Assembly (NCBI RefSeq): GCF_039596395.1
Contig: NZ_JBCNJT010000002.1
Coordinates: forward strand, 1,302,001-1,366,000
Direction: 5' to 3'
Source of the DNA: Fluviicola sp.
Lineage (GTDB): Bacteria > Bacteroidota > Bacteroidia > Flavobacteriales_D > Crocinitomicaceae
Length of the DNA stretch: 64,000 nt
Each line of letters opens with the position of its first letter. Position 1 is the stretch's first letter. A model generated the notes under the pieces. That model saw nothing but the letters and a program-made list of their open reading frames with translations. It was not told the DNA's origin and did not search any database. Made by a program: the position numbers and the translations under genes. Below, one piece after another: positions 1-64,000 of the stretch.

Positions 1-1217
1 ATCCCATAATGATGCTCAACTGGGAAGCCCAGTCGTACTCGTACTGATGGGTTAAATCTTCGTAGCGCATCAAATCCTGGAATACAATAATTGCAAGGAT
101 AATCGGGATGGTGAGAACTAGGTTGTAGCGCATGATCTTCCCGATGTGCACGCGGTAAAACGAAAAACTGTCGGAGAACATCTGCCCGAACGTACGGATT
201 TTGTTCAGTTCAAAGACGTTGACATATGTTTTGATCGGCGGATCACTTTCATGGACCAATTCCGGATGGCGTCTTGCCACTACAATCGGGTAAATGATGT
301 AGTAGAAAATGATAATCGCAAATGAAACCGAAATAATCGCCCATTTGGACCAATCCGCGAGTTCCTGGTAATTGTGCGTCACATAACTTTCCAAAAATCC
401 GGCTGCAATCAGGAAAGGAATGAGCGACATCATAATTTTCAAGCCCCTTTTGGCCGAAAGCTGTAAACTTTGCAGGCGCGTGTAGGAACCGGGAAAGAGT
501 AAACCGTTCCCGAGCGTAATTCCGGCACCTCCGGCAATGGCTATCGAACTGATTTCAAAAGCTCCGTGGATCCAGATTCCCAGGAATGAAACGATAAGCA
601 AGCCTTTCAGGTGGAAAAAATACTGGAAAGCACCCAGCATCACCGAGTTGTTGAAGATCATGATGTGCGTACCGATCGTAAAGAAAATTCCCAGGATGAA
701 CGTGTAGAAAGAAACCGTGATGTTGTTCAGGGTAATTTCCAGGAACATACTGACCTGCGAACCGCTGTGATAAACGCCCAAAGGATCGCCTTTTTCAATA
801 TTCTTCAGGGTCATTTCCACGTAATTGTCACCCAGGATCATACGCGGAAAATCCGGGTTGAAATGGGTAGAAATCGCCCCGATGATGGTCCAGAAAAGGA
901 AAACGAACAAAGCAAACAATAAGTTTTTACGTGATCTGTAGATTTCCAACGGAATGGAAACCCGCCAAACGGTAAACAGTTTCCGGAAGGAATCTTTTCG
1001 CTGCTTGTGCACCAGGTTGTGAATGCCCTGTGCGATCTGGTTCAGGTAAACACGAACCGTCCGTTTGTTATAGAACGTTTGCGCATAACTCAGATCATCT
1101 GTAATGTCCGAGTATAAATCTGCAATTTCTTCAGGATCACTAGTTTGATTTGAAGTCAAAGACTGGAATTTCTTCCATTTTTCTTTGTTCTGTTCTATGA
1201 AGGAGGTTTCTTTCATC
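1..1217 (-). CDS. SpoIIM-family multi-pass membrane protein, 3' end cut by window
   Basis: Translating the minus strand from the ATG at 1217 gives an open frame that runs off the left edge after about 405 codons, so the C-terminus is missing. The product starts MKETSFIEQNKEKW, has a soluble helical N-terminal part of about 95 residues, then several long hydrophobic segments (for example around LLFALFVFLFWTIIGAIS and ISVSFAIIIFYYIIYPIVV) and the Gly-rich GGAGITLGNGLLFPGS stretch typical of the SpoIIM/DUF95 family (stage II sporulation protein M). In non-sporulating Bacteroidota this family is usually encoded near RDD-family membrane proteins and has no settled role; membrane organisation is an inference. 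An 8-bp tandem repeat lies 66 bp upstream of its start. Family call fairly sure, function unknown. Confidence 0.75.
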
Positions 1218-1282
1218 TGGAGGGATAAAAATAACTTTTTTATTGAATCGGAATCTTATTCCCGGATGAAAAATATTTTGAA

Positions 1283-1330
1283 GTTCAAAAGTTCAAAAGT
1301 TCAAAAGTTCAAAAGTTCAAAAGTTCAAAA
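1283..1330. repeat. 8-bp tandem repeat, six perfect copies
   Basis: Six consecutive perfect copies of GTTCAAAA (plus a partial GTT at 1331-1333 and AA before 1283). It lies upstream of the SpoIIM-like gene (start 1217, minus strand) and about 85 bp past the 3' end of the anti-sigma gene, so it sits where a promoter or leader of the SpoIIM-like gene could be. Confidence 0.9.
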
Positions 1331-1415
1331 GTTATTTTATTAAAACTTTCTGGGTTGCTTCTTTTGAACTATTTAAACATTGGATCTCATTGAACGTTCT
1401 AATCTACGATTAGAA

Positions 1416-2495
1416 TTATTTTTTCTTCGATGACTTATGCGAGATCTCAAACTTCCCGATTTTCACGAAAAATCCGCCTTTTTGAGTTTCCGTTGCTTTT
1501 CCGGTCTGGAAATCTACCGGCGTTTTGGTTTTCTCCGAAAGTGTATTGGTAATCAGCGGAATCGGGTTTTTCATGTTCGAACCACCCGTGTTGGAGGCTA
1601 AATCTTTGCTTGGAGCTTTGTTCACGTCTTCATTGAAAGTCGGTGCAACCGGCTGTTTGTCGTCTTTAACCTGCGGCAAAATCGTCGGGTGGTGCGGCTG
1701 CGGCTTATTTTCTGCAAGCGGATTTTTCTCCGGTTCAGGCTGCACAGGAACCAGCTGGTCTGTGTTCTTTTTCTCTTTTTGGTTCGGAACCGGACGCTCA
1801 TTCGATTGCGAAGCTGCATGGTTGTTTCCGTTTCCGGGTGCCGGATTGCTTTTCTGCGCTACGTACGTGTCATTCTCCCCGATTGATTCGATTGCAGGAA
1901 CCACATTTGCAGGTTTCTTGTGATCCGTTTTACCGGAAGAACCTTTTTTATCTTTCTTGTTTTGAGCAAAAGTGTCCGCAGTTGTTTCCTTCGTAGAATT
2001 GTTATTGAATCCTAATTGGAAGAACAAAAGAAGGATGGCAGCTGCAGCGGCAATTCCACCGATCATTTTCCATGGAATCAGCGTTACTTCTTTTTCTTTC
2101 AGGTCTTCTTTGTTCGGGTAAACCACTGCTACCGGCTGTAAACGTGTTTCGCGGTAAGCTGCAACTACTTTTTGCGCTTCCGGATGAATCGCTAAATAAC
2201 CGTCGAATAATTTTTCTTCGTTGGCAGAAAGCACCTGTTCCACTTTTCCGATCGCAAAATACTCCAGGTTTTCAGGAGTAACGATCGAAAGGTCTTCCTT
2301 TTTGAGTAAGCATTTTTGAAGCGGGTCCATTTTTTCCGGGGTGTCGTCCAGGAAAACCAATTCTTCGTCTACCTGTAATTCCGGGTTGGCAGCAAGGAAC
2401 TCTTCAAACGCAATACGTTCCTCTTCGGAAAGCGTTCCTTCCAGATAATCCAGGTAAAAGGATTCGTAATTGTCGGTATGAATGAGTTTTTTCAT
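1416..2495 (-). CDS. Single-pass membrane anti-sigma-like protein
   Basis: A 359-residue protein that partners the ECF sigma factor encoded just upstream; the ATG overlaps the sigma stop codon as ATGA at 2495-2492, so the two are translationally coupled. The N-terminal half is cytoplasmic by inference and holds two similar helical hairpins (SEEERIAFEEFLAANPELQ near residues 23-41 and SANEEKLFDGYLAIHPEAQ near 90-108), the pattern of zinc-less Bacteroidota anti-sigma domains; the HxxxCxxC zinc motif of classical ZAS anti-sigmas is absent. A membrane segment follows at about residues 144-163 (IGGIAAAAAILLLFFQLGF). The rest, about 195 residues, is a Lys/Asn/Pro/Gln-rich disordered periplasmic tail without a recognisable domain. 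Anti-sigma role is inferred from context and fold pattern. Confidence 0.75.
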   Translation of the reverse strand: MKKLIHTDNYESFYLDYLEGTLSEEERIAFEEFLAANPELQVDEELVFLDDTPEKMDPLQKCLLKKEDLSIVTPENLEYFAIGKVEQVLSANEEKLFDGYLAIHPEAQKVVAAYRETRLQPVAVVYPNKEDLKEKEVTLIPWKMIGGIAAAAAILLLFFQLGFNNNSTKETTADTFAQNKKDKKGSSGKTDHKKPANVVPAIESIGENDTYVAQKSNPAPGNGNNHAASQSNERPVPNQKEKKNTDQLVPVQPEPEKNPLAENKPQPHHPTILPQVKDDKQPVAPTFNEDVNKAPSKDLASNTGGSNMKNPIPLITNTLSEKTKTPVDFQTGKATETQKGGFFVKIGKFEISHKSSKKK

Positions 2496-2977
2496 GCTAC
2501 TAATTCTGTTGATTTCAGGTAGTTCTTCAAGGTCTGACGGGCTCTAAAGATATACACTTTTACCTGTGATTCGTTCAGGGCCGTAATTTCTGCTATTTCA
2601 TTGTAATTGTATCCTTCGTAGTCTCTCAGCAAAATGACGGTTTTTTGAATTTCCGGCAATTTGTTTACTGCTTCCTGCAGGGTTTTCTGAACGTCGAACA
2701 AATGGCTCAGCGGATCATCCTGTTTCACTTCCTGACTTTCGAAGCTGGTGGTGCGTTTTTCTTTTTTCAGCATGTCCACCATTTGATGGTAAGCTGTGGT
2801 GAATAAATAAGACTTCACTTTGGAAGCCTCGATCGTTTCATGTTTTTCCCAAACCTTTGCAAAAGTTTCCTGGATGATATCTTCGGACAACATCCGGTTT
2901 TGGGTGTGTTTGACTACAAACCGATAAAGATTATCAGCATACAATTCAACTGCCTCATTGTATTCTCTTCTTGTCAT
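2492..2977 (-). CDS. ECF-type RNA polymerase sigma factor
   Basis: 161 residues, the normal length of an extracytoplasmic-function sigma-70 factor. Region 2 is recognisable in residues 1-75 (EDIIQETFAKVWEKHETI, then SYLFTTAYHQMVDMLKKEK), and region 4 in residues 100-155 (LPEIQKTVILLRDYEGYNYNEIAEITALNESQVKVYIFRAR), giving the helix-turn-helix for the -35 element. It heads a two-gene operon with the membrane anti-sigma protein (4-bp overlap). The 138-bp gap to the divergent gene at 3116 should hold its promoter; a TAACTTTA sequence at 3015-3022 (minus strand) resembles the -7 box but departs from it at the last base. Regulon not visible here. Confidence 0.93.
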   Translation of the reverse strand: MTRREYNEAVELYADNLYRFVVKHTQNRMLSEDIIQETFAKVWEKHETIEASKVKSYLFTTAYHQMVDMLKKEKRTTSFESQEVKQDDPLSHLFDVQKTLQEAVNKLPEIQKTVILLRDYEGYNYNEIAEITALNESQVKVYIFRARQTLKNYLKSTELVA

Positions 2978-3115
2978 GTAGTCGTTTAACAGTGGTAAGA
3001 CTATTTGGTACGGATAAAGTTACAGCAGAAAATGATTTTTTTTGAAAAAAGTTTCGAAGCCTTTGTTTTATAGTGAGTTGAAAGCGTATTATTGTAGTGA
3101 TTTAACAAAAAGCTT

Positions 3116-3562
3116 ATGAAACTTGTAGCAGTACTTCTTTTCACTTTCTTCGGATTTTCAACGGTAAAAGCACAATGTGACGCCGATGTCCGTGAAGCTT
3201 TCGGTGGAGTTGCTTCCATCACGATTTACAACACTTATCTGACTATCGGTGCCATTGCTGATGCACATGTGAATGCGGTGTATGATGCGGACCGCGTGAA
3301 AGAATTAATGGGTGAACAAACCGCGATGCTGCAGTCGGTGATCGATATGCTTGAAAAATGCAAAGTGGCGAAAAGCAACGGACTTTCTGCAGATGATGTG
3401 GAATACGTAAAAGATTTGATCGCCTGTCTTCAGTCCTTAAAAAAAGAGGCGCAGGGATTGAGCGATTATGTTATAGACCAAAATGCGGATGCTCAAACGC
3501 GTTACAATACCAACCGGGATAAGGCCTGGGACCAGATAAAAGCTTTGATGGGATTGGAATAG
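3116..3562 (+). CDS. Small secreted helical protein of unknown function
   Basis: 148 residues starting with a clear Sec signal peptide (MKLVAVLLFTFFGFSTVKAQ, cleavage likely after the Ala). The mature part is predicted mostly alpha-helical, with AHVNAVYDADRVKELMGEQTA and SADDVEYVKDLIACLQSLK segments and a Cys right after the signal peptide plus two internal Cys (EKCKVAK, LIACLQS). No domain is recognised. It is divergent from the sigma/anti-sigma operon and precedes the TonB-CTD array by 100 bp, but nothing shows it works with either. Confidence 0.65.
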   Translation: MKLVAVLLFTFFGFSTVKAQCDADVREAFGGVASITIYNTYLTIGAIADAHVNAVYDADRVKELMGEQTAMLQSVIDMLEKCKVAKSNGLSADDVEYVKDLIACLQSLKKEAQGLSDYVIDQNADAQTRYNTNRDKAWDQIKALMGLE

Positions 3563-3662
3563 TAGGAAAATAAGCCCTTCAATAAACCAGAAAGACAGTT
3601 GCCATTTTCTGTATTCCGATTGTTTCGGAAAAACACTACTATTGAAGTTAAACAGACTGCTT

Positions 3663-4040
3663 ATGAAGTTCTTTCTGATATTCTTTTTGATGGTTAGTCC
3701 GACCGCTTTCGCACAGTATGAACGCTATGTTGACCCGGAAGAACCTGCGCAATTTCCTGGAGGTTACAAGGAATACAGTAAATTCGCCAGAGCCAACTTT
3801 AATTATCCTCCGGATGCTATTGAAAAAGAACTGACCGGGAGATGTTACGTTTCTTTTACGGTTAGCAAAGAAGGAATTTGTTCGGATTTCGTCGTAAAGA
3901 AAGCGATACCGGATTGTCCGTCGTGCAATGCAGAAGCTTTGCGGCTTTTAAAATTAATGCCCCCCTGGGAACCTGCTAAATTGAATGGAAAGCCTATTGA
4001 GAGTAAGTTCACTCTTCCTGTTGTTTTTACCCTTGAATAA
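3663..4040 (+). CDS. Secreted TonB C-terminal-domain protein (array member 1)
   Basis: About 125 residues from the ATG at 3663. An in-frame TTG lies at 3642, but the ATG start gives MKFFLIFFLMVSPTAFAQ, a signal peptide matching those of the following paralogues, so 3663 is preferred. The single folded domain resembles the TonB C-terminal domain (EPAQFPGG, FNYPPDAIEKELTGRCYVSF, LKLMPPWEPAKLNGKPI). Unlike a true TonB it has no N-terminal membrane anchor followed by a Pro-rich spacer, so coupling to ExbBD is not expected. Three Cys recur in the family: one in GRCYVSF and two in DCPSC. First of five tandem paralogues in the same direction; role unknown. Confidence 0.8.
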   Translation: MKFFLIFFLMVSPTAFAQYERYVDPEEPAQFPGGYKEYSKFARANFNYPPDAIEKELTGRCYVSFTVSKEGICSDFVVKKAIPDCPSCNAEALRLLKLMPPWEPAKLNGKPIESKFTLPVVFTLE

Positions 4041-4048
4041 CAGATGTC

Positions 4049-4777
4049 ATGAAGTTCTTATTGTTTTTCTTTTTGATAGTGGGATTCCATGCATTTGCAC
4101 AAGATACACTTTGTGATAATCCCGATGAAGCGGCTCAATTTCCAGGGGGATCGGGTGCTTTTAAAGCATTTATCGACAAGAACCTAATTTATCCCGAGGA
4201 ATCATTGCAATACGAGGGGCTTTGTTTTGTGAGCTTTCTTGTTTGCGAAGATGGTACTTGTCAGAATTTCAAGGTCAGCCACGGTGTTTCAGATTGCCCC
4301 GATTGTGATCGGGAAGCGATCCTGATGCTACAATTGATGCCGAAATGGAAACCGGCATTGCGAAATGGAAAACCTGTTCCGGTTAAGCACAGTGTTAAAA
4401 TTGTTTTCAGGTTGCAGGATGTCCTGGTGTCGGAAGGGATTGTGGAGAAAAAGAGGAAAGTAGCTATTGATAATGAAACACCTGCTGAATTTCCGGGTGG
4501 AACACCGGCTTTGAATCGTTGGCTTGGTGAAAATATGCATTATCCGCAGGAGGCTTTGGATTATGGGCTTACGGGAAAATGTTATGTGAAATTTGTGGTT
4601 GGAGCAGACGGTGTCTGCCGTGATTTTAAAATTCTACGTGGAGTTAGGGATTGTTTGAGCTGCGATCTGGAAGCTTTGCGCCTGTTTAGTATCATGCCCA
4701 AATGGAATCCTGCTACGAAAGAAGATAAGCCCCTTGAAGTATCAATGCGTGTTGCAATTACTTTCAAATTGAATTAG
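4049..4777 (+). CDS. Secreted protein with two TonB C-terminal domains (array member 2)
   Basis: 242 residues with signal peptide MKFLLFFFLIVGFHAFAQ. Two copies of the array domain follow in tandem, about residues 20-124 and 137-242. Each has the FPGG turn (AAQFPGG, PAEFPGG), the YPEESLQ/YPQEALD helix, the G-x-C-[YF]-V-x-F strand (GLCFVSF, GKCYVKF) and the D-C-x-x-C motif (DCPDC, DCLSC), ending in KPALRNGKPV and NPATKEDKPL. Extra Cys are present near each third strand (EDGTCQNF, ADGVCRDF). It lies 8 bp after array member 1, so the array is likely one transcript. It looks like an internal duplication or fusion of two single-domain members. Confidence 0.85.
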   Translation: MKFLLFFFLIVGFHAFAQDTLCDNPDEAAQFPGGSGAFKAFIDKNLIYPEESLQYEGLCFVSFLVCEDGTCQNFKVSHGVSDCPDCDREAILMLQLMPKWKPALRNGKPVPVKHSVKIVFRLQDVLVSEGIVEKKRKVAIDNETPAEFPGGTPALNRWLGENMHYPQEALDYGLTGKCYVKFVVGADGVCRDFKILRGVRDCLSCDLEALRLFSIMPKWNPATKEDKPLEVSMRVAITFKLN

Positions 4778-4803
4778 ACTTTCTATCTTTAAAAAACCAT
4801 CGT

Positions 4804-5241
4804 ATGAATATGAAACAAATTTTATTGGCCTTTTCGCTCCAGTTCGTTTGTGGAATTGCTTTTTCACAGGAACCACCGGCTTTGACTGAGCCCGTGAAAG
4901 TTGAAAAGACCGAAGAACCCATTTACGGAGTAGTGGATGAGCCGGCTGTTTTCCCAGGAGGAAACGAAGGAATGACGAAGTACATCAAAACGAACCTGCA
5001 TTATCCGCAATCTGCTAAGAAAGAAGGAATTGAAGGAGAATGCTATGTGGAATTTGTGGTAAGTAATAGTGGTTATGTCTCTTGGGTAAAAATTAGAAAA
5101 GGAATAACAGATTGCCCGGAATGTGAAATGGAAGCGGTTAGGGTCGTGAAGAATATGCCGCGCTGGACACCCGGAAAAATAGCAGGAAAACCTGTGAACA
5201 GTATGTTTGTGCTTCCCATCATTTTTGATCTGAATAATTAA
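4804..5241 (+). CDS. Secreted TonB C-terminal-domain protein (array member 3)
   Basis: 145 residues; signal peptide of about 21 residues ending GIAFSQ, a short linker rich in Pro, Glu and Lys, then one TonB-CTD domain from about residue 46 (EPAVFPGG, HYPQSAKKEGIEGECYVEF, DCPECEMEAVRVVKNMP, WTPGKIAGKPV). Start could also be the Met two codons on (MKQILLAF), which would not change the mature protein. The Cys pattern GECYVEF plus DCPEC is kept. Closest in sequence and linker style to the next gene. Confidence 0.83.
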   Translation: MNMKQILLAFSLQFVCGIAFSQEPPALTEPVKVEKTEEPIYGVVDEPAVFPGGNEGMTKYIKTNLHYPQSAKKEGIEGECYVEFVVSNSGYVSWVKIRKGITDCPECEMEAVRVVKNMPRWTPGKIAGKPVNSMFVLPIIFDLNN

Positions 5242-5248
5242 TTCATTC

Positions 5249-5665
5249 ATGAAAAAATTAGTGATAATCTCGTTCCTGCAACTTATATGTGGAGTTGCTT
5301 TTTCGCAGGAACCTGTTAAAGCTCCTCCCGCTCCTAAAGAGGAAATAATGTACCCGGTTTTGGATGAACCCGCTGAATTTCCGGGAGGAATGTCGGCATT
5401 AAAGGAATACCTGAAAACAAACGTAAAGTACCCGGAATCTGCTAAGGAAAAGGAGATTGCGGGGAAATGTTATGTGCAATTCATAGTGAATGAACTCGGA
5501 GATGTCGCCAATGCCCAGGTGAAAAAGGGAGTAATAGATTGCCCGGAATGTGACAAGGAGGCGGTTCGGATCGTGAATACCATGCCGCGATGGACACCAG
5601 GTAAAATAAAAGGAAAACCAGTAAAGAGTACATTTACACTTCCAATTATTTTTAAACCTGAATAA
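5249..5665 (+). CDS. Secreted TonB C-terminal-domain protein (array member 4)
   Basis: 138 residues, 7 bp after the preceding member. Signal peptide MKKLVIISFLQLICGVAFSQ, brief Pro/Ala/Lys linker, then one domain: DEPAEFPGG, VKYPESAKEKEIAGKCYVQF, DCPECDKEAVRIVNTMP, WTPGKIKGKPV and a final strand LPIIF. The domain is nearly the same as in member 3, which argues for recent duplication. No membrane anchor or lipobox is visible, so the product is expected in the periplasm or outside. Function unknown. Confidence 0.83.
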   Translation: MKKLVIISFLQLICGVAFSQEPVKAPPAPKEEIMYPVLDEPAEFPGGMSALKEYLKTNVKYPESAKEKEIAGKCYVQFIVNELGDVANAQVKKGVIDCPECDKEAVRIVNTMPRWTPGKIKGKPVKSTFTLPIIFKPE

Positions 5666-5671
5666 CTGGCT

Positions 5672-6115
5672 ATGAAAAAATTAGTGATACTTTCCCTGTT
5701 ACAATTTATTTACGGACTATCTTTTTCACAGACAGATCCCGAACCATTACCTGCATCCAAACAAACAAGCCCTCCGCCAAAAGCTGTCCCGAAACAAGCA
5801 TCATCTGTGGAAGCAAAGGAACTTGTTTATGATACGCCTGAAGAACCGGCGGAATTTCCGGGAGGAACAAGTGCGTTAAAAAAATACATAGCTGAGAATT
5901 TAAAGTTTGAGGGAAGATGTTATCTTCAGTTTGTTGTTCTGGAATCGGGAGAAATTACGGATATAAAAGTAAAAAAAGGGGTTACCGATTGTCCGGAATG
6001 TGATGAGGAAGCTGTTCGGTTGATCAAATCCATGCCGAACTGGAATCCGGGTAAGCTCAACGGTAAACCGGTTAAAAGCCTTTATAGTCTTCCTGTTATT
6101 TTCAAATTAAACTAG
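5672..6115 (+). CDS. Secreted TonB C-terminal-domain protein (array member 5)
   Basis: 147 residues, 6 bp after member 4. Signal peptide MKKLVILSLLQFIYGLSFSQ, then a longer Pro/Lys/Ser-rich linker (about residues 21-50), then the domain: EEPAEFPGG, a shortened helix region, GRCYLQF, DCPECDEEAVRLIKSMP, WNPGKLNGKPV. The stretch between FPGG and GRC is about 7 residues shorter than in the siblings because the YPxxA helix is replaced by NLKFE. Its last 9 bases overlap the 3' end of the convergent phosphatase gene (6107-6115). Confidence 0.83.
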   Translation: MKKLVILSLLQFIYGLSFSQTDPEPLPASKQTSPPPKAVPKQASSVEAKELVYDTPEEPAEFPGGTSALKKYIAENLKFEGRCYLQFVVLESGEITDIKVKKGVTDCPECDEEAVRLIKSMPNWNPGKLNGKPVKSLYSLPVIFKLN

Positions 6116-8053
6116 TTTAATTCCCATCACACAGACGTCATCTGTCTGTTCGTGGTTTCCTTTCCAGTTCTCAAATTCTTCTTTTAAGGAAGCTTTGAGC
6201 TCAGCACCGCTTTTGTTCCGGTGAGCCTGGATAAAATCCCGGAAAGTCGCATACTTGTATTTCTTATTTTTCGGCCCGCCGAATTGATCTGCATACCCGT
6301 CTGAGAACAAAATGATCCAGTCGTTTGCTTCGAGTTGTATTTCATGGGTTGTAAATGGCTTCGCTCCGTCAAACTGTCCCACCGGCTGTTTATCCGGTGC
6401 GGTAACCAAAATCTCTTCTCCGCGGAAAATCCACAACGGATTGTTGGCGCCTGTCCACTGAAGCATCTTCGTTTCGTGATTGAAGCATCCCAGCGAAATG
6501 TCCATGCCGTCTTTGACCGAGCGGGCTTCTTTAGTGAGTGTTTGAACAACCAGTTCACGGACCTGGTCCAGTAATTCCCCGGTTCTTTGATGCGGATTCA
6601 AAGCCAGTGACTGGTACAAAGCGTTGATGCATAACACGCTTACCATTGCTCCCGGAACCCCATGTCCGGTGCAATCTGCCACCGCGAACCAGCTTAGGTG
6701 CCCCCGTTTTTCAAACCAGAAGAAATCCCCGGCGATGATGTCTTTGGGAGCGTAATAAACAAATGCATTTTCATCGAAACTAGCCTGAATCTCTGATTCC
6801 AGGGGTAAAAGTGCCTGTTGAATAAAACGCGCATATTGGATACTTTCCACGATTTCATGGTTCTTGGATTCTACGATGAGCTTTTGTTCCTGCAACTCGT
6901 GTGTACGTTCCACCACTTTTTCTTCCAGGTTTTCATAGGAAAGCCGCAACTTCTGCATCATGGAATTGAAGTTCTTCGAGAGTAAATCCAGTTCCAGGCT
7001 TCCGGTAATTTCGATGCTTTGGTCCAGGTTGTCGGTTGAAATGGTTTCTGTTTTCAGTGCCAGTTGCTGGATGGGTTTTGTCAATTTGCGTGAACGGAAA
7101 TAAACAATAACTGTCAGTATCACCAGAGTCAACCCGAAAATGACGCCGAAACGAAGCAGCAGGTCGTTGATGAGGTTTTGATAGGGGAGGTCATTTGTTC
7201 CCAATTCCAGTACATACCCGGAATACAATTTCGATTCCAATACCGGGAGGAACACATATTCGGTGAATTCCTTTCCTTTGGAAGCCGGGTTGTCATTCTC
7301 AATGATGACATTTTTTTTCTTGTCCAGGCATTGGAGATAGGCTTTTTGCAGCCTGGGATCTTTGATGGAAATGTCAGGGATATTCTTTACGCCCAAATAC
7401 AATTCAACCCGGTCAATGGCTTCGAACCGTTTGTCCAGGCTGCGGATTTTGGAAAGCAGGAGTTGTTTGAACTCGTCGGCTGATTTGGAATAAAAGCCCA
7501 GTTCAATGATGTGTTTTCCATCAGGCGAGGTTTGGTAGCTGTATTTTTTGATTTTTCCGGTCTTGATCTCCAGTCCGAAACGGTCTTCCTTGAACTTTTT
7601 GGATCGGAAGATCTGGTTGAAAAAAGGAATGAAGGTTTGATTGAGCTTTTTGAAATCAAGCCCGAGATCGGGTTTGAAAGTGGTATTGACAATGCGCAGG
7701 TTCCGGTCTATGAGGTAAATATCTTCGCGTGCCGGGTCCATCCCGAGAGAAGATCGTAAGCTGTTAAGGTCAACCGTTTTTGCGTTTTGCCGGGTCAATA
7801 CGGATTGAATTTCACCGGAAACGTTTTGCATGCGCTGGATCAGGGATTGTTCGTGCGTGCGCATGGAAAAATCGTAGTATTCGATCAGATTCCGCGTTTC
7901 CTCCACAATGTTTTTCTTTTGCTGCTGAATGTCGTTTTCAACTTTGTCGAGATTGTATTGGTAAGTCAGGTAGAAAACGGTGGAAAAGATCAGCAGCACC
8001 GGAACAAGAATGTTCACCAGTAGTTGCCGCAGGATACTTTGTTTCGTTTTCAC
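6107..8053 (-). CDS. Membrane receptor with HAMP and SpoIIE-type PP2C phosphatase domain
   Basis: 648 residues, predicted Ser/Thr protein phosphatase signalling protein. Order: membrane segment about 11-31, a periplasmic sensor region of about 265 residues, second membrane segment about 298-318, HAMP domain about 320-372 (KPIQQLALKTETISTDNL), a coiled-coil linker, then the SpoIIE/PP2C domain about 420-648 with AGDFFWFE, VADCTGHGVPGAMVS and the SDGYADQFGG metal-site motif. The start codon is GTG (8053); no in-frame ATG precedes the first membrane segment, so GTG is the likely start. SpoIIE-type phosphatases usually act on anti-sigma-factor antagonists, but no STAS or anti-sigma kinase gene is in the window. 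Tail-to-tail overlap of 9 bp with the TonB-CTD array. Confidence 0.88.
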   Translation of the reverse strand: MKTKQSILRQLLVNILVPVLLIFSTVFYLTYQYNLDKVENDIQQQKKNIVEETRNLIEYYDFSMRTHEQSLIQRMQNVSGEIQSVLTRQNAKTVDLNSLRSSLGMDPAREDIYLIDRNLRIVNTTFKPDLGLDFKKLNQTFIPFFNQIFRSKKFKEDRFGLEIKTGKIKKYSYQTSPDGKHIIELGFYSKSADEFKQLLLSKIRSLDKRFEAIDRVELYLGVKNIPDISIKDPRLQKAYLQCLDKKKNVIIENDNPASKGKEFTEYVFLPVLESKLYSGYVLELGTNDLPYQNLINDLLLRFGVIFGLTLVILTVIVYFRSRKLTKPIQQLALKTETISTDNLDQSIEITGSLELDLLSKNFNSMMQKLRLSYENLEEKVVERTHELQEQKLIVESKNHEIVESIQYARFIQQALLPLESEIQASFDENAFVYYAPKDIIAGDFFWFEKRGHLSWFAVADCTGHGVPGAMVSVLCINALYQSLALNPHQRTGELLDQVRELVVQTLTKEARSVKDGMDISLGCFNHETKMLQWTGANNPLWIFRGEEILVTAPDKQPVGQFDGAKPFTTHEIQLEANDWIILFSDGYADQFGGPKNKKYKYATFRDFIQAHRNKSGAELKASLKEEFENWKGNHEQTDDVCVMGIKLV

Positions 8054-8128
8054 GAGGGTGAATTTATGGAAATAGTTGAAGCGGGAACGATTTATGTCCT
8101 TTTATCGGTAATAAATAAGGCAAATGCA

Positions 8129-8156
8129 GTAGGGACGCGATCCGTCGCGTCCCTAC
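8129..8156. repeat. 28-bp perfect palindrome, GTAGGG family (copy A)
   Basis: Two perfectly complementary 12-base arms, GTAGGGACGCGA (8129-8140) and TCGCGTCCCTAC (8145-8156), around TCCG. It starts 10 bp past the stop of the 8166-11177 minus-strand gene. There is no T-tract, so it is more like a REP-type element than a standard terminator, though it could act as an mRNA 3' end. Related copies are at 39597, 51273 and 52512. Confidence 0.85.
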
Positions 8157-8165
8157 GCAAGATTG

Positions 8166-11100
8166 TTATTCATATTTCACACTCCGCGTTTTCATCCACA
8201 AGTTCACCAGCGGGATATCGAAGTATACGCCGAGATAAGCACGCCACATACCAAAATGTTCATCTTTCCGCAAAACTTCTTCTCCAGTATCAACCTGTTC
8301 AGTTATAATGCGTCTAACCTTGGGAGTATATTGATATCCCAGCTGTACGGTCAAGGGTGTTTTTGGAATTGCCATTCCGATGTTGAACCCCGGACTGATG
8401 AATTGCTCCCACTTAAAGGATTGGTCCAGTACATTTTCTGTGTGGCTCATGCGGTAACTTACCACTGCTCCGATATCAATAGCAGTAAGAGTAAAGCTTA
8501 AGCTCGCATTCGTACGTTTGTAGAGGTTTTTTCGTTTTATTTTTATATAATCCGGGTTTTCTTTGGCCAGATCCGGAAGCCGGGAAGTATTGTAGATTCG
8601 CTTACCGAATGTTTTTGTATAAGTGATGCCAATTGGTGCTGAGATTCCGTAATTCCAGGCACAACTGGTAAAACCATCATCCTTTCTTTTTGCATTTAAA
8701 AAACCTGCCGTTTCAAATCCGACATAAGGCCCGGCAAAGGCATTCAAAGTCAGGGAGTGCCACGAATTGCGTTTTTGTTTGTAAGATCCCGGAGGAAGTG
8801 CATAAGATTCAATCACTTTCTTAAGTTCTTTCTCATTATCGGATAATGCAACATCATTTAGAAAAGAAGCCAATTTCATAATCATTTGCATGGCTTTTTT
8901 GTCGGAAGAAATTATTGCTTGGGCAGCTATACTGTTTACCGGGAATTGGATAAATGAACTATCAGTATGACGTCCTCCCCAGTTTTTCCTATTTTTAATA
9001 AGGTAATCTAATGCACTTTTGTTCATTTTGTTTAAAAAGCGATCTATTCGTTTTTTCTCCCACTTATGTTCACCCTTTTTTAGTGCTATTGCTAAAGTAT
9101 CTTTATTGAGTTTTAAATATTTTAGATTGCCGATATTTATAATGTTTTGTGGAGAGATCGAAACCACAATATCTCCCTTGTTTAAGTGCCGTGCAATTTT
9201 CGGGAACTTCTTAGATTTCACGCGCCGTTCTATAAAATAGTTATCAAGAGTACTAATGTCTATACGGTAATTTCCAGCACTTTTTGTTTTTGGGTTCAAC
9301 GCAATTAAAAAAGGAGAATCTCTATGATAATTGTTTGTATCAACTATCAGGTATTCATTATAAATCAAACTATCCACTAGCTCTAACGTTTTTGATACTG
9401 CACCAGCATAATTTTTTTCAGATAGTAAATGATAGATCTCGAATGCATCATCTGCCCGGTCGAGGTATTTTTTGTAAACAGATTCTTTTCGCGTTGGAAG
9501 AGACGATCTTACTACCTGACTGATTAGCTGCCAGGTATTGTATCCGTCAAAAAGAACCGTTTCCCCTTTATCTCCTTTCCTGGATTGTTCAACCTGTTGC
9601 ATGATCTTGTCAAACTGGCTTAAAGCCAGCATGGTGTTCCCGATCCATTTGGCAATATCCTTTTTATGGTCTTTGGTGATCTTATGCTCGAACTTCTGCA
9701 AAAACAGTTTATCGATGCTGTTTGAATATTTCATGTTTAGCAATTCCAGCATGATTTCCAATTGACCAAAAGGCATGGAGTTGATTTCTTCATACGTCAG
9801 GTTTCTTACGGAAGCATTGTTGACGATATAAAGCTCATTAGACACAGCATAGAGGAAAGTAATAATGCTATCCGGGAAATTGTCTATTTGTGTTGGATCA
9901 TCCAGGTTCCGCTTCAAATAAAGTTGTTTGATCAGATCCCGGTAGGAAAGCCGGTTACTCACCAATTCACCTATTTCCCAGGAAATACAGGTTAGATCCA
10001 GGTACTTCTGCTGTTCTTTCGGGATGCGTTCTTTGATCCATTCGCTGCTTAGGATATTTTTAGGCAAATGAACGAAGTCTTTCGACAAAGCATATTTCCA
10101 TGCAGAACCCATGTTTGGAGCATCAAAGACTTCGGAAGACTGTATTAAGTTCATAGTTTCAGGAAAGGCGGTCATAATTAGTTCGTAGCGTTCGGTATTG
10201 TTTCGCATCTGGTCGAAAAACCATAACACAGTTTCCTGTTTTACACGGGAAGCAATATAAGTAGCTACTGCATCTATCATTTCAGCTTCCGAAGGCATTT
10301 TCCAACCGGAAACCGAACCTGCTGAAGATTCCATGAGTGATATGGTTATTTGAGCATTTTGTTGTTGGATTGTATTAATTCTATTACCAAATTCTGTAAT
10401 AAATGCTTTAACGTTATTCCAGTTCATTTTAATTCCAAGCAAATTATCTTTCGTTGAATCAACCTGGCTATTGAAAATAGCAAGTGCTTCTGAATCAATG
10501 TTCTTTTTTTCTTGTTGGATAGAATCTTGCAAATGAATAAGAAGCGCATAATTAAATTTGATAGAATCTGTGCCGTCAATGCTTTTAATTAAGGCTTTCG
10601 TATAATTCTTATCCCCTAGAATTATTTCGTCGAATTTGATCGAATTATGGAGTGAAATTTCTTCAACTTTTATTTCATTAGTTATGTTTTGAAGAATATT
10701 CTCGGCTTTTTGGAGGACATCTCGATTTCTCTTATTAAGTGTGTCCTTTTTTTGGAGAGCGATAACCGTTGTTTGAGTTGAATTTTTCCAATCGAGTATT
10801 TTTTTTACTTTAATCGAATCTGAAACGAACTGAGCTGTATTTTGTAAACTATCTAGTAGTGTTTCCATAACAGTAGAACCTTCTATCATCTTCTTAATTT
10901 CATAAGGTTCATCAGTCCCTGCATAGTAACAAAGCTTTGTTAGAATTTTTTTTGCCTCCAAAATCTTTACAGAATGAGGAATTTTAAAAAAACTATACAT
11001 GTCCTTTGCAAGATAATATGCGTTAATGGGGACTGTGTCACTTTCTTTTGGAGGTTTGGCAAGATCCTTACCGACCTGAGCGTATCCCGAAAGGCCAAAA

Positions 11101-11177
11101 AGCATTACAAAAAAAGAGAATAACAGGATTTTTACGGTTCCATCCTGGGAACCTCGTGAATAGAAGTTTGGTTTCAT
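8166..11177 (-). CDS. Large secreted protein with helical body and C-terminal beta-barrel-like domain, unknown
   Basis: 1003 residues. A signal peptide lies at about 15-34 (ILLFSFFVMLFGLSGYAQ). Residues about 90-290 are rich in Lys, Asn, Gln and Ile heptads and probably form coiled coil; residues 300-800 are mainly helical with no domain recognised. The last about 170 residues alternate hydrophobic and polar positions with aromatic ends (GPYVGFETAGFL, YGISAPIGITYTKTFG, SLSFTLTAIDIGAVVSYRM, FGMWRAYLGVYFDIPL), the look of an outer-membrane beta-barrel or a beta-sandwich. It does not end in a T9SS tail. The gene is monocistronic, flanked by a palindrome (3') and the accC terminator (5'). Function not assigned. 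Confidence 0.7.
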   Translation of the reverse strand: MKPNFYSRGSQDGTVKILLFSFFVMLFGLSGYAQVGKDLAKPPKESDTVPINAYYLAKDMYSFFKIPHSVKILEAKKILTKLCYYAGTDEPYEIKKMIEGSTVMETLLDSLQNTAQFVSDSIKVKKILDWKNSTQTTVIALQKKDTLNKRNRDVLQKAENILQNITNEIKVEEISLHNSIKFDEIILGDKNYTKALIKSIDGTDSIKFNYALLIHLQDSIQQEKKNIDSEALAIFNSQVDSTKDNLLGIKMNWNNVKAFITEFGNRINTIQQQNAQITISLMESSAGSVSGWKMPSEAEMIDAVATYIASRVKQETVLWFFDQMRNNTERYELIMTAFPETMNLIQSSEVFDAPNMGSAWKYALSKDFVHLPKNILSSEWIKERIPKEQQKYLDLTCISWEIGELVSNRLSYRDLIKQLYLKRNLDDPTQIDNFPDSIITFLYAVSNELYIVNNASVRNLTYEEINSMPFGQLEIMLELLNMKYSNSIDKLFLQKFEHKITKDHKKDIAKWIGNTMLALSQFDKIMQQVEQSRKGDKGETVLFDGYNTWQLISQVVRSSLPTRKESVYKKYLDRADDAFEIYHLLSEKNYAGAVSKTLELVDSLIYNEYLIVDTNNYHRDSPFLIALNPKTKSAGNYRIDISTLDNYFIERRVKSKKFPKIARHLNKGDIVVSISPQNIINIGNLKYLKLNKDTLAIALKKGEHKWEKKRIDRFLNKMNKSALDYLIKNRKNWGGRHTDSSFIQFPVNSIAAQAIISSDKKAMQMIMKLASFLNDVALSDNEKELKKVIESYALPPGSYKQKRNSWHSLTLNAFAGPYVGFETAGFLNAKRKDDGFTSCAWNYGISAPIGITYTKTFGKRIYNTSRLPDLAKENPDYIKIKRKNLYKRTNASLSFTLTAIDIGAVVSYRMSHTENVLDQSFKWEQFISPGFNIGMAIPKTPLTVQLGYQYTPKVRRIITEQVDTGEEVLRKDEHFGMWRAYLGVYFDIPLVNLWMKTRSVKYE

Positions 11178-11264
11178 TTTACGCTGAATAATAGTTAGTT
11201 AGCACCAAACTTACATATTATTCTGAAATATCAAATTAATTTTTTGATTTTCTTCCGGAAATAA

Positions 11265-11294
11265 AAAAGTCCAGGCATTAATCGCCTGGACTTT
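11265..11294 (-). terminator. Rho-independent terminator of the acc operon
   Basis: Perfect 11-base stem AAAGTCCAGGC (11266-11276) / GCCTGGACTTT (11284-11294) with a 7-base loop. Read on the minus strand it begins 20 bp after the accC stop and is followed by a T-rich run, as expected for an intrinsic terminator of accC. Confidence 0.85.
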
Positions 11295-11314
11295 CAATGA
11301 TTATTTTTCAAATC

Positions 11315-12649
11315 TTAAAACTCAAACGTTTCCATGAACTTCGTAGTGAAGTTTCCTTCGTTGAACTGTGGATCTTCCATCAGTTTTTGATGGAACGGAA
11401 TCGTTGTTTTGATGCCTTCGATGATGTATTCATCCAATGCACGTTTCATCTTAAGAATTGCTTCTTCGCGTGTTTGAGCAACTACGATCAATTTCCCGAT
11501 CATAGAGTCATAGTTTGGCGGGATCGTATAACCTGCGTAAGCGTGGGTATCGATACGCACACCATGTCCTCCCGGAGAATGGTAGCTTGTAATTTTACCC
11601 GGAGACGGACGGAAATCAGCGTACGGATCCTCTGCGTTGATACGACACTGTATCGCATGCATTTGCGGATAGTAGTTCTTCCCGGAAATTTTATCTCCTG
11701 CAGCAATTTTAATTTGCTCCTTGATCAGATCGTAATTGATTACTTCCTCTGTAATGGTGTGCTCTACCTGGATACGTGTGTTCATTTCCATGAAGTAGAA
11801 ATCGCGGTTCTTGTCAACCAAAAACTCCACTGTTCCAACACCTTCGTAATTTACGGCCTTCGCAGCTTTAATTGCCGCCTGACCCATTCTTTCACGAAGT
11901 TCGTCAGTCATGAACGGAGAAGGAGTTTCTTCTACCAATTTCTGGTGACGACGCTGAATGGAACAATCGCGCTCGGATAAGTGACAGGCATTTCCGTACT
12001 GGTCACCTGCAATCTGGATCTCGATGTGACGAGGTTCTTCGATGTATTTCTCCATGTAGATTCCGTCGTTACCGAAAGCAGCACCTGCTTCCTGGCGTGC
12101 CGAATCCCATGCAGCCTGTAAATCTTCTTCTTTCCAAACGATACGCATTCCTTTTCCACCACCTCCGGCTGTTGCTTTCAGGATGATCGGGTAAACTACT
12201 TTTTTAGCAGTTTCACGTGCATCGTCCAAATCTTTCAATAATCCTGTTGATCCCGGAATACACGGTACTCCGGCAGCGATCATGGTTGCTTTTGCTGTTG
12301 CTTTATCACCCATTCCGGCAATTTGCTCAGGCAAAGCCCCGATGAATTTAATTCCATGCTCCTGGCAAACACGAGAGAATTTCTCGTTTTCGGAAAGGAA
12401 CCCGTATCCCGGGTGAATCGCGTCTGCATTGGTGATTTCTGCAGCAGCAATGATATTTGCTATCGATAAATAAGACTTGCTGCTCTGAGCCGGCCCGATA
12501 CAAACCGCTTCATCGGCAAAACGAACCGGTAGGCTTTCTTTATCAGCAGTAGAATATACTGCAACCGTTTTGATGCCCATCTCTTTACAAGTACGAATGA
12601 TACGTAAAGCGATCTCACCACGGTTGGCAATTAATATTTTTTTGAACAT
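11315..12649 (-). CDS. accC: Acetyl-CoA carboxylase, biotin carboxylase subunit
   Basis: 444 residues, the usual length of AccC. It carboxylates biotin on BCCP using ATP and bicarbonate, the first half-reaction of malonyl-CoA formation. Visible: N-terminal carboxylase fold ([21 protein letters not shown]), the Gly-rich ATP-grasp loop [13 protein letters not shown] near residue 160, the active-site region [13 protein letters not shown] near 295 and the C-terminal domain [19 protein letters not shown]. It is the last gene of the block and lies 45 bp after accB, before a strong terminator. Confidence 0.97.
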
Positions 12650-12694
12650 AAAATCATGTTTAATGAATACCTAAGTTGTAGTACAACTTGTCGA

Positions 12695-13186
12695 TTAAGC
12701 AGGATCTACCAGGAATAATGGTTGATCGTATTCTACCGGTGTAGCATCGTCAACTAATACCTTAACGATTTTACCAGTGAATTCAGCTTCGATTTCATTG
12801 AATAATTTCATTGCTTCAATGATACAAACTGTTTCTCCTTTGTTCACGGATTGTCCAACGCTTACGAAAGGTTCTTTATCCGGTCCGGAAGAACGGTAGA
12901 ATGTACCGATCATCGGAGATTTAACAGTAATGTATTTTGAATCTTCTGTTGCTGCCGGAGCTGCTTGTGGCGTTGCCGCAGGCGCTGCAACCGGAGCAGC
13001 TGCAACTGCAGGAGCAGCCGCAATTTGAGGAACAACCGGAGCTGCTGCTTGCACGATGATTTGAGACTCCGCTTTTTTAGTCTCTGATTTGATCGTGATT
13101 TTAAAGTCTTTTTGCTCAATTTCTACTTCCGTAACACCTGATTTTGCTACAAACTTAATTAAGTCTTGGATTTCGTTCAGATTCAT
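12695..13186 (-). CDS. accB: Acetyl-CoA carboxylase, biotin carboxyl carrier protein
   Basis: 163 residues. N-terminal dimer/helper segment (residues 1-45), an Ala/Pro-rich flexible linker (about 46-80) and a C-terminal biotinyl domain with the canonical IIEAMKLFNEIEAEF motif; the biotinylated lysine is Lys127. Length and architecture are normal for the family. It carries the carboxylated biotin between AccC and the carboxyltransferase, whose genes (accA, accD) are not in this window. 35 bp after fabH. Confidence 0.97.
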   Translation of the reverse strand: MNLNEIQDLIKFVAKSGVTEVEIEQKDFKITIKSETKKAESQIIVQAAAPVVPQIAAAPAVAAAPVAAPAATPQAAPAATEDSKYITVKSPMIGTFYRSSGPDKEPFVSVGQSVNKGETVCIIEAMKLFNEIEAEFTGKIVKVLVDDATPVEYDQPLFLVDPA

Positions 13187-13221
13187 ATCAGTATAATTTA
13201 ATAGTTGTTTTTTCGATTATA

Positions 13222-14211
13222 TTAAGAATTATAAGCCCATTTTACATACACGGCACCCCATGTAAATCCACCTCCGAAAGCGGAGAGGATTAAATTGTCG
13301 CCTTTTTTCAATTGCTTTTCCCAATCCCACAAACACAATGGCAATGTACCTGCAGTTGTGTTTCCGTAACGTTGAATGTTGATCATTACTTTTTCTTTCG
13401 GAACCCCCATTCTGTCGGCAGTTGCGTCGATGATACGGAGGTTTGCCTGGTGAGGCACCAACCAGTCTACATCTTCAGCCGTCAGGTTATTGCGTTGCAT
13501 GATCTCAGCCGAAACTTCCGCCATGTTTGTTACTGCAAATTTGAAAACCTGTTTTCCTTCCTGCTTCACAAAGTGCAAACGCTTATCAACTGTTTCGTGG
13601 GATGGAGGCATGACAGACCCACCTGCAGGCTGGTACAAATATTGTCTTCCCGCTCCGTCGGATTTAAGGATCGCATCCTGGATTCCTAATCCTTCCGTGT
13701 TCGGTTCCAGCAAAACAGCGCCTCCTCCGTCACCGAAGATGACGCAAGTCGTACGATCTTCATAATCCAAAATGGCGCTCATTTTATCCACACCGATTAC
13801 GATTACTTTTTTGTGTTTTCCGGATTCGATAAAACCTGCACCTGTTTGCAAACCATAGATGAAACCTGAACAAGCTGCAATCAAATCGTAGCCCCATGCA
13901 TTTTTCAATCCCAGTTTATCACAAACAACATTTGCAGTTGAAGGGAAAGGGTAATCTGGAGTAACAGTTGCCAAAATCACCAGCTCGATGTCCAGCGGGT
14001 CGGTATTTGTCTTTTCCAGTAATCCTTTTACAGCTGCTGCGGCAATATCCGAACAAGCGCCTTCGCGAAGAATGCGTCGCTCTTTAATCCCGGTCCTTGT
14101 TGTAATCCATTCATCAGAAGTATCAACAATTTTAGCTAAGTCGTCATTTGTTACCACTTCCTCCGGAAGATACCCACAAATGCCTGTTATTGCTGCGGTG
14201 ATTTTACTCAT
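13222..14211 (-). CDS. fabH: 3-oxoacyl-ACP synthase III
   Basis: 329 residues, standard KAS III. It condenses acetyl-CoA (or a branched primer) with malonyl-ACP to start each fatty-acid chain. The Cys-His-Asn triad is visible: Cys114 in AACSGFIYG, His254 in PHQANLRI and Asn284 in RYGNTTAGT. The C-terminal [14 protein letters not shown] signature is intact. It starts 1 bp after the plsX stop codon, so it is probably co-translated with plsX. Confidence 0.97.
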
Positions 14212-14212
14212 T

Positions 14213-15154
14213 TTATTGATTAAAAGCTTCGTTAATGTTTTTTGTAAGATCCGATTTTGCTACCTCATAGGAGTGCAGTAGCATACTTCTTACGGCCTTA
14301 TCGTTGGAAATTCCATGACCGATTATGACATTACCTTTCACACCGAGGATCGGTGTTCCACCGTAATTCTCATAATTGAAACGGTCGAAGTATTCGTCAC
14401 GCAAGCCCCGTTTACGCATGAGTGTGTAGATTCCTTCGGCTTGCTTCAAAGCAATGTTCCCGGTGAACCCATCACAAACAACAACGTCTGCCACACCTGT
14501 AAACAGATCACGACCCTCGATGTTTCCAATGAAATTGATTTCATCCGATTCAGCCATCAGTTTGTGGGCTGCTATCGTCAATAAATTCCCTTTGGTTTCT
14601 TCTTCACCAATATTCAAAAGCCCGATTCTCGGATTATCCACGCCATAAACACATTTGGCATAAAGACTTCCCAAAACGGCAAATTGGTAAAGAACATCAG
14701 GTTTGCAGTCTGCGTTGGCACCAACATCCAGTAAAATGGAGTTTTTGCCGTCAACGGTTGGCAGCACGGAGGTAATACACGGGCGAATAATACCGGCAAT
14801 GGTGTTGATCTTATAGATTGCACCAACCAGCATTGCTCCCGTATTTCCTGTACTGGCAAAGATGTCGATTTCCTTCTTGGCGAGCAGGTCGAAACCAACC
14901 GCGATACTGCTATGCGGCTTGGTTGGAATTGCCCGGGTAGGGTGGTCGTGCATCGTAATGACGTCAGGGGCATGTACAATGTCATACCCGGCCGGATCTT
15001 CATTCAACGCGTTTAGGCCACTCAAGATTTGATCCTGGTCGCCAATCAACACGAGACGCACGTCCTGAGGAAGTTCTTTTCTAGCAAGTACAGCACCGGC
15101 TATATTGGCCTCTGGTGCGAAATCACCGCCCAAAATATCTATTCCTATCTTCAT
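14213..15154 (-). CDS. plsX: Phosphate acyltransferase PlsX
   Basis: 313 residues, typical of PlsX, which makes acyl-phosphate from acyl-ACP for phospholipid synthesis. Visible are the N-terminal [20 protein letters not shown], the [11 protein letters not shown] motif, [13 protein letters not shown], and [13 protein letters not shown]. It lies between rpmF and fabH, an arrangement known from many bacteria. A conserved DxxGGD start supports the ATG at 15154. Confidence 0.96.
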
Positions 15155-15187
15155 CAGGAGGAATGTTTACTACTAAACAGCGCGAAA

Positions 15188-15379
15188 TTAAATCGCTACT
15201 TCTTTCTCAGCTACTACTCTTCCTTTGTAGTACAATTTGCCTTCATGCCAGTGTGCATGGTGGAACAAATGTGGTTGTCCGGTTGTAGGACAAGTTGCAA
15301 TGTTCTTCGCGATTGCCTTGTCGTGAGTTCTTCTCTTGTCGCGACGTGTCGTGGACGTTCTGCGTTTTGGATGTGCCAT
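15188..15379 (-). CDS. rpmF: 50S ribosomal protein L32
   Basis: 63 residues with the L32 signature start [16 protein letters not shown] and a basic body; the tail AEKEVAI is typical of Bacteroidota L32. Only one Cys ([10 protein letters not shown]) is present, so the four-Cys zinc version is not used. It lies 21 bp after the DUF177 gene and 33 bp before plsX, the classic yceD-rpmF-plsX order. Confidence 0.97.
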
Positions 15380-15400
15380 TTTACTTATTTATTTCAATCG

Positions 15401-16027
15401 TTAATTCAAATTTTTTAATGCGGACCAGCGCGGGTCTATCGGTCTGTCGTCGTCAGGATCATCCGAATCATCATCGTCATCTCCTTCATCATCCCAGTCA
15501 CCGCTGTCCTCATCGTCGTCCCAATCTTCGTCGTCTTCATCCCAATCGTCATCGTCTTCATCCGGCTGATTTGCATTTACAATATACTTGTTGTACAAAT
15601 CCATCACTTCTTCGTTGCATTCTCCTTCCGGATGAATTCTTCGGGTCGGCAATGAGATGACCAATAACTCATAGATCGGTGCTGAAAGGTCCAGTTCATA
15701 GGATTCCGGGTGAAGAATAATCAAATTCTCGTCTTCGGAAACTTCTGTCCCAAACTTGTAAACAATGCGGTAGTCCCCGTGAACTTTTACTTCCATCGGA
15801 TCATTGCAGCGATCACATGGAGTGGTAACAGTTCCTGAAAGCGAAAATTCCGCGATCATCATTGTTTCCTTTTTTTCAAATGCAAGTTCTACCAGAACAT
15901 TTGCATCCTCAATCAGGGTGTTTTCAACACCTTCAAAGAACGTTTTGTCTATGTTGAATTCATAGCGATGCGTCCCTATTTTCAATCCTACAAATTGGAT
16001 TATGAACTCTTTCGCAGATTTCTTCAC
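15401..16027 (-). CDS. YceD/DUF177 family protein, very acidic C-terminus
   Basis: 208 residues if started at the GTG at 16027 (then KKSAKEFIIQFVGLKIGTHRY). A TTG at 16048 is also in frame but overlaps a perfect -7 promoter box at 16046-16053, so it would lie outside the transcript; no in-frame ATG exists near the start. The DUF177 core includes the LSGTVTTPCDRCNDPMEV Cys pair (CxxC) and the later Cys in EGECNEEVMD. The last about 50 residues are almost all Asp, Glu, Trp and Gly (for example DDWDEDDEDWDDDEDSGDW). DUF177 proteins are co-transcribed with rpmF and have been linked to 23S rRNA handling; that role here is by family only. Confidence 0.85.
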   Translation of the reverse strand: MKKSAKEFIIQFVGLKIGTHRYEFNIDKTFFEGVENTLIEDANVLVELAFEKKETMMIAEFSLSGTVTTPCDRCNDPMEVKVHGDYRIVYKFGTEVSEDENLIILHPESYELDLSAPIYELLVISLPTRRIHPEGECNEEVMDLYNKYIVNANQPDEDDDDWDEDDEDWDDDEDSGDWDDEGDDDDDSDDPDDDRPIDPRWSALKNLN

Positions 16028-16045
16028 TACACAAAAATTGGAGGG

Positions 16046-16053
16046 CAAAGGTA
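16046..16053 (-). promoter_or_regulatory. Bacteroidota -7 promoter box for the yceD-rpmF-fab operon
   Basis: Minus strand reads TACCTTTG, an exact match to the Bacteroidota -7 consensus TAnnTTTG. Transcription would begin near 16040, about 13 bases before the GTG at 16027. The -33 TTG element cannot be told apart in the A/T-rich stem just upstream. Confidence 0.6.
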
Positions 16054-16054
16054 G

Positions 16055-16104
16055 AAAAAATAAACGAATTGATACGTATTCTCGATTTAATTCGTTTATT
16101 TTTT
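16055..16104 (-). terminator. AT-rich stem-loop terminator after pdxA
   Basis: Perfect 16-base arms (16055-16070 and 16089-16104, core AATAAACGAATT) with an 18-base loop. Read on the minus strand it starts 7 bp past the pdxA stop and ends in a T-run, immediately before the -7 box of the next operon. It could work in both directions. Confidence 0.7.
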
Positions 16105-16110
16105 ATTTTC

Positions 16111-17223
16111 TTACTCAATTTCATGTTGCCGGTCGCCTCTTTTCCGGTGATGTGCCGACTCCTGGATTTGCAACGGATTCGCAGCAATTTCCTTCAAAAA
16201 CTTACGGGTATTGAAAATGTCGATTGCCAGGTAGATAGCGCTGCGCATCGATTGCGGATTTGCTTCGTTTTTCCCTGCAATGTCGAAGGCTGTACCGTGA
16301 TCCGGAGAAGTTCTTACGATCGGTAATCCTGCTGTATAATTCACTCCATCTTCAAAAGCCAATGCTTTGAAGGCTGCCAATCCCTGGTCGTGGTACATGG
16401 CCAAAACGGCGTCGTACTGACCGCGGTTCGGGCTGCCGAAAAATCCGTCTGCCGGGAATGGGCCAAAGGCAAAAATATCTTCATTCCGGGCCATGTTGAT
16501 TGCCGGTGTGATGGTTTCTGCTTCTTCATTTCCCATTTTTCCATTCTCGCTGGCATGTGGGTTCAACCCGAAAACTGCAATCTTCGGACGCTGGATGCCG
16601 AAATCTTTTTTCAGGCTGTTGTCCAATGCTTTGATCTTTGCCAGGATCTTTTCGCGGGTTAATGTGCCTGAAACGTCCTTTAACGGTACGTGTGTCGTTA
16701 CCAAAGCTACGCGAAGCGAACCGCTGACCATCATCATCAATGCTTCGTCCATTCCTGCCAGATGTGCCAGGTATTCGGTATGTCCGGGGAATTGGAATCC
16801 GGCTTTCCCGATTGCTTCTTTGGAAATCGGGGCTGTTACCAATACGTCGATTTTCCCGGAGGCCAAGTCTTCGGTTGCTTTTTCCAGGGAAAGGAACGCA
16901 TATTTTCCGCTTGCTTCGGTTCCTTTTCCCAAGTCGAACTGAACTTCCTCGTTCCAGACGTTGATAATGTTGATCTTGCGATTCACCGCTTCATTGGCGG
17001 TTTTGCAGGTCTGGTAATTGAATTCGGGTTCATTCATTGCTTTCTTATGAAAAGAAATGGTTTTGGAGGAAGCGTAAATAATGGGTGTGCAATCCAGTAA
17101 CAAACGGTTGTCTGCCAATGATTTGATCACTACTTCCGGCCCGATACCATTAACGTCTCCGATGGAAATTCCTACTCGAATAGGAACTGCACGGCCTTCT
17201 TCTTTGATTTTCTCTTTTTCCAT
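16111..17223 (-). CDS. pdxA: 4-hydroxythreonine-4-phosphate dehydrogenase
   Basis: About 370 residues; the enzyme oxidises 4-phosphohydroxy-L-threonine in the DXP-dependent pyridoxal phosphate route. The N-terminal GISIGDVNGIGPEVVIK and the three metal-binding His regions (PGHTEYLAHLAG, FGLNPHASENG, MYHDQGLAAFKALAF) are present, along with the TSPDHGTAFDIAG end motif. The ATG at 17223 is preferred over a TTG at 17232; it falls 1 bp after the aminopeptidase stop codon, so the two genes are coupled. Confidence 0.95.
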   Translation of the reverse strand: MEKEKIKEEGRAVPIRVGISIGDVNGIGPEVVIKSLADNRLLLDCTPIIYASSKTISFHKKAMNEPEFNYQTCKTANEAVNRKINIINVWNEEVQFDLGKGTEASGKYAFLSLEKATEDLASGKIDVLVTAPISKEAIGKAGFQFPGHTEYLAHLAGMDEALMMMVSGSLRVALVTTHVPLKDVSGTLTREKILAKIKALDNSLKKDFGIQRPKIAVFGLNPHASENGKMGNEEAETITPAINMARNEDIFAFGPFPADGFFGSPNRGQYDAVLAMYHDQGLAAFKALAFEDGVNYTAGLPIVRTSPDHGTAFDIAGKNEANPQSMRSAIYLAIDIFNTRKFLKEIAANPLQIQESAHHRKRGDRQHEIE

Positions 17224-17224
17224 C

Positions 17225-18622
17225 TTATGCAAGGCGTTTTAAGAAGTTAATCATTAAACGGATTCCTGTTCCCGTTCCTCCAACACCTCTGTAATCCTGA
17301 GGTCTGTCAAGGAAAGCCGGTCCGGCGATATCCATGTGGATATACGGTGCTTTTACGAAGTGCTCGAGGAATTTTCCGGCGGTAATCATTCCGGCATAGC
17401 CGTTCCCAACGTTGTTCAAATCGGCAATTTTTGATTTCATATCGTCGTAATAGTCGTCCCAGAACGGGAATTCGACCATGCGTTCGTAGGTTTCCATTCC
17501 TGCTTCGTTGAGCATGGTGAAGTATTTTCTGTCAGCATTTCCCATCATAATCGCAGCGCGTGTCCCGATGGCGCGTGCAGCTGCTCCTGTTAAGGTGGCT
17601 GCGTCAATCACCAGTTCCGGTTTGAACTTATCGGAATAAGCCAATGCATCTGCCAGGATCATGCGGCCTTCTGCGTCGGTGTTTAACACTTCTACGGTTG
17701 TTCCGTCGTACATGGTAATGATGTCTCCCGGAGTATAAGCATTTAATCCTGGACGGTTGTCCGTTGCAGGAATCAACCCGATCAGGTGGATAGGAAGTTC
17801 CATCATGGCTGCTGCGTAAATGGTTCCGGCCATCATTGCGGCTCCTGCCATATCGGATTTCATGGCGTCCATAGAACCCGCAGTTGGTTTTAAGCTCAAA
17901 CCTCCGGTGTCATATACCACTCCTTTTCCGACCAGAACAATTGGCTTTTTGTTGCTGGCTTTTTTGGGTTTGTATTCGATGATGGTAAATGTCGGCGGAT
18001 CAACCGATCCTTTGTTTACGGCTAGCAATCCACCCATTTTCAGGGATTCGATCTTGGATTTTTCCAGGATCGTTACTGAAAACTGCGCTTCTTTTCCTTT
18101 TTCTTCGATAGCTTCTGCCAATTGCGTGGCATTCAACCCGGAAACGGGTTCGTTTACCAAATCGCGCGCCCAGAAAACGGCTTTCAGAGTTGCCGAAAGT
18201 TCTTCAATGGCCGAAGCAGTAATTTTTGCAGAAAAATCGATGGTTTCCAATGCGTATTTTTCCTTTTTTGCCTCTTTCCGGTATTTCAGGTACTGGTAAC
18301 CCGAAAGTGCGAAACCTTCAGCCAGCAGAAGGCTGTTGTTTTTTCCTCCGTCAATGAAAATGCTTTTGACTTCTTTTGGCAAAGCAGTACGAAGTTTGTG
18401 CCCCATGATGCGCAATTTTTCATCGTTTGCCTGCTCTTTGATAAACACAAAGTGTTTCCCTTTCAGAGGAAGATGCAGGAATTGCAAATCGGCATTTTTG
18501 TGAAAGATTTCCAGTTCTTCGGCCACCGTTTTCGGCAGCCTGGTTTGCGTTTCAATCTTTTTCCCAACAAGGACAACGAGGCCTTCTTGCTGGTCGAACG
18601 CAGCGGATGTATTGAAATTCAT
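17225..18622 (-). CDS. M17 family leucyl aminopeptidase
   Basis: 465 residues. The C-terminal catalytic domain carries the dimetal and active-site motifs GKGVVYDTGGLSLKP, SDMAGAA and the M17 signature NTDAEGRMILADAL, followed by TLTGAA. The N-terminal domain (about 150 residues) is less conserved, as usual for the family. It removes N-terminal residues from peptides in the cytoplasm. First gene of the minus-strand pair with pdxA; its upstream region (18623-18787) is repeat-rich. Confidence 0.93.
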   Translation of the reverse strand: MNFNTSAAFDQQEGLVVLVGKKIETQTRLPKTVAEELEIFHKNADLQFLHLPLKGKHFVFIKEQANDEKLRIMGHKLRTALPKEVKSIFIDGGKNNSLLLAEGFALSGYQYLKYRKEAKKEKYALETIDFSAKITASAIEELSATLKAVFWARDLVNEPVSGLNATQLAEAIEEKGKEAQFSVTILEKSKIESLKMGGLLAVNKGSVDPPTFTIIEYKPKKASNKKPIVLVGKGVVYDTGGLSLKPTAGSMDAMKSDMAGAAMMAGTIYAAAMMELPIHLIGLIPATDNRPGLNAYTPGDIITMYDGTTVEVLNTDAEGRMILADALAYSDKFKPELVIDAATLTGAAARAIGTRAAIMMGNADRKYFTMLNEAGMETYERMVEFPFWDDYYDDMKSKIADLNNVGNGYAGMITAGKFLEHFVKAPYIHMDIAGPAFLDRPQDYRGVGGTGTGIRLMINFLKRLA

Positions 18623-18658
18623 ATGATCGAAATTACGTGAGTCGTAAAGATAGCATAC

Positions 18659-18775
18659 GAATTGCGAATTGCGGATGTTGAATTGCGAATTAAATTGATT
18701 TTGAAGGATTATTTTGGTTCCCGGTGTGACTGAGCTTCGGTCATTGGGCGTAGTCGAAATGTCGAAGTCGCCCGG
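18659..18775. repeat. Intergenic short-repeat cluster
   Basis: 18659-18691 contains repeated GAATTGCGAATT units. 18722-18775 has nested inverted arms, including GGGCG (18746-18750) / CGCCC (18769-18773) and TGAC / GTCA around GAGCTTCG. No reading frame or terminator T-tract is seen. It separates the DUF4349 gene (3' end) from the aminopeptidase gene (5' end). Confidence 0.45.
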
Positions 18776-18787
18776 AAACGCTCTTAA

Positions 18788-19654
18788 TTATTTCTTCTGA
18801 TTTTTCAGCTTTCTGTAACCGTAAACACCTGCAGGAACTAAAATCAAAAGCAATGGCCAGATGGAAAGCAATCCGAGGAAAAGCACCACGATCCCGGTCC
18901 ATCCGTTTGCAATGGAATTTTTGGCTTTCTCCCAAAATCCCGGTTCTTCTGATGTCACAACCGGCTGGCTAACGGTTTTGTATAGTTCGATGTCGAGTGT
19001 GCTGTAACCGACCTGGTCATCCAAAAAATGGAGTCTTGCTTCCTGGCTTTCAATTTCCTCGATCAACGCCCGGATTTGTTCCTGGATCTGCAGGAGTTCA
19101 TCCATGGTTTTAGCTTTCGTGAGGAAAGCTTCATAACGTGCCAGGTATGCTCTTTTGCTTTTTAGCCGTGCTTCCAGGTCTACATATTCCGCGCTGACAT
19201 CATCGGTTTTGATGTTTTTGGATACGATTTCGTCCCCGCCACCCTGAATGGCCCGGAGCATCCGGTCGAAATTTTTTGCCGGAACACGAACCGTTAACGA
19301 GTAGCGGTATTCATAACCCGACTTACTGAATTGTTCATTGTCGTAATAACCGTCCAGGGATTTAATTGCCCAATCCAGGTGGGCTTTACTCTTTTCAATG
19401 TGCTTAGACTCTAGAATCAGGTTCCCGGTTTTGATCAGCTTTTTCTTTAAGGAAGATTCTTCCGTTTTTTTCTGTTGCACTTCGTCTGCAGAAGCGGTTG
19501 ATTTTAAGCCGGAAGATTGCTCTTCGGATTGAATGGAAGAGGCGTTTCCCGATTCAGGTGAGTTTTTGGATTCCATGCTCTGCGAACAGGAAAAAATAAG
19601 CATCGGAATAGCAAATAGGCCGGCAAACAGGTACGGATTGATTGATCTTTTCAT
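18788..19654 (-). CDS. DUF4349-family lipoprotein with C-terminal membrane helix
   Basis: 288 residues. Signal peptide with lipobox LIFSCS, lipid-modified Cys at 23. A Ser/Glu-rich linker is followed by the DUF4349 domain (about 72-245): RKTGNLILES-like strand (LIKTGNLILES), YRYSLTVRVPAKNFDRML, a coiled coil (LEARLKSKRAYLARYEAFL, then LLQIQEQIRALIEEIESQE) and VGYSTLDIELYK. A hydrophobic helix follows at about 255-278 and a basic tail. Typical domain order for this family, whose function is not known. A MarR-type regulator gene lies 68 bp upstream, same strand, and may be co-transcribed. Confidence 0.85.
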   Translation of the reverse strand: MKRSINPYLFAGLFAIPMLIFSCSQSMESKNSPESGNASSIQSEEQSSGLKSTASADEVQQKKTEESSLKKKLIKTGNLILESKHIEKSKAHLDWAIKSLDGYYDNEQFSKSGYEYRYSLTVRVPAKNFDRMLRAIQGGGDEIVSKNIKTDDVSAEYVDLEARLKSKRAYLARYEAFLTKAKTMDELLQIQEQIRALIEEIESQEARLHFLDDQVGYSTLDIELYKTVSQPVVTSEEPGFWEKAKNSIANGWTGIVVLFLGLLSIWPLLLILVPAGVYGYRKLKNQKK

Positions 19655-19722
19655 TTTTCAGGTATTAGTAACTTATTATACAAACGATTACTAATAAGGT
19701 TCAGGTTGGGGAGAAAAGAAAT

Positions 19723-20181
19723 TTAATCCAGTTTGGAAACCTGCTGCCCGATTGTTTTAAACATCAGGATTGTTTTGTTCATATTTTCAATATCTACATC
19801 CTTCAAAAAGTTTGCATAAAACTCCTCAAAGTTCCTGTTGTAGTCGCTGCACAATTTTTTTCCTTTCTCAGTGAGCGAAATGATGTTGTTTCTCCGGTCT
19901 TTCGGGTCTTCTTTGCGGTGCAATAAACCTTTCAGGGAAAGTTTATGGATGATGGGTGTCAGATTGGCCTTGTTTTTTCGAACGCGGTCTGCAATTTCTT
20001 TTTGATTGATTTTTGAAGTCCGGGATAACACCATTAAAACTTCCAGCATTTCAACCGTAATTCCAAGGTCGTTGTTTTTGAGTTGTTTTTTGAAGTAAGC
20101 CTGAATAATGTGACGCATGTCTTTGATCGAATCAATGAGCTCGATCAATTTGGCCATATTGCTGTTTTCGATTTCAATCAT
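19723..20181 (-). CDS. MarR-family transcriptional regulator
   Basis: 152 residues. Winged helix-turn-helix in the middle: EMLEVLMVLSRTSKINQKEIADRV, recognition helix KNKANLTPIIHKLSLKGLL and wing RKEDPKDRRNNIISLTEKGKKL, the standard MarR layout. Its target is not shown by the sequence; nearest candidate is its own operon with the DUF4349 lipoprotein. Start at the ATG 20181; a second Met eight codons on is possible. Confidence 0.9.
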   Translation of the reverse strand: MIEIENSNMAKLIELIDSIKDMRHIIQAYFKKQLKNNDLGITVEMLEVLMVLSRTSKINQKEIADRVRKNKANLTPIIHKLSLKGLLHRKEDPKDRRNNIISLTEKGKKLCSDYNRNFEEFYANFLKDVDIENMNKTILMFKTIGQQVSKLD

Positions 20182-20288
20182 AACTTGATTTTAGGTTTCA
20201 GTAAATTCAAAGTTACGACCAAAACAGTTATTCAAAGTAACTGTTACCTTGGGAATTAGTGAAGTGTATAACTTGTTTATTGATTGGT

Positions 20289-20320
20289 CGTCGGGGGAGA
20301 ATTAAATAGCTCCCCCGACG
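20289..20320. terminator. Strong GC-rich stem-loop
   Basis: Perfect 11-base arms CGTCGGGGGAG / CTCCCCCGACG with a 10-base loop, 22 bp past the stop of the MORN_2-repeat gene (minus strand). No T-tract, so it may protect the mRNA 3' end rather than terminate by itself. Confidence 0.6.
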
Positions 20321-20342
20321 CCGGATTTCTTTCGGAACAGGC

Positions 20343-23300
20343 TTATTCGCCGTAATTCATGTACATGTCTTCCTCCCCGTAATAGCCTTCCGGAGCTTCT
20401 CCGTTGTTCATGTTAATTCCGTAATATTTGCGTTTCAGTTCTTTCCCGATCTGGTAAGTAATAACACTCACGTCGAGTAGTTTTTCCTGGTAACTCAGGA
20501 TGGCGTCCAGGTTTTCCAGGTTCGGGTTCAGGCAGATTTCGCTCATGTTCTTCACGCTGCCCAAATCACCTTTCAACCACCTTCCGTTGCGTTTTCCCAT
20601 AACATATTCGCCCACCTGGCTCAGGTTGCCGCTTACATCATACAATTTCCAGATTCCGGTTGGTAAACCGTCCTTTACCCAGCCTTCATTCTGAATGGAA
20701 CCGTTGTCGTAATAATTTTTTACATAGCCGTTTCTGCGGTGCTGAGTGGTGTCTTTTTCCCAGAAACAGTACAACATGCGTTCTTCGTTGTGATCGGTGT
20801 GGGAACAATCATATTTCTCGAATTTTTCAATGATCCAGCTTTTGCTTAACGGGTTATCGTGCTCATCCAGGTAATAAAGGATTCCCTTAGACTTGAACTT
20901 AATGCTGTCGTTGACGCTAATAATGGTATCGAAGTACTCCACTTCCATCAGTTTCTTCCCGTAATAATTGAAGTATTTCCAGCATCCGGTTTTGATTCCT
21001 TTTGAAATGGTTCCTGTGCGTGCAACGGTGTCGTTCGGATAGTACTTGGTGATGTGATAATCGATCCCGGTTTTGTTCACGAGACTTGGCCTTCCGTAGT
21101 ACGGTTCGTAAAGGCCATAGTCTGAAAAACCTGCCTGGTAAATCAGCTGATCGATGCTGGAACTGTTGGTGATATCCGCAAAATTGAACGGAATGGAATC
21201 TCTCCAGTCGAATTCATAGCGCACACTTAATTCGTTTTCTTCCCAGATCTTTTCTTCAACAGGCTGGTTGTATTGGAATTTCACGTATTGGTATTTGAAA
21301 CCAAGCGTGTCGTAAGCTTCGTAATCATCGATCGGCTGACCACCCAGGAAAAATCCTTTTTTAGCCAGTTTACCGTTTGAATGGTAAGCAACGGATTCTC
21401 CCTGCAAGGCTCCGTTTTTGAAGCTCAGGTCGAAGATCAGCACGGAATCTTTTTCGGGGTTGGTGAAATACGTTTTAACATTCCCGTCGATATAACCGTT
21501 CCGGTAATAAGATTGACTGAAAAACAGGCGGTTTCTTTTGAATTCAAGTCCTTCCTTGGCACCATCCACAAAGTTTGAATAGGTGAGGGTGTCGCCTTTC
21601 CAGTCCAGGGTTACATAAGCACCCGTCAAAGCTCCGTTTCTATAAGTGGATTTCGACTCCAGGTAATAAGTCTTTTTTAATGGATACTCCTCGTATTTGG
21701 AAAGCGGATCTTCGTAAGCATATAAAGCTTCTTCTTCGGTTTTTTTCGGTTTTGGTTTCGGAAGTACTACTCCATAATCAAAACTGTCTCCGTGCGCTTC
21801 GCCATCTTTGTATCCGATGGTTGACCGTACTTTCCCGAATTGATCTTTGTAGGTCCAGATGCCTTCTGATTTCCCGTTCAGGTACTTTCCTTCTGCACTG
21901 GTAAAGACGGATTCTCCTTCGGTGCGGACACTTCTTGCACCGTACAGTTCCTCATCTCCATAAACACGTCCGTCGAAGTTATACGGAGGGCGTTCGTAAA
22001 GCGCTGCGAATACACCATACAGGTTGGTGAAAAGAGCGGTTACCGCATGTGAAATTTGTCCTGAACCGGCAAATTCCGGAATGTAACCCAAAAGCAGGTC
22101 GTTTCTCTTTTTGGATTTCAAATGTGCCTTCACGGCTGCCTGGTACAATTTTAAATCCGTTTTACTGTCCGGAAGTGACAACTGAATGGATTTATCGGTT
22201 GCTTTTACACTGAAACTTCCGGTATTGTCGGTGAGTTTAAAGGTTCCTGTAAACGGCTTGCCATTCACCCAAAGTTCGTTGTCTTTTTCAACGGAGTATT
22301 TGTATTCCCAGTAGAAAGCCAGTTTTTCCAGCGGAATAGTATCCGACAAGCTTAATTTCCAGTATTCATCCAATGTTCCGTTCTGAATGGTTTTAAGCGT
22401 CATGTTTTTGTAATTCCAGGTTTTAACGGCATTCACGTTCATGTAATCTTCGGAGAAAACCACTTCCTGGGTGGAAACGGTATCGCCCATCAAATTTCGC
22501 TCGAAGACATTCAATGTCCGAGTTTCCGGGTAGAAGTAAGTTTGTTTGGCTACGGAAGAATCGACTTTGAATAGTTCTTCGATCAGCAGAATTCTTTCCG
22601 GCATGGTTCCCATGGTAATTTCCTTGTCTTCGGAATAGATCATGGTCGGATTGCCGTAGTTGCGGTCGTAATTTTTAGAATCAATCGTCACCATGTCCGG
22701 ATTTCTCTGCGAAGGATTACTCAACAGGTTTCCCTTCGAATCGTGCCGGGTTTCGAAGTATTTCACCCCGTTGTAGTCGTAGAAACGTTGCACATATTGA
22801 TTGGAATCTGCGATGAAAACCACTTCGTTTGCAATGGTGCCGTTGTCCCAGTAAACCGGCTCTTCCTTCAGTAATTTTCCGTCTTTTACTTCAAAGCGGT
22901 ATTGCAATTGTCCGTTTTGGTAATAATGCTCGACCACTCCCTCATAAGCGTATAAATAACCCATGGAATCGATCAGGTCATTGAGCTTGTAGCGTTTTTT
23001 ATTAACGTATTCGTAGTACTCGTTTTCATTGTAATCGAATCCCGGATCCATTTCCATTTCGGGTTCAAAATCGTAATAGTCGCCTTCGTACGCTTCTTCG
23101 CCTTCATAGCTTGTAAGGTTTTCTTCCGGTAATTCGATGTTGTCGGTTTCTTTTTCCACAATAGTCAGAAAACTGATGAAATCCGGGAAATCCGTTGCAT
23201 ATCCCATGTCGTATTCGCCCATTGCCGGTGCGGTACCGGAACTGTTTACCAATACGAGTGAATCTTCCCGGTTATAACCCATGAATTCATACGGTATAAC

Positions 23301-24248
23301 GCTGTGGCGAATGATCGGCGATTTTCCTCTTTTTTGATCGCTTCGCAAAGTATACCGGTCGATCAGTATTTTGTCTTTTCCACGGGTAATAATCAGTTTC
23401 CCTTTTTTATCAACGCTTACCGTGGTTTTAAATTCATAGATCTCCCAGGTGCCGGAAGTTTGGTCGGCCAGGAAATTCCCGGAAGTCATCAATTCCTGGT
23501 TCTGGTAAACGGTGTAAGGGCCGTTTTTCATTCCGTCCTGGAAAGTATAGGTGATTTTCGTTGTGTCGTATGCTAATTTCTGAAAACGGCTTTCAATGGA
23601 TTCTTTCGGATCGTAGGTGTAAGTTTCGTCGATTTTCTGAACATACTCGAATACGCGCCAGGTGCCTGTTTTTTCACTGTTCAGGTAATCTCCTGTTTTG
23701 ACGATTTTTCCATCGGGTGTGAACCATGTGCTTTTTCCGGTGATCACGTTGTTTTTGATCGAAAAGAAAGCTGCTACAATATTGTTCTTAAAGCGCAATA
23801 CACGTTTTGAAATGTAAGGGATATCGCGGTAATACATCACGTAATCTCCATCCGGAAGATTTACCAGGGCGGGAGTAGGATCGTTGCTGATGTTGTTATC
23901 TGTGGTAACGAGGAAATACGGGTATTTCTCCAAAACTTCTTCGAAATCTTTGATATACTTCTTATAAGACCGGGGAAATTTAATCGCCGCTTGTTTTTCC
24001 AGCGGTGAAATAACTTCTTCATGCACGGAAACTATTTTTTCGTTGCGATCGTCCCTTTGAATGACTTCTTTTTTGTCGGCAAAATTCAGGTAATAATCCT
24101 GCATTCCCTGAACTACCTGCTGATGAGGATAAACGTAATAGCTTTTACCTTCAATAGTAACCTTATCTGTTTGAGCATGTGCAAAAAGAGAAGTAAGAGA
24201 AAGAAGGATCATCGGAATGAATTTTCTTTCTAAGGCATTGTTGATCAT
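20343..24248 (-). CDS. Giant secreted MORN_2/YwqK-repeat protein
   Basis: 1301 residues with an N-terminal signal peptide (about 10-25, IPMILLSLTSLFAHAQ). Many irregular copies of the MORN_2 (YwqK-type) repeat, a beta-hairpin built on G-x-x-x-G-x-W/Y-x-x-Y-x-x-N/D-G-x-L: for example EKTGTWRVFEY, NGPYTVYQNQEL, SEGIWTYKDQFGKV, NGALQGESVAYHSNGKL, IKTGCWKYFNYYGKKL, LPTGIWKLYDVSGNLSQVG. An acidic Glu/Tyr-rich stretch lies near residues 378-410. No enzymatic motif, lipobox or T9SS tail is seen. Such proteins are often annotated as YwqK antitoxins, but no toxin partner is present, so that label is not supported. Likely a repetitive cell-surface or periplasmic protein. Confidence 0.8.
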   Translation of the reverse strand: MINNALERKFIPMILLSLTSLFAHAQTDKVTIEGKSYYVYPHQQVVQGMQDYYLNFADKKEVIQRDDRNEKIVSVHEEVISPLEKQAAIKFPRSYKKYIKDFEEVLEKYPYFLVTTDNNISNDPTPALVNLPDGDYVMYYRDIPYISKRVLRFKNNIVAAFFSIKNNVITGKSTWFTPDGKIVKTGDYLNSEKTGTWRVFEYVQKIDETYTYDPKESIESRFQKLAYDTTKITYTFQDGMKNGPYTVYQNQELMTSGNFLADQTSGTWEIYEFKTTVSVDKKGKLIITRGKDKILIDRYTLRSDQKRGKSPIIRHSVIPYEFMGYNREDSLVLVNSSGTAPAMGEYDMGYATDFPDFISFLTIVEKETDNIELPEENLTSYEGEEAYEGDYYDFEPEMEMDPGFDYNENEYYEYVNKKRYKLNDLIDSMGYLYAYEGVVEHYYQNGQLQYRFEVKDGKLLKEEPVYWDNGTIANEVVFIADSNQYVQRFYDYNGVKYFETRHDSKGNLLSNPSQRNPDMVTIDSKNYDRNYGNPTMIYSEDKEITMGTMPERILLIEELFKVDSSVAKQTYFYPETRTLNVFERNLMGDTVSTQEVVFSEDYMNVNAVKTWNYKNMTLKTIQNGTLDEYWKLSLSDTIPLEKLAFYWEYKYSVEKDNELWVNGKPFTGTFKLTDNTGSFSVKATDKSIQLSLPDSKTDLKLYQAAVKAHLKSKKRNDLLLGYIPEFAGSGQISHAVTALFTNLYGVFAALYERPPYNFDGRVYGDEELYGARSVRTEGESVFTSAEGKYLNGKSEGIWTYKDQFGKVRSTIGYKDGEAHGDSFDYGVVLPKPKPKKTEEEALYAYEDPLSKYEEYPLKKTYYLESKSTYRNGALTGAYVTLDWKGDTLTYSNFVDGAKEGLEFKRNRLFFSQSYYRNGYIDGNVKTYFTNPEKDSVLIFDLSFKNGALQGESVAYHSNGKLAKKGFFLGGQPIDDYEAYDTLGFKYQYVKFQYNQPVEEKIWEENELSVRYEFDWRDSIPFNFADITNSSSIDQLIYQAGFSDYGLYEPYYGRPSLVNKTGIDYHITKYYPNDTVARTGTISKGIKTGCWKYFNYYGKKLMEVEYFDTIISVNDSIKFKSKGILYYLDEHDNPLSKSWIIEKFEKYDCSHTDHNEERMLYCFWEKDTTQHRRNGYVKNYYDNGSIQNEGWVKDGLPTGIWKLYDVSGNLSQVGEYVMGKRNGRWLKGDLGSVKNMSEICLNPNLENLDAILSYQEKLLDVSVITYQIGKELKRKYYGINMNNGEAPEGYYGEEDMYMNYGE

Positions 24249-24289
24249 GGAATTGAGGAATTTAATTTGATGCGAAATTAACGTAAATA

Positions 24290-25243
24290 TTACGGATAAT
24301 AAGAATAAGTGAACAATTCATGTGTCTGGTAATTGTTTACGCCTTCCGCATGTTCTTTTTTATGAATAATCTTTGTGGGCAACCGTTTGCTGTCATAATA
24401 AATGAACGATCTTACGGAAGTTACAAATGTTTCGTCGATAAAGGTCGAATCGATGTAGCCGTTAAAATGCCCTTTTTGGTAGTTGAAATAACGCTTTTTG
24501 AAGAACGGATAATCTTCGTTCGTAATCAGTTTCGGAAAGTTCGATTGAAAATATTCGTAATTGGAAATAGAGGTTTCCTTGACTTTATTTCTCACTTTAT
24601 AGCGCTTCATCGGTTTATCGGGTGATCCCAGAATAACCCAGTCATTTGGAAGCGGGCTTGCAATGGAATCCACCGAAAGCGGCCCGAAGTATTTTTTGTT
24701 CAGTACGAAATGGATCAGGTCCATGTCGTTGGATGCCACAAACGAAGCATAATTGGCAGAAATCCGTGCTGCATCATACGTGAACGTATTGTTCTCAACC
24801 CCGTAGAGGTTGTCTTTTTGGATCGCTTCGCAGTAATTCAGCTGGCCCGGCTTGCCGATTTGAAAGGATTGGTTTGAAATCACAATTCCCTCGGAGAAAT
24901 CAGTGATTTGAAGCTGAACCAATCTCCCCGATTGATTGAATGTGTATATGAGTGTTCGTTTCGGGAAGGTTTCATCTTCGGATTCCGGGTTGTAAATACT
25001 CGTGTCGGAAATGACTCCTTTGAATGAGGTAACGGTTAATTGCCGGATTTTTTGTCGGGCAATGATGCTGTCATTGAACCAAAACGGAAAATTGATCAGG
25101 GAAGACACTTCTTCCTGGAAATAAAGCGGGTGAATCAGATCGGCAACAATTTCGGATTTCCGGACCTCAACTTTCTTCTTTTGTGCACAGCTGGAAAGTA
25201 AAAATCCGGATAAAATCAACAGGTAAACAAGGGTTCGCTTCAT
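24290..25243 (-). CDS. Lipoprotein of unknown function
   Basis: 317 residues. Signal peptide with lipobox LLSSC (Cys20) followed by AQKKKVEVRKS. The mature part is predicted beta-rich, with patches such as TLIYTFNQSGRLVQLQITDF and KRLPTKIIHKKEHAEGVNNY that look like sequential strands of an RHS-like or MORN-like sheet. No known domain is recognised. It lies 41 bp upstream of the giant MORN_2 gene on the same strand, so the two are likely one operon and may act at the same membrane. Confidence 0.65.
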   Translation of the reverse strand: MKRTLVYLLILSGFLLSSCAQKKKVEVRKSEIVADLIHPLYFQEEVSSLINFPFWFNDSIIARQKIRQLTVTSFKGVISDTSIYNPESEDETFPKRTLIYTFNQSGRLVQLQITDFSEGIVISNQSFQIGKPGQLNYCEAIQKDNLYGVENNTFTYDAARISANYASFVASNDMDLIHFVLNKKYFGPLSVDSIASPLPNDWVILGSPDKPMKRYKVRNKVKETSISNYEYFQSNFPKLITNEDYPFFKKRYFNYQKGHFNGYIDSTFIDETFVTSVRSFIYYDSKRLPTKIIHKKEHAEGVNNYQTHELFTYSYYP

Positions 25244-25306
25244 CCAATTAAAAGTAATCTTTTTTTCAATAATGAAAACGTTCCCGTAAAATTCCTGAAA
25301 GAAAAG

Positions 25307-25354
25307 AAATAAGGAGATGTCACGTGTTATTTGCGGGATGAAACCTCCTTATTT
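25307..25354 (-). terminator. Stem-loop terminator after the SDR gene
   Basis: Ten-base arms AAATAAGGAG (25307-25316) / CTCCTTATTT (25345-25354) with a 28-base loop, starting 10 bp beyond the SDR stop (25364, minus strand) and followed by a T-rich stretch on that strand. Confidence 0.55.
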
Positions 25355-25363
25355 TCAGCCGGA

Positions 25364-26116
25364 TTATACTGCCGTATAACCTCCGTCAGCGATAAAGTAG
25401 CTTCCGGTAGTGAATGAGGACTTGTCGGAACTTAGGAAAGTAACCAGGTCGGCAACTTCCTGGGGTGTTCCCAAACGGTTCATGCTTGCTTTGGATGAAA
25501 TGTATGTCAGGGCATCTTTATCCAGGTTTGCCGTCAATAAAGGCGTTTCAATGTAACCTGGCCCGACAGCGTTACAGCGGATATTTTTCTGACCATATTC
25601 TGCCGCGATGTTTTTGGTCAATCCGACAACTCCGTGCTTGGAAGCGGTATAAGCCGGACTGTTTGGTGCTGCAACTGTTCCATGAATGGACGCAATGTTA
25701 ACGATATTTCCGCCACCGTTTTTCTCCATTTGTTCCAGCTGATAACGGCATGCGTAAAAAACACCGCTTAAGTTCAGTGCAATTACTTTGTCCCAGCCCT
25801 CAATCGGGTATTCACCGGTTGGAAGTGCCGGGCCACCGATTCCGGCATTGTTGCAGGCAATGTCCAATCTTCCGTACTTAGCTACGGTTTCATCCACGAA
25901 CCGCTTGTTGTCTTCCGCTTTGCTGGAATCACCGGCCATAAAGAATGCTTCGCCTCCGGAATCAGTAATTGCTTTAACGGTTTCCATACCATGAGCTTCA
26001 TTGATATCAGCAATTGCTACTTTGGCTCCTTCTTTTGCGTAGGTTTCTGCGATTGCCCGCCCGATTCCTGAGCCACCTCCTGAAACGAAAGCGACTTTTC
26101 CTTCTAATAAAGACAT
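25364..26116 (-). CDS. Short-chain dehydrogenase/reductase
   Basis: 250 residues, classical SDR. NAD(P)-binding motif GGGSGIGRAIAE at 13-24, the NNAGIGG structural motif at 89-95 and the Ser143-Tyr156-Lys160 catalytic set (IASIHG, PAYTASKHG). The C-terminal FTTGSYFIADGGYTAV is typical of the FabG/glucose-1-dehydrogenase-like subgroup. Asp37 (AIADIN) after the second strand suggests NAD(H) rather than NADP(H). Substrate not predictable. Monocistronic, divergent from the YgiQ-type gene. Confidence 0.92.
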   Translation of the reverse strand: MSLLEGKVAFVSGGGSGIGRAIAETYAKEGAKVAIADINEAHGMETVKAITDSGGEAFFMAGDSSKAEDNKRFVDETVAKYGRLDIACNNAGIGGPALPTGEYPIEGWDKVIALNLSGVFYACRYQLEQMEKNGGGNIVNIASIHGTVAAPNSPAYTASKHGVVGLTKNIAAEYGQKNIRCNAVGPGYIETPLLTANLDKDALTYISSKASMNRLGTPQEVADLVTFLSSDKSSFTTGSYFIADGGYTAV

Positions 26117-26301
26117 AATTTAAAGGTTTAAATGTTTCCCATAAATTTAATTTGTGCGAACCTGGATTGCAATTAAATTGAACAAACTTTACAGAAGTTT
26201 AACAAATTATTACCCGGGTAAATTTCTGATTGCCGGTTTTCTTTTTGAAAACAATCGTTAAGAGCGACAAAAGCTTTCACGAACGGAAGATTCTTTTTCC
26301 G

Positions 26302-26309
26302 TAACTTTG
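26302..26309 (+). promoter_or_regulatory. -7 promoter box directly before the YgiQ-type gene
   Basis: TAACTTTG matches TAnnTTTG exactly and ends 4 bases before the ATG at 26314. If it is used, the transcript would start at or within a few bases of the start codon (leaderless or nearly so). No convincing -33 TTG at 17-19 bp spacing is visible, so support is partial. Confidence 0.45.
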
Positions 26310-26313
26310 CAGC

Positions 26314-28251
26314 ATGGATATTGAAAGACCGATAACAGACTGGTTGCCACTTACTAAGAAAGAAGTTGAAAAAAGAGGTTGGGACGAGCTCGATGTTGTC
26401 CTGATTTCCGGTGATGCGTATGTAGATCACCCGGCTTTCGGTACGGCAGTTATCGGACGGATTATCGAAAGTGAAGGCTTTAAGATCGGTGTGATAGCGC
26501 AGCCAAACTGGAGAGACGATTTACGTGATTTCAAGAAACTGGGTAAACCCAAATATTTCTTCGGTGTAACGGCAGGTTGTATGGATTCGATGGTGAATCA
26601 CTATACGGCCGGAAAACGTTTGCGCTCCACGGATGCGTACACTCCGGGAGGTGTTTCCGGTTTTCGCCCGGATTACGCCACGACGGTTTACACCAAAATC
26701 CTGAAAGAACTGTATCCGGATGTTCCGGTGCTGATCGGTGGCATTGAAGCGTCACTGAGAAGAGTCACGCATTACGATTACTGGAAGAACGAACTGATGC
26801 CATCCATTTTGGTGGATTCCGGGGCGGATTTGCTGGTCTATGGAATGGGTGAACAGCCTTTGCGTGATTTACTCCGTTTGTTGAAAAAAGGAGTTCCGTT
26901 CAGTTCATTGACTACGATCAACCAGGTGGCATTTATCCAGGATTCCTCCAAAGAATTACCGAAAAACAAGCAATGGGAAACGGTTGAACTGGCGAGCCAT
27001 GAAGTTTGCAAGAAAGATAAACTGGCCTATGCAGCCAATTTCAAGATTGTTGAGGTGGAATCCAATAAACTGAAGGCGAATCGCATTACACAGCAAATCG
27101 GTTCACAGACTTTGGTGATCAATCCGCCGTACCGAACCATGACCGAAAAGGAAATGGACCAGTCATTCGACATGCCGTATACGCGTTTGCCGCATCCGAA
27201 ATACAAGAAGCGCGGAGCAATTCCTGCTTACGAAATGATCAAGTTTTCGATCAATATGCACCGGGGTTGTTTCGGAGGTTGCAGTTTTTGTACGATTTCC
27301 GCCCACCAGGGGAAATTCATTGCTTCCCGCTCTGAAAAAAGCATTCTGAACGAAATCGATGAGGTGGTAAAACACCCGGAATTTAAAGGCTATTTGTCGG
27401 ATATCGGTGGTCCTTCCGCAAACATGTACCGCATGAAAGGAAAGGTGGAGGCAATCTGCGAACGTTGCTCAAGTCCGAGTTGTATTCACCCGGTGATTTG
27501 CAACAACCTGGATACTTCTCACAAGGCAATGACCGATTTGTATCGCAAGATCGACGCACATCCGAAGATTAAAAAAGCCTTTGTGGGCTCAGGAATCCGC
27601 TACGATTTGCTGGTAGATGATTTCAATAAAAATAACGAGGACGGTAATCACGATGAGTACATCGAGCAGTTGATTACACGGCACGTAAGCGGCCGGTTAA
27701 AAGTTGCTCCGGAACACACTTCCGATGCCACTTTGAGAGTCATGCGCAAGCCGTCGTTCAAGTATTTCCACAAATTCAAAGAGAAGTACGACCGTATTTC
27801 GCAAAAGAACCAACTGAACCAGCCGTTGATTCCTTACTTCATTTCTTCCCACCCGGGTTGTGAGGAAGCGGATATGGCAAACCTGGCAGCAGAAACAAAA
27901 GACATGGGCTTCCAGCTGGAACAGGTACAGGATTTCACACCGACACCGATGACCGTTTCAGAAGTGATTTATTACACAGGAGTTCATCCGTATACGCTGA
28001 AACCTATTTATACGGCAAAAGGTGCTGATGAAAAGAAAAATCAGAATCGCTTTTTCTTCTGGTACAAGCGGGAAAACCGGGATTGGATCAAGGATCGTTT
28101 GACAAAGGCTAAAAGACCGGAGCTAATCTCCCAGTTATTGGGAGATCAACCCAGCCAAACTATGAATAGTGGTAAAAGAAATAGCGGCAATTCTTCGAAA
28201 TCCGGCGCTAATGTACCTAATTGGTTGAGTGAGCGCAGGAAGAAAAAGTAA
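26314..28251 (+). CDS. YgiQ-family radical SAM protein
   Basis: 645 residues. N-terminal part (ITDWLPLTKKEVEKRGWDELDVVLISGDAYVDHPAFG) is characteristic of YgiQ/UPF0313. The radical SAM cluster ligands are Cys319, Cys323 and Cys326 in RGCFGGCSFCTI, the CxxxCxxC pattern binding a [4Fe-4S] cluster and S-adenosylmethionine. Further conserved blocks are SDIGGPSANMYRMKG with nearby extra Cys (CERCSSPSCIHPVIC), KVAPEHTSDATLRVM and VQDFTPTPMTVSEVIYYTG. The C-terminal about 35 residues are Ser/Asn/Lys-rich and disordered. The reaction of this family is not established. Start chosen by the family N-terminus. Confidence 0.93.
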   Translation: MDIERPITDWLPLTKKEVEKRGWDELDVVLISGDAYVDHPAFGTAVIGRIIESEGFKIGVIAQPNWRDDLRDFKKLGKPKYFFGVTAGCMDSMVNHYTAGKRLRSTDAYTPGGVSGFRPDYATTVYTKILKELYPDVPVLIGGIEASLRRVTHYDYWKNELMPSILVDSGADLLVYGMGEQPLRDLLRLLKKGVPFSSLTTINQVAFIQDSSKELPKNKQWETVELASHEVCKKDKLAYAANFKIVEVESNKLKANRITQQIGSQTLVINPPYRTMTEKEMDQSFDMPYTRLPHPKYKKRGAIPAYEMIKFSINMHRGCFGGCSFCTISAHQGKFIASRSEKSILNEIDEVVKHPEFKGYLSDIGGPSANMYRMKGKVEAICERCSSPSCIHPVICNNLDTSHKAMTDLYRKIDAHPKIKKAFVGSGIRYDLLVDDFNKNNEDGNHDEYIEQLITRHVSGRLKVAPEHTSDATLRVMRKPSFKYFHKFKEKYDRISQKNQLNQPLIPYFISSHPGCEEADMANLAAETKDMGFQLEQVQDFTPTPMTVSEVIYYTGVHPYTLKPIYTAKGADEKKNQNRFFFWYKRENRDWIKDRLTKAKRPELISQLLGDQPSQTMNSGKRNSGNSSKSGANVPNWLSERRKKK

Positions 28252-28328
28252 GCAACAGGCCGCGTATAAACTCAGTGAAAGTGGAAGTGGTAATTTCTTT
28301 ACGACCTGTTGCTATAATATTTTTGTCA

Positions 28329-28535
28329 TTAGCCTGCCATGTTGCGCGAAGACCAAACCTGCAGCAATGATTTGTTCATGTGTAAGTAACTTTCGATAGC
28401 AGCTATCGAAGAACCGACCTTCGATATACAATAAAGCAACTCTTCTTCAGAACACTTCAATTCACCACTCCAATAGGTAATATTCACTTTACTGTGAATG
28501 TCTACTCTCGGTTTGTTTATTAGTTCGTGTAACAT
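28329..28535 (-). CDS. Small DUF3606-like protein
   Basis: About 68 residues from the ATG at 28535. The core RVDIHSKVNITYWSGELKCSEEELLYCISKVGSSIAAIESYL matches the DUF3606 pattern (short strand, W, then two helices with KVGxSxxAVExYL). A longer in-frame reading to 28595 lacks resemblance to the family and is not preferred. Role unknown; members are small cytoplasmic proteins common in Bacteroidota and Proteobacteria. Stands alone between the YgiQ-type gene (convergent; inverted arms AGCAACAGG / CCTGTTGCT at 28251-28313 between them) and the signalling cassette (divergent). Confidence 0.75.
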   Translation of the reverse strand: MLHELINKPRVDIHSKVNITYWSGELKCSEEELLYCISKVGSSIAAIESYLHMNKSLLQVWSSRNMAG

Positions 28536-28706
28536 CTCAAACAATGAATTAATTTCTTTTTGTTGAAGCAAATGTATGTGCCGGATTCGAACCAAACAAC
28601 CGTATTTTTACGGAAAATGCATTGCGGAAAACCACATTTTTTTCGGTTTGTGAAAATTTTAATGCCATTAAAATCAGGGATATGGTTGATTTCCGTGTTT
28701 TAGCGG

Positions 28707-28734
28707 TTTGGAAGTTCAATTTATTCCATATAAT
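28707..28734 (+). promoter_or_regulatory. Candidate promoter of the signalling cassette
   Basis: TTTG at 28707-28710 and TATAAT at 28729-28734 are separated by 18 bp, close to the spacing of Bacteroidota -33/-7 boxes, and lie 31 bp before the ATG at 28765. The -7 box is not a full TAnnTTTG, so this is tentative. Confidence 0.4.
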
Positions 28735-28764
28735 ATTGGCTGGTATAACTTAAACTATATTATT

Positions 28765-29091
28765 ATGTCATTTGATGGAAATGAAGGATCACAAATTACT
28801 TTACAAGAAGGCGGTGAGTACACACTTAGATACCGCGCTGACAATCCAAATGCTGTAAAAGGTGTTTTCATGGGAAGAAATCACATAGAAGCGCTTCTGG
28901 CGCAAAGTGATTGCAAAGGATTGCGCATGTATTTTGCTAAAAATGCTGATGGAAGTCCAACCCTTGTTGTTGTTGGGGCGGATGGAAATCAGAATGATTT
29001 ATTGAGTTTGATTTTTCAACAATTGACTCCTTGTCCAGACAGATGCAGTACTGCTAATCCTTTAAATATTGACCCTAAGTTAAACAGGTAA
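28765..29091 (+). CDS. Small soluble protein of unknown function, first gene of signalling cassette
   Basis: 108 residues from the ATG at 28765 (MSFDGNEGSQITLQ). A TTG in the same frame at 28708 is rejected because the candidate promoter overlaps it. No signal peptide or membrane segment. Predicted alpha/beta: SQITLQEGGEYTLRYR, KGVFMGRNHIEALLAQ, GLRMYFAKNADGSPTLVVVGAD, then a Cys pair in TPCPDRCST. The strand-helix-strand run could be a small ligand-binding or protein-interaction fold. It ends directly against the start of the membrane-protein gene (TAA then ATG), so it is co-translated with a membrane protein, a histidine kinase and a response regulator. Confidence 0.75.
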   Translation: MSFDGNEGSQITLQEGGEYTLRYRADNPNAVKGVFMGRNHIEALLAQSDCKGLRMYFAKNADGSPTLVVVGADGNQNDLLSLIFQQLTPCPDRCSTANPLNIDPKLNR

Positions 29092-29742
29092 ATGATGGGA
29101 AGTTGGGAATACTTTGTTATTTCATCTTACATTTTTCCTATTGGAATTGGAATGGCGCTTTTGATTCAAAGGCGCCTTTCTTTTGCCGGAGGAGTATTAT
29201 GGGCATATCTTTTATTTACGTTTGGTGTAGAATTAATAAGTTCTATTTTAGCTTCTAAAGGTATTAACAATCTGTGGTTATATCGCATTTATATGTACGG
29301 TGAACTAGTGTTTCCGATACTTTTCTTCTTTAACCAGTTTTCAAAACAGAGAAGTAAAATTCTTCTTTTAATTGTGTTAATAACAGCGCTAGTGCTTACA
29401 ACCTTAACAAATATTTTTGATGATTGGAGTAAATATGCATCTGTGCAAACCTCCATTACTTTCGCTTGTATAGCATTTGTCATTATTAGTTATTTTGTCG
29501 AGATGTTCCAACTGGAGAAAGTGTTTAATCCTTTTAAAGATGTCTATTTCGTGGTAGGAGGAGTAATGCTTTTGTCTTATTCGTCAATCTTATTGTATAA
29601 TGTGTTGTATGATTACGTGATTCGGGGATATGTCGGCTCAGAGGTTCGATCGATTTTACATATTGTAAATTCAGGACTGATACTATTTTATAATGTTTTA
29701 TATTCATACGCATTATGGCTCAGCAGGTATCGTCTAACTTAG
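29092..29742 (+). CDS. Seven-helix membrane protein, second gene of signalling cassette
   Basis: 216 residues made of about seven hydrophobic segments (for example FVISSYIFPIGIGMALLI, VLWAYLLFTFGVELI, ILLLIVLITALVLTTL, TFACIAFVIISYFVEMF, VVGGVMLLSYSSILLY, ILHIVNSGLILFYNVLY) with short loops and no large soluble domain. This resembles the membrane sensor halves of 7TM-type receptor kinases, but here the kinase is a separate gene that overlaps by 28 bp (29715-29742). A role as a membrane sensor or signal relay for that kinase is inferred from the coupling. Not recognised as a named family. Confidence 0.7.
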   Translation: MMGSWEYFVISSYIFPIGIGMALLIQRRLSFAGGVLWAYLLFTFGVELISSILASKGINNLWLYRIYMYGELVFPILFFFNQFSKQRSKILLLIVLITALVLTTLTNIFDDWSKYASVQTSITFACIAFVIISYFVEMFQLEKVFNPFKDVYFVVGGVMLLSYSSILLYNVLYDYVIRGYVGSEVRSILHIVNSGLILFYNVLYSYALWLSRYRLT

Positions 29743-30509
29743 GGCTTTTTCTCATCATTGGTACTCTGGCAATGTTTATCATGGCTTTGAGTATCATCGT
29801 GTTTGCAGTTTTGTACCAACAGAAAATGCGCCGCAAAAAGCAGGAAATGATCCAGCTGGAATTGAATTATAAGAATGAAATGGTGCAGGCTACGCTGGAT
29901 GCCAAGGAAATAGAACAGCGACGGATTGCCATTGAGTTGCACGACGATATCGGGTCTTCGCTTACGGCACTGAAACTTTCATTTGCTTCCTTGCCGATTG
30001 ATGATGATGAACGCAGGTTGCTCAATGAAGGTGTGCAAATTACCATCAACAAAGTCCGGAGTTTGTCCAACCGGTTATTGCCGACCATTTTGGAAGAACT
30101 GGGATTGATACCGGCGGTAAAAAGTTTGGTCAATACACTGACCCAGCAAATTACGGGAATTCATTTTTCAGTGATTGCAGTAAATGATCCGAAACATCCT
30201 GCTCAGACAAGAGAAGTGAGCCTGGCGGTTTACCGTATTTTGCAGGAACTCATCAACAACATTTTGAAATACGCGGAAGCAACGGTTATTGAAATTACAC
30301 TCGAACAAAACGAGGAAGGTATCCGCATGACGCTTATCGATAACGGAAAAGGGTTTATTCCAACCAAGGAAGATAAACTCAAATCACAAAGTTTAGGATT
30401 AAAAAATATTGAAAGCAGGGGACAGCAGATTGGTGCGGAAATTACCTACCAATTAATGGAGCCTGGAACTAAAGTAACTTTAACATGGGAGGCGAAGGAA
30501 GAACAATAA
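29715..30509 (+). CDS. Membrane-anchored histidine kinase (HisKA_3 type)
   Basis: 264 residues. One membrane helix at about 10-33, a short coiled coil, then the dimerisation/phosphoacceptor domain with His76 in IELHDDIGSSLTALKL, the NarX/DesK (HisKA_3) type. The ATPase domain has the N-box LQELINNILKYAEA (about 177-190), DNGKGF at 209-214 and GLKNIESRG at 228-236. There is almost no periplasmic region, so sensing must come from the membrane, from another protein such as the preceding gene products, or from the cytoplasm. Overlaps the response regulator gene by 25 bp. Confidence 0.93.
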   Translation: MAQQVSSNLGLFLIIGTLAMFIMALSIIVFAVLYQQKMRRKKQEMIQLELNYKNEMVQATLDAKEIEQRRIAIELHDDIGSSLTALKLSFASLPIDDDERRLLNEGVQITINKVRSLSNRLLPTILEELGLIPAVKSLVNTLTQQITGIHFSVIAVNDPKHPAQTREVSLAVYRILQELINNILKYAEATVIEITLEQNEEGIRMTLIDNGKGFIPTKEDKLKSQSLGLKNIESRGQQIGAEITYQLMEPGTKVTLTWEAKEEQ

Positions 30510-31156
30510 GAATTGCAATTGCGGAAGATCAGTCTATTTTCAGAAATGGCCTGGCGAAATTATTGAATGATATTGAAGGATTCGAAGTGGTGTTGGCGGT
30601 TGAGAACGGCCAGTTGCTCATAGATGCCTTGCACACAACGCCGATCGACCTGGCATTGATCGACTTCCGGATGCCGGTGAAAAACGGAATCGAAGCCACG
30701 AAGGAAATCCGGGAAAAATTTCCGGAAATAAAAGTATTGCTGCTGTCCATGTATGACGATGTGGAATTTGTGGAGCTGGCCATTGAAAACGGGGCGAACG
30801 GCTACTTATCCAAAGACGATGATGCAGAAGAAATCCAAATGGCGATCCGGTCGGCGGTAGAAACCGGTTATTATCTGAACGATCGTACATCCAAAATGTT
30901 TATTGCCAAAATGGTTCACTCCGGAAAAATTCAGCCCATGTTTGAAACAAGTTCAGGGATTTTCAATGAAAACGAATTGGTAATCCTGGAATTGATCTGT
31001 AGTGAAATGACCACGCAGGAAATCGCTGATAAATTATTTAAAAGCCGCCGGACCATCGAAAGCGCGCGTACCATGATGATGAATAAAGTAGGAGCAAGAA
31101 ACGTAGTAGGTTTGGTAATGTATGCAATTCAGAATGGAATGGTGAAACCAAAGTAA
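30485..31156 (+). CDS. NarL/FixJ-type response regulator
   Basis: 223 residues. Receiver domain 8-125 with acidic pocket (IAEDQ), phosphoacceptor Asp60 in LALIDFRMP, a switch Ser in LLLSMYDD and Lys in LSKDDD. Output is a LuxR-type helix-turn-helix at about 160-215 (LELICSEMTTQEIADKLFKSRRTIESARTMM split by short linker). Cognate partner of the overlapping HisKA_3 kinase. Targets are not visible. Its stop codon is the first three bases of an AT-rich palindromic element. Confidence 0.95.
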   Translation: MGGEGRTIRIAIAEDQSIFRNGLAKLLNDIEGFEVVLAVENGQLLIDALHTTPIDLALIDFRMPVKNGIEATKEIREKFPEIKVLLLSMYDDVEFVELAIENGANGYLSKDDDAEEIQMAIRSAVETGYYLNDRTSKMFIAKMVHSGKIQPMFETSSGIFNENELVILELICSEMTTQEIADKLFKSRRTIESARTMMMNKVGARNVVGLVMYAIQNGMVKPK

Positions 31157-31232
31157 TTATCAATTATGAATTATCAAGAGTTGCTAATTCTTAAGAGCTC
31201 TTGATAATTGATCCATTAATAATTGATAATTC
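31154..31232. repeat. 79-bp AT-rich imperfect palindrome (element E1)
   Basis: Begins TAATTATCAATTATGAAT and ends AATAATTGATAATTC, with an inner pair of arms ATTATCAAGAG / CTCTTGATAAT. It lies between convergent genes and supplies the stop codon of the response regulator and the last four codons plus stop of the methyltransferase. A closely related element is at 34349-34420. Confidence 0.8.
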
Positions 31233-32070
31233 TGGTTACTATCCCGTAATAAAGCTCCTTGCCGCTGGTTGTCTTGAACCACAATTCGGAATTACTGACC
31301 TGTTTTCCGGGAATGCTTAATTCTTTCGTGAGCTTTTGAATAAACGGAATGTCAACTTTAGGGGAGTAGGTATTTAAGATCAAAGTACCGGATTCATACA
31401 ATAACTGGATGGCTTCACCGATCAGTGGTCCCAATAATTCTTCCAGTTTCCATTTTTCGCCCTTAGCGCCCAATCCCCAGGCCGGCGGATCGAGTTGAAC
31501 GATATCGTATTTGTTGCCCCGTTTTACCTCCCGGCGGATAAACTTCAGCGCATCTTCGTGTACCCATTTGATCCCGTTGAGATTTGATTCGATTTGGTTT
31601 TGATAACCCCAATCCAGCATGGCTTTAACACTGTCGCAATGAACGACTTCAGCGCCTGTTCTTCTCCCGAATACAGAAGCCGCCCCGGTATAGGCAAAAG
31701 CATTCAAAAAGCGTTTGGAAGCATCCAGCTGTTCGGAAAGAAAAGTCCAGTTGAATTGCTGCTCGGGGAAAAGCCCCACGTGCTTGTTGTTGGTAATCCG
31801 CAGATGAAAGGTGAGCCCGGAAGTAGCAAACAGCCACTGTTCAGGAGCTTTTTCATTGAGTTTCTTCCAGGTTCCCTGTAAAGAGCCTTCCGATTTTGGA
31901 ATGAATTCCCAGTCTGCCAGGTTGTTCCATTCTTTTCGTGAAAGAACGGCTCCAAAATAAGCCTGGTGTTCCGGGCGAATGGTAGTAATAGTTCCCCAGC
32001 GTTCTAATTTCCTTCCGCCACCCGCATCGATGAGCTCGTAGTTTTCCGGAAAATCAGCAAAAGATTTCAT
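31216..32070 (-). CDS. Class I SAM-dependent methyltransferase (RlmI-like catalytic domain)
   Basis: 284 residues. N-terminal RNA-binding-like strands (LERWGTITTIRPEHQAYF), then a Rossmann-type SAM domain: NAFAYTGAASVFGRRTGAEVVHCDSVKAM (motif I and the acidic ribose contact), HEDALKFIRREV (motif III) and the catalytic-loop LDPPAWG (motif IV). The DPPxxG motif is typical of the Methyltrans_SAM/RlmI-RlmK group that methylates cytosine C5 or guanine in 23S rRNA, but the PUA domain of RlmI is missing. Substrate is inferred. The final residues IINY are encoded within the palindromic element E1. Confidence 0.85.
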   Translation of the reverse strand: MKSFADFPENYELIDAGGGRKLERWGTITTIRPEHQAYFGAVLSRKEWNNLADWEFIPKSEGSLQGTWKKLNEKAPEQWLFATSGLTFHLRITNNKHVGLFPEQQFNWTFLSEQLDASKRFLNAFAYTGAASVFGRRTGAEVVHCDSVKAMLDWGYQNQIESNLNGIKWVHEDALKFIRREVKRGNKYDIVQLDPPAWGLGAKGEKWKLEELLGPLIGEAIQLLYESGTLILNTYSPKVDIPFIQKLTKELSIPGKQVSNSELWFKTTSGKELYYGIVTRIINY

Positions 32071-32078
32071 GCGTGGGA

Positions 32079-32663
32079 TTAGCGCATTTTAGGCATTTTC
32101 TTACGACCGCCCATCATTTGCGCCATACGCATTTGGTTTTTGGAAGGAGCATTCTGCAATTGACTCTGCATCATCTTGATCTGGTCCTTCAACATGCCGC
32201 TGTCATCCATTTTCTTTGCTTCAGCCAACAAGGTTACAGCTTCCTGTCTGCGTCCTGTTTGAACACAGATTCCAGCCAGGTGCATACGTGCCATTGCTTT
32301 GTCGTGACCTCTTTTCAATCCCAACTGAATAGCCTGGCGAAGCATTCCTTCTACTTTTACGTGTGGAAGCGACTGAGCGTTCAAAAGCGCCTGCATGTAA
32401 ATCACATAAGCTCTCTGGCGTTTTGAAAGAATGTATTGCGGTGCTGTAATGCGGTTGATAGCACGCTGTGCCTTGTCCTGGTTTCCGGTACGCATGTGAT
32501 TCAGCGTAAAAGCCAGGTTCTCGTTGTAAAAGAAAGAAAGGATCACCAGTGCAAGCGGAATGATCAGGGAGATTCCCCAACCCCAATAACCGGTGTAAAA
32601 AGAGTAAAAAGTTAAGAATAACATTCCTGCAGCGATCACACTGCGAATAATAAATCCAATCAT
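32079..32663 (-). CDS. Membrane protein with TPR-like helical repeats
   Basis: 194 residues. Two N-terminal membrane helices (about 3-22 and 27-47, split by a TGYWGWG turn), then a cytoplasmic helical region with tetratricopeptide-like pairs (GNQDKAQRAINRIT, RAYVIYMQALLNAQ, GHDKAMARMHLAGICVQTG, RRQEAVTLLAEAKKM) and a basic Met-rich tail (MRMAQMMGGRKKMPKMR). It lies 8 bp before the methyltransferase start and 9 bp after the RidA gene, so the three are probably one operon. Likely a scaffold; function unknown. Confidence 0.7.
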   Translation of the reverse strand: MIGFIIRSVIAAGMLFLTFYSFYTGYWGWGISLIIPLALVILSFFYNENLAFTLNHMRTGNQDKAQRAINRITAPQYILSKRQRAYVIYMQALLNAQSLPHVKVEGMLRQAIQLGLKRGHDKAMARMHLAGICVQTGRRQEAVTLLAEAKKMDDSGMLKDQIKMMQSQLQNAPSKNQMRMAQMMGGRKKMPKMR

Positions 32664-32672
32664 AATTTTTAG

Positions 32673-33107
32673 TTAGTCAATTGTTGCGATACACTTTAGT
32701 TCGATGGCAATAGGAGTTGGAAGCGAATTGATCTCAACCGTTGTTCTGCACGGTAAATTGTCCTTGAAATACTCCGCATACACGCGGTTGTAAACATGGA
32801 AATCACGCTTCATATTCACCAGGAAAACAGTTACGTCAACCAACTGGTCCCAGCTTGATCCGGATTCTTCCAGGATAATGCGCACATTGTCAAAAACACT
32901 GCGGCATTGTGCCTCAAAATCAAACTCGATGAAGTTCCCGTTCTTATCCAGCTTCAATCCCGGAACAGCTGAGTCGATATCGTCAGATCCGGCAACTCTT
33001 GGCCCAACTCCCGATAAAAAAAGGAGGTTGCCAACTTTGCGCGCATGAGGATACAATCCAACCGGTTTCGGTGCCTTATTCGTGGAAATACGTGAAACTT
33101 CTGCCAT
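32673..33107 (-). CDS. RidA (YjgF/YER057c/UK114) family protein
   Basis: 144 residues from the ATG at 33107 (MAEVSRISTNKAPKPVGLYPHARKV); an upstream TTG at 33122 is not needed. Core motifs LLFLSGVGPRV, QCRSVFDNVRIILEESGSSWDQLVDVTVFLVNM and CRTTVEINSLP are those of RidA trimers, with the Arg of CRTTVE that binds the carboxylate of imine substrates. Family members hydrolyse reactive 2-aminoacrylate or related enamines. The GPRVAGSD insertion suggests a subgroup related to 2-aminomuconate deaminase-like proteins; that is a guess. Confidence 0.9.
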   Translation of the reverse strand: MAEVSRISTNKAPKPVGLYPHARKVGNLLFLSGVGPRVAGSDDIDSAVPGLKLDKNGNFIEFDFEAQCRSVFDNVRIILEESGSSWDQLVDVTVFLVNMKRDFHVYNRVYAEYFKDNLPCRTTVEINSLPTPIAIELKCIATID

Positions 33108-33330
33108 AAAATTTTTTAGCAAAGATAGTGCTTTCTGTCGGATTGTATAACGAATTATTTTCCAATTCCGAATTCCCGGTTTCGACTGCCGAAAATGATG
33201 AATGGAGAAAGATTTGCAGAATGGGCCTCCGAAAAGAAGTTCTGAAAATTACTTGCCTGATCGGCGATTAAGCAAGCAAGTTGCATAGCCAACAATTCGT
33301 CATTCAGCATCCGGCATTCGGAATTATGTG

Positions 33331-33338
33331 TACATTTG
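33331..33338 (+). promoter_or_regulatory. -7 promoter box for gpsA
   Basis: TACATTTG, an exact TAnnTTTG match, ends 8 bp before the ATG at 33347 and 20 bp before the next in-frame ATG at 33359. No clear -33 TTG at the right distance. Its closeness to 33347 makes the 33359 start worth considering. Confidence 0.5.
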
Positions 33339-33346
33339 TCAAGACT

Positions 33347-34348
33347 ATGAATAAGCGAATGAAAACCGTTGGTGTCATTGGAGGAGGTAGTTGGGCTACT
33401 GCTTTGGTGAAGATATTGTGCAACAATTTTGCGCAGGTAAACTGGTTTGTTCGACGGGAAGATCAGGTAGCTCACATCATGAGATACAAACACAATCCTA
33501 CTTATTTACAGTCAGTTGAATTCGACCTGAACAAAATCCATGTTTCCAATAATCTGGAAGAAATTATCAAACGCTGCGACGTATTGATCGTTGCAACTCC
33601 GTCTGCTTTTTTGGTCGAATTATTCAAAGAAACAACCCCGGAACTTTTCAAAGGAAAGATCGTTTTTTCGGCAGTAAAAGGAATTGTTCCGGAATACAAT
33701 GCCATTCCGGCGCGTTTTTTCCACAAGACTTTCGGAACTCCCTACAAAGATATCGGGATTATTTGTGGGCCGTGCCACGCAGAAGAAGTAGCATTGGAGC
33801 GTTTGTCATATCTCACAATTGCTTGTCAGCACGAAGGAATTGCAACAGAAATGGCCCGTATGCTGGCTTGCCGTTATATCAAAACCACTACCTCTGACGA
33901 TTTATTCGGAACAGAACTTTCAGCGGTTTTGAAGAACGTATATGCGCTTGCTTCCGGTATTTGTGCCGGATTGGGTTATGGAGATAATTTCCAGTCCGTT
34001 TTGATCGCAAACGCTATCCAGGAAATCGAAAATTTCATCGATGAAGTGAGCCCGATCCACCGCGATGTGAAATCATCCGCTTACCTGGGGGATTTACTTG
34101 TAACCGCTTATTCCAAATTCTCCCGCAACCGGACCTTCGGTTTCATGATCGGAAAAGGATATTCCGTAAAAACGGCGCAATTGGAAATGGACATGATCGC
34201 GGAAGGATATTACGCCACCAAGTGCGTGAAGGAAATCAACAAAAAATTCCAGGTAGAAATGCCGATCCTCGAAGCCGTTTACAACATTCTCTACGAAAAG
34301 ATCTCTCCGGTAATCGAGATGAAAATTTTGTGTGATAAACTGGCTTAA
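33347..34348 (+). CDS. gpsA: NAD(P)H-dependent glycerol-3-phosphate dehydrogenase
   Basis: 333 residues from 33347 (or 329 from 33359, MKTVGVIGGG). It reduces dihydroxyacetone phosphate to sn-glycerol-3-phosphate for phospholipid synthesis. The dinucleotide motif GVIGGGSWATALVKIL, the ICGPCHAEEVALER substrate loop, the catalytic-Lys helix AVLKNVYALASGICAGLGYGDN and a GSYLGDLLVTAYSKFSRNR-like region (SSAYLGDLLVTAYSKFSRNR) are intact. A TTG at 33281 extends the frame but adds sequence unlike the family. Confidence 0.94.
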   Translation: MNKRMKTVGVIGGGSWATALVKILCNNFAQVNWFVRREDQVAHIMRYKHNPTYLQSVEFDLNKIHVSNNLEEIIKRCDVLIVATPSAFLVELFKETTPELFKGKIVFSAVKGIVPEYNAIPARFFHKTFGTPYKDIGIICGPCHAEEVALERLSYLTIACQHEGIATEMARMLACRYIKTTTSDDLFGTELSAVLKNVYALASGICAGLGYGDNFQSVLIANAIQEIENFIDEVSPIHRDVKSSAYLGDLLVTAYSKFSRNRTFGFMIGKGYSVKTAQLEMDMIAEGYYATKCVKEINKKFQVEMPILEAVYNILYEKISPVIEMKILCDKLA

Positions 34349-34420
34349 TAATTATCAATTATGAATGATGCAATTATCAAGGGTGTTCTTGATAATTAAA
34401 TAACTGATAATTGATAATTC
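34349..34420. repeat. 72-bp AT-rich imperfect palindrome (element E2)
   Basis: Begins TAATTATCAATTATGAAT and ends TGATAATTGATAATTC, sharing both ends with E1 (31154-31232), with an inner pair of arms AATTATCAAG / CTTGATAATT. It begins immediately after the gpsA stop and reaches the stop codon of the convergent AraC-type gene. Confidence 0.8.
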
Positions 34421-35288
34421 AATTTCGTTCCCGGAACTGTTTCGGTGTTTCTCCTGCATGTTTTTTAAAAAACAAATGAAAATACGGGTAATTCTCAAAA
34501 CCCAGATCATCGGCAATTTCCTGGATACTTTTCGAATCGCTGACCAGTTTCCGCTTAGCTTCCAGGATCAATCGTTCGGCAATCAGTTGCGAAGTGCTTT
34601 TCCCGGCACACGATAAACAAACCCGGTGCAGGTGTTTGGTCGTCATGGCCAGTTCGGAAGCATAGAACGAAGCATTTTTATGTTCCATGTAGTGTTCGTC
34701 CAGGAGTTTGATAAAGCGGTGAAAATGATCCTGGTACAGGTTGTTCTTCGGAAGGCCTGAGGAAGTTTGCTCTCCGTAAATCCTGGCAAGATCCGCATAA
34801 ATCAACTGGCTGAGGCTTGCAATTTTCAGGAAAGAGTGCTTCGTATTCTCTTTGTATTCCGACATCATTTCCGCAAAGCGCTGTTGCAATAAGGCTGCCT
34901 GATCTCCGGCAATGTCCAGTTTCGGATTGGAATCCCTGGATTGAAAGAACGGCCATTGGTATAACTCGAAATGCGTCACATACAATTTATAGAAATCTTC
35001 CGAATGGAAAAAAATCCAGCCCTCCGCTTCTTCTTCAAATTCCCAGTGATGGATCTGTTCGGGCTGCAAAAAGAACACGCTGTTCGGCTGAATGGAATAA
35101 GCGTTGAAATCAATGTCGTGTCTTCCCGAACCCTTTTCAAAAAAGACGGTCAGGTAGAAATCATGCTTGTGCGGATGGTTAATGTCCGAATGGTATTTTT
35201 TCAAATGTTCTGAAAAACGATTAATATAAAAAGCTTGCAGTAAGCCGTTTTCGTCAAATTTTTCTATGGGAAGTCGCGGAAAATTCAT
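34419..35288 (-). CDS. AraC-family transcriptional regulator with cupin domain
   Basis: 289 residues. N-terminal cupin-like effector domain (DINHPHKHDFYLTVFFEKGSGRH, then VFFLQPEQIHHWEFEEEAEG) and C-terminal double helix-turn-helix (about 190-289: NASFYASELAMTTKHLHRVC, then SIQEIADDLGFENYPYFHLFFKKHAGETPKQFRERN). The second HTH is the family signature. Effector not known. Divergent from the DUF983 gene, which it might regulate; nothing in the sequence proves it. Confidence 0.93.
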   Translation of the reverse strand: MNFPRLPIEKFDENGLLQAFYINRFSEHLKKYHSDINHPHKHDFYLTVFFEKGSGRHDIDFNAYSIQPNSVFFLQPEQIHHWEFEEEAEGWIFFHSEDFYKLYVTHFELYQWPFFQSRDSNPKLDIAGDQAALLQQRFAEMMSEYKENTKHSFLKIASLSQLIYADLARIYGEQTSSGLPKNNLYQDHFHRFIKLLDEHYMEHKNASFYASELAMTTKHLHRVCLSCAGKSTSQLIAERLILEAKRKLVSDSKSIQEIADDLGFENYPYFHLFFKKHAGETPKQFRERN

Positions 35289-35364
35289 GCTTAAAATTAA
35301 GAAAATGTCCGAATTGTATAATTATAGGAGCTAAAAAATAAAGCTCAAAGAGCACGCTTCGCTC

Positions 35365-35372
35365 TACCTTTG
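35365..35372 (+). promoter_or_regulatory. -7 promoter box for the DUF983 gene
   Basis: TACCTTTG matches TAnnTTTG exactly and ends 14 bp before the ATG at 35387. No TTG at the expected -33 position can be seen. Confidence 0.5.
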
Positions 35373-35386
35373 TAAAAAAAGAAGAA

Positions 35387-35728
35387 ATGTCAAGTTATAA
35401 AGCATTGCTCAACGGAACCTGCCCGATATGCGGAAAAGGTCAAATATTTGAAACAAAAGGATCTTTGCTTCATTTGAAAGCTCCGAAAATGCACGAACGC
35501 TGTTCCGAATGTAACTACAAGTTTGATAAAGAACCGGGTTACTTCTTCGGTGCCATGTACATCAGCTACGGGATGGCTATCGCGGAATTAATAGCTGTTT
35601 TCCTGGTGATCAACTGGTTCATCCCGCTTGGATGGCTTTTCGGGATCATGTTTACCATTTTGGTACTGACCATGTTCTTCAACTACCGCGTTTCCCGCAT
35701 CCTTTGGGTCCATATTTTTCATGAGTAA
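35387..35728 (+). CDS. DUF983 family membrane protein
   Basis: 113 residues. N-terminal zinc-ribbon-like pair of Cys motifs CPICGKG (about 11-17) and CSECNYKF (about 39-46), the FDKEPGYFFGAMYISYG signature, then two membrane helices (AIAELIAVFLVINWFIPLGW and GIMFTILVLTMFF). This is the standard DUF983 layout; function unknown. Single gene. Confidence 0.88.
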   Translation: MSSYKALLNGTCPICGKGQIFETKGSLLHLKAPKMHERCSECNYKFDKEPGYFFGAMYISYGMAIAELIAVFLVINWFIPLGWLFGIMFTILVLTMFFNYRVSRILWVHIFHE

Positions 35729-35864
35729 TTGAAAAGGTCAGATACTCTATTTGAAAACTCCTGCATCGGAAATTCAGATTACTAAATCCTTTTTCATTCA
35801 TGTTGATTTTCAGGTCTGTAAAGAATTGAATATATTAGTTCGATACTACTGAAAATGAAAACGT

Positions 35865-38800
35865 ATGAAGAAAATCCTACTATTCACAAGCTGTTTATTC
35901 GGCTTTACAGCACTGGCGCAGACCAGCCGGGCAGACTTTGAAGATTATTGCCAGCAGGCTTACAGTGCTTATCCTGCTGTTCCGAAAGGAATCCTGGAAG
36001 CGGTTTCTTTTACTCAAACCAGGATATCTTATCTGACGGATTCAGAACTGGAATCATGTTCAGGATTGCCCAAATCTGCGGGTTTCCTGGGAATGGTTGC
36101 CACAGGGAAAGGGTATTTCAAAGAAAATATGAAACTGGTTTCCCAACTTTCCGGAGTTTCGCTGCTGCGAATTAAGCAAGATCCGGCGGCGGAAATCCAT
36201 GCTTTTGCGAAAGTGGTGGACGGCTACATGACCGAATTAAAAGGAAATTCGCTGCAGAACACTTTGAAAGAGGTATTCAGCAGGTTGTCGTATTTATCGG
36301 ATTCGGGACGAGTGAATGCCTACGCACGGGATGCCGAATTGTACGAACTGTTTAAATTCCTCAACAACGATGAGAATTCGGCATTGTATCACTTCCCCAA
36401 CTACAATTTTGATTTGGTAAGCTTGTTCGGAGCTCAGAATCTGGCCGTATTGAGTGCTCAGAAAGTGATTTTCGCTGAAACCGGCATTCAGACAAGTTCT
36501 GGTCAGAAATACCTTCCGAAGAAAACCGGGAATTCCCCGAAATCGACCGAGTACGGACCGGCAATCTGGAATCCGGCACCAAGCTGTAATTTCAGTTCCC
36601 GCAGCGGAACAGCTATTTCGGCCATTACCATTCATACGATCCAGGGAACATACGCAGGAGCCATTTCCTGGTCACAGAATTGCTCTTCGAGCGTTTCCTA
36701 CCATTACGTGGTGCGCTCATCCGACGGACAGGTAACCCAAATGGTGCTGGAAGCGAATAAAGCCTGGCACGTAGGTTCTGAAAATCCTTACACGATCGGG
36801 TACGAACACGAAGGGTATGTGAGCCAGGCGCAATGGTACACGAGTGCTTTGTACAATGCATCGGCAGGAATTACCCGTGACATTTGCCAGAGCGGTTATG
36901 GGATCAGCCCGCTCAGAACATTTTCCGGTGCAGCAACCACAGGAACAAATACCCTCGGAGGATGTATCAAGATCAAAGGACATCAGCATTTCCCGAACCA
37001 AACGCATACAGACCCGGGAATTTATTGGGATTGGGCGCTTTATTACAAATTGGTCAATAATAATCCTACCCAAACAACTCTCAATACTGCAAGCGGAACA
37101 TTTACCGACACAGGAGGAAGCGGTGCTAATTACAGCAACGATCAGCGCTATTTTACCTTGATCCAGCCGGCAAATGCAAGTTCTGTAACCTTGAATTTCA
37201 CCAGTTTCTCATTGGAGGCAAATTGGGATTACCTCTACATTTACGACGGAGCCACAAACAGTGCTCCATTGATCGGAACGTATACCGGAACAACTTCTCC
37301 GGGAACCATCACTTCCTCCAGCGGAGCTTTATTGGTTGAATTCCGGAGTGATTGTGCTACAACTGCCGCAGGATGGGTGGCAAACTGGACAAGTGTAATT
37401 ACCAACCCGGCTTTGGGAGATGCAGTGCCGCCAATGACTACGATCAGTGTTCCGGTAACCTGGATCACGCAGGACTTTACGGCAAGCTACACCGATACCG
37501 ATAATTCCGGGGGAAGCGGCATCGATAAATCGTTCTACCAGGTAACGGACCTGAATGGAAGCGACTGGCGCTCGAACGGTGCAAAGGGATTTTTCAACGA
37601 TAATTTCGACCAGGCAGCCATTCATGCAAGCTGGACTTCCCAATCCGGCGTGTGGGCATTGAGCGGAGGAAATCTGGTCCACAGTGACGAGTCCAACGGG
37701 AATTCAAACCTTTGGGCAAGTGTCACCAGCAACCTGAGCGACCGTTATCTGTACCATTGGTCCGGCGCGATGTCGGGAACGGGGACAAACCGCCGGGCAG
37801 GATTGCATTATTTCTGCAGTGATCCCACATTGACCAACCGCGGGAATTCCTATTTTGTCTTTTTCCGACTAGACAGCGATAAAATCCAGATTTACGAGGT
37901 TACCAATGATGTTTACAGTTTGGTGGACGAAGCGACTTACGATTTCAATGTGGATCAATGGTACGATTACAAAGTAGCTTATGATCGTACAACCGGGAAG
38001 CACCAGGTGTATATCAATAATGTACTGGCAAGAACGTGGACAGATCCGACTCCTTTGACAACCGGGAATTACATTTCTTTCCGTACCGGGAATTGTGTGT
38101 ACAAAGTAAACGATCTGAGAGTTTATCGTTCACGAAGTGCCAGCACTGCTATTACGGTTGGCTCAACAGGTGATATGCGTTACGAAAGCGCTAATTCTTC
38201 CACTGCTGCAGGACGTATCAAATCTATTGTTCAGGATGTAGCGGGGAATTTATCGGCTATTTCTTCCCAGGATGTGAAGATCGACTGGACCTCGCCTTCA
38301 TCCATCCAAACGGTGAACGACGGATTATTTGCGGATGCTGCAACGACAACCAGCAATTCCATGCTGGAAGCCAATTGGACCATTTCTTCCGACGCGAATT
38401 CAGATATTGCGAATTACTGGGTGGCAATCGGAACTTCTCCGGGTGCTGAAGATGTCGTTGCCTGGACCAATAACTATTGGAATACGAATGTCAGCATCGG
38501 AGGATTGAGCCTCACAACAGGAACAACATATTATGTTTCCGTGAAAGCGGAAAACGGGGCAGGGGCTTTTTCTGCCGCCATGTCTTCCGATGGGCAAACC
38601 GTGATACCACCGACAAACCCGCCATCTGCTTCATTCCTGTTGCAGAACACGTATACCTGTTCAACGGATTCCCTGTTATTCCAGAATACTTCCGTAGACG
38701 GAACCAGTTATGCGTGGACTTTCCAGGGAGGATTTCCGGCAACGAGTAATCTGGTGAATCCGAAAGTCCGGTTCCCGGCATCCGGATCTTACCAGGTGCA

Positions 38801-39365
38801 ATTGATTGCTTACGGGCCGGCTACTTCCGATACGGTACAGCAAACGATTGATGTATTGGTAAGCCAACCTGCGAGTGCCCAGTTCAGCATCAACGAAGAC
38901 ACCCTTTACCTGCCGAATGCGGTTTTGAATTGTACGAATGCATCCGCAAATGCCAACGGTTACAATTGGGACTTTGGTGACGGTGTACAGAGCCAGGATG
39001 AAAACCCGTGGCATGGATATACAAGTGCCGGACTGTACACATTGAGATTGATAGCAGTAAATGACGCTTGTCCGGATGACACCCTGAGTAAGTTCATTCG
39101 GGTGATAGATGTAGCAGGACTTGCAGATGCGGCTGATTGGAAGATCAACATCTATCCGAACCCTGCAACGGATCATTTAACCGTTCAAACGGAAAAAGCT
39201 TCCGGAACAATTCGTTTGACGGATTGCCTGGGAAGAATAGTTTTGACAAAACGCATCGATTCGGAGTTAACTGATCTGCGAATCACTGATTTATCAAGTG
39301 GTGTCTATCAATTGGTTTATCTTATTGATGGTAAGGCAATCGTGAAATCTGTTGTAAAACGCTAA
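35865..39365 (+). CDS. Secreted multidomain peptidoglycan amidase with CUB, FnIII, PKD and T9SS tail
   Basis: 1166 residues, predicted N-acetylmuramoyl-L-alanine amidase exported by T9SS. Order: signal peptide 1-19; helical N-terminal region 20-220; Amidase_2 domain about 240-395 with predicted zinc ligands His257 (ITIHTIQG), His373 and Asp383 (GHQHF then THTDPGIYWDW) and Glu314 (GYEHEGY); CUB-like domain about 405-512 (YSNDQRYFTLIQPANASS, WDYLYIYDGATNSAPLIG); a jelly-roll-like region about 570-775 (FNDNFDQAAIHASWTSQSG onward); fibronectin III-like about 805-910; two PKD domains about 918-1085 (SYAWTFQGGFPA, YNWDFGDG); type A sorting domain about 1098-1166 (INIYPNPATDHLTVQ). Cleaves the lactyl-peptide bond of peptidoglycan, possibly of other cells. 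Confidence 0.9.
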   Translation: MKKILLFTSCLFGFTALAQTSRADFEDYCQQAYSAYPAVPKGILEAVSFTQTRISYLTDSELESCSGLPKSAGFLGMVATGKGYFKENMKLVSQLSGVSLLRIKQDPAAEIHAFAKVVDGYMTELKGNSLQNTLKEVFSRLSYLSDSGRVNAYARDAELYELFKFLNNDENSALYHFPNYNFDLVSLFGAQNLAVLSAQKVIFAETGIQTSSGQKYLPKKTGNSPKSTEYGPAIWNPAPSCNFSSRSGTAISAITIHTIQGTYAGAISWSQNCSSSVSYHYVVRSSDGQVTQMVLEANKAWHVGSENPYTIGYEHEGYVSQAQWYTSALYNASAGITRDICQSGYGISPLRTFSGAATTGTNTLGGCIKIKGHQHFPNQTHTDPGIYWDWALYYKLVNNNPTQTTLNTASGTFTDTGGSGANYSNDQRYFTLIQPANASSVTLNFTSFSLEANWDYLYIYDGATNSAPLIGTYTGTTSPGTITSSSGALLVEFRSDCATTAAGWVANWTSVITNPALGDAVPPMTTISVPVTWITQDFTASYTDTDNSGGSGIDKSFYQVTDLNGSDWRSNGAKGFFNDNFDQAAIHASWTSQSGVWALSGGNLVHSDESNGNSNLWASVTSNLSDRYLYHWSGAMSGTGTNRRAGLHYFCSDPTLTNRGNSYFVFFRLDSDKIQIYEVTNDVYSLVDEATYDFNVDQWYDYKVAYDRTTGKHQVYINNVLARTWTDPTPLTTGNYISFRTGNCVYKVNDLRVYRSRSASTAITVGSTGDMRYESANSSTAAGRIKSIVQDVAGNLSAISSQDVKIDWTSPSSIQTVNDGLFADAATTTSNSMLEANWTISSDANSDIANYWVAIGTSPGAEDVVAWTNNYWNTNVSIGGLSLTTGTTYYVSVKAENGAGAFSAAMSSDGQTVIPPTNPPSASFLLQNTYTCSTDSLLFQNTSVDGTSYAWTFQGGFPATSNLVNPKVRFPASGSYQVQLIAYGPATSDTVQQTIDVLVSQPASAQFSINEDTLYLPNAVLNCTNASANANGYNWDFGDGVQSQDENPWHGYTSAGLYTLRLIAVNDACPDDTLSKFIRVIDVAGLADAADWKINIYPNPATDHLTVQTEKASGTIRLTDCLGRIVLTKRIDSELTDLRITDLSSGVYQLVYLIDGKAIVKSVVKR

Positions 39366-39450
39366 AAACGGAAGTTTGAAAAATCGTTTTTGGTCAAAAA
39401 TGACGGTTAAAAAACTGAAAACTGCTTTAGAGAAAAATGGGAAGGAGAAA

Positions 39451-39568
39451 ACCAAAGTTGCTCAGTAACTTTGGTCTATCCTAAGTAGGTAAAGAAATTA
39501 GAGCCTACTCCTAAATCTAATAGTTAGTTGTTGCCATCTTCGCGTAAAAGTAAAGATGGCTTTTTTTT
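39451..39568 (+). ncRNA. Candidate structured small RNA or 3' UTR ending in a terminator
   Basis: In the 290-bp gap after the amidase gene there are three successive stem-loops: ACCAAAGTT (39451-39459) / AACTTTGGT (39467-39475), AGTAGG (39484-39489) / CCTACT (39504-39509), and an intrinsic terminator GCCATCTT (39533-39540) / AAGATGGC (39553-39560) followed by eight T (39561-39568). No open frame covers it. A TAACTTTG sequence (39466-39473) matches the -7 box but lies inside the first stem. It may be an independent RNA or only the amidase 3' UTR. The terminator itself is well supported. Confidence 0.4.
39533..39568 (+). terminator. Rho-independent terminator
   Basis: Perfect 8-base stem GCCATCTT / AAGATGGC, 12-base loop, followed by a run of eight T on the plus strand. 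It closes the amidase transcript or the candidate small RNA. Confidence 0.85.
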
Positions 39569-39596
39569 GGCCTGATTCATTATAGCAAAAAAACAA

Positions 39597-39626
39597 AGAA
39601 GGGACGTGATCATTCACGTCCCTTCT
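39597..39626. repeat. 30-bp perfect palindrome, GTAGGG-like family (copy B)
   Basis: Thirteen-base arms AGAAGGGACGTGA (39597-39609) / TCACGTCCCTTCT (39614-39626) around TCAT. It shares GGGACG.GATC with copy A at 8129. It lies 29 bp beyond the rplY stop codon (minus strand). Confidence 0.8.
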
Positions 39627-39655
39627 CATTTAATAAAGTTCAGATAGAATCTTAT

Positions 39656-40240
39656 TTATTCATCATCATCGTCATCAGCCTCTGCAGCTTTAGAAGCTCC
39701 ACGAGCCATTTTAACTGCAACTACAACTGCGTTTTTCGCTTCAGAAATAGACAAACCATCGTTCTCTAAATCTTTCACACGGATAGATTGTCCGATACGC
39801 AATTTAGTGATGTCAATTACGATAGCCTCTGGCAAATCTGCCGGAAGACCAACTACACGTAAACGACGGAAAACCTGCATCAAACGACCTCCCGCCAATA
39901 CACCGCGAGAAGCACCTGTCAAACGAACCGGCAATGCAACTTTAACAGGCTTCTTGGAATCCAGTTCCAAAAAGTCGATGTGCATTACTTTATCCGTGAT
40001 AGGATTTTGTTGGATCTCCTGGATGATCGCGTTGGTCTTTTTACCATCGATATCCAATTCAATGTTGAAAACGTCAGGGTTAAAAACCAATTTTTCAACT
40101 TTAATGTCAGAAAGAGAAAAATGTGTTTGAGTTCCCTGTCCGTAAAGAACACATGGAACCTGCCCTGAGTCTCTCAAAGCTTTAGCATCTTTCTTCCCTA
40201 CGTTCGCGCGTGGCGAACCGCTCAATTGTGCTACTTTCAT
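39656..40240 (-). CDS. rplY: 50S ribosomal protein L25/Ctc
   Basis: 194 residues, the long Ctc form with an N-terminal 5S rRNA-binding L25 domain (SGSPRANVGKKDAKALRDSGQVPCVLYG) and a C-terminal beta domain (KPVKVALPVRLTGASRGVLAGG, LRIGQSIRVKDLE), ending in the acidic tail ADDDDDE usual in Bacteroidota. It lies 40 bp after prs on the same strand, a common pairing. Confidence 0.95.
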   Translation of the reverse strand: MKVAQLSGSPRANVGKKDAKALRDSGQVPCVLYGQGTQTHFSLSDIKVEKLVFNPDVFNIELDIDGKKTNAIIQEIQQNPITDKVMHIDFLELDSKKPVKVALPVRLTGASRGVLAGGRLMQVFRRLRVVGLPADLPEAIVIDITKLRIGQSIRVKDLENDGLSISEAKNAVVVAVKMARGASKAAEADDDDDE

Positions 40241-40280
40241 GTTTGTTTATTTATTTATCCATCCGCCGGAGCGGATCATT

Positions 40281-41216
40281 TTATGAAATTATAAAATGCG
40301 TACTAATGGATTCGTTTTTCACCAGGCGATCGATTACATCTGCAAACAGATCAGCTACGGTAATGACACGAATCTTGTCACTTTTTTCTTTCAGCGGAAT
40401 CGTATCTGTTACGATCAATTCCGTCAATTTTGAATTATTGATGCGCTCGTAAGCAGGTCCTGACAACACAGCGTGTGTACAGAATGCGCGAACACTTTTT
40501 GCTCCTTTTTCAATGAATAATTCAGCAGCTTTTGTCAAAGTTCCTGCTGTATCACACATATCGTCTATCAAAATCACATCTTTTCCGTCAACGTCCCCGA
40601 TAACAGTCATTTCTGCAACTTCGTTCGCTTTTTTGCGGTGTTTGTGACAAATTGCCAATCCGGTATCCAATTTCTTGGCATAAGCATTGGCGCGTTTCGC
40701 ACCTCCTGCGTCCGGAGCAGCCATTACCAGGTTCCCGTTATCCAACGCTTTCATTTCGTTGAAGAACAAAGTCGATGCAAACAAGTGATCAACCGGAACT
40801 TCAAAGAATCCCTGGATCTGGTCGGCGTGTAAATCCATCGTCATTACACGGTCAACTCCTGCAGCCATCAGCATGTTTGCAACCAGTTTTGCACCGATAG
40901 CAACTCTTGGCTTGTCCTTACGGTCCTGGCGTGCAAATCCGAAATAAGGAATAACAGCGATGATCTTACGCGCAGATGCACGTTTTGCAGCATCCACCAT
41001 CAACAACATTTCGAATAAATTCTCTGTCGGAGGCATGGTAGATTGAACGATAAATACGTCCTGACCACGCACTGTTTCTTCAAACGATGGTTGAAATTCA
41101 CCATCACTGAATTCAGTAACTTTTACATCACCCAAACTAGCTCCAAACTTGGTAGCTATTTGTTCAGCAAGCGTTTTGGACGCTCTTCCCGCAAAAATTT
41201 TGACGCCGTAAGACAT
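40281..41216 (-). CDS. prs: Ribose-phosphate pyrophosphokinase
   Basis: 311 residues. It makes PRPP from ribose 5-phosphate and ATP for nucleotide, His and Trp synthesis. Motifs seen: FSDGEFQPSFEETVRGQDVFIVQS, the ATP flexible loop YFGFARQDRKDKPRVAIGAKL, TMDLHADQIQGFF, and the PRPP-binding DVILIDDMCDTAGTLTKAA. Full-length and intact. Confidence 0.97.
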   Translation of the reverse strand: MSYGVKIFAGRASKTLAEQIATKFGASLGDVKVTEFSDGEFQPSFEETVRGQDVFIVQSTMPPTENLFEMLLMVDAAKRASARKIIAVIPYFGFARQDRKDKPRVAIGAKLVANMLMAAGVDRVMTMDLHADQIQGFFEVPVDHLFASTLFFNEMKALDNGNLVMAAPDAGGAKRANAYAKKLDTGLAICHKHRKKANEVAEMTVIGDVDGKDVILIDDMCDTAGTLTKAAELFIEKGAKSVRAFCTHAVLSGPAYERINNSKLTELIVTDTIPLKEKSDKIRVITVADLFADVIDRLVKNESISTHFIIS

Positions 41217-41238
41217 GGTTTTTACCGTTTTAAGAGCG

Positions 41239-41246
41239 CAAAGATA
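41239..41246 (-). promoter_or_regulatory. -7 promoter box for prs
   Basis: Minus strand reads TATCTTTG, an exact TAnnTTTG match, ending 22 bp before the prs ATG (41216). No clear -33 box. Confidence 0.5.
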
Positions 41247-41296
41247 GGAATAATATCCGAAACGGCATTATTTTTTTGAATCGGGTGAAAAACGAT

Positions 41297-42466
41297 TTAG
41301 TCTTTCGGTTTTTGCCGTTTGGACAGCCACCTCGGAAGAATGACCGATCCGATGATCAAATAAGGGAAATAAGAAACCAAACGCCAAAGTACAGCCATCG
41401 TTCCCAGAAGCACAACACTGGTGCTGAATTCCGATAACAATTCTCCGAATGCCCATTCTGCAACGCCGCTTCCGCCCGGGGTAGGGGAAATGCGCAGAAA
41501 CATCCACAGAACAAATTGCTTGCTGAAAATTTGTGCCTGCTGCAGGAAGCCCAGGCTCAAAAAAGCCTGCATGATGAAGTTAATCACCAGGAAACGCGAC
41601 GACCAGGAAAAAACCGTGGCGCCGAAAGCTTTTAGCCAGAAGGAAAAATGCTCTTTTCGCAGTTCATGTGCTGTTGTACTCACATCGTTTCCTGTTCTTT
41701 CAGCACCGGGGCGAAAACGTTTTAAAAATGGAATGCGTGTAAAGAATGTGAGCAGGTGAAAGACCAGTTTCGGGTAAAGGACAATGCTGGAAAAGAGAAC
41801 CAGGCAAAGCAGGGCAAAGACTGAAAAGCCTGTCCAGAAAACAGCCATCATGGATTCGTTTCCGGTACTCGGGAATAATTTTCCGGCAGGAATGAACAGG
41901 AACAAAACCGGAATTACGATCACATAGAATAGATTGTCCAGGAATGCGGTGAGTATGACAATGGCCGTGGCTCTTCCCAAAGCAATTTTTTCCCGGTTTA
42001 AAATGAACATGGCAACCGCTGCTCCGCTCATGACGCCCGGTGCGAGGGCAGAAGCAAATTCCCACAACATAATCACGTGAAAGGATTGCTTCCAGGTCAG
42101 TTGTTTTTTAGTCAGAATGCGTATCCGGAGCATGTATCCGATATCGCGGCCAACCATTCCCAAAAGTGCCAGGAAAATCCAGAAAAAAGTACTGCCGTTC
42201 CAGGAAATGTCGGAAAGGACTTCATAAGCAGATTTCTTTTCGAAGTTCCCGGCAGGTACGGCTATAAACTCTTTCGGATCCGTATAATCAATGCGTTTAT
42301 TGCCATTGCTGTCTTTCCAGATGTAATCGCCTTTTCCCTGTTCTGCTTCGTGAAATTCGGTGCGTGTGAAGCTGTAAATAAGTATTCCTCCCGAAATTGA
42401 AAGACCAATCAGCAAAGCGAGATAGATTCTCCATTTACTAAAGGTTTTTTCAAAGGAATCACTCAT
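41297..42466 (-). CDS. Flippase-like LPG_synthase_TM membrane protein
   Basis: 389 residues with about eight membrane helices (for example IYLALLIGLSISGGILIYS, TFFWIFLALLGMVGRDIGYMLR, ATAIVILTAFLDNLFYVIVIPVLFLFI, VVLLGTMAVLWRLVSYFPYLIIGSVIL). The SALAPGVMSGAAVAMFIL block and PTPGGSGVAEWAFG motif are those of the lysylphosphatidylglycerol-synthase transmembrane (UPF0104/YbhN) family, which moves lipids across membranes. The aminoacyl-transferase domain of MprF is absent. Its ATG overlaps the stop of the preceding Ig-like gene by 8 bases (ATGAGTGA), so the two are co-translated. Confidence 0.88.
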   Translation of the reverse strand: MSDSFEKTFSKWRIYLALLIGLSISGGILIYSFTRTEFHEAEQGKGDYIWKDSNGNKRIDYTDPKEFIAVPAGNFEKKSAYEVLSDISWNGSTFFWIFLALLGMVGRDIGYMLRIRILTKKQLTWKQSFHVIMLWEFASALAPGVMSGAAVAMFILNREKIALGRATAIVILTAFLDNLFYVIVIPVLFLFIPAGKLFPSTGNESMMAVFWTGFSVFALLCLVLFSSIVLYPKLVFHLLTFFTRIPFLKRFRPGAERTGNDVSTTAHELRKEHFSFWLKAFGATVFSWSSRFLVINFIMQAFLSLGFLQQAQIFSKQFVLWMFLRISPTPGGSGVAEWAFGELLSEFSTSVVLLGTMAVLWRLVSYFPYLIIGSVILPRWLSKRQKPKD

Positions 42467-43997
42467 TCGGTTTCATTTCAAGGGTTTCTTCAATGTCCCA
42501 GTTGGGTCTGAGCTTCGATTTGATGTCAAAACGAACCACTTCTTCGGGTTGTGATTTGGTTTCCCAATTCCCGGCATCCCATTTTCCGTTGCCGTTTACA
42601 TCCCGGATACAGCGAACCTGGTAAACAGCCGGAATTAAATTCACCCAGTCGATAATCGAATCTGAATCCGAAGTTTTGACAAAGCTGCGAATGGGATTGG
42701 CGCCATCCATTAACTGGATGACCCAGCGTCCTTTCAAACTTGCTACATTCAGTTTGAGGTTCGACAGGTCAGAAGTCCGGTAGGTTTTCAGCTCCATTTT
42801 GATGGAATCATTCTGGTTGGCAAGCCCTTTCAAAGCCCCGGTTTTAAAATTGATAACGAGATCAAAAGCTGTTGCGGTCTTAGGAACGATTCTTACCTGG
42901 TTCCCGGAAAAAGAATAGTCGTATGCCAGTTTGATTTTTGTTTTGTCTTCCACCACAATCTGCGAAGTGTCCAGTTCACTGATGAATTCATTCGTTTCAA
43001 AAAGAAGCGTGTCTCCCAGTAACCAGGCGTTTTTATAAACCTTGTTGGAAATGGCGAAATTCCTGGAACGGTCTTTCAGCGGGATGATTTTCGTAATGGT
43101 ATCCGTGCCGTCAATAAATGTGTATACATCGTTGGAAACGCTTGGCAGTGCTACCAATACCGAATCCGGTGTGTAGCGCCTGATGATCTGGACAGGTTGT
43201 GAGTTGATGGTCAGTCCTGTTTCCTTGATTTCCTTTCCATAAGCGGTAAAAGTTCCCGGATTGCTGATCTTCACCTGTAATTGCTTCAACGGGTTTTTGG
43301 GCTTTGAGGCCAGGATGTGCGCGAATGTACTGTCGCCGCTGGAAATGAGTCCGGTCGTATAGGCAATGTCTTCGCCAACGGAAGGAAGCCGGTCTTTGTT
43401 GGTGTCCAGGAATGCAAACAATTGGTAGTTGCCTTTTTTCAAATAGGAAAATTCAAATTCGCCCTGGGCGTTGCTTTTGCAAATGTAATTCGGCGCTTCC
43501 TTGAACGGATCTTTGACAGAATCGTATAAACCGATGGTAAAGGCATTGGAAGGTTTGTTGGAAAAACCGTCTGTGATCACACCGGTTATTTTTAAGGAAT
43601 CGATTTGAGCTCCGGTTGAGAAAACGAATTGGTGAATGGTATCGTTTTTCTCGTTGAGGTCTTTGATGGTTCCGTTCAGCTGGATGATATAAGTTGTGTT
43701 AGGCTGAAGTGCGCCGTCCCATTTAATAGTCAGATCTCTTTTGCTGGAAGTAACTTCCAGTTTCCCGGCATTCGGGTTCATGACCGCGGTATTTGCCGGA
43801 TCATTCAGCGTAAAGAACTCATTGAACTTGACGTGAAGCTCATTTTGGTTCACGTGAAGCGCACCCTGTTCCGGGTTTTGAGTTCCTTCTACAGGAAGTG
43901 CTGCACGCTCATCCGCAGGACCTCCGGTAAGTGGAACAACCTCGGCACAACCGGCCAAAAAAAGGAAGAGTCCTAGAAACAGTGAGTACCTACCCAT
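42459..43997 (-). CDS. Lipoprotein with Big_5 (SbsA-type) Ig-like domain
   Basis: 512 residues from the ATG at 43997 (MGRYSLFLGLFLFLAGCAEV), a lipoprotein signal with lipobox LAGC; the TTG at 44003 is not preferred. The Big_5 domain follows (VPLTGGPADERAALPVEGTQ, VKFNEFFTLNDPANTAVMNP, TIKWDGALQPNTTYIIQLNG), then a CarboxypepD_reg-like segment (SNAQGEFEFSYLKKGNYQLFAFLDTN) and more beta-rich sequence ending in RCIRDVNGNGKWDAGNW. Common in Bacteroidota as an outer-membrane-associated lipoprotein of unknown role. Its start overlaps the 3' end of the fRMsr gene by 25 bp. Confidence 0.85.
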   Translation of the reverse strand: MGRYSLFLGLFLFLAGCAEVVPLTGGPADERAALPVEGTQNPEQGALHVNQNELHVKFNEFFTLNDPANTAVMNPNAGKLEVTSSKRDLTIKWDGALQPNTTYIIQLNGTIKDLNEKNDTIHQFVFSTGAQIDSLKITGVITDGFSNKPSNAFTIGLYDSVKDPFKEAPNYICKSNAQGEFEFSYLKKGNYQLFAFLDTNKDRLPSVGEDIAYTTGLISSGDSTFAHILASKPKNPLKQLQVKISNPGTFTAYGKEIKETGLTINSQPVQIIRRYTPDSVLVALPSVSNDVYTFIDGTDTITKIIPLKDRSRNFAISNKVYKNAWLLGDTLLFETNEFISELDTSQIVVEDKTKIKLAYDYSFSGNQVRIVPKTATAFDLVINFKTGALKGLANQNDSIKMELKTYRTSDLSNLKLNVASLKGRWVIQLMDGANPIRSFVKTSDSDSIIDWVNLIPAVYQVRCIRDVNGNGKWDAGNWETKSQPEEVVRFDIKSKLRPNWDIEETLEMKPNE

Positions 43998-44455
43998 TCG
44001 CAAAGTTCATTTAAATACTGCGCATCAATCCCGTCAAAATCGTTCAATGCATTACTGTCGACGTCCAGGATAGCAATAACCTGACCGTTTTTTCGAATGG
44101 GAACCACGATTTCGCTTTTACTTTCGCTCGAACAGGCAATGTGTCCCGGGAAAGCTTCCACATCCGGAACAACCAGCGTTTCATTTTGTTTCCAGGAAGA
44201 TCCGCAAACACCTTTTCCGTAGGCAATACGCGTACAGGCAATGGGGCCCTGGAATGGCCCGAGAACCAATTCCTCTTTTTCAACCAGGTAAAAACCTACC
44301 CAAAAGAAATCAAAGGTCATTTTTAAAGCAGAAGCAATGTTTGCCAGGTTAGCAACTAAATTCGGTTCACCGGTACAAAGTGCCTGGACCTGTGGAAGCA
44401 AAGTCGTGTATTTTTCCGCTTTGGAAGCCTGAGCTATAATTAATTCTTCTGCCAT
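43973..44455 (-). CDS. GAF-domain free methionine-(R)-sulfoxide reductase
   Basis: 160 residues from the ATG at 44455 (MAEELIIAQASKAEKY). The whole protein is one GAF domain with the three conserved Cys of fRMsr/YebR: Cys74 (GPIACTRI), Cys84 (GKGVCGSS) and Cys108 (GHIACSSES), plus the substrate acid set (LDVDSNALNDFD). It reduces free Met-R-sulfoxide, a repair step under oxidative stress. First gene of an overlapping operon with the Ig-like lipoprotein and the flippase-like protein. Confidence 0.92.
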   Translation of the reverse strand: MAEELIIAQASKAEKYTTLLPQVQALCTGEPNLVANLANIASALKMTFDFFWVGFYLVEKEELVLGPFQGPIACTRIAYGKGVCGSSWKQNETLVVPDVEAFPGHIACSSESKSEIVVPIRKNGQVIAILDVDSNALNDFDGIDAQYLNELCEWVGTHCF

Positions 44456-44581
44456 AATGTACAAAAATAAGGAATCCTATTCCTTACGCATAAGAAATGT
44501 ATTTATTCGCTGAAAAAATTGAAAAAAAGCATTTCCGTAAATGATAATTTTACATAACTTAAATGGAAAACGAAAATTATT

Positions 44582-45301
44582 ATGCTTGATTTGAGCCAAC
44601 TTGACAAAATCCTGTTTTTAGACATTGAGACCGTACCGGAAGTTTACAACTACGCTGATTTAGACTTAGAAACCACCAAATTATTTGACGCTAAAAATGC
44701 CCGTTACCTTACAGAAAACAAAACAAAAACTGACGTTTACAATGAGAAAGCCGGTATCTACGCGGAGTTCGGTAAGATTGTGTGTATCTCTGTGGGGTTT
44801 GTACATCATTCCGTTACCGGAAGATCTATTCGCATGACTTCTTTTGCACATGAAGACGAAGAAACTTTGCTGAAACAATTTGTGCGCCTGCTGGAAAATA
44901 ATTACAACACGCCGAAACACCTGTTATGCGGACACAATTCGAAGGAATTCGACATTCCGTTTATTTGCCGAAGACTGTTGATCCATGGAATCGGTTTACC
45001 GAATGTATTGAACCTGGCGGGTAAAAAGCCATGGGAAATCCAGCACCTGGATACAATGGAACTCTGGAAATTCGGCGACTACAAAGCTTATACGAGTTTG
45101 GCCCTGTTGTGCCACATTTTCAAGATACCTACACCCAAAGATGATATTTCCGGGGCAGATGTTGCACGTGTTTATTACGAGGAAAATGACCTGGATCGCA
45201 TACGTATTTATTGCGAAAAGGATGTGGTTGCATTAATTCAGTTATTTTTGAGAATGAATGGAGAGCCTTTGGTAGATGAAGGCGAAATTTATATTAAGTA
45301 A
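44582..45301 (+). CDS. PolB-like 3'-5' exonuclease (DnaQ fold)
   Basis: 239 residues. The RNase H-like DEDD residues are visible: DIETVPE (Exo I), LLCGHNSKEFDIPFICRRL (Exo II), DTMELWKFGD and YCEKDVVALIQLF (Exo III, Asp with preceding Tyr/Cys). This is the stand-alone predicted-exonuclease family related to the exonuclease domain of B-family polymerases. It probably degrades DNA or RNA from the 3' end in repair; the biological role is not known. Divergent from the fRMsr operon. Confidence 0.88.
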   Translation: MLDLSQLDKILFLDIETVPEVYNYADLDLETTKLFDAKNARYLTENKTKTDVYNEKAGIYAEFGKIVCISVGFVHHSVTGRSIRMTSFAHEDEETLLKQFVRLLENNYNTPKHLLCGHNSKEFDIPFICRRLLIHGIGLPNVLNLAGKKPWEIQHLDTMELWKFGDYKAYTSLALLCHIFKIPTPKDDISGADVARVYYEENDLDRIRIYCEKDVVALIQLFLRMNGEPLVDEGEIYIK

Positions 45302-45322
45302 CTGCAACAAACAACTACAAGT

Positions 45323-45796
45323 ATGATTCTGACAAGAAAAAAGGTGATGCTTTTCGGCATCTTCCTGTTGAGCCTGGGCTCTCTGAATGCCCAGGAAGTG
45401 ATTAAATACAACGGCAAATCAATTACGATTCATGGTCCCAAATGCTTCCAGATGGATGTCAACGGAACGATCCTGGAATACCATCAAAAAATTGTAGGAG
45501 ATGATCTGTATGCAACGGTTTTGACCAAAGGAAGCACAGGAACTGTTCGCGAACTGACGGTTCGTAAGGTTTCCGTTAAAGTGATTATGGATAATGCATT
45601 CAAGATCGAACACCTGGATAAATACGGGGAAATGTATTCGTGTAATATCCTGACGGATCTGGACAAGGTTGAAGCCAGTGTGTATGAGAAGGCAGGTTCG
45701 AAAATATTTCATGAAACCAATGTGGCCGTTTATTTCGCAGATAAAAAGCAGCTGACGGATTTTATTGCCGAGATCAAAAAGAAAAGAGGTTTCTAA
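45323..45796 (+). CDS. Small secreted protein of unknown function
   Basis: 157 residues, signal peptide about 1-23 (KKVMLFGIFLLSLGSLNAQ). Mature part is beta-rich at first (EVIKYNGKSITIHGPKCFQMDVNG) and then alpha/beta (VRKVSVKVIMDNAFKIEHLDK, LTDFIAEIKKKRGF). No domain recognised. 21 bp after the exonuclease gene, so possibly co-transcribed, although the functions differ; followed by a strong bidirectional terminator. Confidence 0.65.
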   Translation: MILTRKKVMLFGIFLLSLGSLNAQEVIKYNGKSITIHGPKCFQMDVNGTILEYHQKIVGDDLYATVLTKGSTGTVRELTVRKVSVKVIMDNAFKIEHLDKYGEMYSCNILTDLDKVEASVYEKAGSKIFHETNVAVYFADKKQLTDFIAEIKKKRGF

Positions 45797-45810
45797 CCAA
45801 AGCTTATACA

Positions 45811-45854
45811 AAAAAAATCCCGTAGCAGATGTTGCCATCGCTACGGGATTTTTT
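45811..45854. terminator. Bidirectional rho-independent terminator
   Basis: Stem ATCCCGTAGC (45817-45826) / GCTACGGGAT (45840-45849) flanked by A-run and T-run, so it can end both the plus-strand gene at 45796 and the minus-strand protease gene stopping at 45877. Confidence 0.92.
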
Positions 45855-45876
45855 ATTGGTTTCAGTTGTTTTTTAT

Positions 45877-48060
45877 TTACTTCTTAACGAAAGTCAGTGT
45901 TCTCTGGCCTGTCGCGTCAACCATTCGGATCAGGTAAGTTCCTGCAGAAAGATTTTCAGTTGCGATGTAAACCAGGTTGTTTCCTTCGTTTGCATTTACA
46001 GTGTGTTGCTGAAGTGTTTTTCCTGCCAGATCCGTTACTAAGAACTTGATTTGGTTGCTTCCTGTTTGAGAGTTGAATGAAATCTGAACTTCATTGTCAG
46101 CCGGATTCGGGAACAAGTTGATGTTTGCAACGCTTCCAAGATCAGCCAAACCTGCAGTTACAGGAGTTTCAGACGGAGCACCTGAATAAATATTGATATC
46201 ATCGATGTAGAAGTTATTTCCGCCACCTGATGTTGTCTGGAACTTGCAACGGAAATTGTCATTCCAGTATCCGGAAGTGATGTTCGTTACGTGTACGGTA
46301 ACCCAATCAGCTGAACTTGGAGTCCATGCTGAAGTTGCAGTGTTTGATCCGGACATGGTCGCAGCGGTCAATGTTTTACGAACATCCCATGTGTCACCGC
46401 AATTGGATGTTACGAATACTTTCAGTAAGTCGTTGTTAGCCGACGCCTTCTTTCTGTAAGCATATTTGAAAGTCAAAGTAACTCCGGTTCCTGAATTAAT
46501 GCTTGAAAGGTCAATTGGTCCTGAGATCAATTCGTCCAGTTGCATGGTGCTTGTTTGACTGAAGTTATCCAGTTTGGCAGAGTTTGTTCCTGTCTTGGCA
46601 GCGGTATTTGTTACAGCCCATGCACTTCCGCTTGAATTGTAAACGAACCATTTCGGGCTGCTTAAGTTCATAGAACCTTCAAAGCTTTCGTAGAACGGAA
46701 GGTTGCTTCCTGCAGGCAATACGGTAATGTAAGCTGGAACGTTTGCCGTGTTGCTGTTGCTTCCGTCAGTTGCCTGCAATTGAACTGCGTAAGTTCCCGG
46801 TGTATTGTAAGTAACCGTAGGATTCTGCTGGGTGGAAGATGCAGGAGATCCTCCTGTGAAAGACCAGTTCCAGCCCGTTGCTGCGTTATAAGATTCATCT
46901 GTAAATGTGATGGATTCACCTGCGCAGATTACTGTTCTCGGAGTGCTGAATTTAGCAGTACAAAGTACCAGCGGAGTGTTTGCTCCCACCGCTGTCAGGT
47001 TAGCTGCAGAAATAACATTCGCTCTTCCTGTAGAACTAACCGTAAGTGCAGTTCTCATGCGGTTTACCTGTCCGATTGTAAACATTTTAGAACAGTAAGA
47101 ATAATCCATGTAGTTCTCTACGTTGTCAATCTGGTCAAATCCCCAGTATGCGTTATCTGTCGAACAGGTGTTCGCTGTCAGGTTACAGGATGTAGACCCT
47201 TGTGTTGCCGGTGTGTCCTGTACACCATCTGTTCCGCCGCAACCTGCTGATCCGGGGTTGTTGTTTCCACCCCAAACGTGATCCAGGTTCAACCAGTGAC
47301 CAACTTCGTGTGTCAAAGCACGGCTGGAATATTCAGCAGAAGTACCGATGTTCCCGAAGTAATTATGAAGGATGAAAATCCCGTTTTGCATGCTTGTTGC
47401 CGACCAGCTTGCAGGAAGCATCGTATATCCTGCCGCTCCTCCGATGTCTTTACAAACATACACGTTCATGTATTTATTTCCCGGCCATTGACCGTTGTAA
47501 ACATCATTTCCTGCAACGATAGCATTGATTTGTGCCTGACCGTTCGAGCCGTCATTCGTGATAGCGTTTTGAGTACGTGTAATTCCTGAGAAACAAGCTC
47601 CGTTCGGTGCTTTCGTAGCTAAAACAAATTTTACGTCAACCTTACTCTTTAAAGATTGGAAAGGTGCCTGGATAGAAGCGGTGTCCGGATTTAGCATGGC
47701 GTAATCGCGGTTCAAAATGTTTAAAGCAGACATAATCTGTTCTTTCGATACATTTTCACTTCCATTGTCATGCAAAATGTGAAAAACCACCGGAATCGTG
47801 TAAACGACTGCTTTGGTAGTACCGTTATCTCCTTTTTTTGCAAGCATCAGATTTTCAAACTCCGCCTGGTCCTGGGCATATTGAGCCGCAAATTGAGGAT
47901 TTGATTTCAGTTCGTTCATCTTTTTGTGCGTGATGCAGTATTCTACATCTTCGCCATGACGCATGTTGCTCTTATCTAAAATGCGCCCTTGCTGTTGAGC
48001 AAAACTCCATGTGGTAGAAAGAAGAGAGATACCTAGGAGCGAGTAAAATTGTTTTTTCAT
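45877..48060 (-). CDS. Secreted M43 zinc metalloprotease with PKD and T9SS tail (copy 1)
   Basis: 727 residues. Signal peptide about 1-21; pro-region with a KKGDNGTTKAVVYTIPVVFHILHDNG start of catalytic domain at about 76-100; metzincin zinc motif HEVGHWLNLDH (His251, Glu252, His255, His261) and Met-turn ENYMDYSYC at 315-323: the pappalysin (M43) family. A PKD domain follows (about 370-447, WNWSFTGGSPA), then a MAM-like jelly roll (about 450-640) and a type A T9SS sorting domain from about 655 (INLFPNPADNEVQISF). Extracellular protein degradation is expected. It is 191 bp downstream of, and very similar to, copy 2. Confidence 0.93.
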   Translation of the reverse strand: MKKQFYSLLGISLLSTTWSFAQQQGRILDKSNMRHGEDVEYCITHKKMNELKSNPQFAAQYAQDQAEFENLMLAKKGDNGTTKAVVYTIPVVFHILHDNGSENVSKEQIMSALNILNRDYAMLNPDTASIQAPFQSLKSKVDVKFVLATKAPNGACFSGITRTQNAITNDGSNGQAQINAIVAGNDVYNGQWPGNKYMNVYVCKDIGGAAGYTMLPASWSATSMQNGIFILHNYFGNIGTSAEYSSRALTHEVGHWLNLDHVWGGNNNPGSAGCGGTDGVQDTPATQGSTSCNLTANTCSTDNAYWGFDQIDNVENYMDYSYCSKMFTIGQVNRMRTALTVSSTGRANVISAANLTAVGANTPLVLCTAKFSTPRTVICAGESITFTDESYNAATGWNWSFTGGSPASSTQQNPTVTYNTPGTYAVQLQATDGSNSNTANVPAYITVLPAGSNLPFYESFEGSMNLSSPKWFVYNSSGSAWAVTNTAAKTGTNSAKLDNFSQTSTMQLDELISGPIDLSSINSGTGVTLTFKYAYRKKASANNDLLKVFVTSNCGDTWDVRKTLTAATMSGSNTATSAWTPSSADWVTVHVTNITSGYWNDNFRCKFQTTSGGGNNFYIDDINIYSGAPSETPVTAGLADLGSVANINLFPNPADNEVQISFNSQTGSNQIKFLVTDLAGKTLQQHTVNANEGNNLVYIATENLSAGTYLIRMVDATGQRTLTFVKK

Positions 48061-48251
48061 TTTTATCTAGCTAGTTTATTACTTAATGATTTAAATGATC
48101 GGGGAAAGTTGGAAACAGAATACAGTTCAAGCTTTGAAATTTAGAAACTTTCTGCATAGTCTGTAGTAACTTTTGTTTTAAGTGTCCGAATTGTTGATTA
48201 AACAGAAATAAATAAGGTCGGAAAATAAATCCCAACCTTATTATCTGTCTG

Positions 48252-50420
48252 TTATTTCTTTACGAACGGCAGCGTTCTTTCTTCCGATGAACCGATCATT
48301 TTAATGAAATACGTTCCTGCAGAAAGATCGGTGGTTTCAATAAATACCAGGTTTGATCCTTCGTGTGCGTTAACCGGAAGTGTTTTAATTGCCTTTCCGG
48401 AAAGGTCTGTAATGACAAATTCCAGGCGATTTCCTGTTTGTGAACTAAAACTGATCTGTAGTTCATTTTCAGCTGGGTTCGGATATAAATTGATATCCTG
48501 GAATGATCCGTGGTCATTTATTCCAAGCACGATGTCATCTGACGGTGCTCCCGCATAAATGTTAATATCATCAATGTAGATGTTATTTCCTCCGCCGGCA
48601 GTAAACTGGAACTTAAACCGGAAATTTTCCGTCCAGTAAGCTGTTGTGATGTTTGTAACGTGAACCGTTACCCAATCCGTTGCAGTTGGTGTCCAGGAAG
48701 AAGTTTCCAGGTTCGGTCCCGACATGGTTGCTGCAGTGAATGTTCTGCGCAAATCCCAGATTTCCCCGCAATCTTTTGTAGCGAATAATTTCAGAATGTC
48801 TGTGCTGGAAGTTGTTCTTCTGCGGTATGCATATCTGAATGAAAGGGTTGCATTGGTTGCCGAAGTAATTCCGGATAAATCAATGGAGTGAGATTGCAGT
48901 TCATCGATTTGAGAAGCCGCCTGGTTAAAGTTTTCCAGTTTTGCAGAGTGTGTTCCGGTTCTTCCTACTGTGGTAGCAACGGTCCATGGATTTCCACCTC
49001 CGTTTACCACAAACCAGTTCGGACTTGCAAAGTTGTTGAATGTTTCAAAGCTTTCGTAATATGGAATTCCGGTCGGAGCAGGCAATACGGTAATATAACC
49101 CGAAATAGTTGCGGTGTTGGAAGAAGATCCGTCCGTAGCTTCCAGTTGAACGGCATAAGTTCCCGGAGTAGTATATGTTACTGCCGGGTTTTGAGAAGTT
49201 GAAGTAGCAGGATTTCCTCCCTCAAATGACCAGTTCCATCCCGATACGGCATTGAATGATTCATCTGTGAATTGAAGGGATTCTCCGGCACAGATCACTT
49301 GTCTGGGTACACTGAATTTTGCAGAACAAAGAACAGGAGCCGTATTTGCTCCAACAGTAGCCAGGTTTGCTGCGGATACTACATTTGCACGTCCCGTTGA
49401 ATTTACTGTCAGGGAGGTCCGCATGCGGTCAACCTGTCCGGCAGTAAACATTTTGGAACAGTAGGAATAATCCATGTAGTTCTCTACGTTATCTACCTGG
49501 TCAAAGCCCCAGTAAGCATTGTCGTCGTCGCAGGTGTTTGAATTCAGGAAACAAGCCGTTGAACCGATACAGGTAGGTGTGTCTGTAACACCGTCACTTC
49601 CGCAGCTAACTCCCGGATTGTTGGTTCCTCCCCAAACGTGGGATAAATTTAACCAGTGTCCTACTTCATGTGTCAGTGTGCGGCTGGTGTATGGAGAAGA
49701 AGTTCCCATATCGCCCACGTAAGTGCTCAAAACCCAGATTCCGTTGCCCATGGAAGTTGCCGACCAGCCACCCGGATTGAAGGTGTAACCTGCGGCGCCA
49801 CCGATGTCCTGGCAAATGAAGATGTTTAAGTATTTATTTCCCGGCCATTGACCGTTGTAAACATCATTTCCTGCTACAATCGCATTCACTTGCGCAGTGC
49901 CATCTTCACCGTTGGACGTTTGAATGCTCTGTGTTCTGGTAATTCCGGAAAAACAGGCTCCATTAGGAGCTTTTGTTGCCAGAACAAATTTGATATCTGC
50001 TTTGCTGCGGATGTTTTGAAAAGGTGCCTGTACCGAAATCGTATCCGGGTTCAGCATGGCGTAATCCCTGTTCAGGATGCTCAACGCAGACATGATTTGT
50101 TCCTTTGAAATATTCTCAGGTCCTCCATTGTGTAGTACGTGGAAAACCACGGGAATGGTATATTCCACTGCTTTCGTGGTGCCGTTGTCTCCTTTTTTGG
50201 CAAGAAGTGCATGTTCGAATTCTTCTTGTTCCTTCGCGAACTGTTTTGCACGCTGAGGATCAGACAAAAGCTGATTCATTTTTTTATGCGTGGTGCAATA
50301 TTCAACATGTTCGCCCTGGCGCATGTTTCCGTTGTCTAATTTCCGCTCGCCGGTTTGCGAAAAGACCGAATGGGAGAGACATAAGGTCAACGTTAGAACG
50401 GTAGAAAGTTGTTTTTTCAT
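48252..50420 (-). CDS. Secreted M43 zinc metalloprotease with PKD and T9SS tail (copy 2)
   Basis: 722 residues, paralogue of the gene at 45877-48060 with the same domain order and nearly equal spacing: signal peptide, pro-region, HEVGHWLNLSH zinc motif (His251, His255, His261), Met-turn ENYMDYSYC, PKD (WNWSFEGGNPA), jelly roll, type A sorting domain (INLYPNPAENELQISF). The catalytic core is the best conserved, whereas the region after the PKD domain and the specificity loops (Tyr/Phe and Gly-rich changes around GYTFNPGGWSATS) differ more, suggesting a shift in substrate preference after tandem duplication. Confidence 0.93.
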   Translation of the reverse strand: MKKQLSTVLTLTLCLSHSVFSQTGERKLDNGNMRQGEHVEYCTTHKKMNQLLSDPQRAKQFAKEQEEFEHALLAKKGDNGTTKAVEYTIPVVFHVLHNGGPENISKEQIMSALSILNRDYAMLNPDTISVQAPFQNIRSKADIKFVLATKAPNGACFSGITRTQSIQTSNGEDGTAQVNAIVAGNDVYNGQWPGNKYLNIFICQDIGGAAGYTFNPGGWSATSMGNGIWVLSTYVGDMGTSSPYTSRTLTHEVGHWLNLSHVWGGTNNPGVSCGSDGVTDTPTCIGSTACFLNSNTCDDDNAYWGFDQVDNVENYMDYSYCSKMFTAGQVDRMRTSLTVNSTGRANVVSAANLATVGANTAPVLCSAKFSVPRQVICAGESLQFTDESFNAVSGWNWSFEGGNPATSTSQNPAVTYTTPGTYAVQLEATDGSSSNTATISGYITVLPAPTGIPYYESFETFNNFASPNWFVVNGGGNPWTVATTVGRTGTHSAKLENFNQAASQIDELQSHSIDLSGITSATNATLSFRYAYRRRTTSSTDILKLFATKDCGEIWDLRRTFTAATMSGPNLETSSWTPTATDWVTVHVTNITTAYWTENFRFKFQFTAGGGNNIYIDDINIYAGAPSDDIVLGINDHGSFQDINLYPNPAENELQISFSSQTGNRLEFVITDLSGKAIKTLPVNAHEGSNLVFIETTDLSAGTYFIKMIGSSEERTLPFVKK

Positions 50421-50551
50421 TAGCTAAAGTTCTAGTCTAGTTTTACTAAGTATCGTAATTTGAGTGCAACAAGTTACGACATTTGTTTAATAAATGACCT
50501 GATTTTGAAAAACTTTACGCGTGTGTGAATAACAATCTCTTCATGATTTCT

Positions 50552-51259
50552 TTACAAATCTATATCGCGCAGGGAATAAATAACCTGGCCCAACGGCATT
50601 TCGTGTACGAGCTTAAAGAGCTTTTTAGCAACCAATTCCGGAGTGTAAAGCTGGTTTGAATTTTTGTATGCTTTAAAACGCTCCACTTCGGAAAAAGAAC
50701 TTTCATCCGTGCTGCGAATACCTGCCTGCATATCGGTGTCAACAACACCCGGCGCAACGGAAAGACACTGGAAATTCGTCCGGCCCAATTGCTGCTCTTC
50801 GAGTTGGATGGTTTGACAGAACAGATCTACTGCGGCTTTCGAAGCACAGTAAGATGCCCAGGATGCAATGGGGTTTTTCCCTGCGCCCGAACTGATGAAA
50901 ACTGCCCGGAAGGAAGTAGTCGCTGGAATTTGACGCAGCAGTTTCTGTAAAATGGCTGCACCTGCAAATAAGTTTACCTGCATCACTTTGGCTATTTCCC
51001 CAGATTCCAGCTCCTCGAAATAATCCACTTTTCCCAGGATGCCGGCATTGTGAATGAAAACCACCGTTTCATCGGAAAGATCCGGAAAAGAAATGCGGTC
51101 GACGGCCTCCGGATCGCTCAAATCGCAGGAAAGAGACGAGTAGTGCGGATGTGAAATGGTATGGTTCCGGCCGATGCCGATGACTTTTTCGCCTTTTGCC
51201 AAATAGTTTTCAGCGATTGCTTTCCCGATTCCGCGGGATGTTCCTGTGATGATGATCAT
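50552..51259 (-). CDS. SDR family oxidoreductase (sepiapterin-reductase-like)
   Basis: 235 residues from the ATG at 51259 (MIIITGTSRGIGKAIAE); the ATG two codons earlier (51265) is equally possible. A GTG at 51295 would place translated sequence inside palindrome C and is rejected. NAD(P) motif TGTSRGIG, NAG motif HNAGILG, and catalytic Ser/Tyr137/Lys141 (ISSGAG, SYCASKAAVD). The IGRN after the second strand, with Arg, favours NADPH. The overall pattern fits the sepiapterin reductase/YueD subgroup; substrate unknown. Confidence 0.88.
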   Translation of the reverse strand: MIIITGTSRGIGKAIAENYLAKGEKVIGIGRNHTISHPHYSSLSCDLSDPEAVDRISFPDLSDETVVFIHNAGILGKVDYFEELESGEIAKVMQVNLFAGAAILQKLLRQIPATTSFRAVFISSGAGKNPIASWASYCASKAAVDLFCQTIQLEEQQLGRTNFQCLSVAPGVVDTDMQAGIRSTDESSFSEVERFKAYKNSNQLYTPELVAKKLFKLVHEMPLGQVIYSLRDIDL

Positions 51260-51272
51260 GTTCATAAATATA

Positions 51273-51302
51273 AGTAGGGGCGAAAAATTTTTCACCCCTA
51301 CT
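51273..51302. repeat. 30-bp palindrome, GTAGGG family (copy C)
   Basis: Fifteen-base arms AGTAGGGGCGAAAAA / TTTTTCACCCCTACT with one mismatch and no loop. It begins 3 bp beyond the stop of the PLP-enzyme gene and lies just upstream of the SDR start. Nearly identical to copy D at 52512. Confidence 0.88.
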
Positions 51303-51304
51303 GG

Positions 51305-52459
51305 TTATGCCAATGCCTGTTTCAAATCTGCGATCAGGTCGTCTACGTGCTCAACGCCAACGCTCAACCGCAATAAGTTGTCCACAACGCCTGCTTTTTC
51401 GCGCTCTTCCTTCGGAATAGAAGCGTGTGTCATGGTTGCCGGGTGATTGATCAGTGATTCCACACCTCCCAAAGATTCTGCCAGTGAAAATACCTGGAAG
51501 GAAGAAGCAACACGATACGTGTTTTCAATGCTTTTATCTTTTAGAACGATGGAGATCATTCCGCCGAAATCACGCATTTGTTTTTTAGCAATTTCGTGGT
51601 TCGGATGTTCCGGGAAACCTGGCCAGTACACTTTTTCAATGGCCGGATGGTCTTTCAGGAAATGAGCGATCTGTTTTCCGTTCTCGCAATGACGCTGCAT
51701 GCGTAGGTGCAGGGTTTTGATTCCTCTGAGTACCAAAAAAGAATCCATCGGGCCCGGATTTGCCCCGGAACTGTTCAGGATAAAGTACAATTGTTCGTGG
51801 ATCGCAGTGTCGTTGGTGATCAAAGCACCCATTACTACATCCGAGTGGCCACCCAGGTATTTGGTAACCGAATGCATCACGATCGTAGCTCCCAGATCCA
51901 AAGGATTTTGTAAATAGGGAGAAGCGAATGTATTGTCGGCAACCAGGATGATATTGTTCGCTTTTGCAATGTTTGCAACCGCTTCGATATCGATGATCTG
52001 CATGGTTGGATTCGTTGGAGTTTCCGCCCAGATCAATTTGGTGTTTGCATTGATGTATTGCTTGACATTTTCAGCGTTGGTCAAATCGATGAAGTGAAAT
52101 TTGATCCCGAATTTCTCATAGATTTTCGTAAACAAACGGTATGTTCCTCCATATAAATCGTCACCTGTAATGACTTCGTCGCCCGGCTTCAATAATTTCA
52201 AAACGGCATCCGTAGCTGCAACACCACTGCTGAAACACACACAATGTTTCCCGTTTTCCAATGCTGCAATGTTTGCCTGAAGTGCTTCGCGCGTCGGGTT
52301 TTTCCCTCTGGCGTATCCGTAACCTTTATTTACTCCCGGAGATTCCTGGACGTAAGTGGAAGTTTGAAAAATGGGAGTCATGATTGCTCCGGTAGTTTCG
52401 TCGGGATGTACGCCTGCGTGAATTGCTTTAGTACCGAATTTCATATCTTGTTCTTTCAT
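51305..52459 (-). CDS. Trans-sulfuration PLP enzyme (cystathionine gamma-synthase/lyase type)
   Basis: 384 residues from the ATG at 52459 (an ATG at 52444, MKFGTKAIHAG, fits the family start equally well). Cys/Met-metabolism PLP family: IFQTSTYVQESPG, GYGYARGKNPTREALQ (cofactor phosphate contact from the neighbouring subunit), FSSGVAAT, WAETPTNPTMQI, VADNTFASPY and the PLP lysine Lys200 in HSVTKYLGGHSDV. It either joins O-succinyl/acetyl-homoserine with cysteine or splits cystathionine; sequence motifs alone do not separate the two. Flanked on both sides by nearly identical palindromes C and D. Confidence 0.92.
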   Translation of the reverse strand: MKEQDMKFGTKAIHAGVHPDETTGAIMTPIFQTSTYVQESPGVNKGYGYARGKNPTREALQANIAALENGKHCVCFSSGVAATDAVLKLLKPGDEVITGDDLYGGTYRLFTKIYEKFGIKFHFIDLTNAENVKQYINANTKLIWAETPTNPTMQIIDIEAVANIAKANNIILVADNTFASPYLQNPLDLGATIVMHSVTKYLGGHSDVVMGALITNDTAIHEQLYFILNSSGANPGPMDSFLVLRGIKTLHLRMQRHCENGKQIAHFLKDHPAIEKVYWPGFPEHPNHEIAKKQMRDFGGMISIVLKDKSIENTYRVASSFQVFSLAESLGGVESLINHPATMTHASIPKEEREKAGVVDNLLRLSVGVEHVDDLIADLKQALA

Positions 52460-52511
52460 AGAAAATGAGTTCAATTTTACAGAATCACAAAGTTAATTTC
52501 TTTTTTCGATG

Positions 52512-52543
52512 TAGTAGGGGCGAAAAATTTTTCGCCCCTACTA
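52512..52543. repeat. 32-bp perfect palindrome, GTAGGG family (copy D)
   Basis: Sixteen-base arms TAGTAGGGGCGAAAAA / TTTTTCGCCCCTACTA, perfect and without a loop. It lies in the divergent spacer between the PLP-enzyme gene (start 52459) and the helicase gene (start 52572), 28 bp before the latter. Confidence 0.9.
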
Positions 52544-52571
52544 GTTTTGACTATTTTCGCTAAGCAATTCA

Positions 52572-55500
52572 ATGAGTTATTCAAGCGGAAATATCAGCGA
52601 CTTTATTCATGCCTTATCGGACATGCCGAAAACGGACATGCTGGTAAACCTGTCGGAAGCTGCTCATGCACTGGTTCAGTTGGAGGAATTGCCCGCGGCT
52701 AAATTCCAGGTTTCGTTGGAAGACAAGTGGAAAACAATCTGGCAAACTGCGAATAAATTCCGGCTGGAATCTGATGTGAATGCACTATGCCTGGTTCTTG
52801 GAACCGTTTCTTCGGATATCCGCACCGGGTTGATCAAATCTCCCTTGCTGATCGTTCCGCTGACCTGGGAGTATGTCCGGATTACGAACACGCTTCAACT
52901 GGAATTGCTGGAAGAATCAACAGAAATAAATCCATACATCCGGTTTCTTTATTCCGAGCTGAACAAGGAATCACTGAATGAGCTACCGGAAGATCTGAGC
53001 TTGCCGGAAAAACTGGAATGGGTCATGAATCAGTTCCGGGAGTTGAACCTGGAAGTAGAATATTCTTCTGAAATTCACATAGGCAATTTTCACTATCACC
53101 GTTTTCACCTCCTGCGCGAGTTGGAAGGCATCGAGCGGTCGGAAACGAAAAGTGCGTTGGTGGAACAATTGCTGGGACATGATTTTGAACCGGCCAAAAA
53201 CCTGGAATTATCTCCCGGTTTGATTTACCCGGCAGATGCAGACCAAAAACGGGTTTTCGATCTGTTAAACACGAAAAACACCTTGCTGCAAGGCCCTCCG
53301 GGAACAGGAAAATCGCAGGTTTTGATCAATATTCTCGGTAAATCTCTAAAAAGTAAGCTGAAGACTTTGGTTGTCTCCGAGAAGAAAGTGGCGCTGGACG
53401 TCCTGGTCAAAAAGCTTTCCGAACTGGAATTAGACCCCTTCGCATTCGTTGTTCACAGTCAAACCAAATCAAAGGATTTGCTGGGGCAACTAAAGACGAC
53501 CTGGAATTTACTCGAAAGCGGAAAAATGCAATCTGCACAGAATCTCAGGATTTCGGAACAGCTTCACGCCAACCTGCAATTACTGCTTGATCGTCTGAAT
53601 ACAGCGGATTATTTTGCCGGGGCTTCTTACAAAGAACTCCAGGATTTGCTTCATGAAACCCCTGTTCAAAAAGCGAAATTTTCCAGCCTTGTTCCAACTA
53701 TCGACGAGTGGCTCAGATACAAACCGTTGATCCGGAAAGTGGACGCACAATTGGGCTTTTCCAAACTAAAAGGGCTCAAACCTGCATTTTTTGAAAAATG
53801 GAACGGCGATCAGCTCATCCGGAACAATCTGGCGAGACTGGATTTGCTGCAGTCGAAATTGGACGGGTTGGTCTCATTCGGTGATTTGGAAAATACGATT
53901 GCTGTTTTGGGACGTTGCCAATTGGTTGAGAACGAACAATACAAAGCATATAGCCAGCTTCTTTCGAAACCCAAAGAGTGGAAGAAATTCCAAAAGCAGG
54001 TTCAATTGATGAAAGATCTGAGCGACCGGTTGGTTTCGGTCCAATCGGAAAACCGGATCTGGAAACAGGAACCTTCGAAAAGCCAGTTGGAATCCTGGGA
54101 ACAGGCCACAAGCTGGTTGCAGCTTCGAAAGCGCAGAAAAGCGATTGCGAAATTACTGAACGATCCGTCTGTTTTACCTGAGATTGCATTGCAAAACTGG
54201 AAAAACTACCTGGCAGAAATGCAAAAATGGCGGGAACTGGAATCCTATTTTCGTGAATTGGGCCTCGGCGCAAACAGCCACGCCCTGGAAATGGGCATGT
54301 TGTATGCTTCCAGCCTGGAAAAAGAAAGCGGTTCCGTATTAAGTGAAATTGCCGGCTGGACCAGCGAAAAACGCCAAGCCATTATCGGGTCCGCTTCAGA
54401 GCTCAAACAATTGAGAACCGACCTGGTCCGTCATTTTGAATTGAAAGGTGAGGTGGTTCTGTTTGACTTTTTAAAGCAAAAGCAAGCCGAATTTGTGGAA
54501 TTGAGCAGTGTTTACGAAGACCTGAAACAACTTCCGCGCTTTTTCTTCACGCTGTTGGATGAGATGAATACCTGGGAAGAATTGCAGGCCATGATCCTGT
54601 TCAGTTCCCTGAGAAAAATCGAATCGGTTAATCCGGAGATTGTCAAATTTTCCGGTGAAACCCTGAAAGATCGCTTAGAGACCCTGATAGAAACCGAGAA
54701 CACCGAGTTCTTCGATTTTGCCGCTTCACTGCGGGTACAAATCCAAAATCAATTTGCGGAATACGAAGAATTGCTGCGAACGCCGGCTCAAAAACTATCT
54801 GCCGCACAAAAGGAACGCAAAGCCCGTTTGAAAAAAGGCAAATCGCTGTTGGTGAAAGAATTCGGGAAAAGCCGGAACCACATTACGATCCGGAACCTGA
54901 TCGCAAGCGAAGCGAAAGAGTGGGTGCAATTGCTCATCCCGGTTTGGCTGGCAACTCCGAACCAGGTGGCAGATCATTTTCCGCTGGAAACAGGATTGTT
55001 TGATCTCGTACTTTTCGATGAAGCCAGTCAGCTTCCGTTGCCGGGAGCGCTCGGTTCCTTGTTCCGTTCCAAAAGAGCATTGGTCGCCGGAGACGAACAA
55101 CAGATGGCGCCGTCTTCCTATTTCGGGAAGAATTTCGGCTTCCACGATTTGCTGCATCAGGCTTCTTTTTATTTTGAACGTGTTCCGTTGCGCCATCATT
55201 ACCGCTCGGAATACCCGGAATTGATCCACTTTTCCAACCAGCATTTTTATAAGAACGAATTGATTGTTTATCCTTCTCCGCAGCGCAAACAGGTACTTTT
55301 TCACCACTACGTGGAAAACGGAATTTTCGAAGAGCGGAAAAACATGCCCGAAGCAAAAGCCGTTGCAGACTTTCTCGAAACTTACCAGAACTGGGACCGG
55401 CAAATCATCGGAATCGTGGCTTTTTCGGAAGAACAATTGAAAACGATCTGGAAAGCCTGTTCGGCAAAAGTTCAGGAACTCATTACCACCAAACAGGAAG

Positions 55501-55943
55501 AAAATACCTTCTTCTTCAAAACACTGGAAAATGTGCAGGGCGACGAAGCTGATTGCCTGATCATCAGTTTGGGCTACGCGCGAAACCCGGAAGGATCTTT
55601 CCAGATGCGTTTCGGTCCGCTGAACCAGGCCAACGGCCACAAGCGCCTGAATGTTTTGTTGACCCGCGCCAGACGGGAAATGCACTTTTTCACGTCCGTC
55701 AGAGCAATGGATTTTGAATTATCCGACAACGAATCGGTGAACCTGTTGCGCCGGTTCCTGCAGGATCTGGAAGCTTACCAGTTCTCTGAAAGAGCATTCC
55801 TTTTCCCCTACAACCTCGAAACAGAAATTATCGAAGGCCACCGGGTGCGTTTTAAAAACAGCTACTTCCAAATTCCCAATGGCCAGGACCTGGTAACCTT
55901 CCATCGCGTCATGAAACAGCGTGGCTGGCAACTCGAATACTAA
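52572..55943 (+). CDS. Superfamily 1 (Upf1-like) helicase with DUF4011-like N-terminus
   Basis: 1123 residues. N-terminal region about 1-210 has the DUF4011-like sequence RTGLIKSPLLIVPLTWEYV. Walker A is GPPGTGKS at 241-248, followed by a long helical insertion (about 300-790) rich in coiled-coil heptads. Walker B is LFDEASQ with Asp816-Glu817, then motif III LVAGDEQQMAPSSYF, motif IV/V region ENVQGDEADCLIISLGYAR (Gln989) and motif VI RLNVLLTRARREM (Arg1025). These fit AAA_11/AAA_12 SF1B helicases. The C-terminal nuclease domain (MTES_1575-like) that many long DUF4011 helicases carry is not seen. Probable nucleic acid translocase; could serve in repair or in defence. No partner gene on either side. 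Confidence 0.9.
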   Translation: MSYSSGNISDFIHALSDMPKTDMLVNLSEAAHALVQLEELPAAKFQVSLEDKWKTIWQTANKFRLESDVNALCLVLGTVSSDIRTGLIKSPLLIVPLTWEYVRITNTLQLELLEESTEINPYIRFLYSELNKESLNELPEDLSLPEKLEWVMNQFRELNLEVEYSSEIHIGNFHYHRFHLLRELEGIERSETKSALVEQLLGHDFEPAKNLELSPGLIYPADADQKRVFDLLNTKNTLLQGPPGTGKSQVLINILGKSLKSKLKTLVVSEKKVALDVLVKKLSELELDPFAFVVHSQTKSKDLLGQLKTTWNLLESGKMQSAQNLRISEQLHANLQLLLDRLNTADYFAGASYKELQDLLHETPVQKAKFSSLVPTIDEWLRYKPLIRKVDAQLGFSKLKGLKPAFFEKWNGDQLIRNNLARLDLLQSKLDGLVSFGDLENTIAVLGRCQLVENEQYKAYSQLLSKPKEWKKFQKQVQLMKDLSDRLVSVQSENRIWKQEPSKSQLESWEQATSWLQLRKRRKAIAKLLNDPSVLPEIALQNWKNYLAEMQKWRELESYFRELGLGANSHALEMGMLYASSLEKESGSVLSEIAGWTSEKRQAIIGSASELKQLRTDLVRHFELKGEVVLFDFLKQKQAEFVELSSVYEDLKQLPRFFFTLLDEMNTWEELQAMILFSSLRKIESVNPEIVKFSGETLKDRLETLIETENTEFFDFAASLRVQIQNQFAEYEELLRTPAQKLSAAQKERKARLKKGKSLLVKEFGKSRNHITIRNLIASEAKEWVQLLIPVWLATPNQVADHFPLETGLFDLVLFDEASQLPLPGALGSLFRSKRALVAGDEQQMAPSSYFGKNFGFHDLLHQASFYFERVPLRHHYRSEYPELIHFSNQHFYKNELIVYPSPQRKQVLFHHYVENGIFEERKNMPEAKAVADFLETYQNWDRQIIGIVAFSEEQLKTIWKACSAKVQELITTKQEENTFFFKTLENVQGDEADCLIISLGYARNPEGSFQMRFGPLNQANGHKRLNVLLTRARREMHFFTSVRAMDFELSDNESVNLLRRFLQDLEAYQFSERAFLFPYNLETEIIEGHRVRFKNSYFQIPNGQDLVTFHRVMKQRGWQLEY

Positions 55944-56013
55944 CCGGAAGTTTATTTCGGTAATTTCCAACCATTTACTTTTTGCTGCATCTTATCGAAA
56001 GTGTAACCTTTTT

Positions 56014-56021
56014 TACATTTG
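56014..56021 (+). promoter_or_regulatory. -7 promoter box for the type-B T9SS gene
   Basis: TACATTTG matches TAnnTTTG exactly and ends 24 bp before the ATG at 56046. No clear -33 box at 17-19 bp. Confidence 0.5.
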
Positions 56022-56045
56022 TGTTAAATCAATTATTCACAAACG

Positions 56046-56990
56046 ATGCGGTACTACTATTCAAGATACGTGAAAATATTTCTAACAATTCTAATATCTA
56101 TTTTTTCTGAACAAATGCTTTTGGCTCAGTCAAAATCACTAGTGAATATGAGTAATGGTGATATTTATATCTGTAGTGATAATTGTTGTTTGGAATTTTA
56201 TGCAAAACTTCCTATGTTTAACGATATAGCTTATGTCAACGATAAAATATATGCCGTTGATGCAAACCTAAACGTTATAGATTTTAACTCAAAACAATTA
56301 ATAAGTTCCTTTCCTATTTATAACATAAATGGAGATCAAATATTTAGCGATGGCTTGGAAATAGTAAATGATAGTTTATTATTTCTGGATGACGAGACAG
56401 ATCTTTATTGTTTTAATTTGAATACAAATAGTATTCAATTTGTAGGCAATACGGGATATTATTGTTCTGGAGATCTGCTATTCCTTAACAATAAATTATT
56501 CATGACAACTGATTCGAATCAGCTGATAGAAATAGAATTGAGTTCTTTTTATGCCATTGTCAATGTAACAGTTGTAGATAACCTTTCTATAGGTTCCGTG
56601 TTTGGACTTTCAAAGATTAATGACGCTTCCGAATTACTCTTATTTAGTGGTTTATCATTGTACAAAGCAAATGCTATTTCTAAAGAATGCAGCAAGGTTT
56701 GCAATTTGACATCGTCTGTTAATGGGGCTAGTTATTATGGAGAGAAAGGAATATGTACAGATTATCCAAATATAATTACGCCAAATAATGATGGCGTTAA
56801 TGACTTATGGGAATTCTCTTTAGCCTCAAAAGCTCAATTGGAAATTATAAATCGTTGGGGAAATTTAATTTATAAAGTCGAAGGTAATATGCTTTCGTGG
56901 GATGGAGCGGATTGTCCAGATGGCATTTACTTCTACCGAATAACTACTAAGGAAAACATCGAATCCGGATATATCCAACTGATTCGATAA
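56046..56990 (+). CDS. Secreted beta-propeller-like protein with type B T9SS (CHU_C) tail
   Basis: 314 residues. Signal peptide about 8-28 (YVKIFLTILISIFSEQMLLAQ). Residues 30-235 form repeated four-strand-like units (GDIYICSDNCCLEFYAKL, NDKIYAVDANLNVIDF, NDSLLFLDDETDLYCFNL, NNKLFMTTDSNQLIEIEL), as in a small beta-propeller. The last about 80 residues are the gliding-motility-associated C-terminal (type B) sorting domain: PNIITPNNDGVNDLWEF, NRWGNLIYKVEG, DGIYFYRI. Codons and base composition are far more AT-rich than in the flanking helicase gene. Exported to the surface; function unknown. Confidence 0.85.
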   Translation: MRYYYSRYVKIFLTILISIFSEQMLLAQSKSLVNMSNGDIYICSDNCCLEFYAKLPMFNDIAYVNDKIYAVDANLNVIDFNSKQLISSFPIYNINGDQIFSDGLEIVNDSLLFLDDETDLYCFNLNTNSIQFVGNTGYYCSGDLLFLNNKLFMTTDSNQLIEIELSSFYAIVNVTVVDNLSIGSVFGLSKINDASELLLFSGLSLYKANAISKECSKVCNLTSSVNGASYYGEKGICTDYPNIITPNNDGVNDLWEFSLASKAQLEIINRWGNLIYKVEGNMLSWDGADCPDGIYFYRITTKENIESGYIQLIR

Positions 56991-57341
56991 CTTGTAACAA
57001 ATGCCAAATAATTCATTAACAATATGATTATAAAACTTAAAACTAAAGTTATAGCGTAAAAATTCCAACTATTCACCAATGAAGTCATCTAACGATTGTT
57101 AGTTGTTTGCAGGATGCAGACACTTTATTTTATCCATTGAGAATGGACCGTTACCCGGAAGGTTGTACTACTATTATTCACTAAACTATCACTGAGCGTA
57201 TGAAAACATAATCCAACCTATTTGCATGAAACACATCTTTGTAAAGATGGCAATGTTTCCTTATCGCTTTGATGTGAGATCAAGCGAACTATTTTACTAA
57301 ATTTCCCGAACTTCGGGAACAACTATTAACAAACTTATCAA
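56991..57341. other. 351-bp AT-rich intergenic region
   Basis: No supported gene. It holds several short repeats of ATTCA and a stem-loop TTCCCG / CGGGAA at 57303-57319 with loop AACTT, just upstream of the TTG start of the next gene, where it could affect translation. A TTTGTAAAGATGG stretch near 57240 resembles no listed site. Nothing else recognised. Confidence 0.5.
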
Positions 57342-58334
57342 TTGATAAAACCTGCTTTTTATATCACTATTTTACTTTTTGTTCTTCTGAATCACTCGCA
57401 GGCTCAGCCAAATCTGATTTATAATGGCGATTTTGAGGAGTATTCTAGTTGTCCACAATATGAAAGTTCCCCATTTCAAAATCCAAAGGAAATAGAAAAG
57501 TGTATTGGATGGAAAGCTCCTACTTATGGTACAAGCGATTATTTCAATACATGCGCTACGAATCCAACAATATCTGTACCAGCCAATGCCTTAGGAATTC
57601 AAAATCCATATTCTGGGAATGGATATCTTGGAGGGTCTTTTACAAATTATGGCGGTGGTGCTGGAAACGATGGTTACTCCGGGATTATGTGGTGGGAATA
57701 CATACAAGGACAACTGATTTCTCAATTGGAGGAAAACAAAATATATAAACTTTCAATGGAAGTGTCACTGGCAGAATATTCTGATTTAATGATAAATGAA
57801 ATCGGAGCTTATTTCTCCGATTTTCCTATTTCCAGTCCAAACACTGCTGCTTTAACAGTTAATCCACAGTGTGTTTTTTACAATTCCAATCATTTTGGGG
57901 ACACTTTAAACTGGCAGTATGTTGAGACAATTTTCATCGCGAGTGGACACGAACGATATGTGACTATTGGTAATTTTCGGAACGATACATCAACAGACAC
58001 TTTACGTCGTTATGACATTTCCCCTACATATGTTAATCCATATGTTACCTATTTCTATATCGATAATGTTGTTCTAACAAGTGTTAACATAGACATACCT
58101 AATATATTTACACCTAATAATGACGGAATCAATGATTTATGGAGTCTTCCATTTTCAGATGCCTCAAAAAAAGTTTCAATACTAAACCGTTGGGGAAATT
58201 TAATTTATGAAAATGATTTGGAAAATTTCGCATGGGATGGGAAAACTCAAAAAGGTGAAGAATGTTTGGATGGAATATACTTTTACAGAATTAATAATAC
58301 GAACATAGCAGGTTTTATCCAATTGGTGAGGTAA
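57342..58334 (+). CDS. Secreted jelly-roll protein with type B T9SS (CHU_C) tail
   Basis: 330 residues. The start is TTG (57342): a stop codon lies in frame at 57327-57329, no ATG precedes the signal peptide (IKPAFYITILLFVLLNHSQAQ), and the next Met is deep in the mature protein. Residues 22-245 match the Bacteroidota galactose-binding-like module that starts NLIYNGDFEEYSSCPQ and includes CIGWKAPTYGTSDYFNTC and YIDNVVLT. Residues 250-330 are the type B sorting domain (IFTPNNDGINDLWSL, NRWGNLIYENDL, DGIYFYRI). It shares its tail and its AT-rich composition with the gene at 56046. 10 bp before the fibre gene, so the two are probably co-transcribed. Confidence 0.85.
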   Translation: MIKPAFYITILLFVLLNHSQAQPNLIYNGDFEEYSSCPQYESSPFQNPKEIEKCIGWKAPTYGTSDYFNTCATNPTISVPANALGIQNPYSGNGYLGGSFTNYGGGAGNDGYSGIMWWEYIQGQLISQLEENKIYKLSMEVSLAEYSDLMINEIGAYFSDFPISSPNTAALTVNPQCVFYNSNHFGDTLNWQYVETIFIASGHERYVTIGNFRNDTSTDTLRRYDISPTYVNPYVTYFYIDNVVLTSVNIDIPNIFTPNNDGINDLWSLPFSDASKKVSILNRWGNLIYENDLENFAWDGKTQKGEECLDGIYFYRINNTNIAGFIQLVR

Positions 58335-58344
58335 CACCAATTCA

Positions 58345-61275
58345 ATGAAAAAGAGAACACTATTTATTTTTGGAGCTGTTTTTTTATTTGGCACCCAAAA
58401 TATTAACGCACAAACTAGTAATAGTCCAGGAGGAATAGGACCTTCTGGACAAAATAATAATCAATTTTGGTCTAGGGCTGGAAACAATGCTGCTTTTGGC
58501 ACGAATAATATCTTCGGCACCCGTTGGGCATCCGATATATGGGTGATGACTAATGATATAAACATTGCCCGTTTTACCCACAATAACGCCCTAACCTCCC
58601 TCGTCGGCAATTCCGGTGACGGCTTGCGCATCCTGGATCCGCTCAGCGGCCCTGGAAATCTGGATTTGTTTACTTCCAGTTCGCCGGGCGGAAATGAAAC
58701 CCACATTGTTTGGGGTGGAAGCGGGCAGGTTTCCGGGCAGAATAACCGCTTTGAATTTTTGGCCAAAGCAGGTCAGGGATTTTGGTTTGACCTGATCAGC
58801 CCGACTGTTCAATACTACAAGTTCGCGACCAATGCGACTGTGCATGCTTTTGTTGGCAGCAACCGGTTCTGGCGCATCGGAGATCAGGCGGAACTGGCAA
58901 ATACTTCGGCAAATCGCAGACTCGAAGTAGTACAGGATGACTGGCAATTCCGGCTTTCCCGCACAAACGGCGTGTATACCGATTTCCAAACCAATACCAA
59001 CCGGAACCTGCAAATCCTGCCTCAAGGCGGGAGGGTAGGAATCAATGCAAATGCTGACCCTACTGCTACCGTTGATGTGTTCGGTGATGCGAGAATTCGT
59101 AATGTACAGGCTGCAACTCCAAATTCCATTTTGGTTGGTGTAAATGCTACCGGTGCTTCGGATGTAAACGTACGCAGACTGGATTTTAATGGAAATCCAA
59201 CTACTTTTCTGGGAGGTGATGGAGCATTTCACAGTATAACGATCCCACCTGTTCCGGCTCCCTCTGCTAATAATGGGGTTTCCTGGAACTCTGCCCTTTC
59301 GGCAGCCTATCAATTAGGAGATCTTTATATGCTACCGACCACAAATACACCACTGACAGCTAATCGTCAGGTGAGACTGGGAGGGAGAAGCTTAATTTTT
59401 TCCGGTACAGGAAGAGTTGGAATCGGGTTAAGTGCGCCTATAATGCCTACCGAAGTTCTCGACGTAAATGGAAATGCGCGTTTCCGCAACGTTCCGGTTC
59501 AGGGAGGCCAATCGATTATTCTCGGATTTCAAAACGGAACCAATGTGGATGATGTGGAATTATCCAGATTGGAATTTCCAAACAACAATACCGTTGCATT
59601 GCTGGGAGACGGAACCTGGGGAACAGTTACCGGCCCGGCGGGTCCGGCAGGACCAACCGGAGCAACAGGGCCTGCAGGTCCAACCGGTCCAACAGGAGCT
59701 ACCGGTGCAACAGGCCCCGCGGGACCGGCCGGAGGAATTATTGCTGCTCAAAACGGGTTGAATTTATTGAATCCTTCTACCGTTGAGTTGGGTGGGCCAT
59801 TGTATCACAACACCACGGTTACCTGCAATACGTTTGACATGAATTTCAGCAATGTCTACGGGAACTTCATCGTGGGAGACTGGAATAACGGAAGCTCACC
59901 GTTGACGGGCGCGCACCAGAATATTATCCTCGGAATGGCAAATACCATCAATTATAATCCTGCAGTTTCCGGTCAGGGTTGGGGACACGGCATTTGGGGA
60001 AATTCCAATACGGTATATAACCAGGGAACGAATGTATTCGGAGATTACAACGAGATCGGGAACAACGCAAGCGCCACCGCCGGACAAGGAGACTTCGTAC
60101 TTGGAGCGCACAACAAATCAAACACTGCAACCGGTGCACAAGACGGCTATACCATTGGTGCTTATAATGAGAATCAGGGTTACACCAACTATGTTTTCGG
60201 GAAGGAAAATAAAGTTACCGGCCAGGAATCCTATGCTTATGGAAGCGATAACATTTCCAAAGGATTCAGAGCCCATTCCTTCGGGAATTACGTATATGGC
60301 CCGGAATACGTGGTTTCAATCGGGAACAGTTATACCGGAAGTGCTGCCAACATCCAAAGTTATGTGAATGGCGGCGGTGATCTTTACACGGCTCATACTT
60401 CACTGGCAACCGCCAACCAGGACATCCCGGCGATCAATATTGATAATTCCAATAAAGTAGCTATCAAAAAATACTATGCAGCCGCCTCATTGGATGTTTG
60501 GGGAACCATTCTTCAAAACGGAACCAGTGTAACTTCGGATTCGACCCTGAAACACAATATCCAGGATTTAACGCTTAATGCAGACAGCTTACTGAACCTC
60601 TTGCGTCCAAGAACTTTTGAATGGAACACCGTTCAGGATACCTTTATGCTGGGAACACAATACGGGTTCATTGCCCAGGAATTTGAAACGGTACTTCCTG
60701 ATTTGGTTAAAAGCGGGGAAGACGGAATCAAACACATCAGTTCCGGTGGGTTAATGCCGATCCTGGTATCGGGTTACCAAAATCAAAAAGCACAGATCAA
60801 TTCATTGGAAAACAACCAGGACAGCTTGCAGGAATTGGTAAATTCCCAGCAGACGACTATTAACGACCTGAATAACCGCCTCACACAATTGGAAAACTGC
60901 CTTTCCGGAATTCTTCCTCTACTATGCCAGTTAAATCAAAGCGCGATCCAGGCAAACACGCCGTCTGCACAGGAAGAAGTGCGCAAAAACCTGAACGTAA
61001 CCCTGAGCAACCGCCATGCGATCGTGCTCGATCAAAACGTACCTAACCCGTTTGCAGAGCAAACAACCATCCATTTCTCCGTTCCGGAAACCGTAAAGAA
61101 AGCGCAGATCCATTTCTACGATGGAAACGGCCGCTTTATGAATTCCGTTGAGATCACTGAAAGAGGTCTTGGAAGTATCACTGTATTTGGCTCGGATCTA
61201 AGCACAGGTGTTTACACTTACACGTTGGTTGCAGACGGACAAGTTGTTGCGACTAAGAAAATGATGAAGCAATAA
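58345..61275 (+). CDS. Fibre-like protein: collagen repeats, YadA-like head, S74 chaperone, type A T9SS tail
   Basis: 976 residues. Signal peptide about 1-22 (TLFIFGAVFLFGTQNINAQ). Residues 25-425 are beta-rich with repeated NGNARFRNV/VGINANADPT patterns. Residues 430-462 are eleven perfect Gly-X-Y triplets (GPA, GPT, GAT). Residues about 540-680 resemble YadA-head/beta-roll repeats (TIGAYNENQGYTNYVFGKENKV, ESYAYGSDNISKGFRAHSFG). The Peptidase_S74 intramolecular chaperone follows from Ser731 (SDSTLKHNIQDL, Ser731-Lys736) to about 845 (YGFIAQEFETVLPDLV, then a heptad helix), and a type A sorting domain ends it (LDQNVPNPFAEQTTIHFSVP). A homotrimeric surface fibre is inferred. Composition shifts from AT-rich to GC-rich around codon 55-70. 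Confidence 0.88.
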   Translation: MKKRTLFIFGAVFLFGTQNINAQTSNSPGGIGPSGQNNNQFWSRAGNNAAFGTNNIFGTRWASDIWVMTNDINIARFTHNNALTSLVGNSGDGLRILDPLSGPGNLDLFTSSSPGGNETHIVWGGSGQVSGQNNRFEFLAKAGQGFWFDLISPTVQYYKFATNATVHAFVGSNRFWRIGDQAELANTSANRRLEVVQDDWQFRLSRTNGVYTDFQTNTNRNLQILPQGGRVGINANADPTATVDVFGDARIRNVQAATPNSILVGVNATGASDVNVRRLDFNGNPTTFLGGDGAFHSITIPPVPAPSANNGVSWNSALSAAYQLGDLYMLPTTNTPLTANRQVRLGGRSLIFSGTGRVGIGLSAPIMPTEVLDVNGNARFRNVPVQGGQSIILGFQNGTNVDDVELSRLEFPNNNTVALLGDGTWGTVTGPAGPAGPTGATGPAGPTGPTGATGATGPAGPAGGIIAAQNGLNLLNPSTVELGGPLYHNTTVTCNTFDMNFSNVYGNFIVGDWNNGSSPLTGAHQNIILGMANTINYNPAVSGQGWGHGIWGNSNTVYNQGTNVFGDYNEIGNNASATAGQGDFVLGAHNKSNTATGAQDGYTIGAYNENQGYTNYVFGKENKVTGQESYAYGSDNISKGFRAHSFGNYVYGPEYVVSIGNSYTGSAANIQSYVNGGGDLYTAHTSLATANQDIPAINIDNSNKVAIKKYYAAASLDVWGTILQNGTSVTSDSTLKHNIQDLTLNADSLLNLLRPRTFEWNTVQDTFMLGTQYGFIAQEFETVLPDLVKSGEDGIKHISSGGLMPILVSGYQNQKAQINSLENNQDSLQELVNSQQTTINDLNNRLTQLENCLSGILPLLCQLNQSAIQANTPSAQEEVRKNLNVTLSNRHAIVLDQNVPNPFAEQTTIHFSVPETVKKAQIHFYDGNGRFMNSVEITERGLGSITVFGSDLSTGVYTYTLVADGQVVATKKMMKQ

Positions 61276-61294
61276 AAATTTCAAAATAAATACG

Positions 61295-61330
61295 CATCCC
61301 TTGCAGCAAGATTGCAGGGGATGTTTTTTT
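61295..61330 (+). terminator. Rho-independent terminator after the fibre gene
   Basis: Eleven-base stem CATCCCTTGCA (61295-61305) / TGCAGGGGATG (61313-61323) with one G-U pair, followed by a T-run on the plus strand, 20 bp past the fibre gene stop. Confidence 0.88.
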
Positions 61331-61450
61331 GTCCGAAAACACGATATGGTGATGTTCCTTACTGGATAAATCAACAGGAACAGCAGTTAAATTATTAGTG
61401 GAGCATTTGTGTTATCTTTTTCGTACATTGGACAACTTAAAAAACTGACA

Positions 61451-63991
61451 ATGAAAAAGCTACTCTCCTCTTTTTTGTTCCTGGCAATCCTGCATGTTTG
61501 TCTCGGACAAAGTGAAATGACCTCTATTCAGCGTTATTTGCAGGAACATGCAACTAGCTGGAACCTGAAAGCTGCAGACTTCTCGAACCTGGAAATTGTT
61601 TCAAGCGCTTCCTCGAAGGCTTCGAATACAAAGCACATCAAAGTACGTCAAACGAAAAACGGCTTACCGGTTATTGACGGATTCGGAATCATTACTGTTC
61701 GCAACAATGAAGTCATTCATGTGACGACAAACTTCGTTTCCGTTTCGGAACCGGTGAATCATCCGGTTTTAAGTGCTGCCGATGCAGTGAATGCCTCCCT
61801 GAAACAGTTGAATTTGGCAGCTGCAGATTTGAAACAGCTTCAAACTACCGGAAGCGGTTTTCTTTTCTCCAAAGCCGGAGTTTCGAAAGAAGATATTCCT
61901 GTGAAATTGTTCCTTGGAAGCCACAACGGACAATTGCTGTACATCTGGGATCTGAGTATTTATCCGGTGAATTCGGAGCATTGGTGGTCGATGAGGTTGA
62001 ATGCCGAAACCGGCGAGGTGATCTTTCAAAATGACTGGATCGCTCATTGCTCAGTGGAGCATTGTTCCGGCGAAAATCATCGTGCTGCTCAATCCATGAT
62101 GGTTCCGCCTCCTCCTCCGGGAGCAGATCAGTACCAGGTTTACGCATTACCGAATATCAGTCCGGCACACGGAGATCGCGTGCTCGTTACAAATCCTTCG
62201 GACGGAGTTTATTCTCCTTTCGGATGGCACGATACGGATGGAATTGCTGGCGACGAATACACCATTACACGCGGAAATAACGTGTATGCTTCCGATGATA
62301 TTGACGATGATGATGTTCCGGGTTACTCACCGGATGGAGGAAGTGCATTGGATTTTGTATTTCCGTATGATTCTGCCGTAGGTGTTCAGGGAAACCTGGA
62401 TGCTGTTATTACGAACCTGTTCTACATGAACAATATGATGCACGACATCTGGGCACATTATGGTTTTGACGAAGAAAGCGGGAATTTCCAGGAAATGAAT
62501 TACAGCGGTTCCGGTTTGGGGCAGGACCAGGTTATGGCCGATGCGCAGGATGGAAGCGGAACAAACAATGCGAATTTCGGAACACCGCCCGATGGAGGAA
62601 ATCCGCGCATGCAGATGTACTTGTGGACGGATAGTAACGTTCCGGATTTATTGACAATCAATTCACCGGCAATTGTTGCAGGACCTTATTCCTGTTCTAC
62701 AGCCGGGTTTGGCCCTCCCGTACCGACGACTCCGATTACGGAAGACATCGTTTTGGTTTTGGATGACGGAACTGATCAGACAGATGCCTGCGGAGTCATT
62801 ACAAATGGTGCGGCCCTGGCCGGAAAAATTGCTTTGGTGCGACGAGGAAATTGTCCGTTTGCCGATAAAGTATTGGCTTGCCAAAACTTCGGTGCTCTGG
62901 CTGTCATTATTATGAATAATGTAGGAACCAGCACTCAGGCAATGGGTGGTGGTACCGGTGCAGAAACAATACCGGCTATCATGGTTTCAAAACCGAACGG
63001 AGATGCATTCGTAAACCAGATCAATTCTGGGAGCACATTAAACGGAACGATCGTAAATCCGGGAGATCTGACCGCAACGGATTCTGATTTCGACAACATG
63101 ATCATTGCACACGAATACGGTCACGGAATTTCTACGCGTTTGGTTGGTGGAGCAGATAATGCGGACTGTTTGTGGAATGCCGAGCAAATGGGTGAGGGCT
63201 GGTCTGACTGGTTCGGACTGATGATTACACAAACCGCTTCCGATGCAGCTGCTGACGGAAGAGGAGTAGGAACTTACGTGATCAATGAACCGAATAACGG
63301 AACCGGAATTCGCCCGGCGCCTTATTCCACGGACTTTGCGATCAATGATTATACTTACGGAAATACGAATAGCAATACTTTGACAGAGCCACACGGAATC
63401 GGTTTCGTTTGGGCAACGATCCTGTGGGATCTGAACTGGGCTTTGATCGATGAATACGGGTTTGACCCGAATATAAAAACAGGTACGGGAGGAAACAATA
63501 AAGCTATGAGTTTAGTGATCGAAGGATTGAAAATGACCAACTGCGGACCTGGATTTGTAGACGGACGCGATGGAATCCTTGCGGCAGACCAGGTGCTTTA
63601 TGGCGGAGCAAACAAATGTTTGATCTGGAAAGTATTTGCCAGAAGAGGAGTAGGTTATTCGGCAGACCAGGGAGATCCGGGTGATCGTAACGACCAGGTG
63701 GAGGCATTCAATTTACCTTTCGAGTGTACACTGGGATTGGCCGAAAACAAGGCAGGAGTTCACGTGCAGGTTTATCCGAACCCAAGTAACGGAAAACTGA
63801 CGGTTAAGAACAATAACTCAGGTATTCAGCACATCGAGTTGGTTGATTTGAGCGGGAAACTGGTTTATTCAAGATCACTTGAAAACAAAACAGAAGCAGA
63901 TCTGGATATCAGCAGCCTGAAACAGGGATTGTACCTGATGAAAGTCTTAACACCGAACGGAACTGAAACCATTCGCGTGGAGAAATTCTAA
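61451..63991 (+). CDS. Secreted M36 (fungalysin-like) metalloprotease with PA domain and T9SS tail
   Basis: 846 residues from the ATG at 61451 (MKKLLSSFLFLAILHVCLGQ signal peptide); a frame extension to 61409 would bury the signal peptide and is rejected. FTP-type propeptide about 25-190 (KHIKVRQTKNGLPVIDGFGIITVRNNEVI in two parts). The M36 catalytic domain has HEYGH with His554, Glu555 and His558, and the third zinc ligand Glu582 in GEGWSDW. A PA (protease-associated) domain is inserted before it (about 405-530; GKIALVRRGNCPFADK, AVIIMNN). A type A sorting domain ends the protein (VYPNPSNGKLTVKNN). The bacterial M36 insertion of PA and T9SS tail is common in Bacteroidota. Extracellular protein or elastin-like substrate degradation expected. 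Confidence 0.94.
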   Translation: MKKLLSSFLFLAILHVCLGQSEMTSIQRYLQEHATSWNLKAADFSNLEIVSSASSKASNTKHIKVRQTKNGLPVIDGFGIITVRNNEVIHVTTNFVSVSEPVNHPVLSAADAVNASLKQLNLAAADLKQLQTTGSGFLFSKAGVSKEDIPVKLFLGSHNGQLLYIWDLSIYPVNSEHWWSMRLNAETGEVIFQNDWIAHCSVEHCSGENHRAAQSMMVPPPPPGADQYQVYALPNISPAHGDRVLVTNPSDGVYSPFGWHDTDGIAGDEYTITRGNNVYASDDIDDDDVPGYSPDGGSALDFVFPYDSAVGVQGNLDAVITNLFYMNNMMHDIWAHYGFDEESGNFQEMNYSGSGLGQDQVMADAQDGSGTNNANFGTPPDGGNPRMQMYLWTDSNVPDLLTINSPAIVAGPYSCSTAGFGPPVPTTPITEDIVLVLDDGTDQTDACGVITNGAALAGKIALVRRGNCPFADKVLACQNFGALAVIIMNNVGTSTQAMGGGTGAETIPAIMVSKPNGDAFVNQINSGSTLNGTIVNPGDLTATDSDFDNMIIAHEYGHGISTRLVGGADNADCLWNAEQMGEGWSDWFGLMITQTASDAAADGRGVGTYVINEPNNGTGIRPAPYSTDFAINDYTYGNTNSNTLTEPHGIGFVWATILWDLNWALIDEYGFDPNIKTGTGGNNKAMSLVIEGLKMTNCGPGFVDGRDGILAADQVLYGGANKCLIWKVFARRGVGYSADQGDPGDRNDQVEAFNLPFECTLGLAENKAGVHVQVYPNPSNGKLTVKNNNSGIQHIELVDLSGKLVYSRSLENKTEADLDISSLKQGLYLMKVLTPNGTETIRVEKF

Positions 63992-64000
63992 AAGAAAAAC

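Follow-up and report, generated by a model that had tools for sequence, protein, structure and literature searches.

The Bacteroidota rely on TonB-dependent receptors, and it is an open question how dozens of these can share a single motor-driven TonB. The locus described here, which lies in a window of 64,000 nucleotides of a Fluviicola genome, is an array of genes for TonB C-terminal domains that appear to be exported with nothing to power them. The array (3663-6115) consists of five genes on the + strand, T1 to T5, that encode six such domains; all five frames are intact and the gaps between them are, in order, 8, 26, 7 and 6 bp, which bears out the description in an earlier, sequence-only reading of five adjacent genes spaced 6-26 bp apart. 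T1 (3663..4040) encodes a 125-aa product with a signal peptide, one TonB_C domain (~3738-4034) and four cysteines (C61, C73, C85 and C88); we took the ATG at 3663, and not the TTG at 3642, as its start because the signal peptide begins there. T2 (4049..4777) encodes a signal peptide and two domains, T2a and T2b (~4124-4414 and ~4475-4771), both of which have a fourth cysteine and the first of which has further Cys. T3 (4804..5241; domain ~4936-5229), T4 (5249..5665; domain ~5363-5656) and T5 (5672..6115; domain ~5840-6109) each encode a signal peptide and one domain with three cysteines, although in the domain alignment T5 carries a nine-residue deletion that includes the short helix formed by residues 63-67 of the T4 model. 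All five proteins match Pfam TonB_C (PF03544) above the cut-off (E 7e-12 to 4e-25; 46 to 89 bits versus 24.6), which is far beyond chance, and T2 does so over two stretches, in keeping with the view that each gene has one or two TonB C-terminal-like domains and that the second is a two-domain fusion. With NCBIfam tonB_Cterm (TIGR01352; cut-off 27.1 bits) T2, T3 and T4 score above the threshold and T1 (25.9) and T5 (26.5) slightly under it. Of the FPGG and GKPV turns noted earlier for all six domains, GKPV is not universal (GKPI in T1, DKPL in T2b), and FPGG is not peculiar to the array.

The N-termini of all five proteins are short, basic and hydrophobic and terminate in [AS]-x-[AS]|Q, as called by eye and with a regular expression rather than with SignalP; ends of this kind are the pattern described for Bacteroidota signal peptidase I substrates (PMC5837995). 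After the signal peptide we see no second hydrophobic or membrane segment in any of the five (a motif-based reading), and the first domain begins 9 to 38 residues from the cleavage site. By comparison, the median TonB linker is given as 113 residues, and a very short example as 40 (PMC12204202); the periplasm-spanning linker that is a trait of TonB energy transducers is absent from T1-T5. The array also lacks linkage to exbB or exbD genes, as it lies on contig C2 and exbB-exbD-exbD-tonB1 lies on contig C4. The earlier claims of a cleavable signal peptide in each gene, and of no anchor or spacer suited to ExbBD coupling, are thus upheld by motif. T1-T5 do not prove to be membrane-anchored TonBs, nor are they mis-started ones, as extending the frames 5' of the starts used here brings in no anchor; lipoproteins are ruled out by direct reading, which finds no [GASN]-C lipobox in the five signal peptides. 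The identification of the array proteins as anchorless TonB C-terminal domains, exported by motif, is strong.

We have modelled one member, T4, and its predicted structure (pLDDT 86) has the fold of receptor-binding TonB tips, with Z scores of 11.6 to its best match (9ddz), 11.2 to 6i97_D (the tip in a FoxA complex), 9.6 to 1u07_A and 9.1 to the TonB tip bound to BtuB. A search of solved structures with the T4 sequence returned weak TonB matches only (E 0.14 and 0.86). An early tree of 90 domains had too few columns and many open forks and was set aside for a smaller, more careful one, in which 19 array domains and eight TonB1 tips are joined with support of 86/90, and TonB2 and a longer secreted set fall apart from them; the same tree does not recover the array as a single clade (2 changes), a grouping that 11% of bootstrap trees show. 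Identity of T1-T5 to the TonB1 tip of their own genome is 43 to 68%, versus 79 to 99% among the TonB1 tips of nine genomes, a divergence that would fit a changed partner as well as it would fit competition. With TonB1 tips the T3-T5 domains share 56 to 69% identity, which makes them about as close to these as to one another, or closer; T3 and T4, which had been taken to be nearly alike, are 56% identical. Anchored and short secreted tips have residues of the last strand in common: of 28 anchored tips, 24 have L131, 27 P132 and 17 F135, and of 31 short secreted ones, 26 have L131, 26 P132 and 30 F135. T3-T5 retain the last strand of TonB1, and T2a and T2b clearly diverge there. The genome has 25 Plug matches, two anchored TonBs, two MotA/ExbB matches, one of them adjoining tonB1, and at least nine secreted TonB_C proteins that are incapable of energy transduction as built. 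Two further proteins of this genome have TonB_C: one of the M56 type and, by a weak match, one that is VWA-like.

TonB uses its last strand to pair with the TonB boxes that outer-membrane receptors carry. We tentatively suggest, at a little short of an even chance, that T1-T5 are relatives of the TonB1 tip, exported and without a source of power, which bind the strands that TonB1 itself binds, such as the TonB boxes of some 25 receptors, and so modulate transport. That these proteins are decoys or adaptors, as first proposed, remains the leading functional idea because the fold predicted for T4 matches TonB tips that bind receptors. The array would be a birth-and-death family of exported, anchorless domains related to the TonB1 tip, whose products would be freed into the periplasm by signal peptidase, would keep the TonB-tip fold and, for the most part, the last strand, and would bind their partners without force because the ExbBD motor is out of their reach. 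The most likely effect would be to compete with TonB1 for the TonB boxes of certain receptors, or to pair with the TonB1 tip itself, and the outcome would be to tune or partition TonB1 among the ~25 receptors; the array may, in other words, be an unpowered competitor or brake. We infer the binding partner, the direction of the effect and any role for the cysteines. It may be that not all members bind a TonB box, because the last strand of T2a and T2b differs and T5 is without the helix segment.

These differences bear on a second explanation, which we consider unlikely, though the most serious of the alternatives: that the tip has left the receptors for a new use in the periplasm, where it would link up as an adaptor with some other protein or with the cell wall; SjdR of Anabaena has been proposed to be such a case (PMC8597729). 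The T1 and T2 domains, with their fourth cysteine, share just 41 to 48% identity with TonB1 tips, and the altered last strands of T2 and the TonB_C domains in M56 and (weakly) VWA-like proteins of the same genome point the same way. The kinship of T3-T5 with TonB1 tips and their retained last strand do not, however; nor did our Pfam search find a wall-binding domain, and SjdR is a single gene from a different phylum.

Cys-1, in the first strand, and both cysteines of DCxxC are invariant across the six aligned array domains, as the sequence-only reading had noted; it overlooked a fourth, behind the hairpin turn, in T1, T2a and T2b. The three (with the fourth in T1 and T2) could bind a metal or form a disulfide, either a switchable one or one between molecules, a reading of the family as redox or metal modules that we find improbable. 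It draws on the near-invariance of DCxxC in the genus set, on a census in which Cys-1 is almost confined to CxxC carriers (77 of 78), on the position of DCxxC at a helix start in the T4 model, on three DsbA-family matches in the genome (VKOR has no match there) and on the intermolecular disulfides known from the Bacteroidota periplasm, between GldK and both SprF and PorG (PMC12635249). Yet the TonB1 linked to exbB-exbD-exbD in this genome has the same three cysteines, and all 28 anchored TonB tips of the genus-level set have DCxxC, so an array-specific motif is rejected and the worry that the cysteines might not be conserved outside the array falls away. Because the genome's own powered TonB carries them too, they are best seen as inherited TonB features; the cysteines of the proposed metal- or thiol-binding modules are present, but they give no argument for a dedicated module, and apart from their being there, a thiol or metal role finds no support. 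Seven receptor N-termini (L259-L263, L265 and L266, from 12 stretches, in the other five of which the longest frame was that of the adjacent gene) have no cysteine at the segment that we take to be TonB-box-like, which disfavors a mixed disulfide with the receptor TonB boxes. A more elaborate form of the competition idea, which we regard as a long shot, is that the array, perhaps with the longer secreted set beside exbBD, provides species-tuned free tips that titrate the Ton system, each capping a subset of receptors or TonB1, with DCxxC and Cys-1 as a lock or release that would respond to the redox state of the periplasm.

Among nine close genomes, seven have between one and five such genes at this locus, in sets whose members differ, and at least one short secreted member occurs in 12 of 14 genus genomes within the stretches read, so the array is not unique to this genome; within those stretches, which do not cover every match, G010 and G162 have none. 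Elsewhere in the phylum, too, short frames occur. A search of phages and plasmids with T4 gave 24 matching records, and the three inspected (H2, H9 and H15) contain no short secreted relative; they hold an anchored TonB, a fragment of the M56 type and a plasmid TonB_C protein whose cysteine-rich N-terminal part is followed by a hydrophobic stretch. Turnover is evident from a fused-looking signal peptide in G165 and from the orthologous pair G165_T/G160_Tb, whose mature part (dN 0.051, dS 0.29) has a dN/dS of ~0.18; at least one array member is under purifying selection. Saturation of dS, which affects almost every array comparison and some flanking ones, makes fast evolution and birth-and-death generally inseparable here. 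It is quite improbable, we think, that the genes are spent duplicates of little function, drifting after tandem duplication: copy number and content do vary rapidly, the lowest array dN, taken for four relatives one by one, runs from 0.26 to 0.37 versus 0.02 to 0.13 for flanking genes, and one G164 copy has an in-frame stop, but the low dN/dS of that closest pair, the intact frames of T1-T5 and the retention of Q-type signal peptides, FPGG, DCxxC and an upstream block all speak for maintenance. To judge from sequence comparison, the array genes look like duplicates of the tip of the cell's own TonB that have been retained and change fast; of the suggestion that they are kept as a set by tandem duplication, the variable copy number and the selected member stand, and the near-identity of T3 and T4 does not.

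The upstream block (3563..3662, + strand), which reads ~TTGCnnTTTT ... GAAAAACAnTAnTATTG and is similar in seven species whose upstream regions we aligned, is a possible array promoter, though a sigma-70 scan of the region found nothing above shuffles. It is preceded by 'U' (3116..3562, +), a secreted protein of 148 aa that matches no known family and has the same position in several relatives. Divergent from the array are an ECF sigma factor gene (2492..2977, -), with an ortholog in 14 of 14 genus genomes, and a probable anti-sigma factor (1416..2495, -; weak NCBIfam match); convergent with it is a HAMP and SpoIIE-type (SiaA-like) phosphatase gene (6107..8053, -) that flanks the array in relatives too. 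No receptor gene was found among the neighbours scanned with Pfam (1416-11177). We think it very improbable that the array is the regulon or sensing arm of the ECF pair. Of the nine genus genomes (this one included) whose ECF gene is at least 89% identical, seven have array genes near it, but the G161 array is ~18 kb from it, G010 has the ECF gene and U with no array within the 9 kb read, and the array has an upstream block of its own.

If the free tips do compete with TonB, they would be a natural brake that could be deleted or expressed to study TonB sharing directly. The label 'energy transducer TonB' is attached in databases to TonB_C proteins, several plasmid matches among them; with at least nine secreted proteins here that cannot transduce energy as built, versus two anchored TonBs, a tally of TonBs that relies on the domain alone is misleading. 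In the literature covered by our searches we found no description of secreted TonB-tip-only proteins in Bacteroidota and no counterpart of a regulatory layer of free TonB tips on TonB-dependent transport.

Several known systems nevertheless resemble the array in part. It shares with TonB energy transducers (PF03544; TIGR01352) the C-terminal domain by HMM, the fold and a close kinship to the exbBD-linked TonB1; it differs from them in having cleavable signal peptides and tandem copies and neither anchor nor spanning linker, so that T1-T5, as built, would be unable to couple to ExbBD. Bacteroidota M56 (BlaR1-type) proteins with a TonB_C end, such as the one in this genome, likewise carry the domain outside a powered transducer, but they have a metallopeptidase attached and the 13 polytopic census cases have none of the cysteines. 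HasB and FusB show that TonB duplication can shift partners; the FusB tip also pairs with itself and with a cargo (PMC13253070), although FusB is described as an inner-membrane protein and the array proteins are secreted. SjdR (formerly TonB1) of Anabaena sp. PCC 7120 is TonB-like and is reported to act in septal peptidoglycan (PMC8597729); like the array proteins it is too short to reach the outer membrane, but it is a single-gene, cyanobacterial case. An anchorless periplasmic TonB domain has been placed in the E. coli periplasm as an experimental construct (Howard et al. 2001), reportedly inhibiting transport by FecA and FhuA, and the array, as a set of natural genes, would be the natural counterpart of that fragment.

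We find that five adjacent genes, T1 to T5, on the forward strand at 3663 to 6115 of the window (C2:1302001-1366000 of a 4.6 Mb genome), encode exported TonB C-terminal domains. The sequence-only reading had described five genes with signal peptides, six TonB C-terminal domains and gaps of 6-26 bp, and this description is borne out by open reading frames separated by 8, 26, 7 and 6 bp and by Pfam TonB_C matches above the cut-off in all five products, with two matches in T2 (T2a and T2b). Each product starts with a signal peptide that ends in [AS]-x-[AS]/Q (cut at the slash), a form reported for the majority of Bacteroidota signal peptidase I substrates (PMC5837995). Only 9 to 38 residues separate the predicted cut from the first domain; TonB linkers had a median length of 113 in one study, which gives one of 40 as very short (PMC12204202). 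The named relatives in which this locus is present belong to Fluviicola (Crocinitomicaceae, Bacteroidota); in F. chungangensis the flanking proteins are 78 to 98% identical. Upstream of the array, the window (3563-3662) and six relatives, seven species in all, have a similar block that resembles a Bacteroidota promoter; a usual sigma-70 scan did not detect the block at 3563-3662. Just 5' of it lies U (3116-3562), which encodes a secreted protein of 148 residues without known family and in relatives sits beside an ECF sigma gene, and a gene at 8166-11177 encodes a protein of 1003 residues whose N-terminus resembles a signal peptide and which matched nothing in Pfam or NCBIfam.

The locus is common to relatives and its gene content is variable. 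An ECF sigma ortholog occurs in 14 of 14 genomes of the genus and is at least 89% identical in nine, the window's own included, seven of which have array genes nearby: five in the own genome, three in G046, two each in G160, G158 and G163, and one each in G165 and G157. G161 has two array genes about 18 kb from the ECF gene, beside a SiaA-like phosphatase gene, and G010 keeps U beside its ECF gene, yet array genes were not found within the 9 kb read there. The lowest dN for array pairs between the own genome and each of four relatives ranged from 0.26 to 0.37, whereas flanking genes gave 0.02 to 0.13, dS being mostly saturated in this comparison. One array pair, the G165 gene and the second gene of G160, is close enough for judging selection: over the 119 codons of the mature part they share 92% identity, with dS 0.29, dN 0.051 and thus a ratio of about 0.18, which indicates purifying selection on that pair. 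We note that the G165 gene joins a signal peptide like that of the first G160 gene to a body like that of the second, as would be left by a deletion between tandem copies. Short secreted TonB tips form a larger array, with a two-domain gene among them, in another Fluviicola genome (G164:C5:40000-50000; L061/L230), with an in-frame TAG stop in one copy.

By kinship these domains lead to TonB1, the anchored TonB encoded directly 3' of exbB-exbD-exbD on contig C4; TonB1 has a membrane segment at its N-terminus and a linker rich in Pro. An AlphaFold2 model of T4 (108 aligned rows, pLDDT 86.1) best matches TonB tips among solved structures (9ddz, Z 11.6; 6i97_D, FoxA-bound TonB, Z 11.2), scores Z 9.6 against 1u07_A (E. 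coli TonB) and 9.1 against 2gsk_B (BtuB-bound TonB), and has TonB tips as its nearest structures in Foldseek also. Identity to the genome's own TonB1 tip is 58% for T3, 63% for T4 and 68% for T5, and 43 to 45% for the T1 and T2 domains. Across nine genomes the TonB1 tips share 78 to 99% identity, while array domains from the own genome, G158, G161, G160 and G046 reach at most 79% with any TonB1 and at most 77% with one another. A careful 55-domain tree, with the second anchored TonB, TonB2, as its root, groups 19 array domains with eight TonB1 tips (86/90), separate from a long secreted set; this tree does not show the array as one clade. Compared by eye, T3, T4 and T5 have signal peptides similar to one another and to those found in the arrays of G158, G161 and G046, which suggests that they derive from a gene whose product was exported already and were not each captured anew from TonB1.

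The three cysteines stressed by the sequence-only reading are indeed invariant in the alignment of the six domains; in the T4 model the first (G-x-C-[YF]) lies within the first long strand and DCxxC opens the next helix. They do not, however, set the array apart: TonB1 and others of the anchored TonBs have the same three, and so they are a property of this group's TonB tip. Their conservation outside the array, which that reading had offered as a check, holds for DCxxC in a genus-level subset chosen by locus titles that may include a few near-genus rows: its first Cys occurs in 28/28 anchored, 29/31 short secreted and 26/26 long secreted domains, its second in 28/28, 30/31 and 26/26, and the first-strand Cys in 15/28, 23/31 and 4/26. 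A wider census covered 291 different TonB_C domains from the loci collected (leaving out repeats and any hit below 40 bits or about 70 residues) and is biased, many loci having been picked by patterns that include DCxxC; in it the first-strand Cys accompanies CxxC in 77 of 78 cases. Domains classed as anchored by GAYxxR, an N-terminal motif that we also see in exbBD-linked genes, have in this biased sample all three Cys in 36/58 and CxxC in 53/58; short secreted domains have all three in 27/83, CxxC in 43/83 and none of the scored Cys in 33/83. A fourth Cys, C-terminal to the hairpin turn, occurs in T1, T2a and T2b, in one gene each of G046 and G157, and in one of G163 that lacks the first-strand Cys. 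It is a marker of the T1/T2 lineage, and its bearers form one group in the tree (93/93); one further domain elsewhere (L170) has a Cys in that column.

The TonB_C domain itself is well known; the tandem, secreted, tip-only architecture is present in many genus genomes and in others across the phylum, and a description of it was not found in the literature searched. The own genome has 14 PF03544 matches (six in the array, two anchored TonBs, four secreted, one M56-type and one weak), so that most of its TonB tips belong to exported, anchorless proteins; the genome also has 25 matches to Plug and two to MotA/ExbB, one of the latter beside tonB1. The four secreted proteins, of 375-397 residues, form a second tandem set on the reverse strand beside exbB-exbD-exbD-tonB1 (L039:3153-7763, own C4 at about 369650-374260); in each, TonB_C follows a long N-terminal part to which no known domain could be assigned with confidence, CxxC is kept in all four and the first-strand Cys is replaced. 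Similar sets occur in G046, G160, G161 and G163. The tip of TonB2 (L039:17861-18718) is shortened, a form that recurs among relatives, and of the Cys it has just the pair in DCESC. In a secreted-looking protein of 563 residues (L041:1239-2930, own C1), an internal TonB_C match and the VWA match that comes after it are both weak. We also observed, in the 735 kb uncultured phage record LR756501.1 (L270:1970-2770), a whole anchored Bacteroidota-type TonB with NKEYGSYVLRKKYG, a membrane segment, a Pro linker and TonB_C, which is unexpected for a phage genome. At L060:4249-5124, a TonB_C protein has a Cys-rich N-terminal stretch ahead of a hydrophobic segment (MEVKITKPCPEDW...), a different mounting of the tip.

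Because the fold is kept, and in T1, T3, T4 and T5 the last strand too, sequence and model suggest that these four at least still grip the type of strand gripped by TonB1. Being anchorless, the T proteins would be unable to pull; they would be expected to compete for TonB boxes or to pair with TonB1, and in this way to modulate uptake. There is a precedent in E. coli, where transport by FecA and FhuA is reportedly inhibited when the periplasmic domain of TonB is synthesised (Howard et al. 2001). Three observations speak against this reading: the usual last strand is gone from T2, T5 lacks nine residues that include a short helix of the T4 model, and a Pfam scan of the neighbouring stretch found no receptor gene. 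The main rival is a non-receptor role like that of SjdR, a TonB-like protein of Anabaena (PMC8597729). A redox role of the cysteines is possible by analogy with the intermolecular disulfides of Bacteroidota, which are described for GldK with SprF and PorG (PMC12635249), but the same Cys occur in the powered TonB1, and Cys were not found in the TonB-box-like segment of seven receptor N-termini.

Follow-up and report, generated by a model that had tools for sequence, protein, structure and literature searches.

Domains of the S74 family make trimers, and their self-cleavage is known from phage fibres, from MyRF and from the fibres of a predatory bacterium; export of enzymes and adhesins by the T9SS is known as well. 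In the open-licence papers that we searched, we found no account of the two combined in one protein, of the breadth of this combination, or of the cysteine lock and the operon partner proposed below. Here we describe a protein from Fluviicola sp., encoded in a window of 64,000 nucleotides (contig NZ_JBCNJT010000002.1), in which an S74 domain with a predicted Ser-Lys dyad is followed by a type A T9SS tail (fibre protein, Table 1).

The best structural match of this S74 domain is the MyRF ICA. Both proteins place an N-terminal functional trimer, predicted in the case of the fibre protein, before an S74 domain with a Ser-Lys dyad, a C-terminal coiled coil and then a targeting part, which in MyRF leads to a membrane, and cutting frees the N-terminal trimer of MyRF. 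Unlike the fibre protein, MyRF is a eukaryotic transcription factor with a membrane helix in place of the T9SS domain, and we know of no Cys lock in it. The MAT fibre Bd3182 of Bdellovibrio, a bacterial, secreted, trimeric mosaic with a self-cutting SDxxxK S74 domain, resembles what we predict for the fibre protein; members of its family carry a conserved beta-rich domain of ~130 aa after the signal peptide. However, Bd3182 ends at S74 and no T9SS tail has been described for it, so that cutting and sorting do not conflict. Phage fibres (K1F endosialidase, T5 pb1, long tail fibre 6f45) share the chaperone domain, and T5 cuts a Thr-Ser bond, the same bond that we predict for the fibre protein, but these fibres assemble in the cytoplasm without secretion and carry S74 at the extreme C-terminus. 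Type A adhesins of Flavobacterium (RemA/RemZ) share the sorting domain and presumably the PorV/SprA route; to our knowledge, none has a self-cleaving chaperone between passenger and tail. Finally, trimeric autotransporters (YadA, type Vc) have similar head repeats, by analogy with which the fibre would be trimeric. In contrast to these, the fibre protein has no C-terminal YadA beta-barrel anchor (no anchor family was matched in the Pfam scan) and carries the T9SS domain in that place.

Architecture of the fibre protein

The preliminary description of this locus reported Ser731 and Lys736 in an S74 domain (SDSTLK) followed by a type A T9SS tail, and profile matches above the curated cut-offs bear this out. 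Peptidase_S74 (PF13884) matches with E 2.1e-11 (44.4 bits, cut-off 22), and the first position of the profile falls on Ser731. The tail is matched by TIGR04183 over residues 900-976 of 976 (29.5 bits, cut-off 23) and by PF18962 (27.4 bits, cut-off 27). The chain ends in K-K-M-M-K-Q, in which the Lys columns are invariant or nearly so across alignment A1; a near-invariant Lys close to the C-terminus is important in type A substrates of the T9SS. The same genome has at least 150 matches to the type A T9SS domain. By inspection, the N-terminus is a predicted Sec/SPI signal peptide (MKKRTLFIFGAVFLFGTQNINA, followed by QT) with no lipobox, and a crude test assigned a Sec-type signal peptide to 51 of 63 tailed S74 proteins. 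"Collagen/YadA-like fibre" is a fair description of the intervening chain: the Pfam Collagen match is below the cut-off and the triplets are plain by eye, and the YadA-like head repeats are recognized by inspection, the Pfam scan giving no YadA family match. Cleavage between Thr730 and Ser731 would, as had been reasoned, detach the fibre (residues ~23-730) from the T9SS tail, and no other anchor is visible in the chain.

Table 1. Features of the fibre gene, its upstream partner and the downstream hairpin (window coordinates)
Feature	Residues	Position	Strand	Basis
Operon partner, 330 aa: signal peptide, CBM4/16/22-like jelly roll, type B T9SS tail		57342..58334	+	Profile matches, model
S74-T9SS fibre protein, 976 aa		58345..61275	+	ORF translation, Pfam and TIGRFAM profile matches
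Sec/SPI-type signal peptide	1-22	58345..58410	+	Inspection
Collagen-like G-x-y triplets	430-463	59632..59733	+	Pfam Collagen, E 4e-4
YadA-head-like repeats	~545-685	59977..60399	+	Inspection
Peptidase_S74 / intramolecular chaperone domain	731-789	60535..60711	+	Pfam, profile and structure comparison
Predicted nucleophile Ser731 (predicted cut Thr730-Ser731)	731	60535..60537	+	Profile alignment
Lys736, second residue of predicted dyad	736	60550..60552	+	At +5 from Ser731; profile alignment
Long helix / coiled coil	800-868	60742..60948	+	AF2 model helix 160-228
R-h-x-x-h-E motif RLTQLE	845-850	60877..60894	+	Alignment; enriched vs shuffles
Cys852, first of conserved C-x8-C pair	852	60898..60900	+	Survey of tailed proteins
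Cys861, second of conserved C-x8-C pair	861	60925..60927	+	Survey of tailed proteins
Type A T9SS C-terminal domain	895-976	61027..61272	+	TIGR04183, PF18962, beta-sandwich in model
Intrinsic-terminator-like hairpin, 13 bp stem and T run		61294..61324	+	3' of fibre gene

Sequence profile and structure model agree on the S74 fold. Among S74 proteins of solved structure, a profile built from 54 tailed relatives matches 6f45, a long tail fibre of a phage (E 6.7e-15), MyRF 7dc3 (E 1e-9), the tail fibre 8jov (E 1.5e-5) and, weakly, GA-1 3gud. Its Ser and Lys align with MyRF positions 587 and 592, and Ser731 is equivalent to S587 of MyRF and S1264 of T5 pb1. The AF2 model, like all models used here a monomer prediction, is confident for S74 (pLDDT mostly >90), for the 69-residue helix (with lower confidence towards its end) and for the T9SS beta-sandwich (pLDDT mostly 83-95). 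In VIA, the top match of the S74-tail model is 7dc3 (Z 7.9; 105 residues superpose with an rmsd of 2.2 Å, residues 90-194 of the model lying on residues 586-705 of the 7dc3 chain), and the endoNF endosialidase chaperone 3gw6 is also listed (Z 6.2); a Z just below 8 is modest taken alone. Foldseek with the same model returned nothing below 1e-3, the best match being again 7dc3 (1.3e-3). Within the helix, R, L, L and E of the RLTQLE motif are invariant across alignment A1, and the motif is enriched relative to shuffled sequences. R-h-x-x-h-E is a known trimer-specifying coiled-coil pattern, and from this motif and the S74 family we infer that the fibre protein forms a trimer.

Distribution of the S74-T9SS order

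Of 99 related genomes, 60 contain S74 domains, as do 88 of 296 genomes across the phylum. From the fetched loci we collected 237 S74 proteins with a closed C-terminus, and removal of fragments and of one odd case (L047) left 234 clean proteins. Our home-built T9SS-tail HMM missed divergent tails, and every tail longer than 110 aa was then judged by eye; all except that of L047 end in a type A-like domain. With this procedure, we could establish that a type A-like T9SS tail follows S74 in 72 of the 234 proteins, which are related and not phylogenetically independent, and that the other 162 end at most 110 residues past S74. The search for this order in other Bacteroidota, which the preliminary description had recommended, thus shows it to be common. 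It also recurs in most of a second set of 80 named loci, picked by tail or linker patterns that lie outside S74 (QNVPNPFA, LE[NS]CLS..LP). Cultured bacteria with relatives of the fibre protein include Fluviicola chungangensis, Taishania pollutisoli and Brumimicrobium aurantiacum. Recurrence in 72 proteins and in most of these loci argues that the layout did not arise by chance.

Two further observations concern the sample. Among untailed S74 proteins, a crude test found a Sec-type signal peptide in 112 of 136 and a lipobox in only three. In addition, a paralogue about 35 kb beyond the fibre gene in the same genome (L034:1785-5648) carries two tandem S74 domains, both with SDxxxK, before the same Cys pair and T9SS tail. 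Nine tailed proteins in the survey have tandem S74 domains; their second copies resemble one another at 73% and the first copies at 34%, so that the arrangement looks old.

Conservation of the catalytic dyad

Many Bacteroidota proteins join S74 and T9SS domains with the dyad intact. In the survey, Ser and Lys are each kept in 79 of 80 tailed domains; the corresponding counts for untailed domains are 162 (Ser) and 163 (Lys) of 163. The sole tailed loss (L162) has E/R instead of Ser/Lys (EDARLR). The locus of this protein (G343) also holds a tailed S74 gene with Ser and Lys kept, which makes L162 a natural inactive copy suited to comparison. A bias of the dyad count towards Ser, which the Pfam model contains, was not supported: an S74 profile stripped of its first nine columns, and with them of the dyad, found SDxxxK in 86 of 86 readable tailed domains of the pattern-picked loci, the three misses being ORF fragments. 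The column of Y615, an aromatic residue that matters for cutting in MyRF, is aromatic in 67 of 67 non-redundant tailed domains.

Invariance alone is no proof of activity, since Asp732, at a position that is non-catalytic in S74, is as invariant as the dyad. This observation would suit the suggestion in the preliminary description that the dyad is inactive and that S74 is only a trimer-maker, in which case the uncut fibre would remain attached to its tail; in MyRF, moreover, neighbouring regions can hold cleavage back. However, Ser is not required to produce an S74 domain: Ser-to-Ala proteins of T5 pb1 and MyRF were crystallized, and Ser-to-Ala Bd3182 ran as a single unprocessed species. A domain that no longer cuts should therefore drift, yet just one of the 80 tailed domains (L162) has done so, and tailed proteins keep the dyad no less strictly than untailed ones. 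We consider an inactive dyad improbable. Conservation of the dyad together with the dispensability of Ser for folding suggests instead that cutting is probably retained and that the dyad is kept for it. MyRF cuts only as a trimer, and Bd3182, a bacterial S74 protein, cuts itself at the Ser of SDxxxK. By analogy with these relatives, it is very likely that the fibre protein trimerizes and cuts, and we predict its cleavage on these grounds.

A cysteine pair behind the coiled coil

Tailed and untailed proteins differ in a Cys pair that follows the post-S74 coiled coil and precedes the tail, and that had gone unnoticed in the first reading of the locus. It is found in 46 of 72 tailed proteins, and is missing from the other 26, as compared with 1 of 162 untailed ones (Fisher 7e-29, a statistic that ignores kinship). 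Within the same bacterial order the counts are 45 of 57 tailed and 1 of 56 untailed; outside it, 1 of 15 tailed proteins has the pair. Exactly two Cys occur in 45 linkers. The spacing is C-x8-C in the fibre protein and in 26 proteins overall, all of which have R-h-x-x-h-E/D/Q starting seven residues before the first Cys, and a vicinal CC form is found in 20 proteins of other families. The pair as a general trait of type A tails was rejected, because none of 30 further type A proteins from the same genome has it.

Vicinal Cys pairs beside trimeric helices make interchain bonds in collagens and matrilins. Two Cys per chain is what a trimer would require for three such bonds, and from its position in the sequence the pair is probably an interchain lock. 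A C-x8-C spacing could also close a hairpin within one chain, and an intrachain disulfide, or a metal or redox site, would be compatible with any reading of the fibre's maturation. We regard this as possible but doubtful, given that the vicinal form lies at a similar distance from the C-terminus (100-115 residues) and that the pair follows a trimer-specifying coiled coil.

The upstream partner gene

The gene that ends 10 nt before the fibre gene was likewise overlooked in the first reading. Pfam has no family for the N-terminal part of its product, and the predicted jelly roll is closest to CBM4/16/22 modules (Z about 11-13). Of 48 tailed S74 genes, 22 have a member of this family directly upstream (-4 to +17 nt), as compared with 0 of 88 untailed ones (p 2e-12, again ignoring kinship); about half of the tailed genes lack such a neighbour. 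The family was found in 34 named loci, and in 28 of these it lies 3-40 nt upstream. The second S74-T9SS gene of the Fluviicola genome has a partner-family gene 14 nt upstream, and the two S74-linked partners are the two best full-length matches of the family in this genome. The family is not confined to S74 operons, other copies being located elsewhere and some fused to other domains. The jelly-roll domain itself ('NLVPNGSFE..GTSDYFN.C'), which has no Pfam family, is present in about eight copies in the genome (including 57342-58334; L339-L344), combined with type B tails, with OmpA-like ends or in other ways.

Proposed export and maturation

How may such a protein be sorted and cut? We see an even chance that it is a self-maturing trimeric surface fibre that is exported by the T9SS and cut after trimerizing outside. 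Each chain would cross the inner membrane via Sec, and its C-terminal type A domain would lead it across the outer membrane (PorV/SprA route). Outside, three chains would join through the post-S74 coiled coil, the two Cys per chain would probably tie the trimer, and the S74 trimer would template folding of the fibre towards the N-terminus. Once the trimer is complete, Ser731 and Lys736 would cut the Thr730-Ser731 bond. This step would separate the mature fibre from a stub of S74, coiled coil and Cys lock; the stub would remain with the T9SS tail, or with the end that processing leaves of it. The operon's jelly-roll protein, also a T9SS substrate, would be the likeliest holder or presenter of the fibre, which might otherwise be shed.

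Cutting after export, one of two alternatives in the preliminary description, is somewhat favoured here. It fits the trimer-only cutting of MyRF and the published binding of T9SS C-terminal domains, which bind PorV inside SprA, the substrate then departing together with PorV; those of type A are either released or linked to LPS. If chains cross singly, they would become able to cut only once together outside, so that sorting precedes cutting without extra control. A precedent is MyRF of C. elegans, in which cutting is delayed until the protein reaches its membrane. If trimerization were periplasmic, cutting there would strand the fibre. Self-cleavage before export, with the fibre riding out non-covalently bound to its stub or staying in the periplasm, is nevertheless conceivable, since S74 proteins of phages cut immediately upon trimer folding, the T5 pb1 chaperone also grips its fibre by non-covalent contacts, and 162 untailed S74 proteins, mostly with signal peptides, apparently manage without a T9SS tail. 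Yet the T5 chaperone must leave after cutting, solved translocon complexes hold one C-terminal domain, and loss of the tail before export would be wasteful, whereas 72 proteins retain both the tail and the dyad. We therefore judge a periplasmic cut fairly unlikely.

The partner gene matters for the question of whether the fibre, once cut, is let go or retained. Speculatively, and with rather little confidence, the two genes may encode a hand-over, in which the T9SS exports a CBM-like partner along with a trimeric S74 fibre whose chains are covalently locked, and self-cleavage outside detaches the fibre from the export stub and hands it to the partner. If so, a folding chaperone would double as the switch that releases a secreted protein. 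More generally, bacteria with this layout may first export their fibres and free them by cutting afterwards. These proteins make it testable whether the T9SS can deliver obligate trimers and whether these fold inside or outside, and the Cys pair and partner gene provide experimental handles on this question.

Genomic surroundings

PHROG tail-fibre families match residues 560-831 of the fibre protein, as would be expected of a phage tail fibre or prophage remnant with a chance T9SS-like tail. This origin is contradicted by the signal peptide, the T9SS tail, the T9SS-exported neighbours and an operon with a T9SS partner that is conserved across families; we consider it extremely improbable. Terminator-like sites occur in this region at near the number expected by chance, so the hairpin after the fibre gene is supportive only, and a promoter scan of the region gave chance level. 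Another type B T9SS protein is encoded upstream of the gene pair (56046-56990); it shows no clear conservation as a neighbour in other loci. Past the terminator, positions 61409-63991 encode an ordinary T9SS-dependent M36 metallopeptidase (NF038113, 1030 bits).
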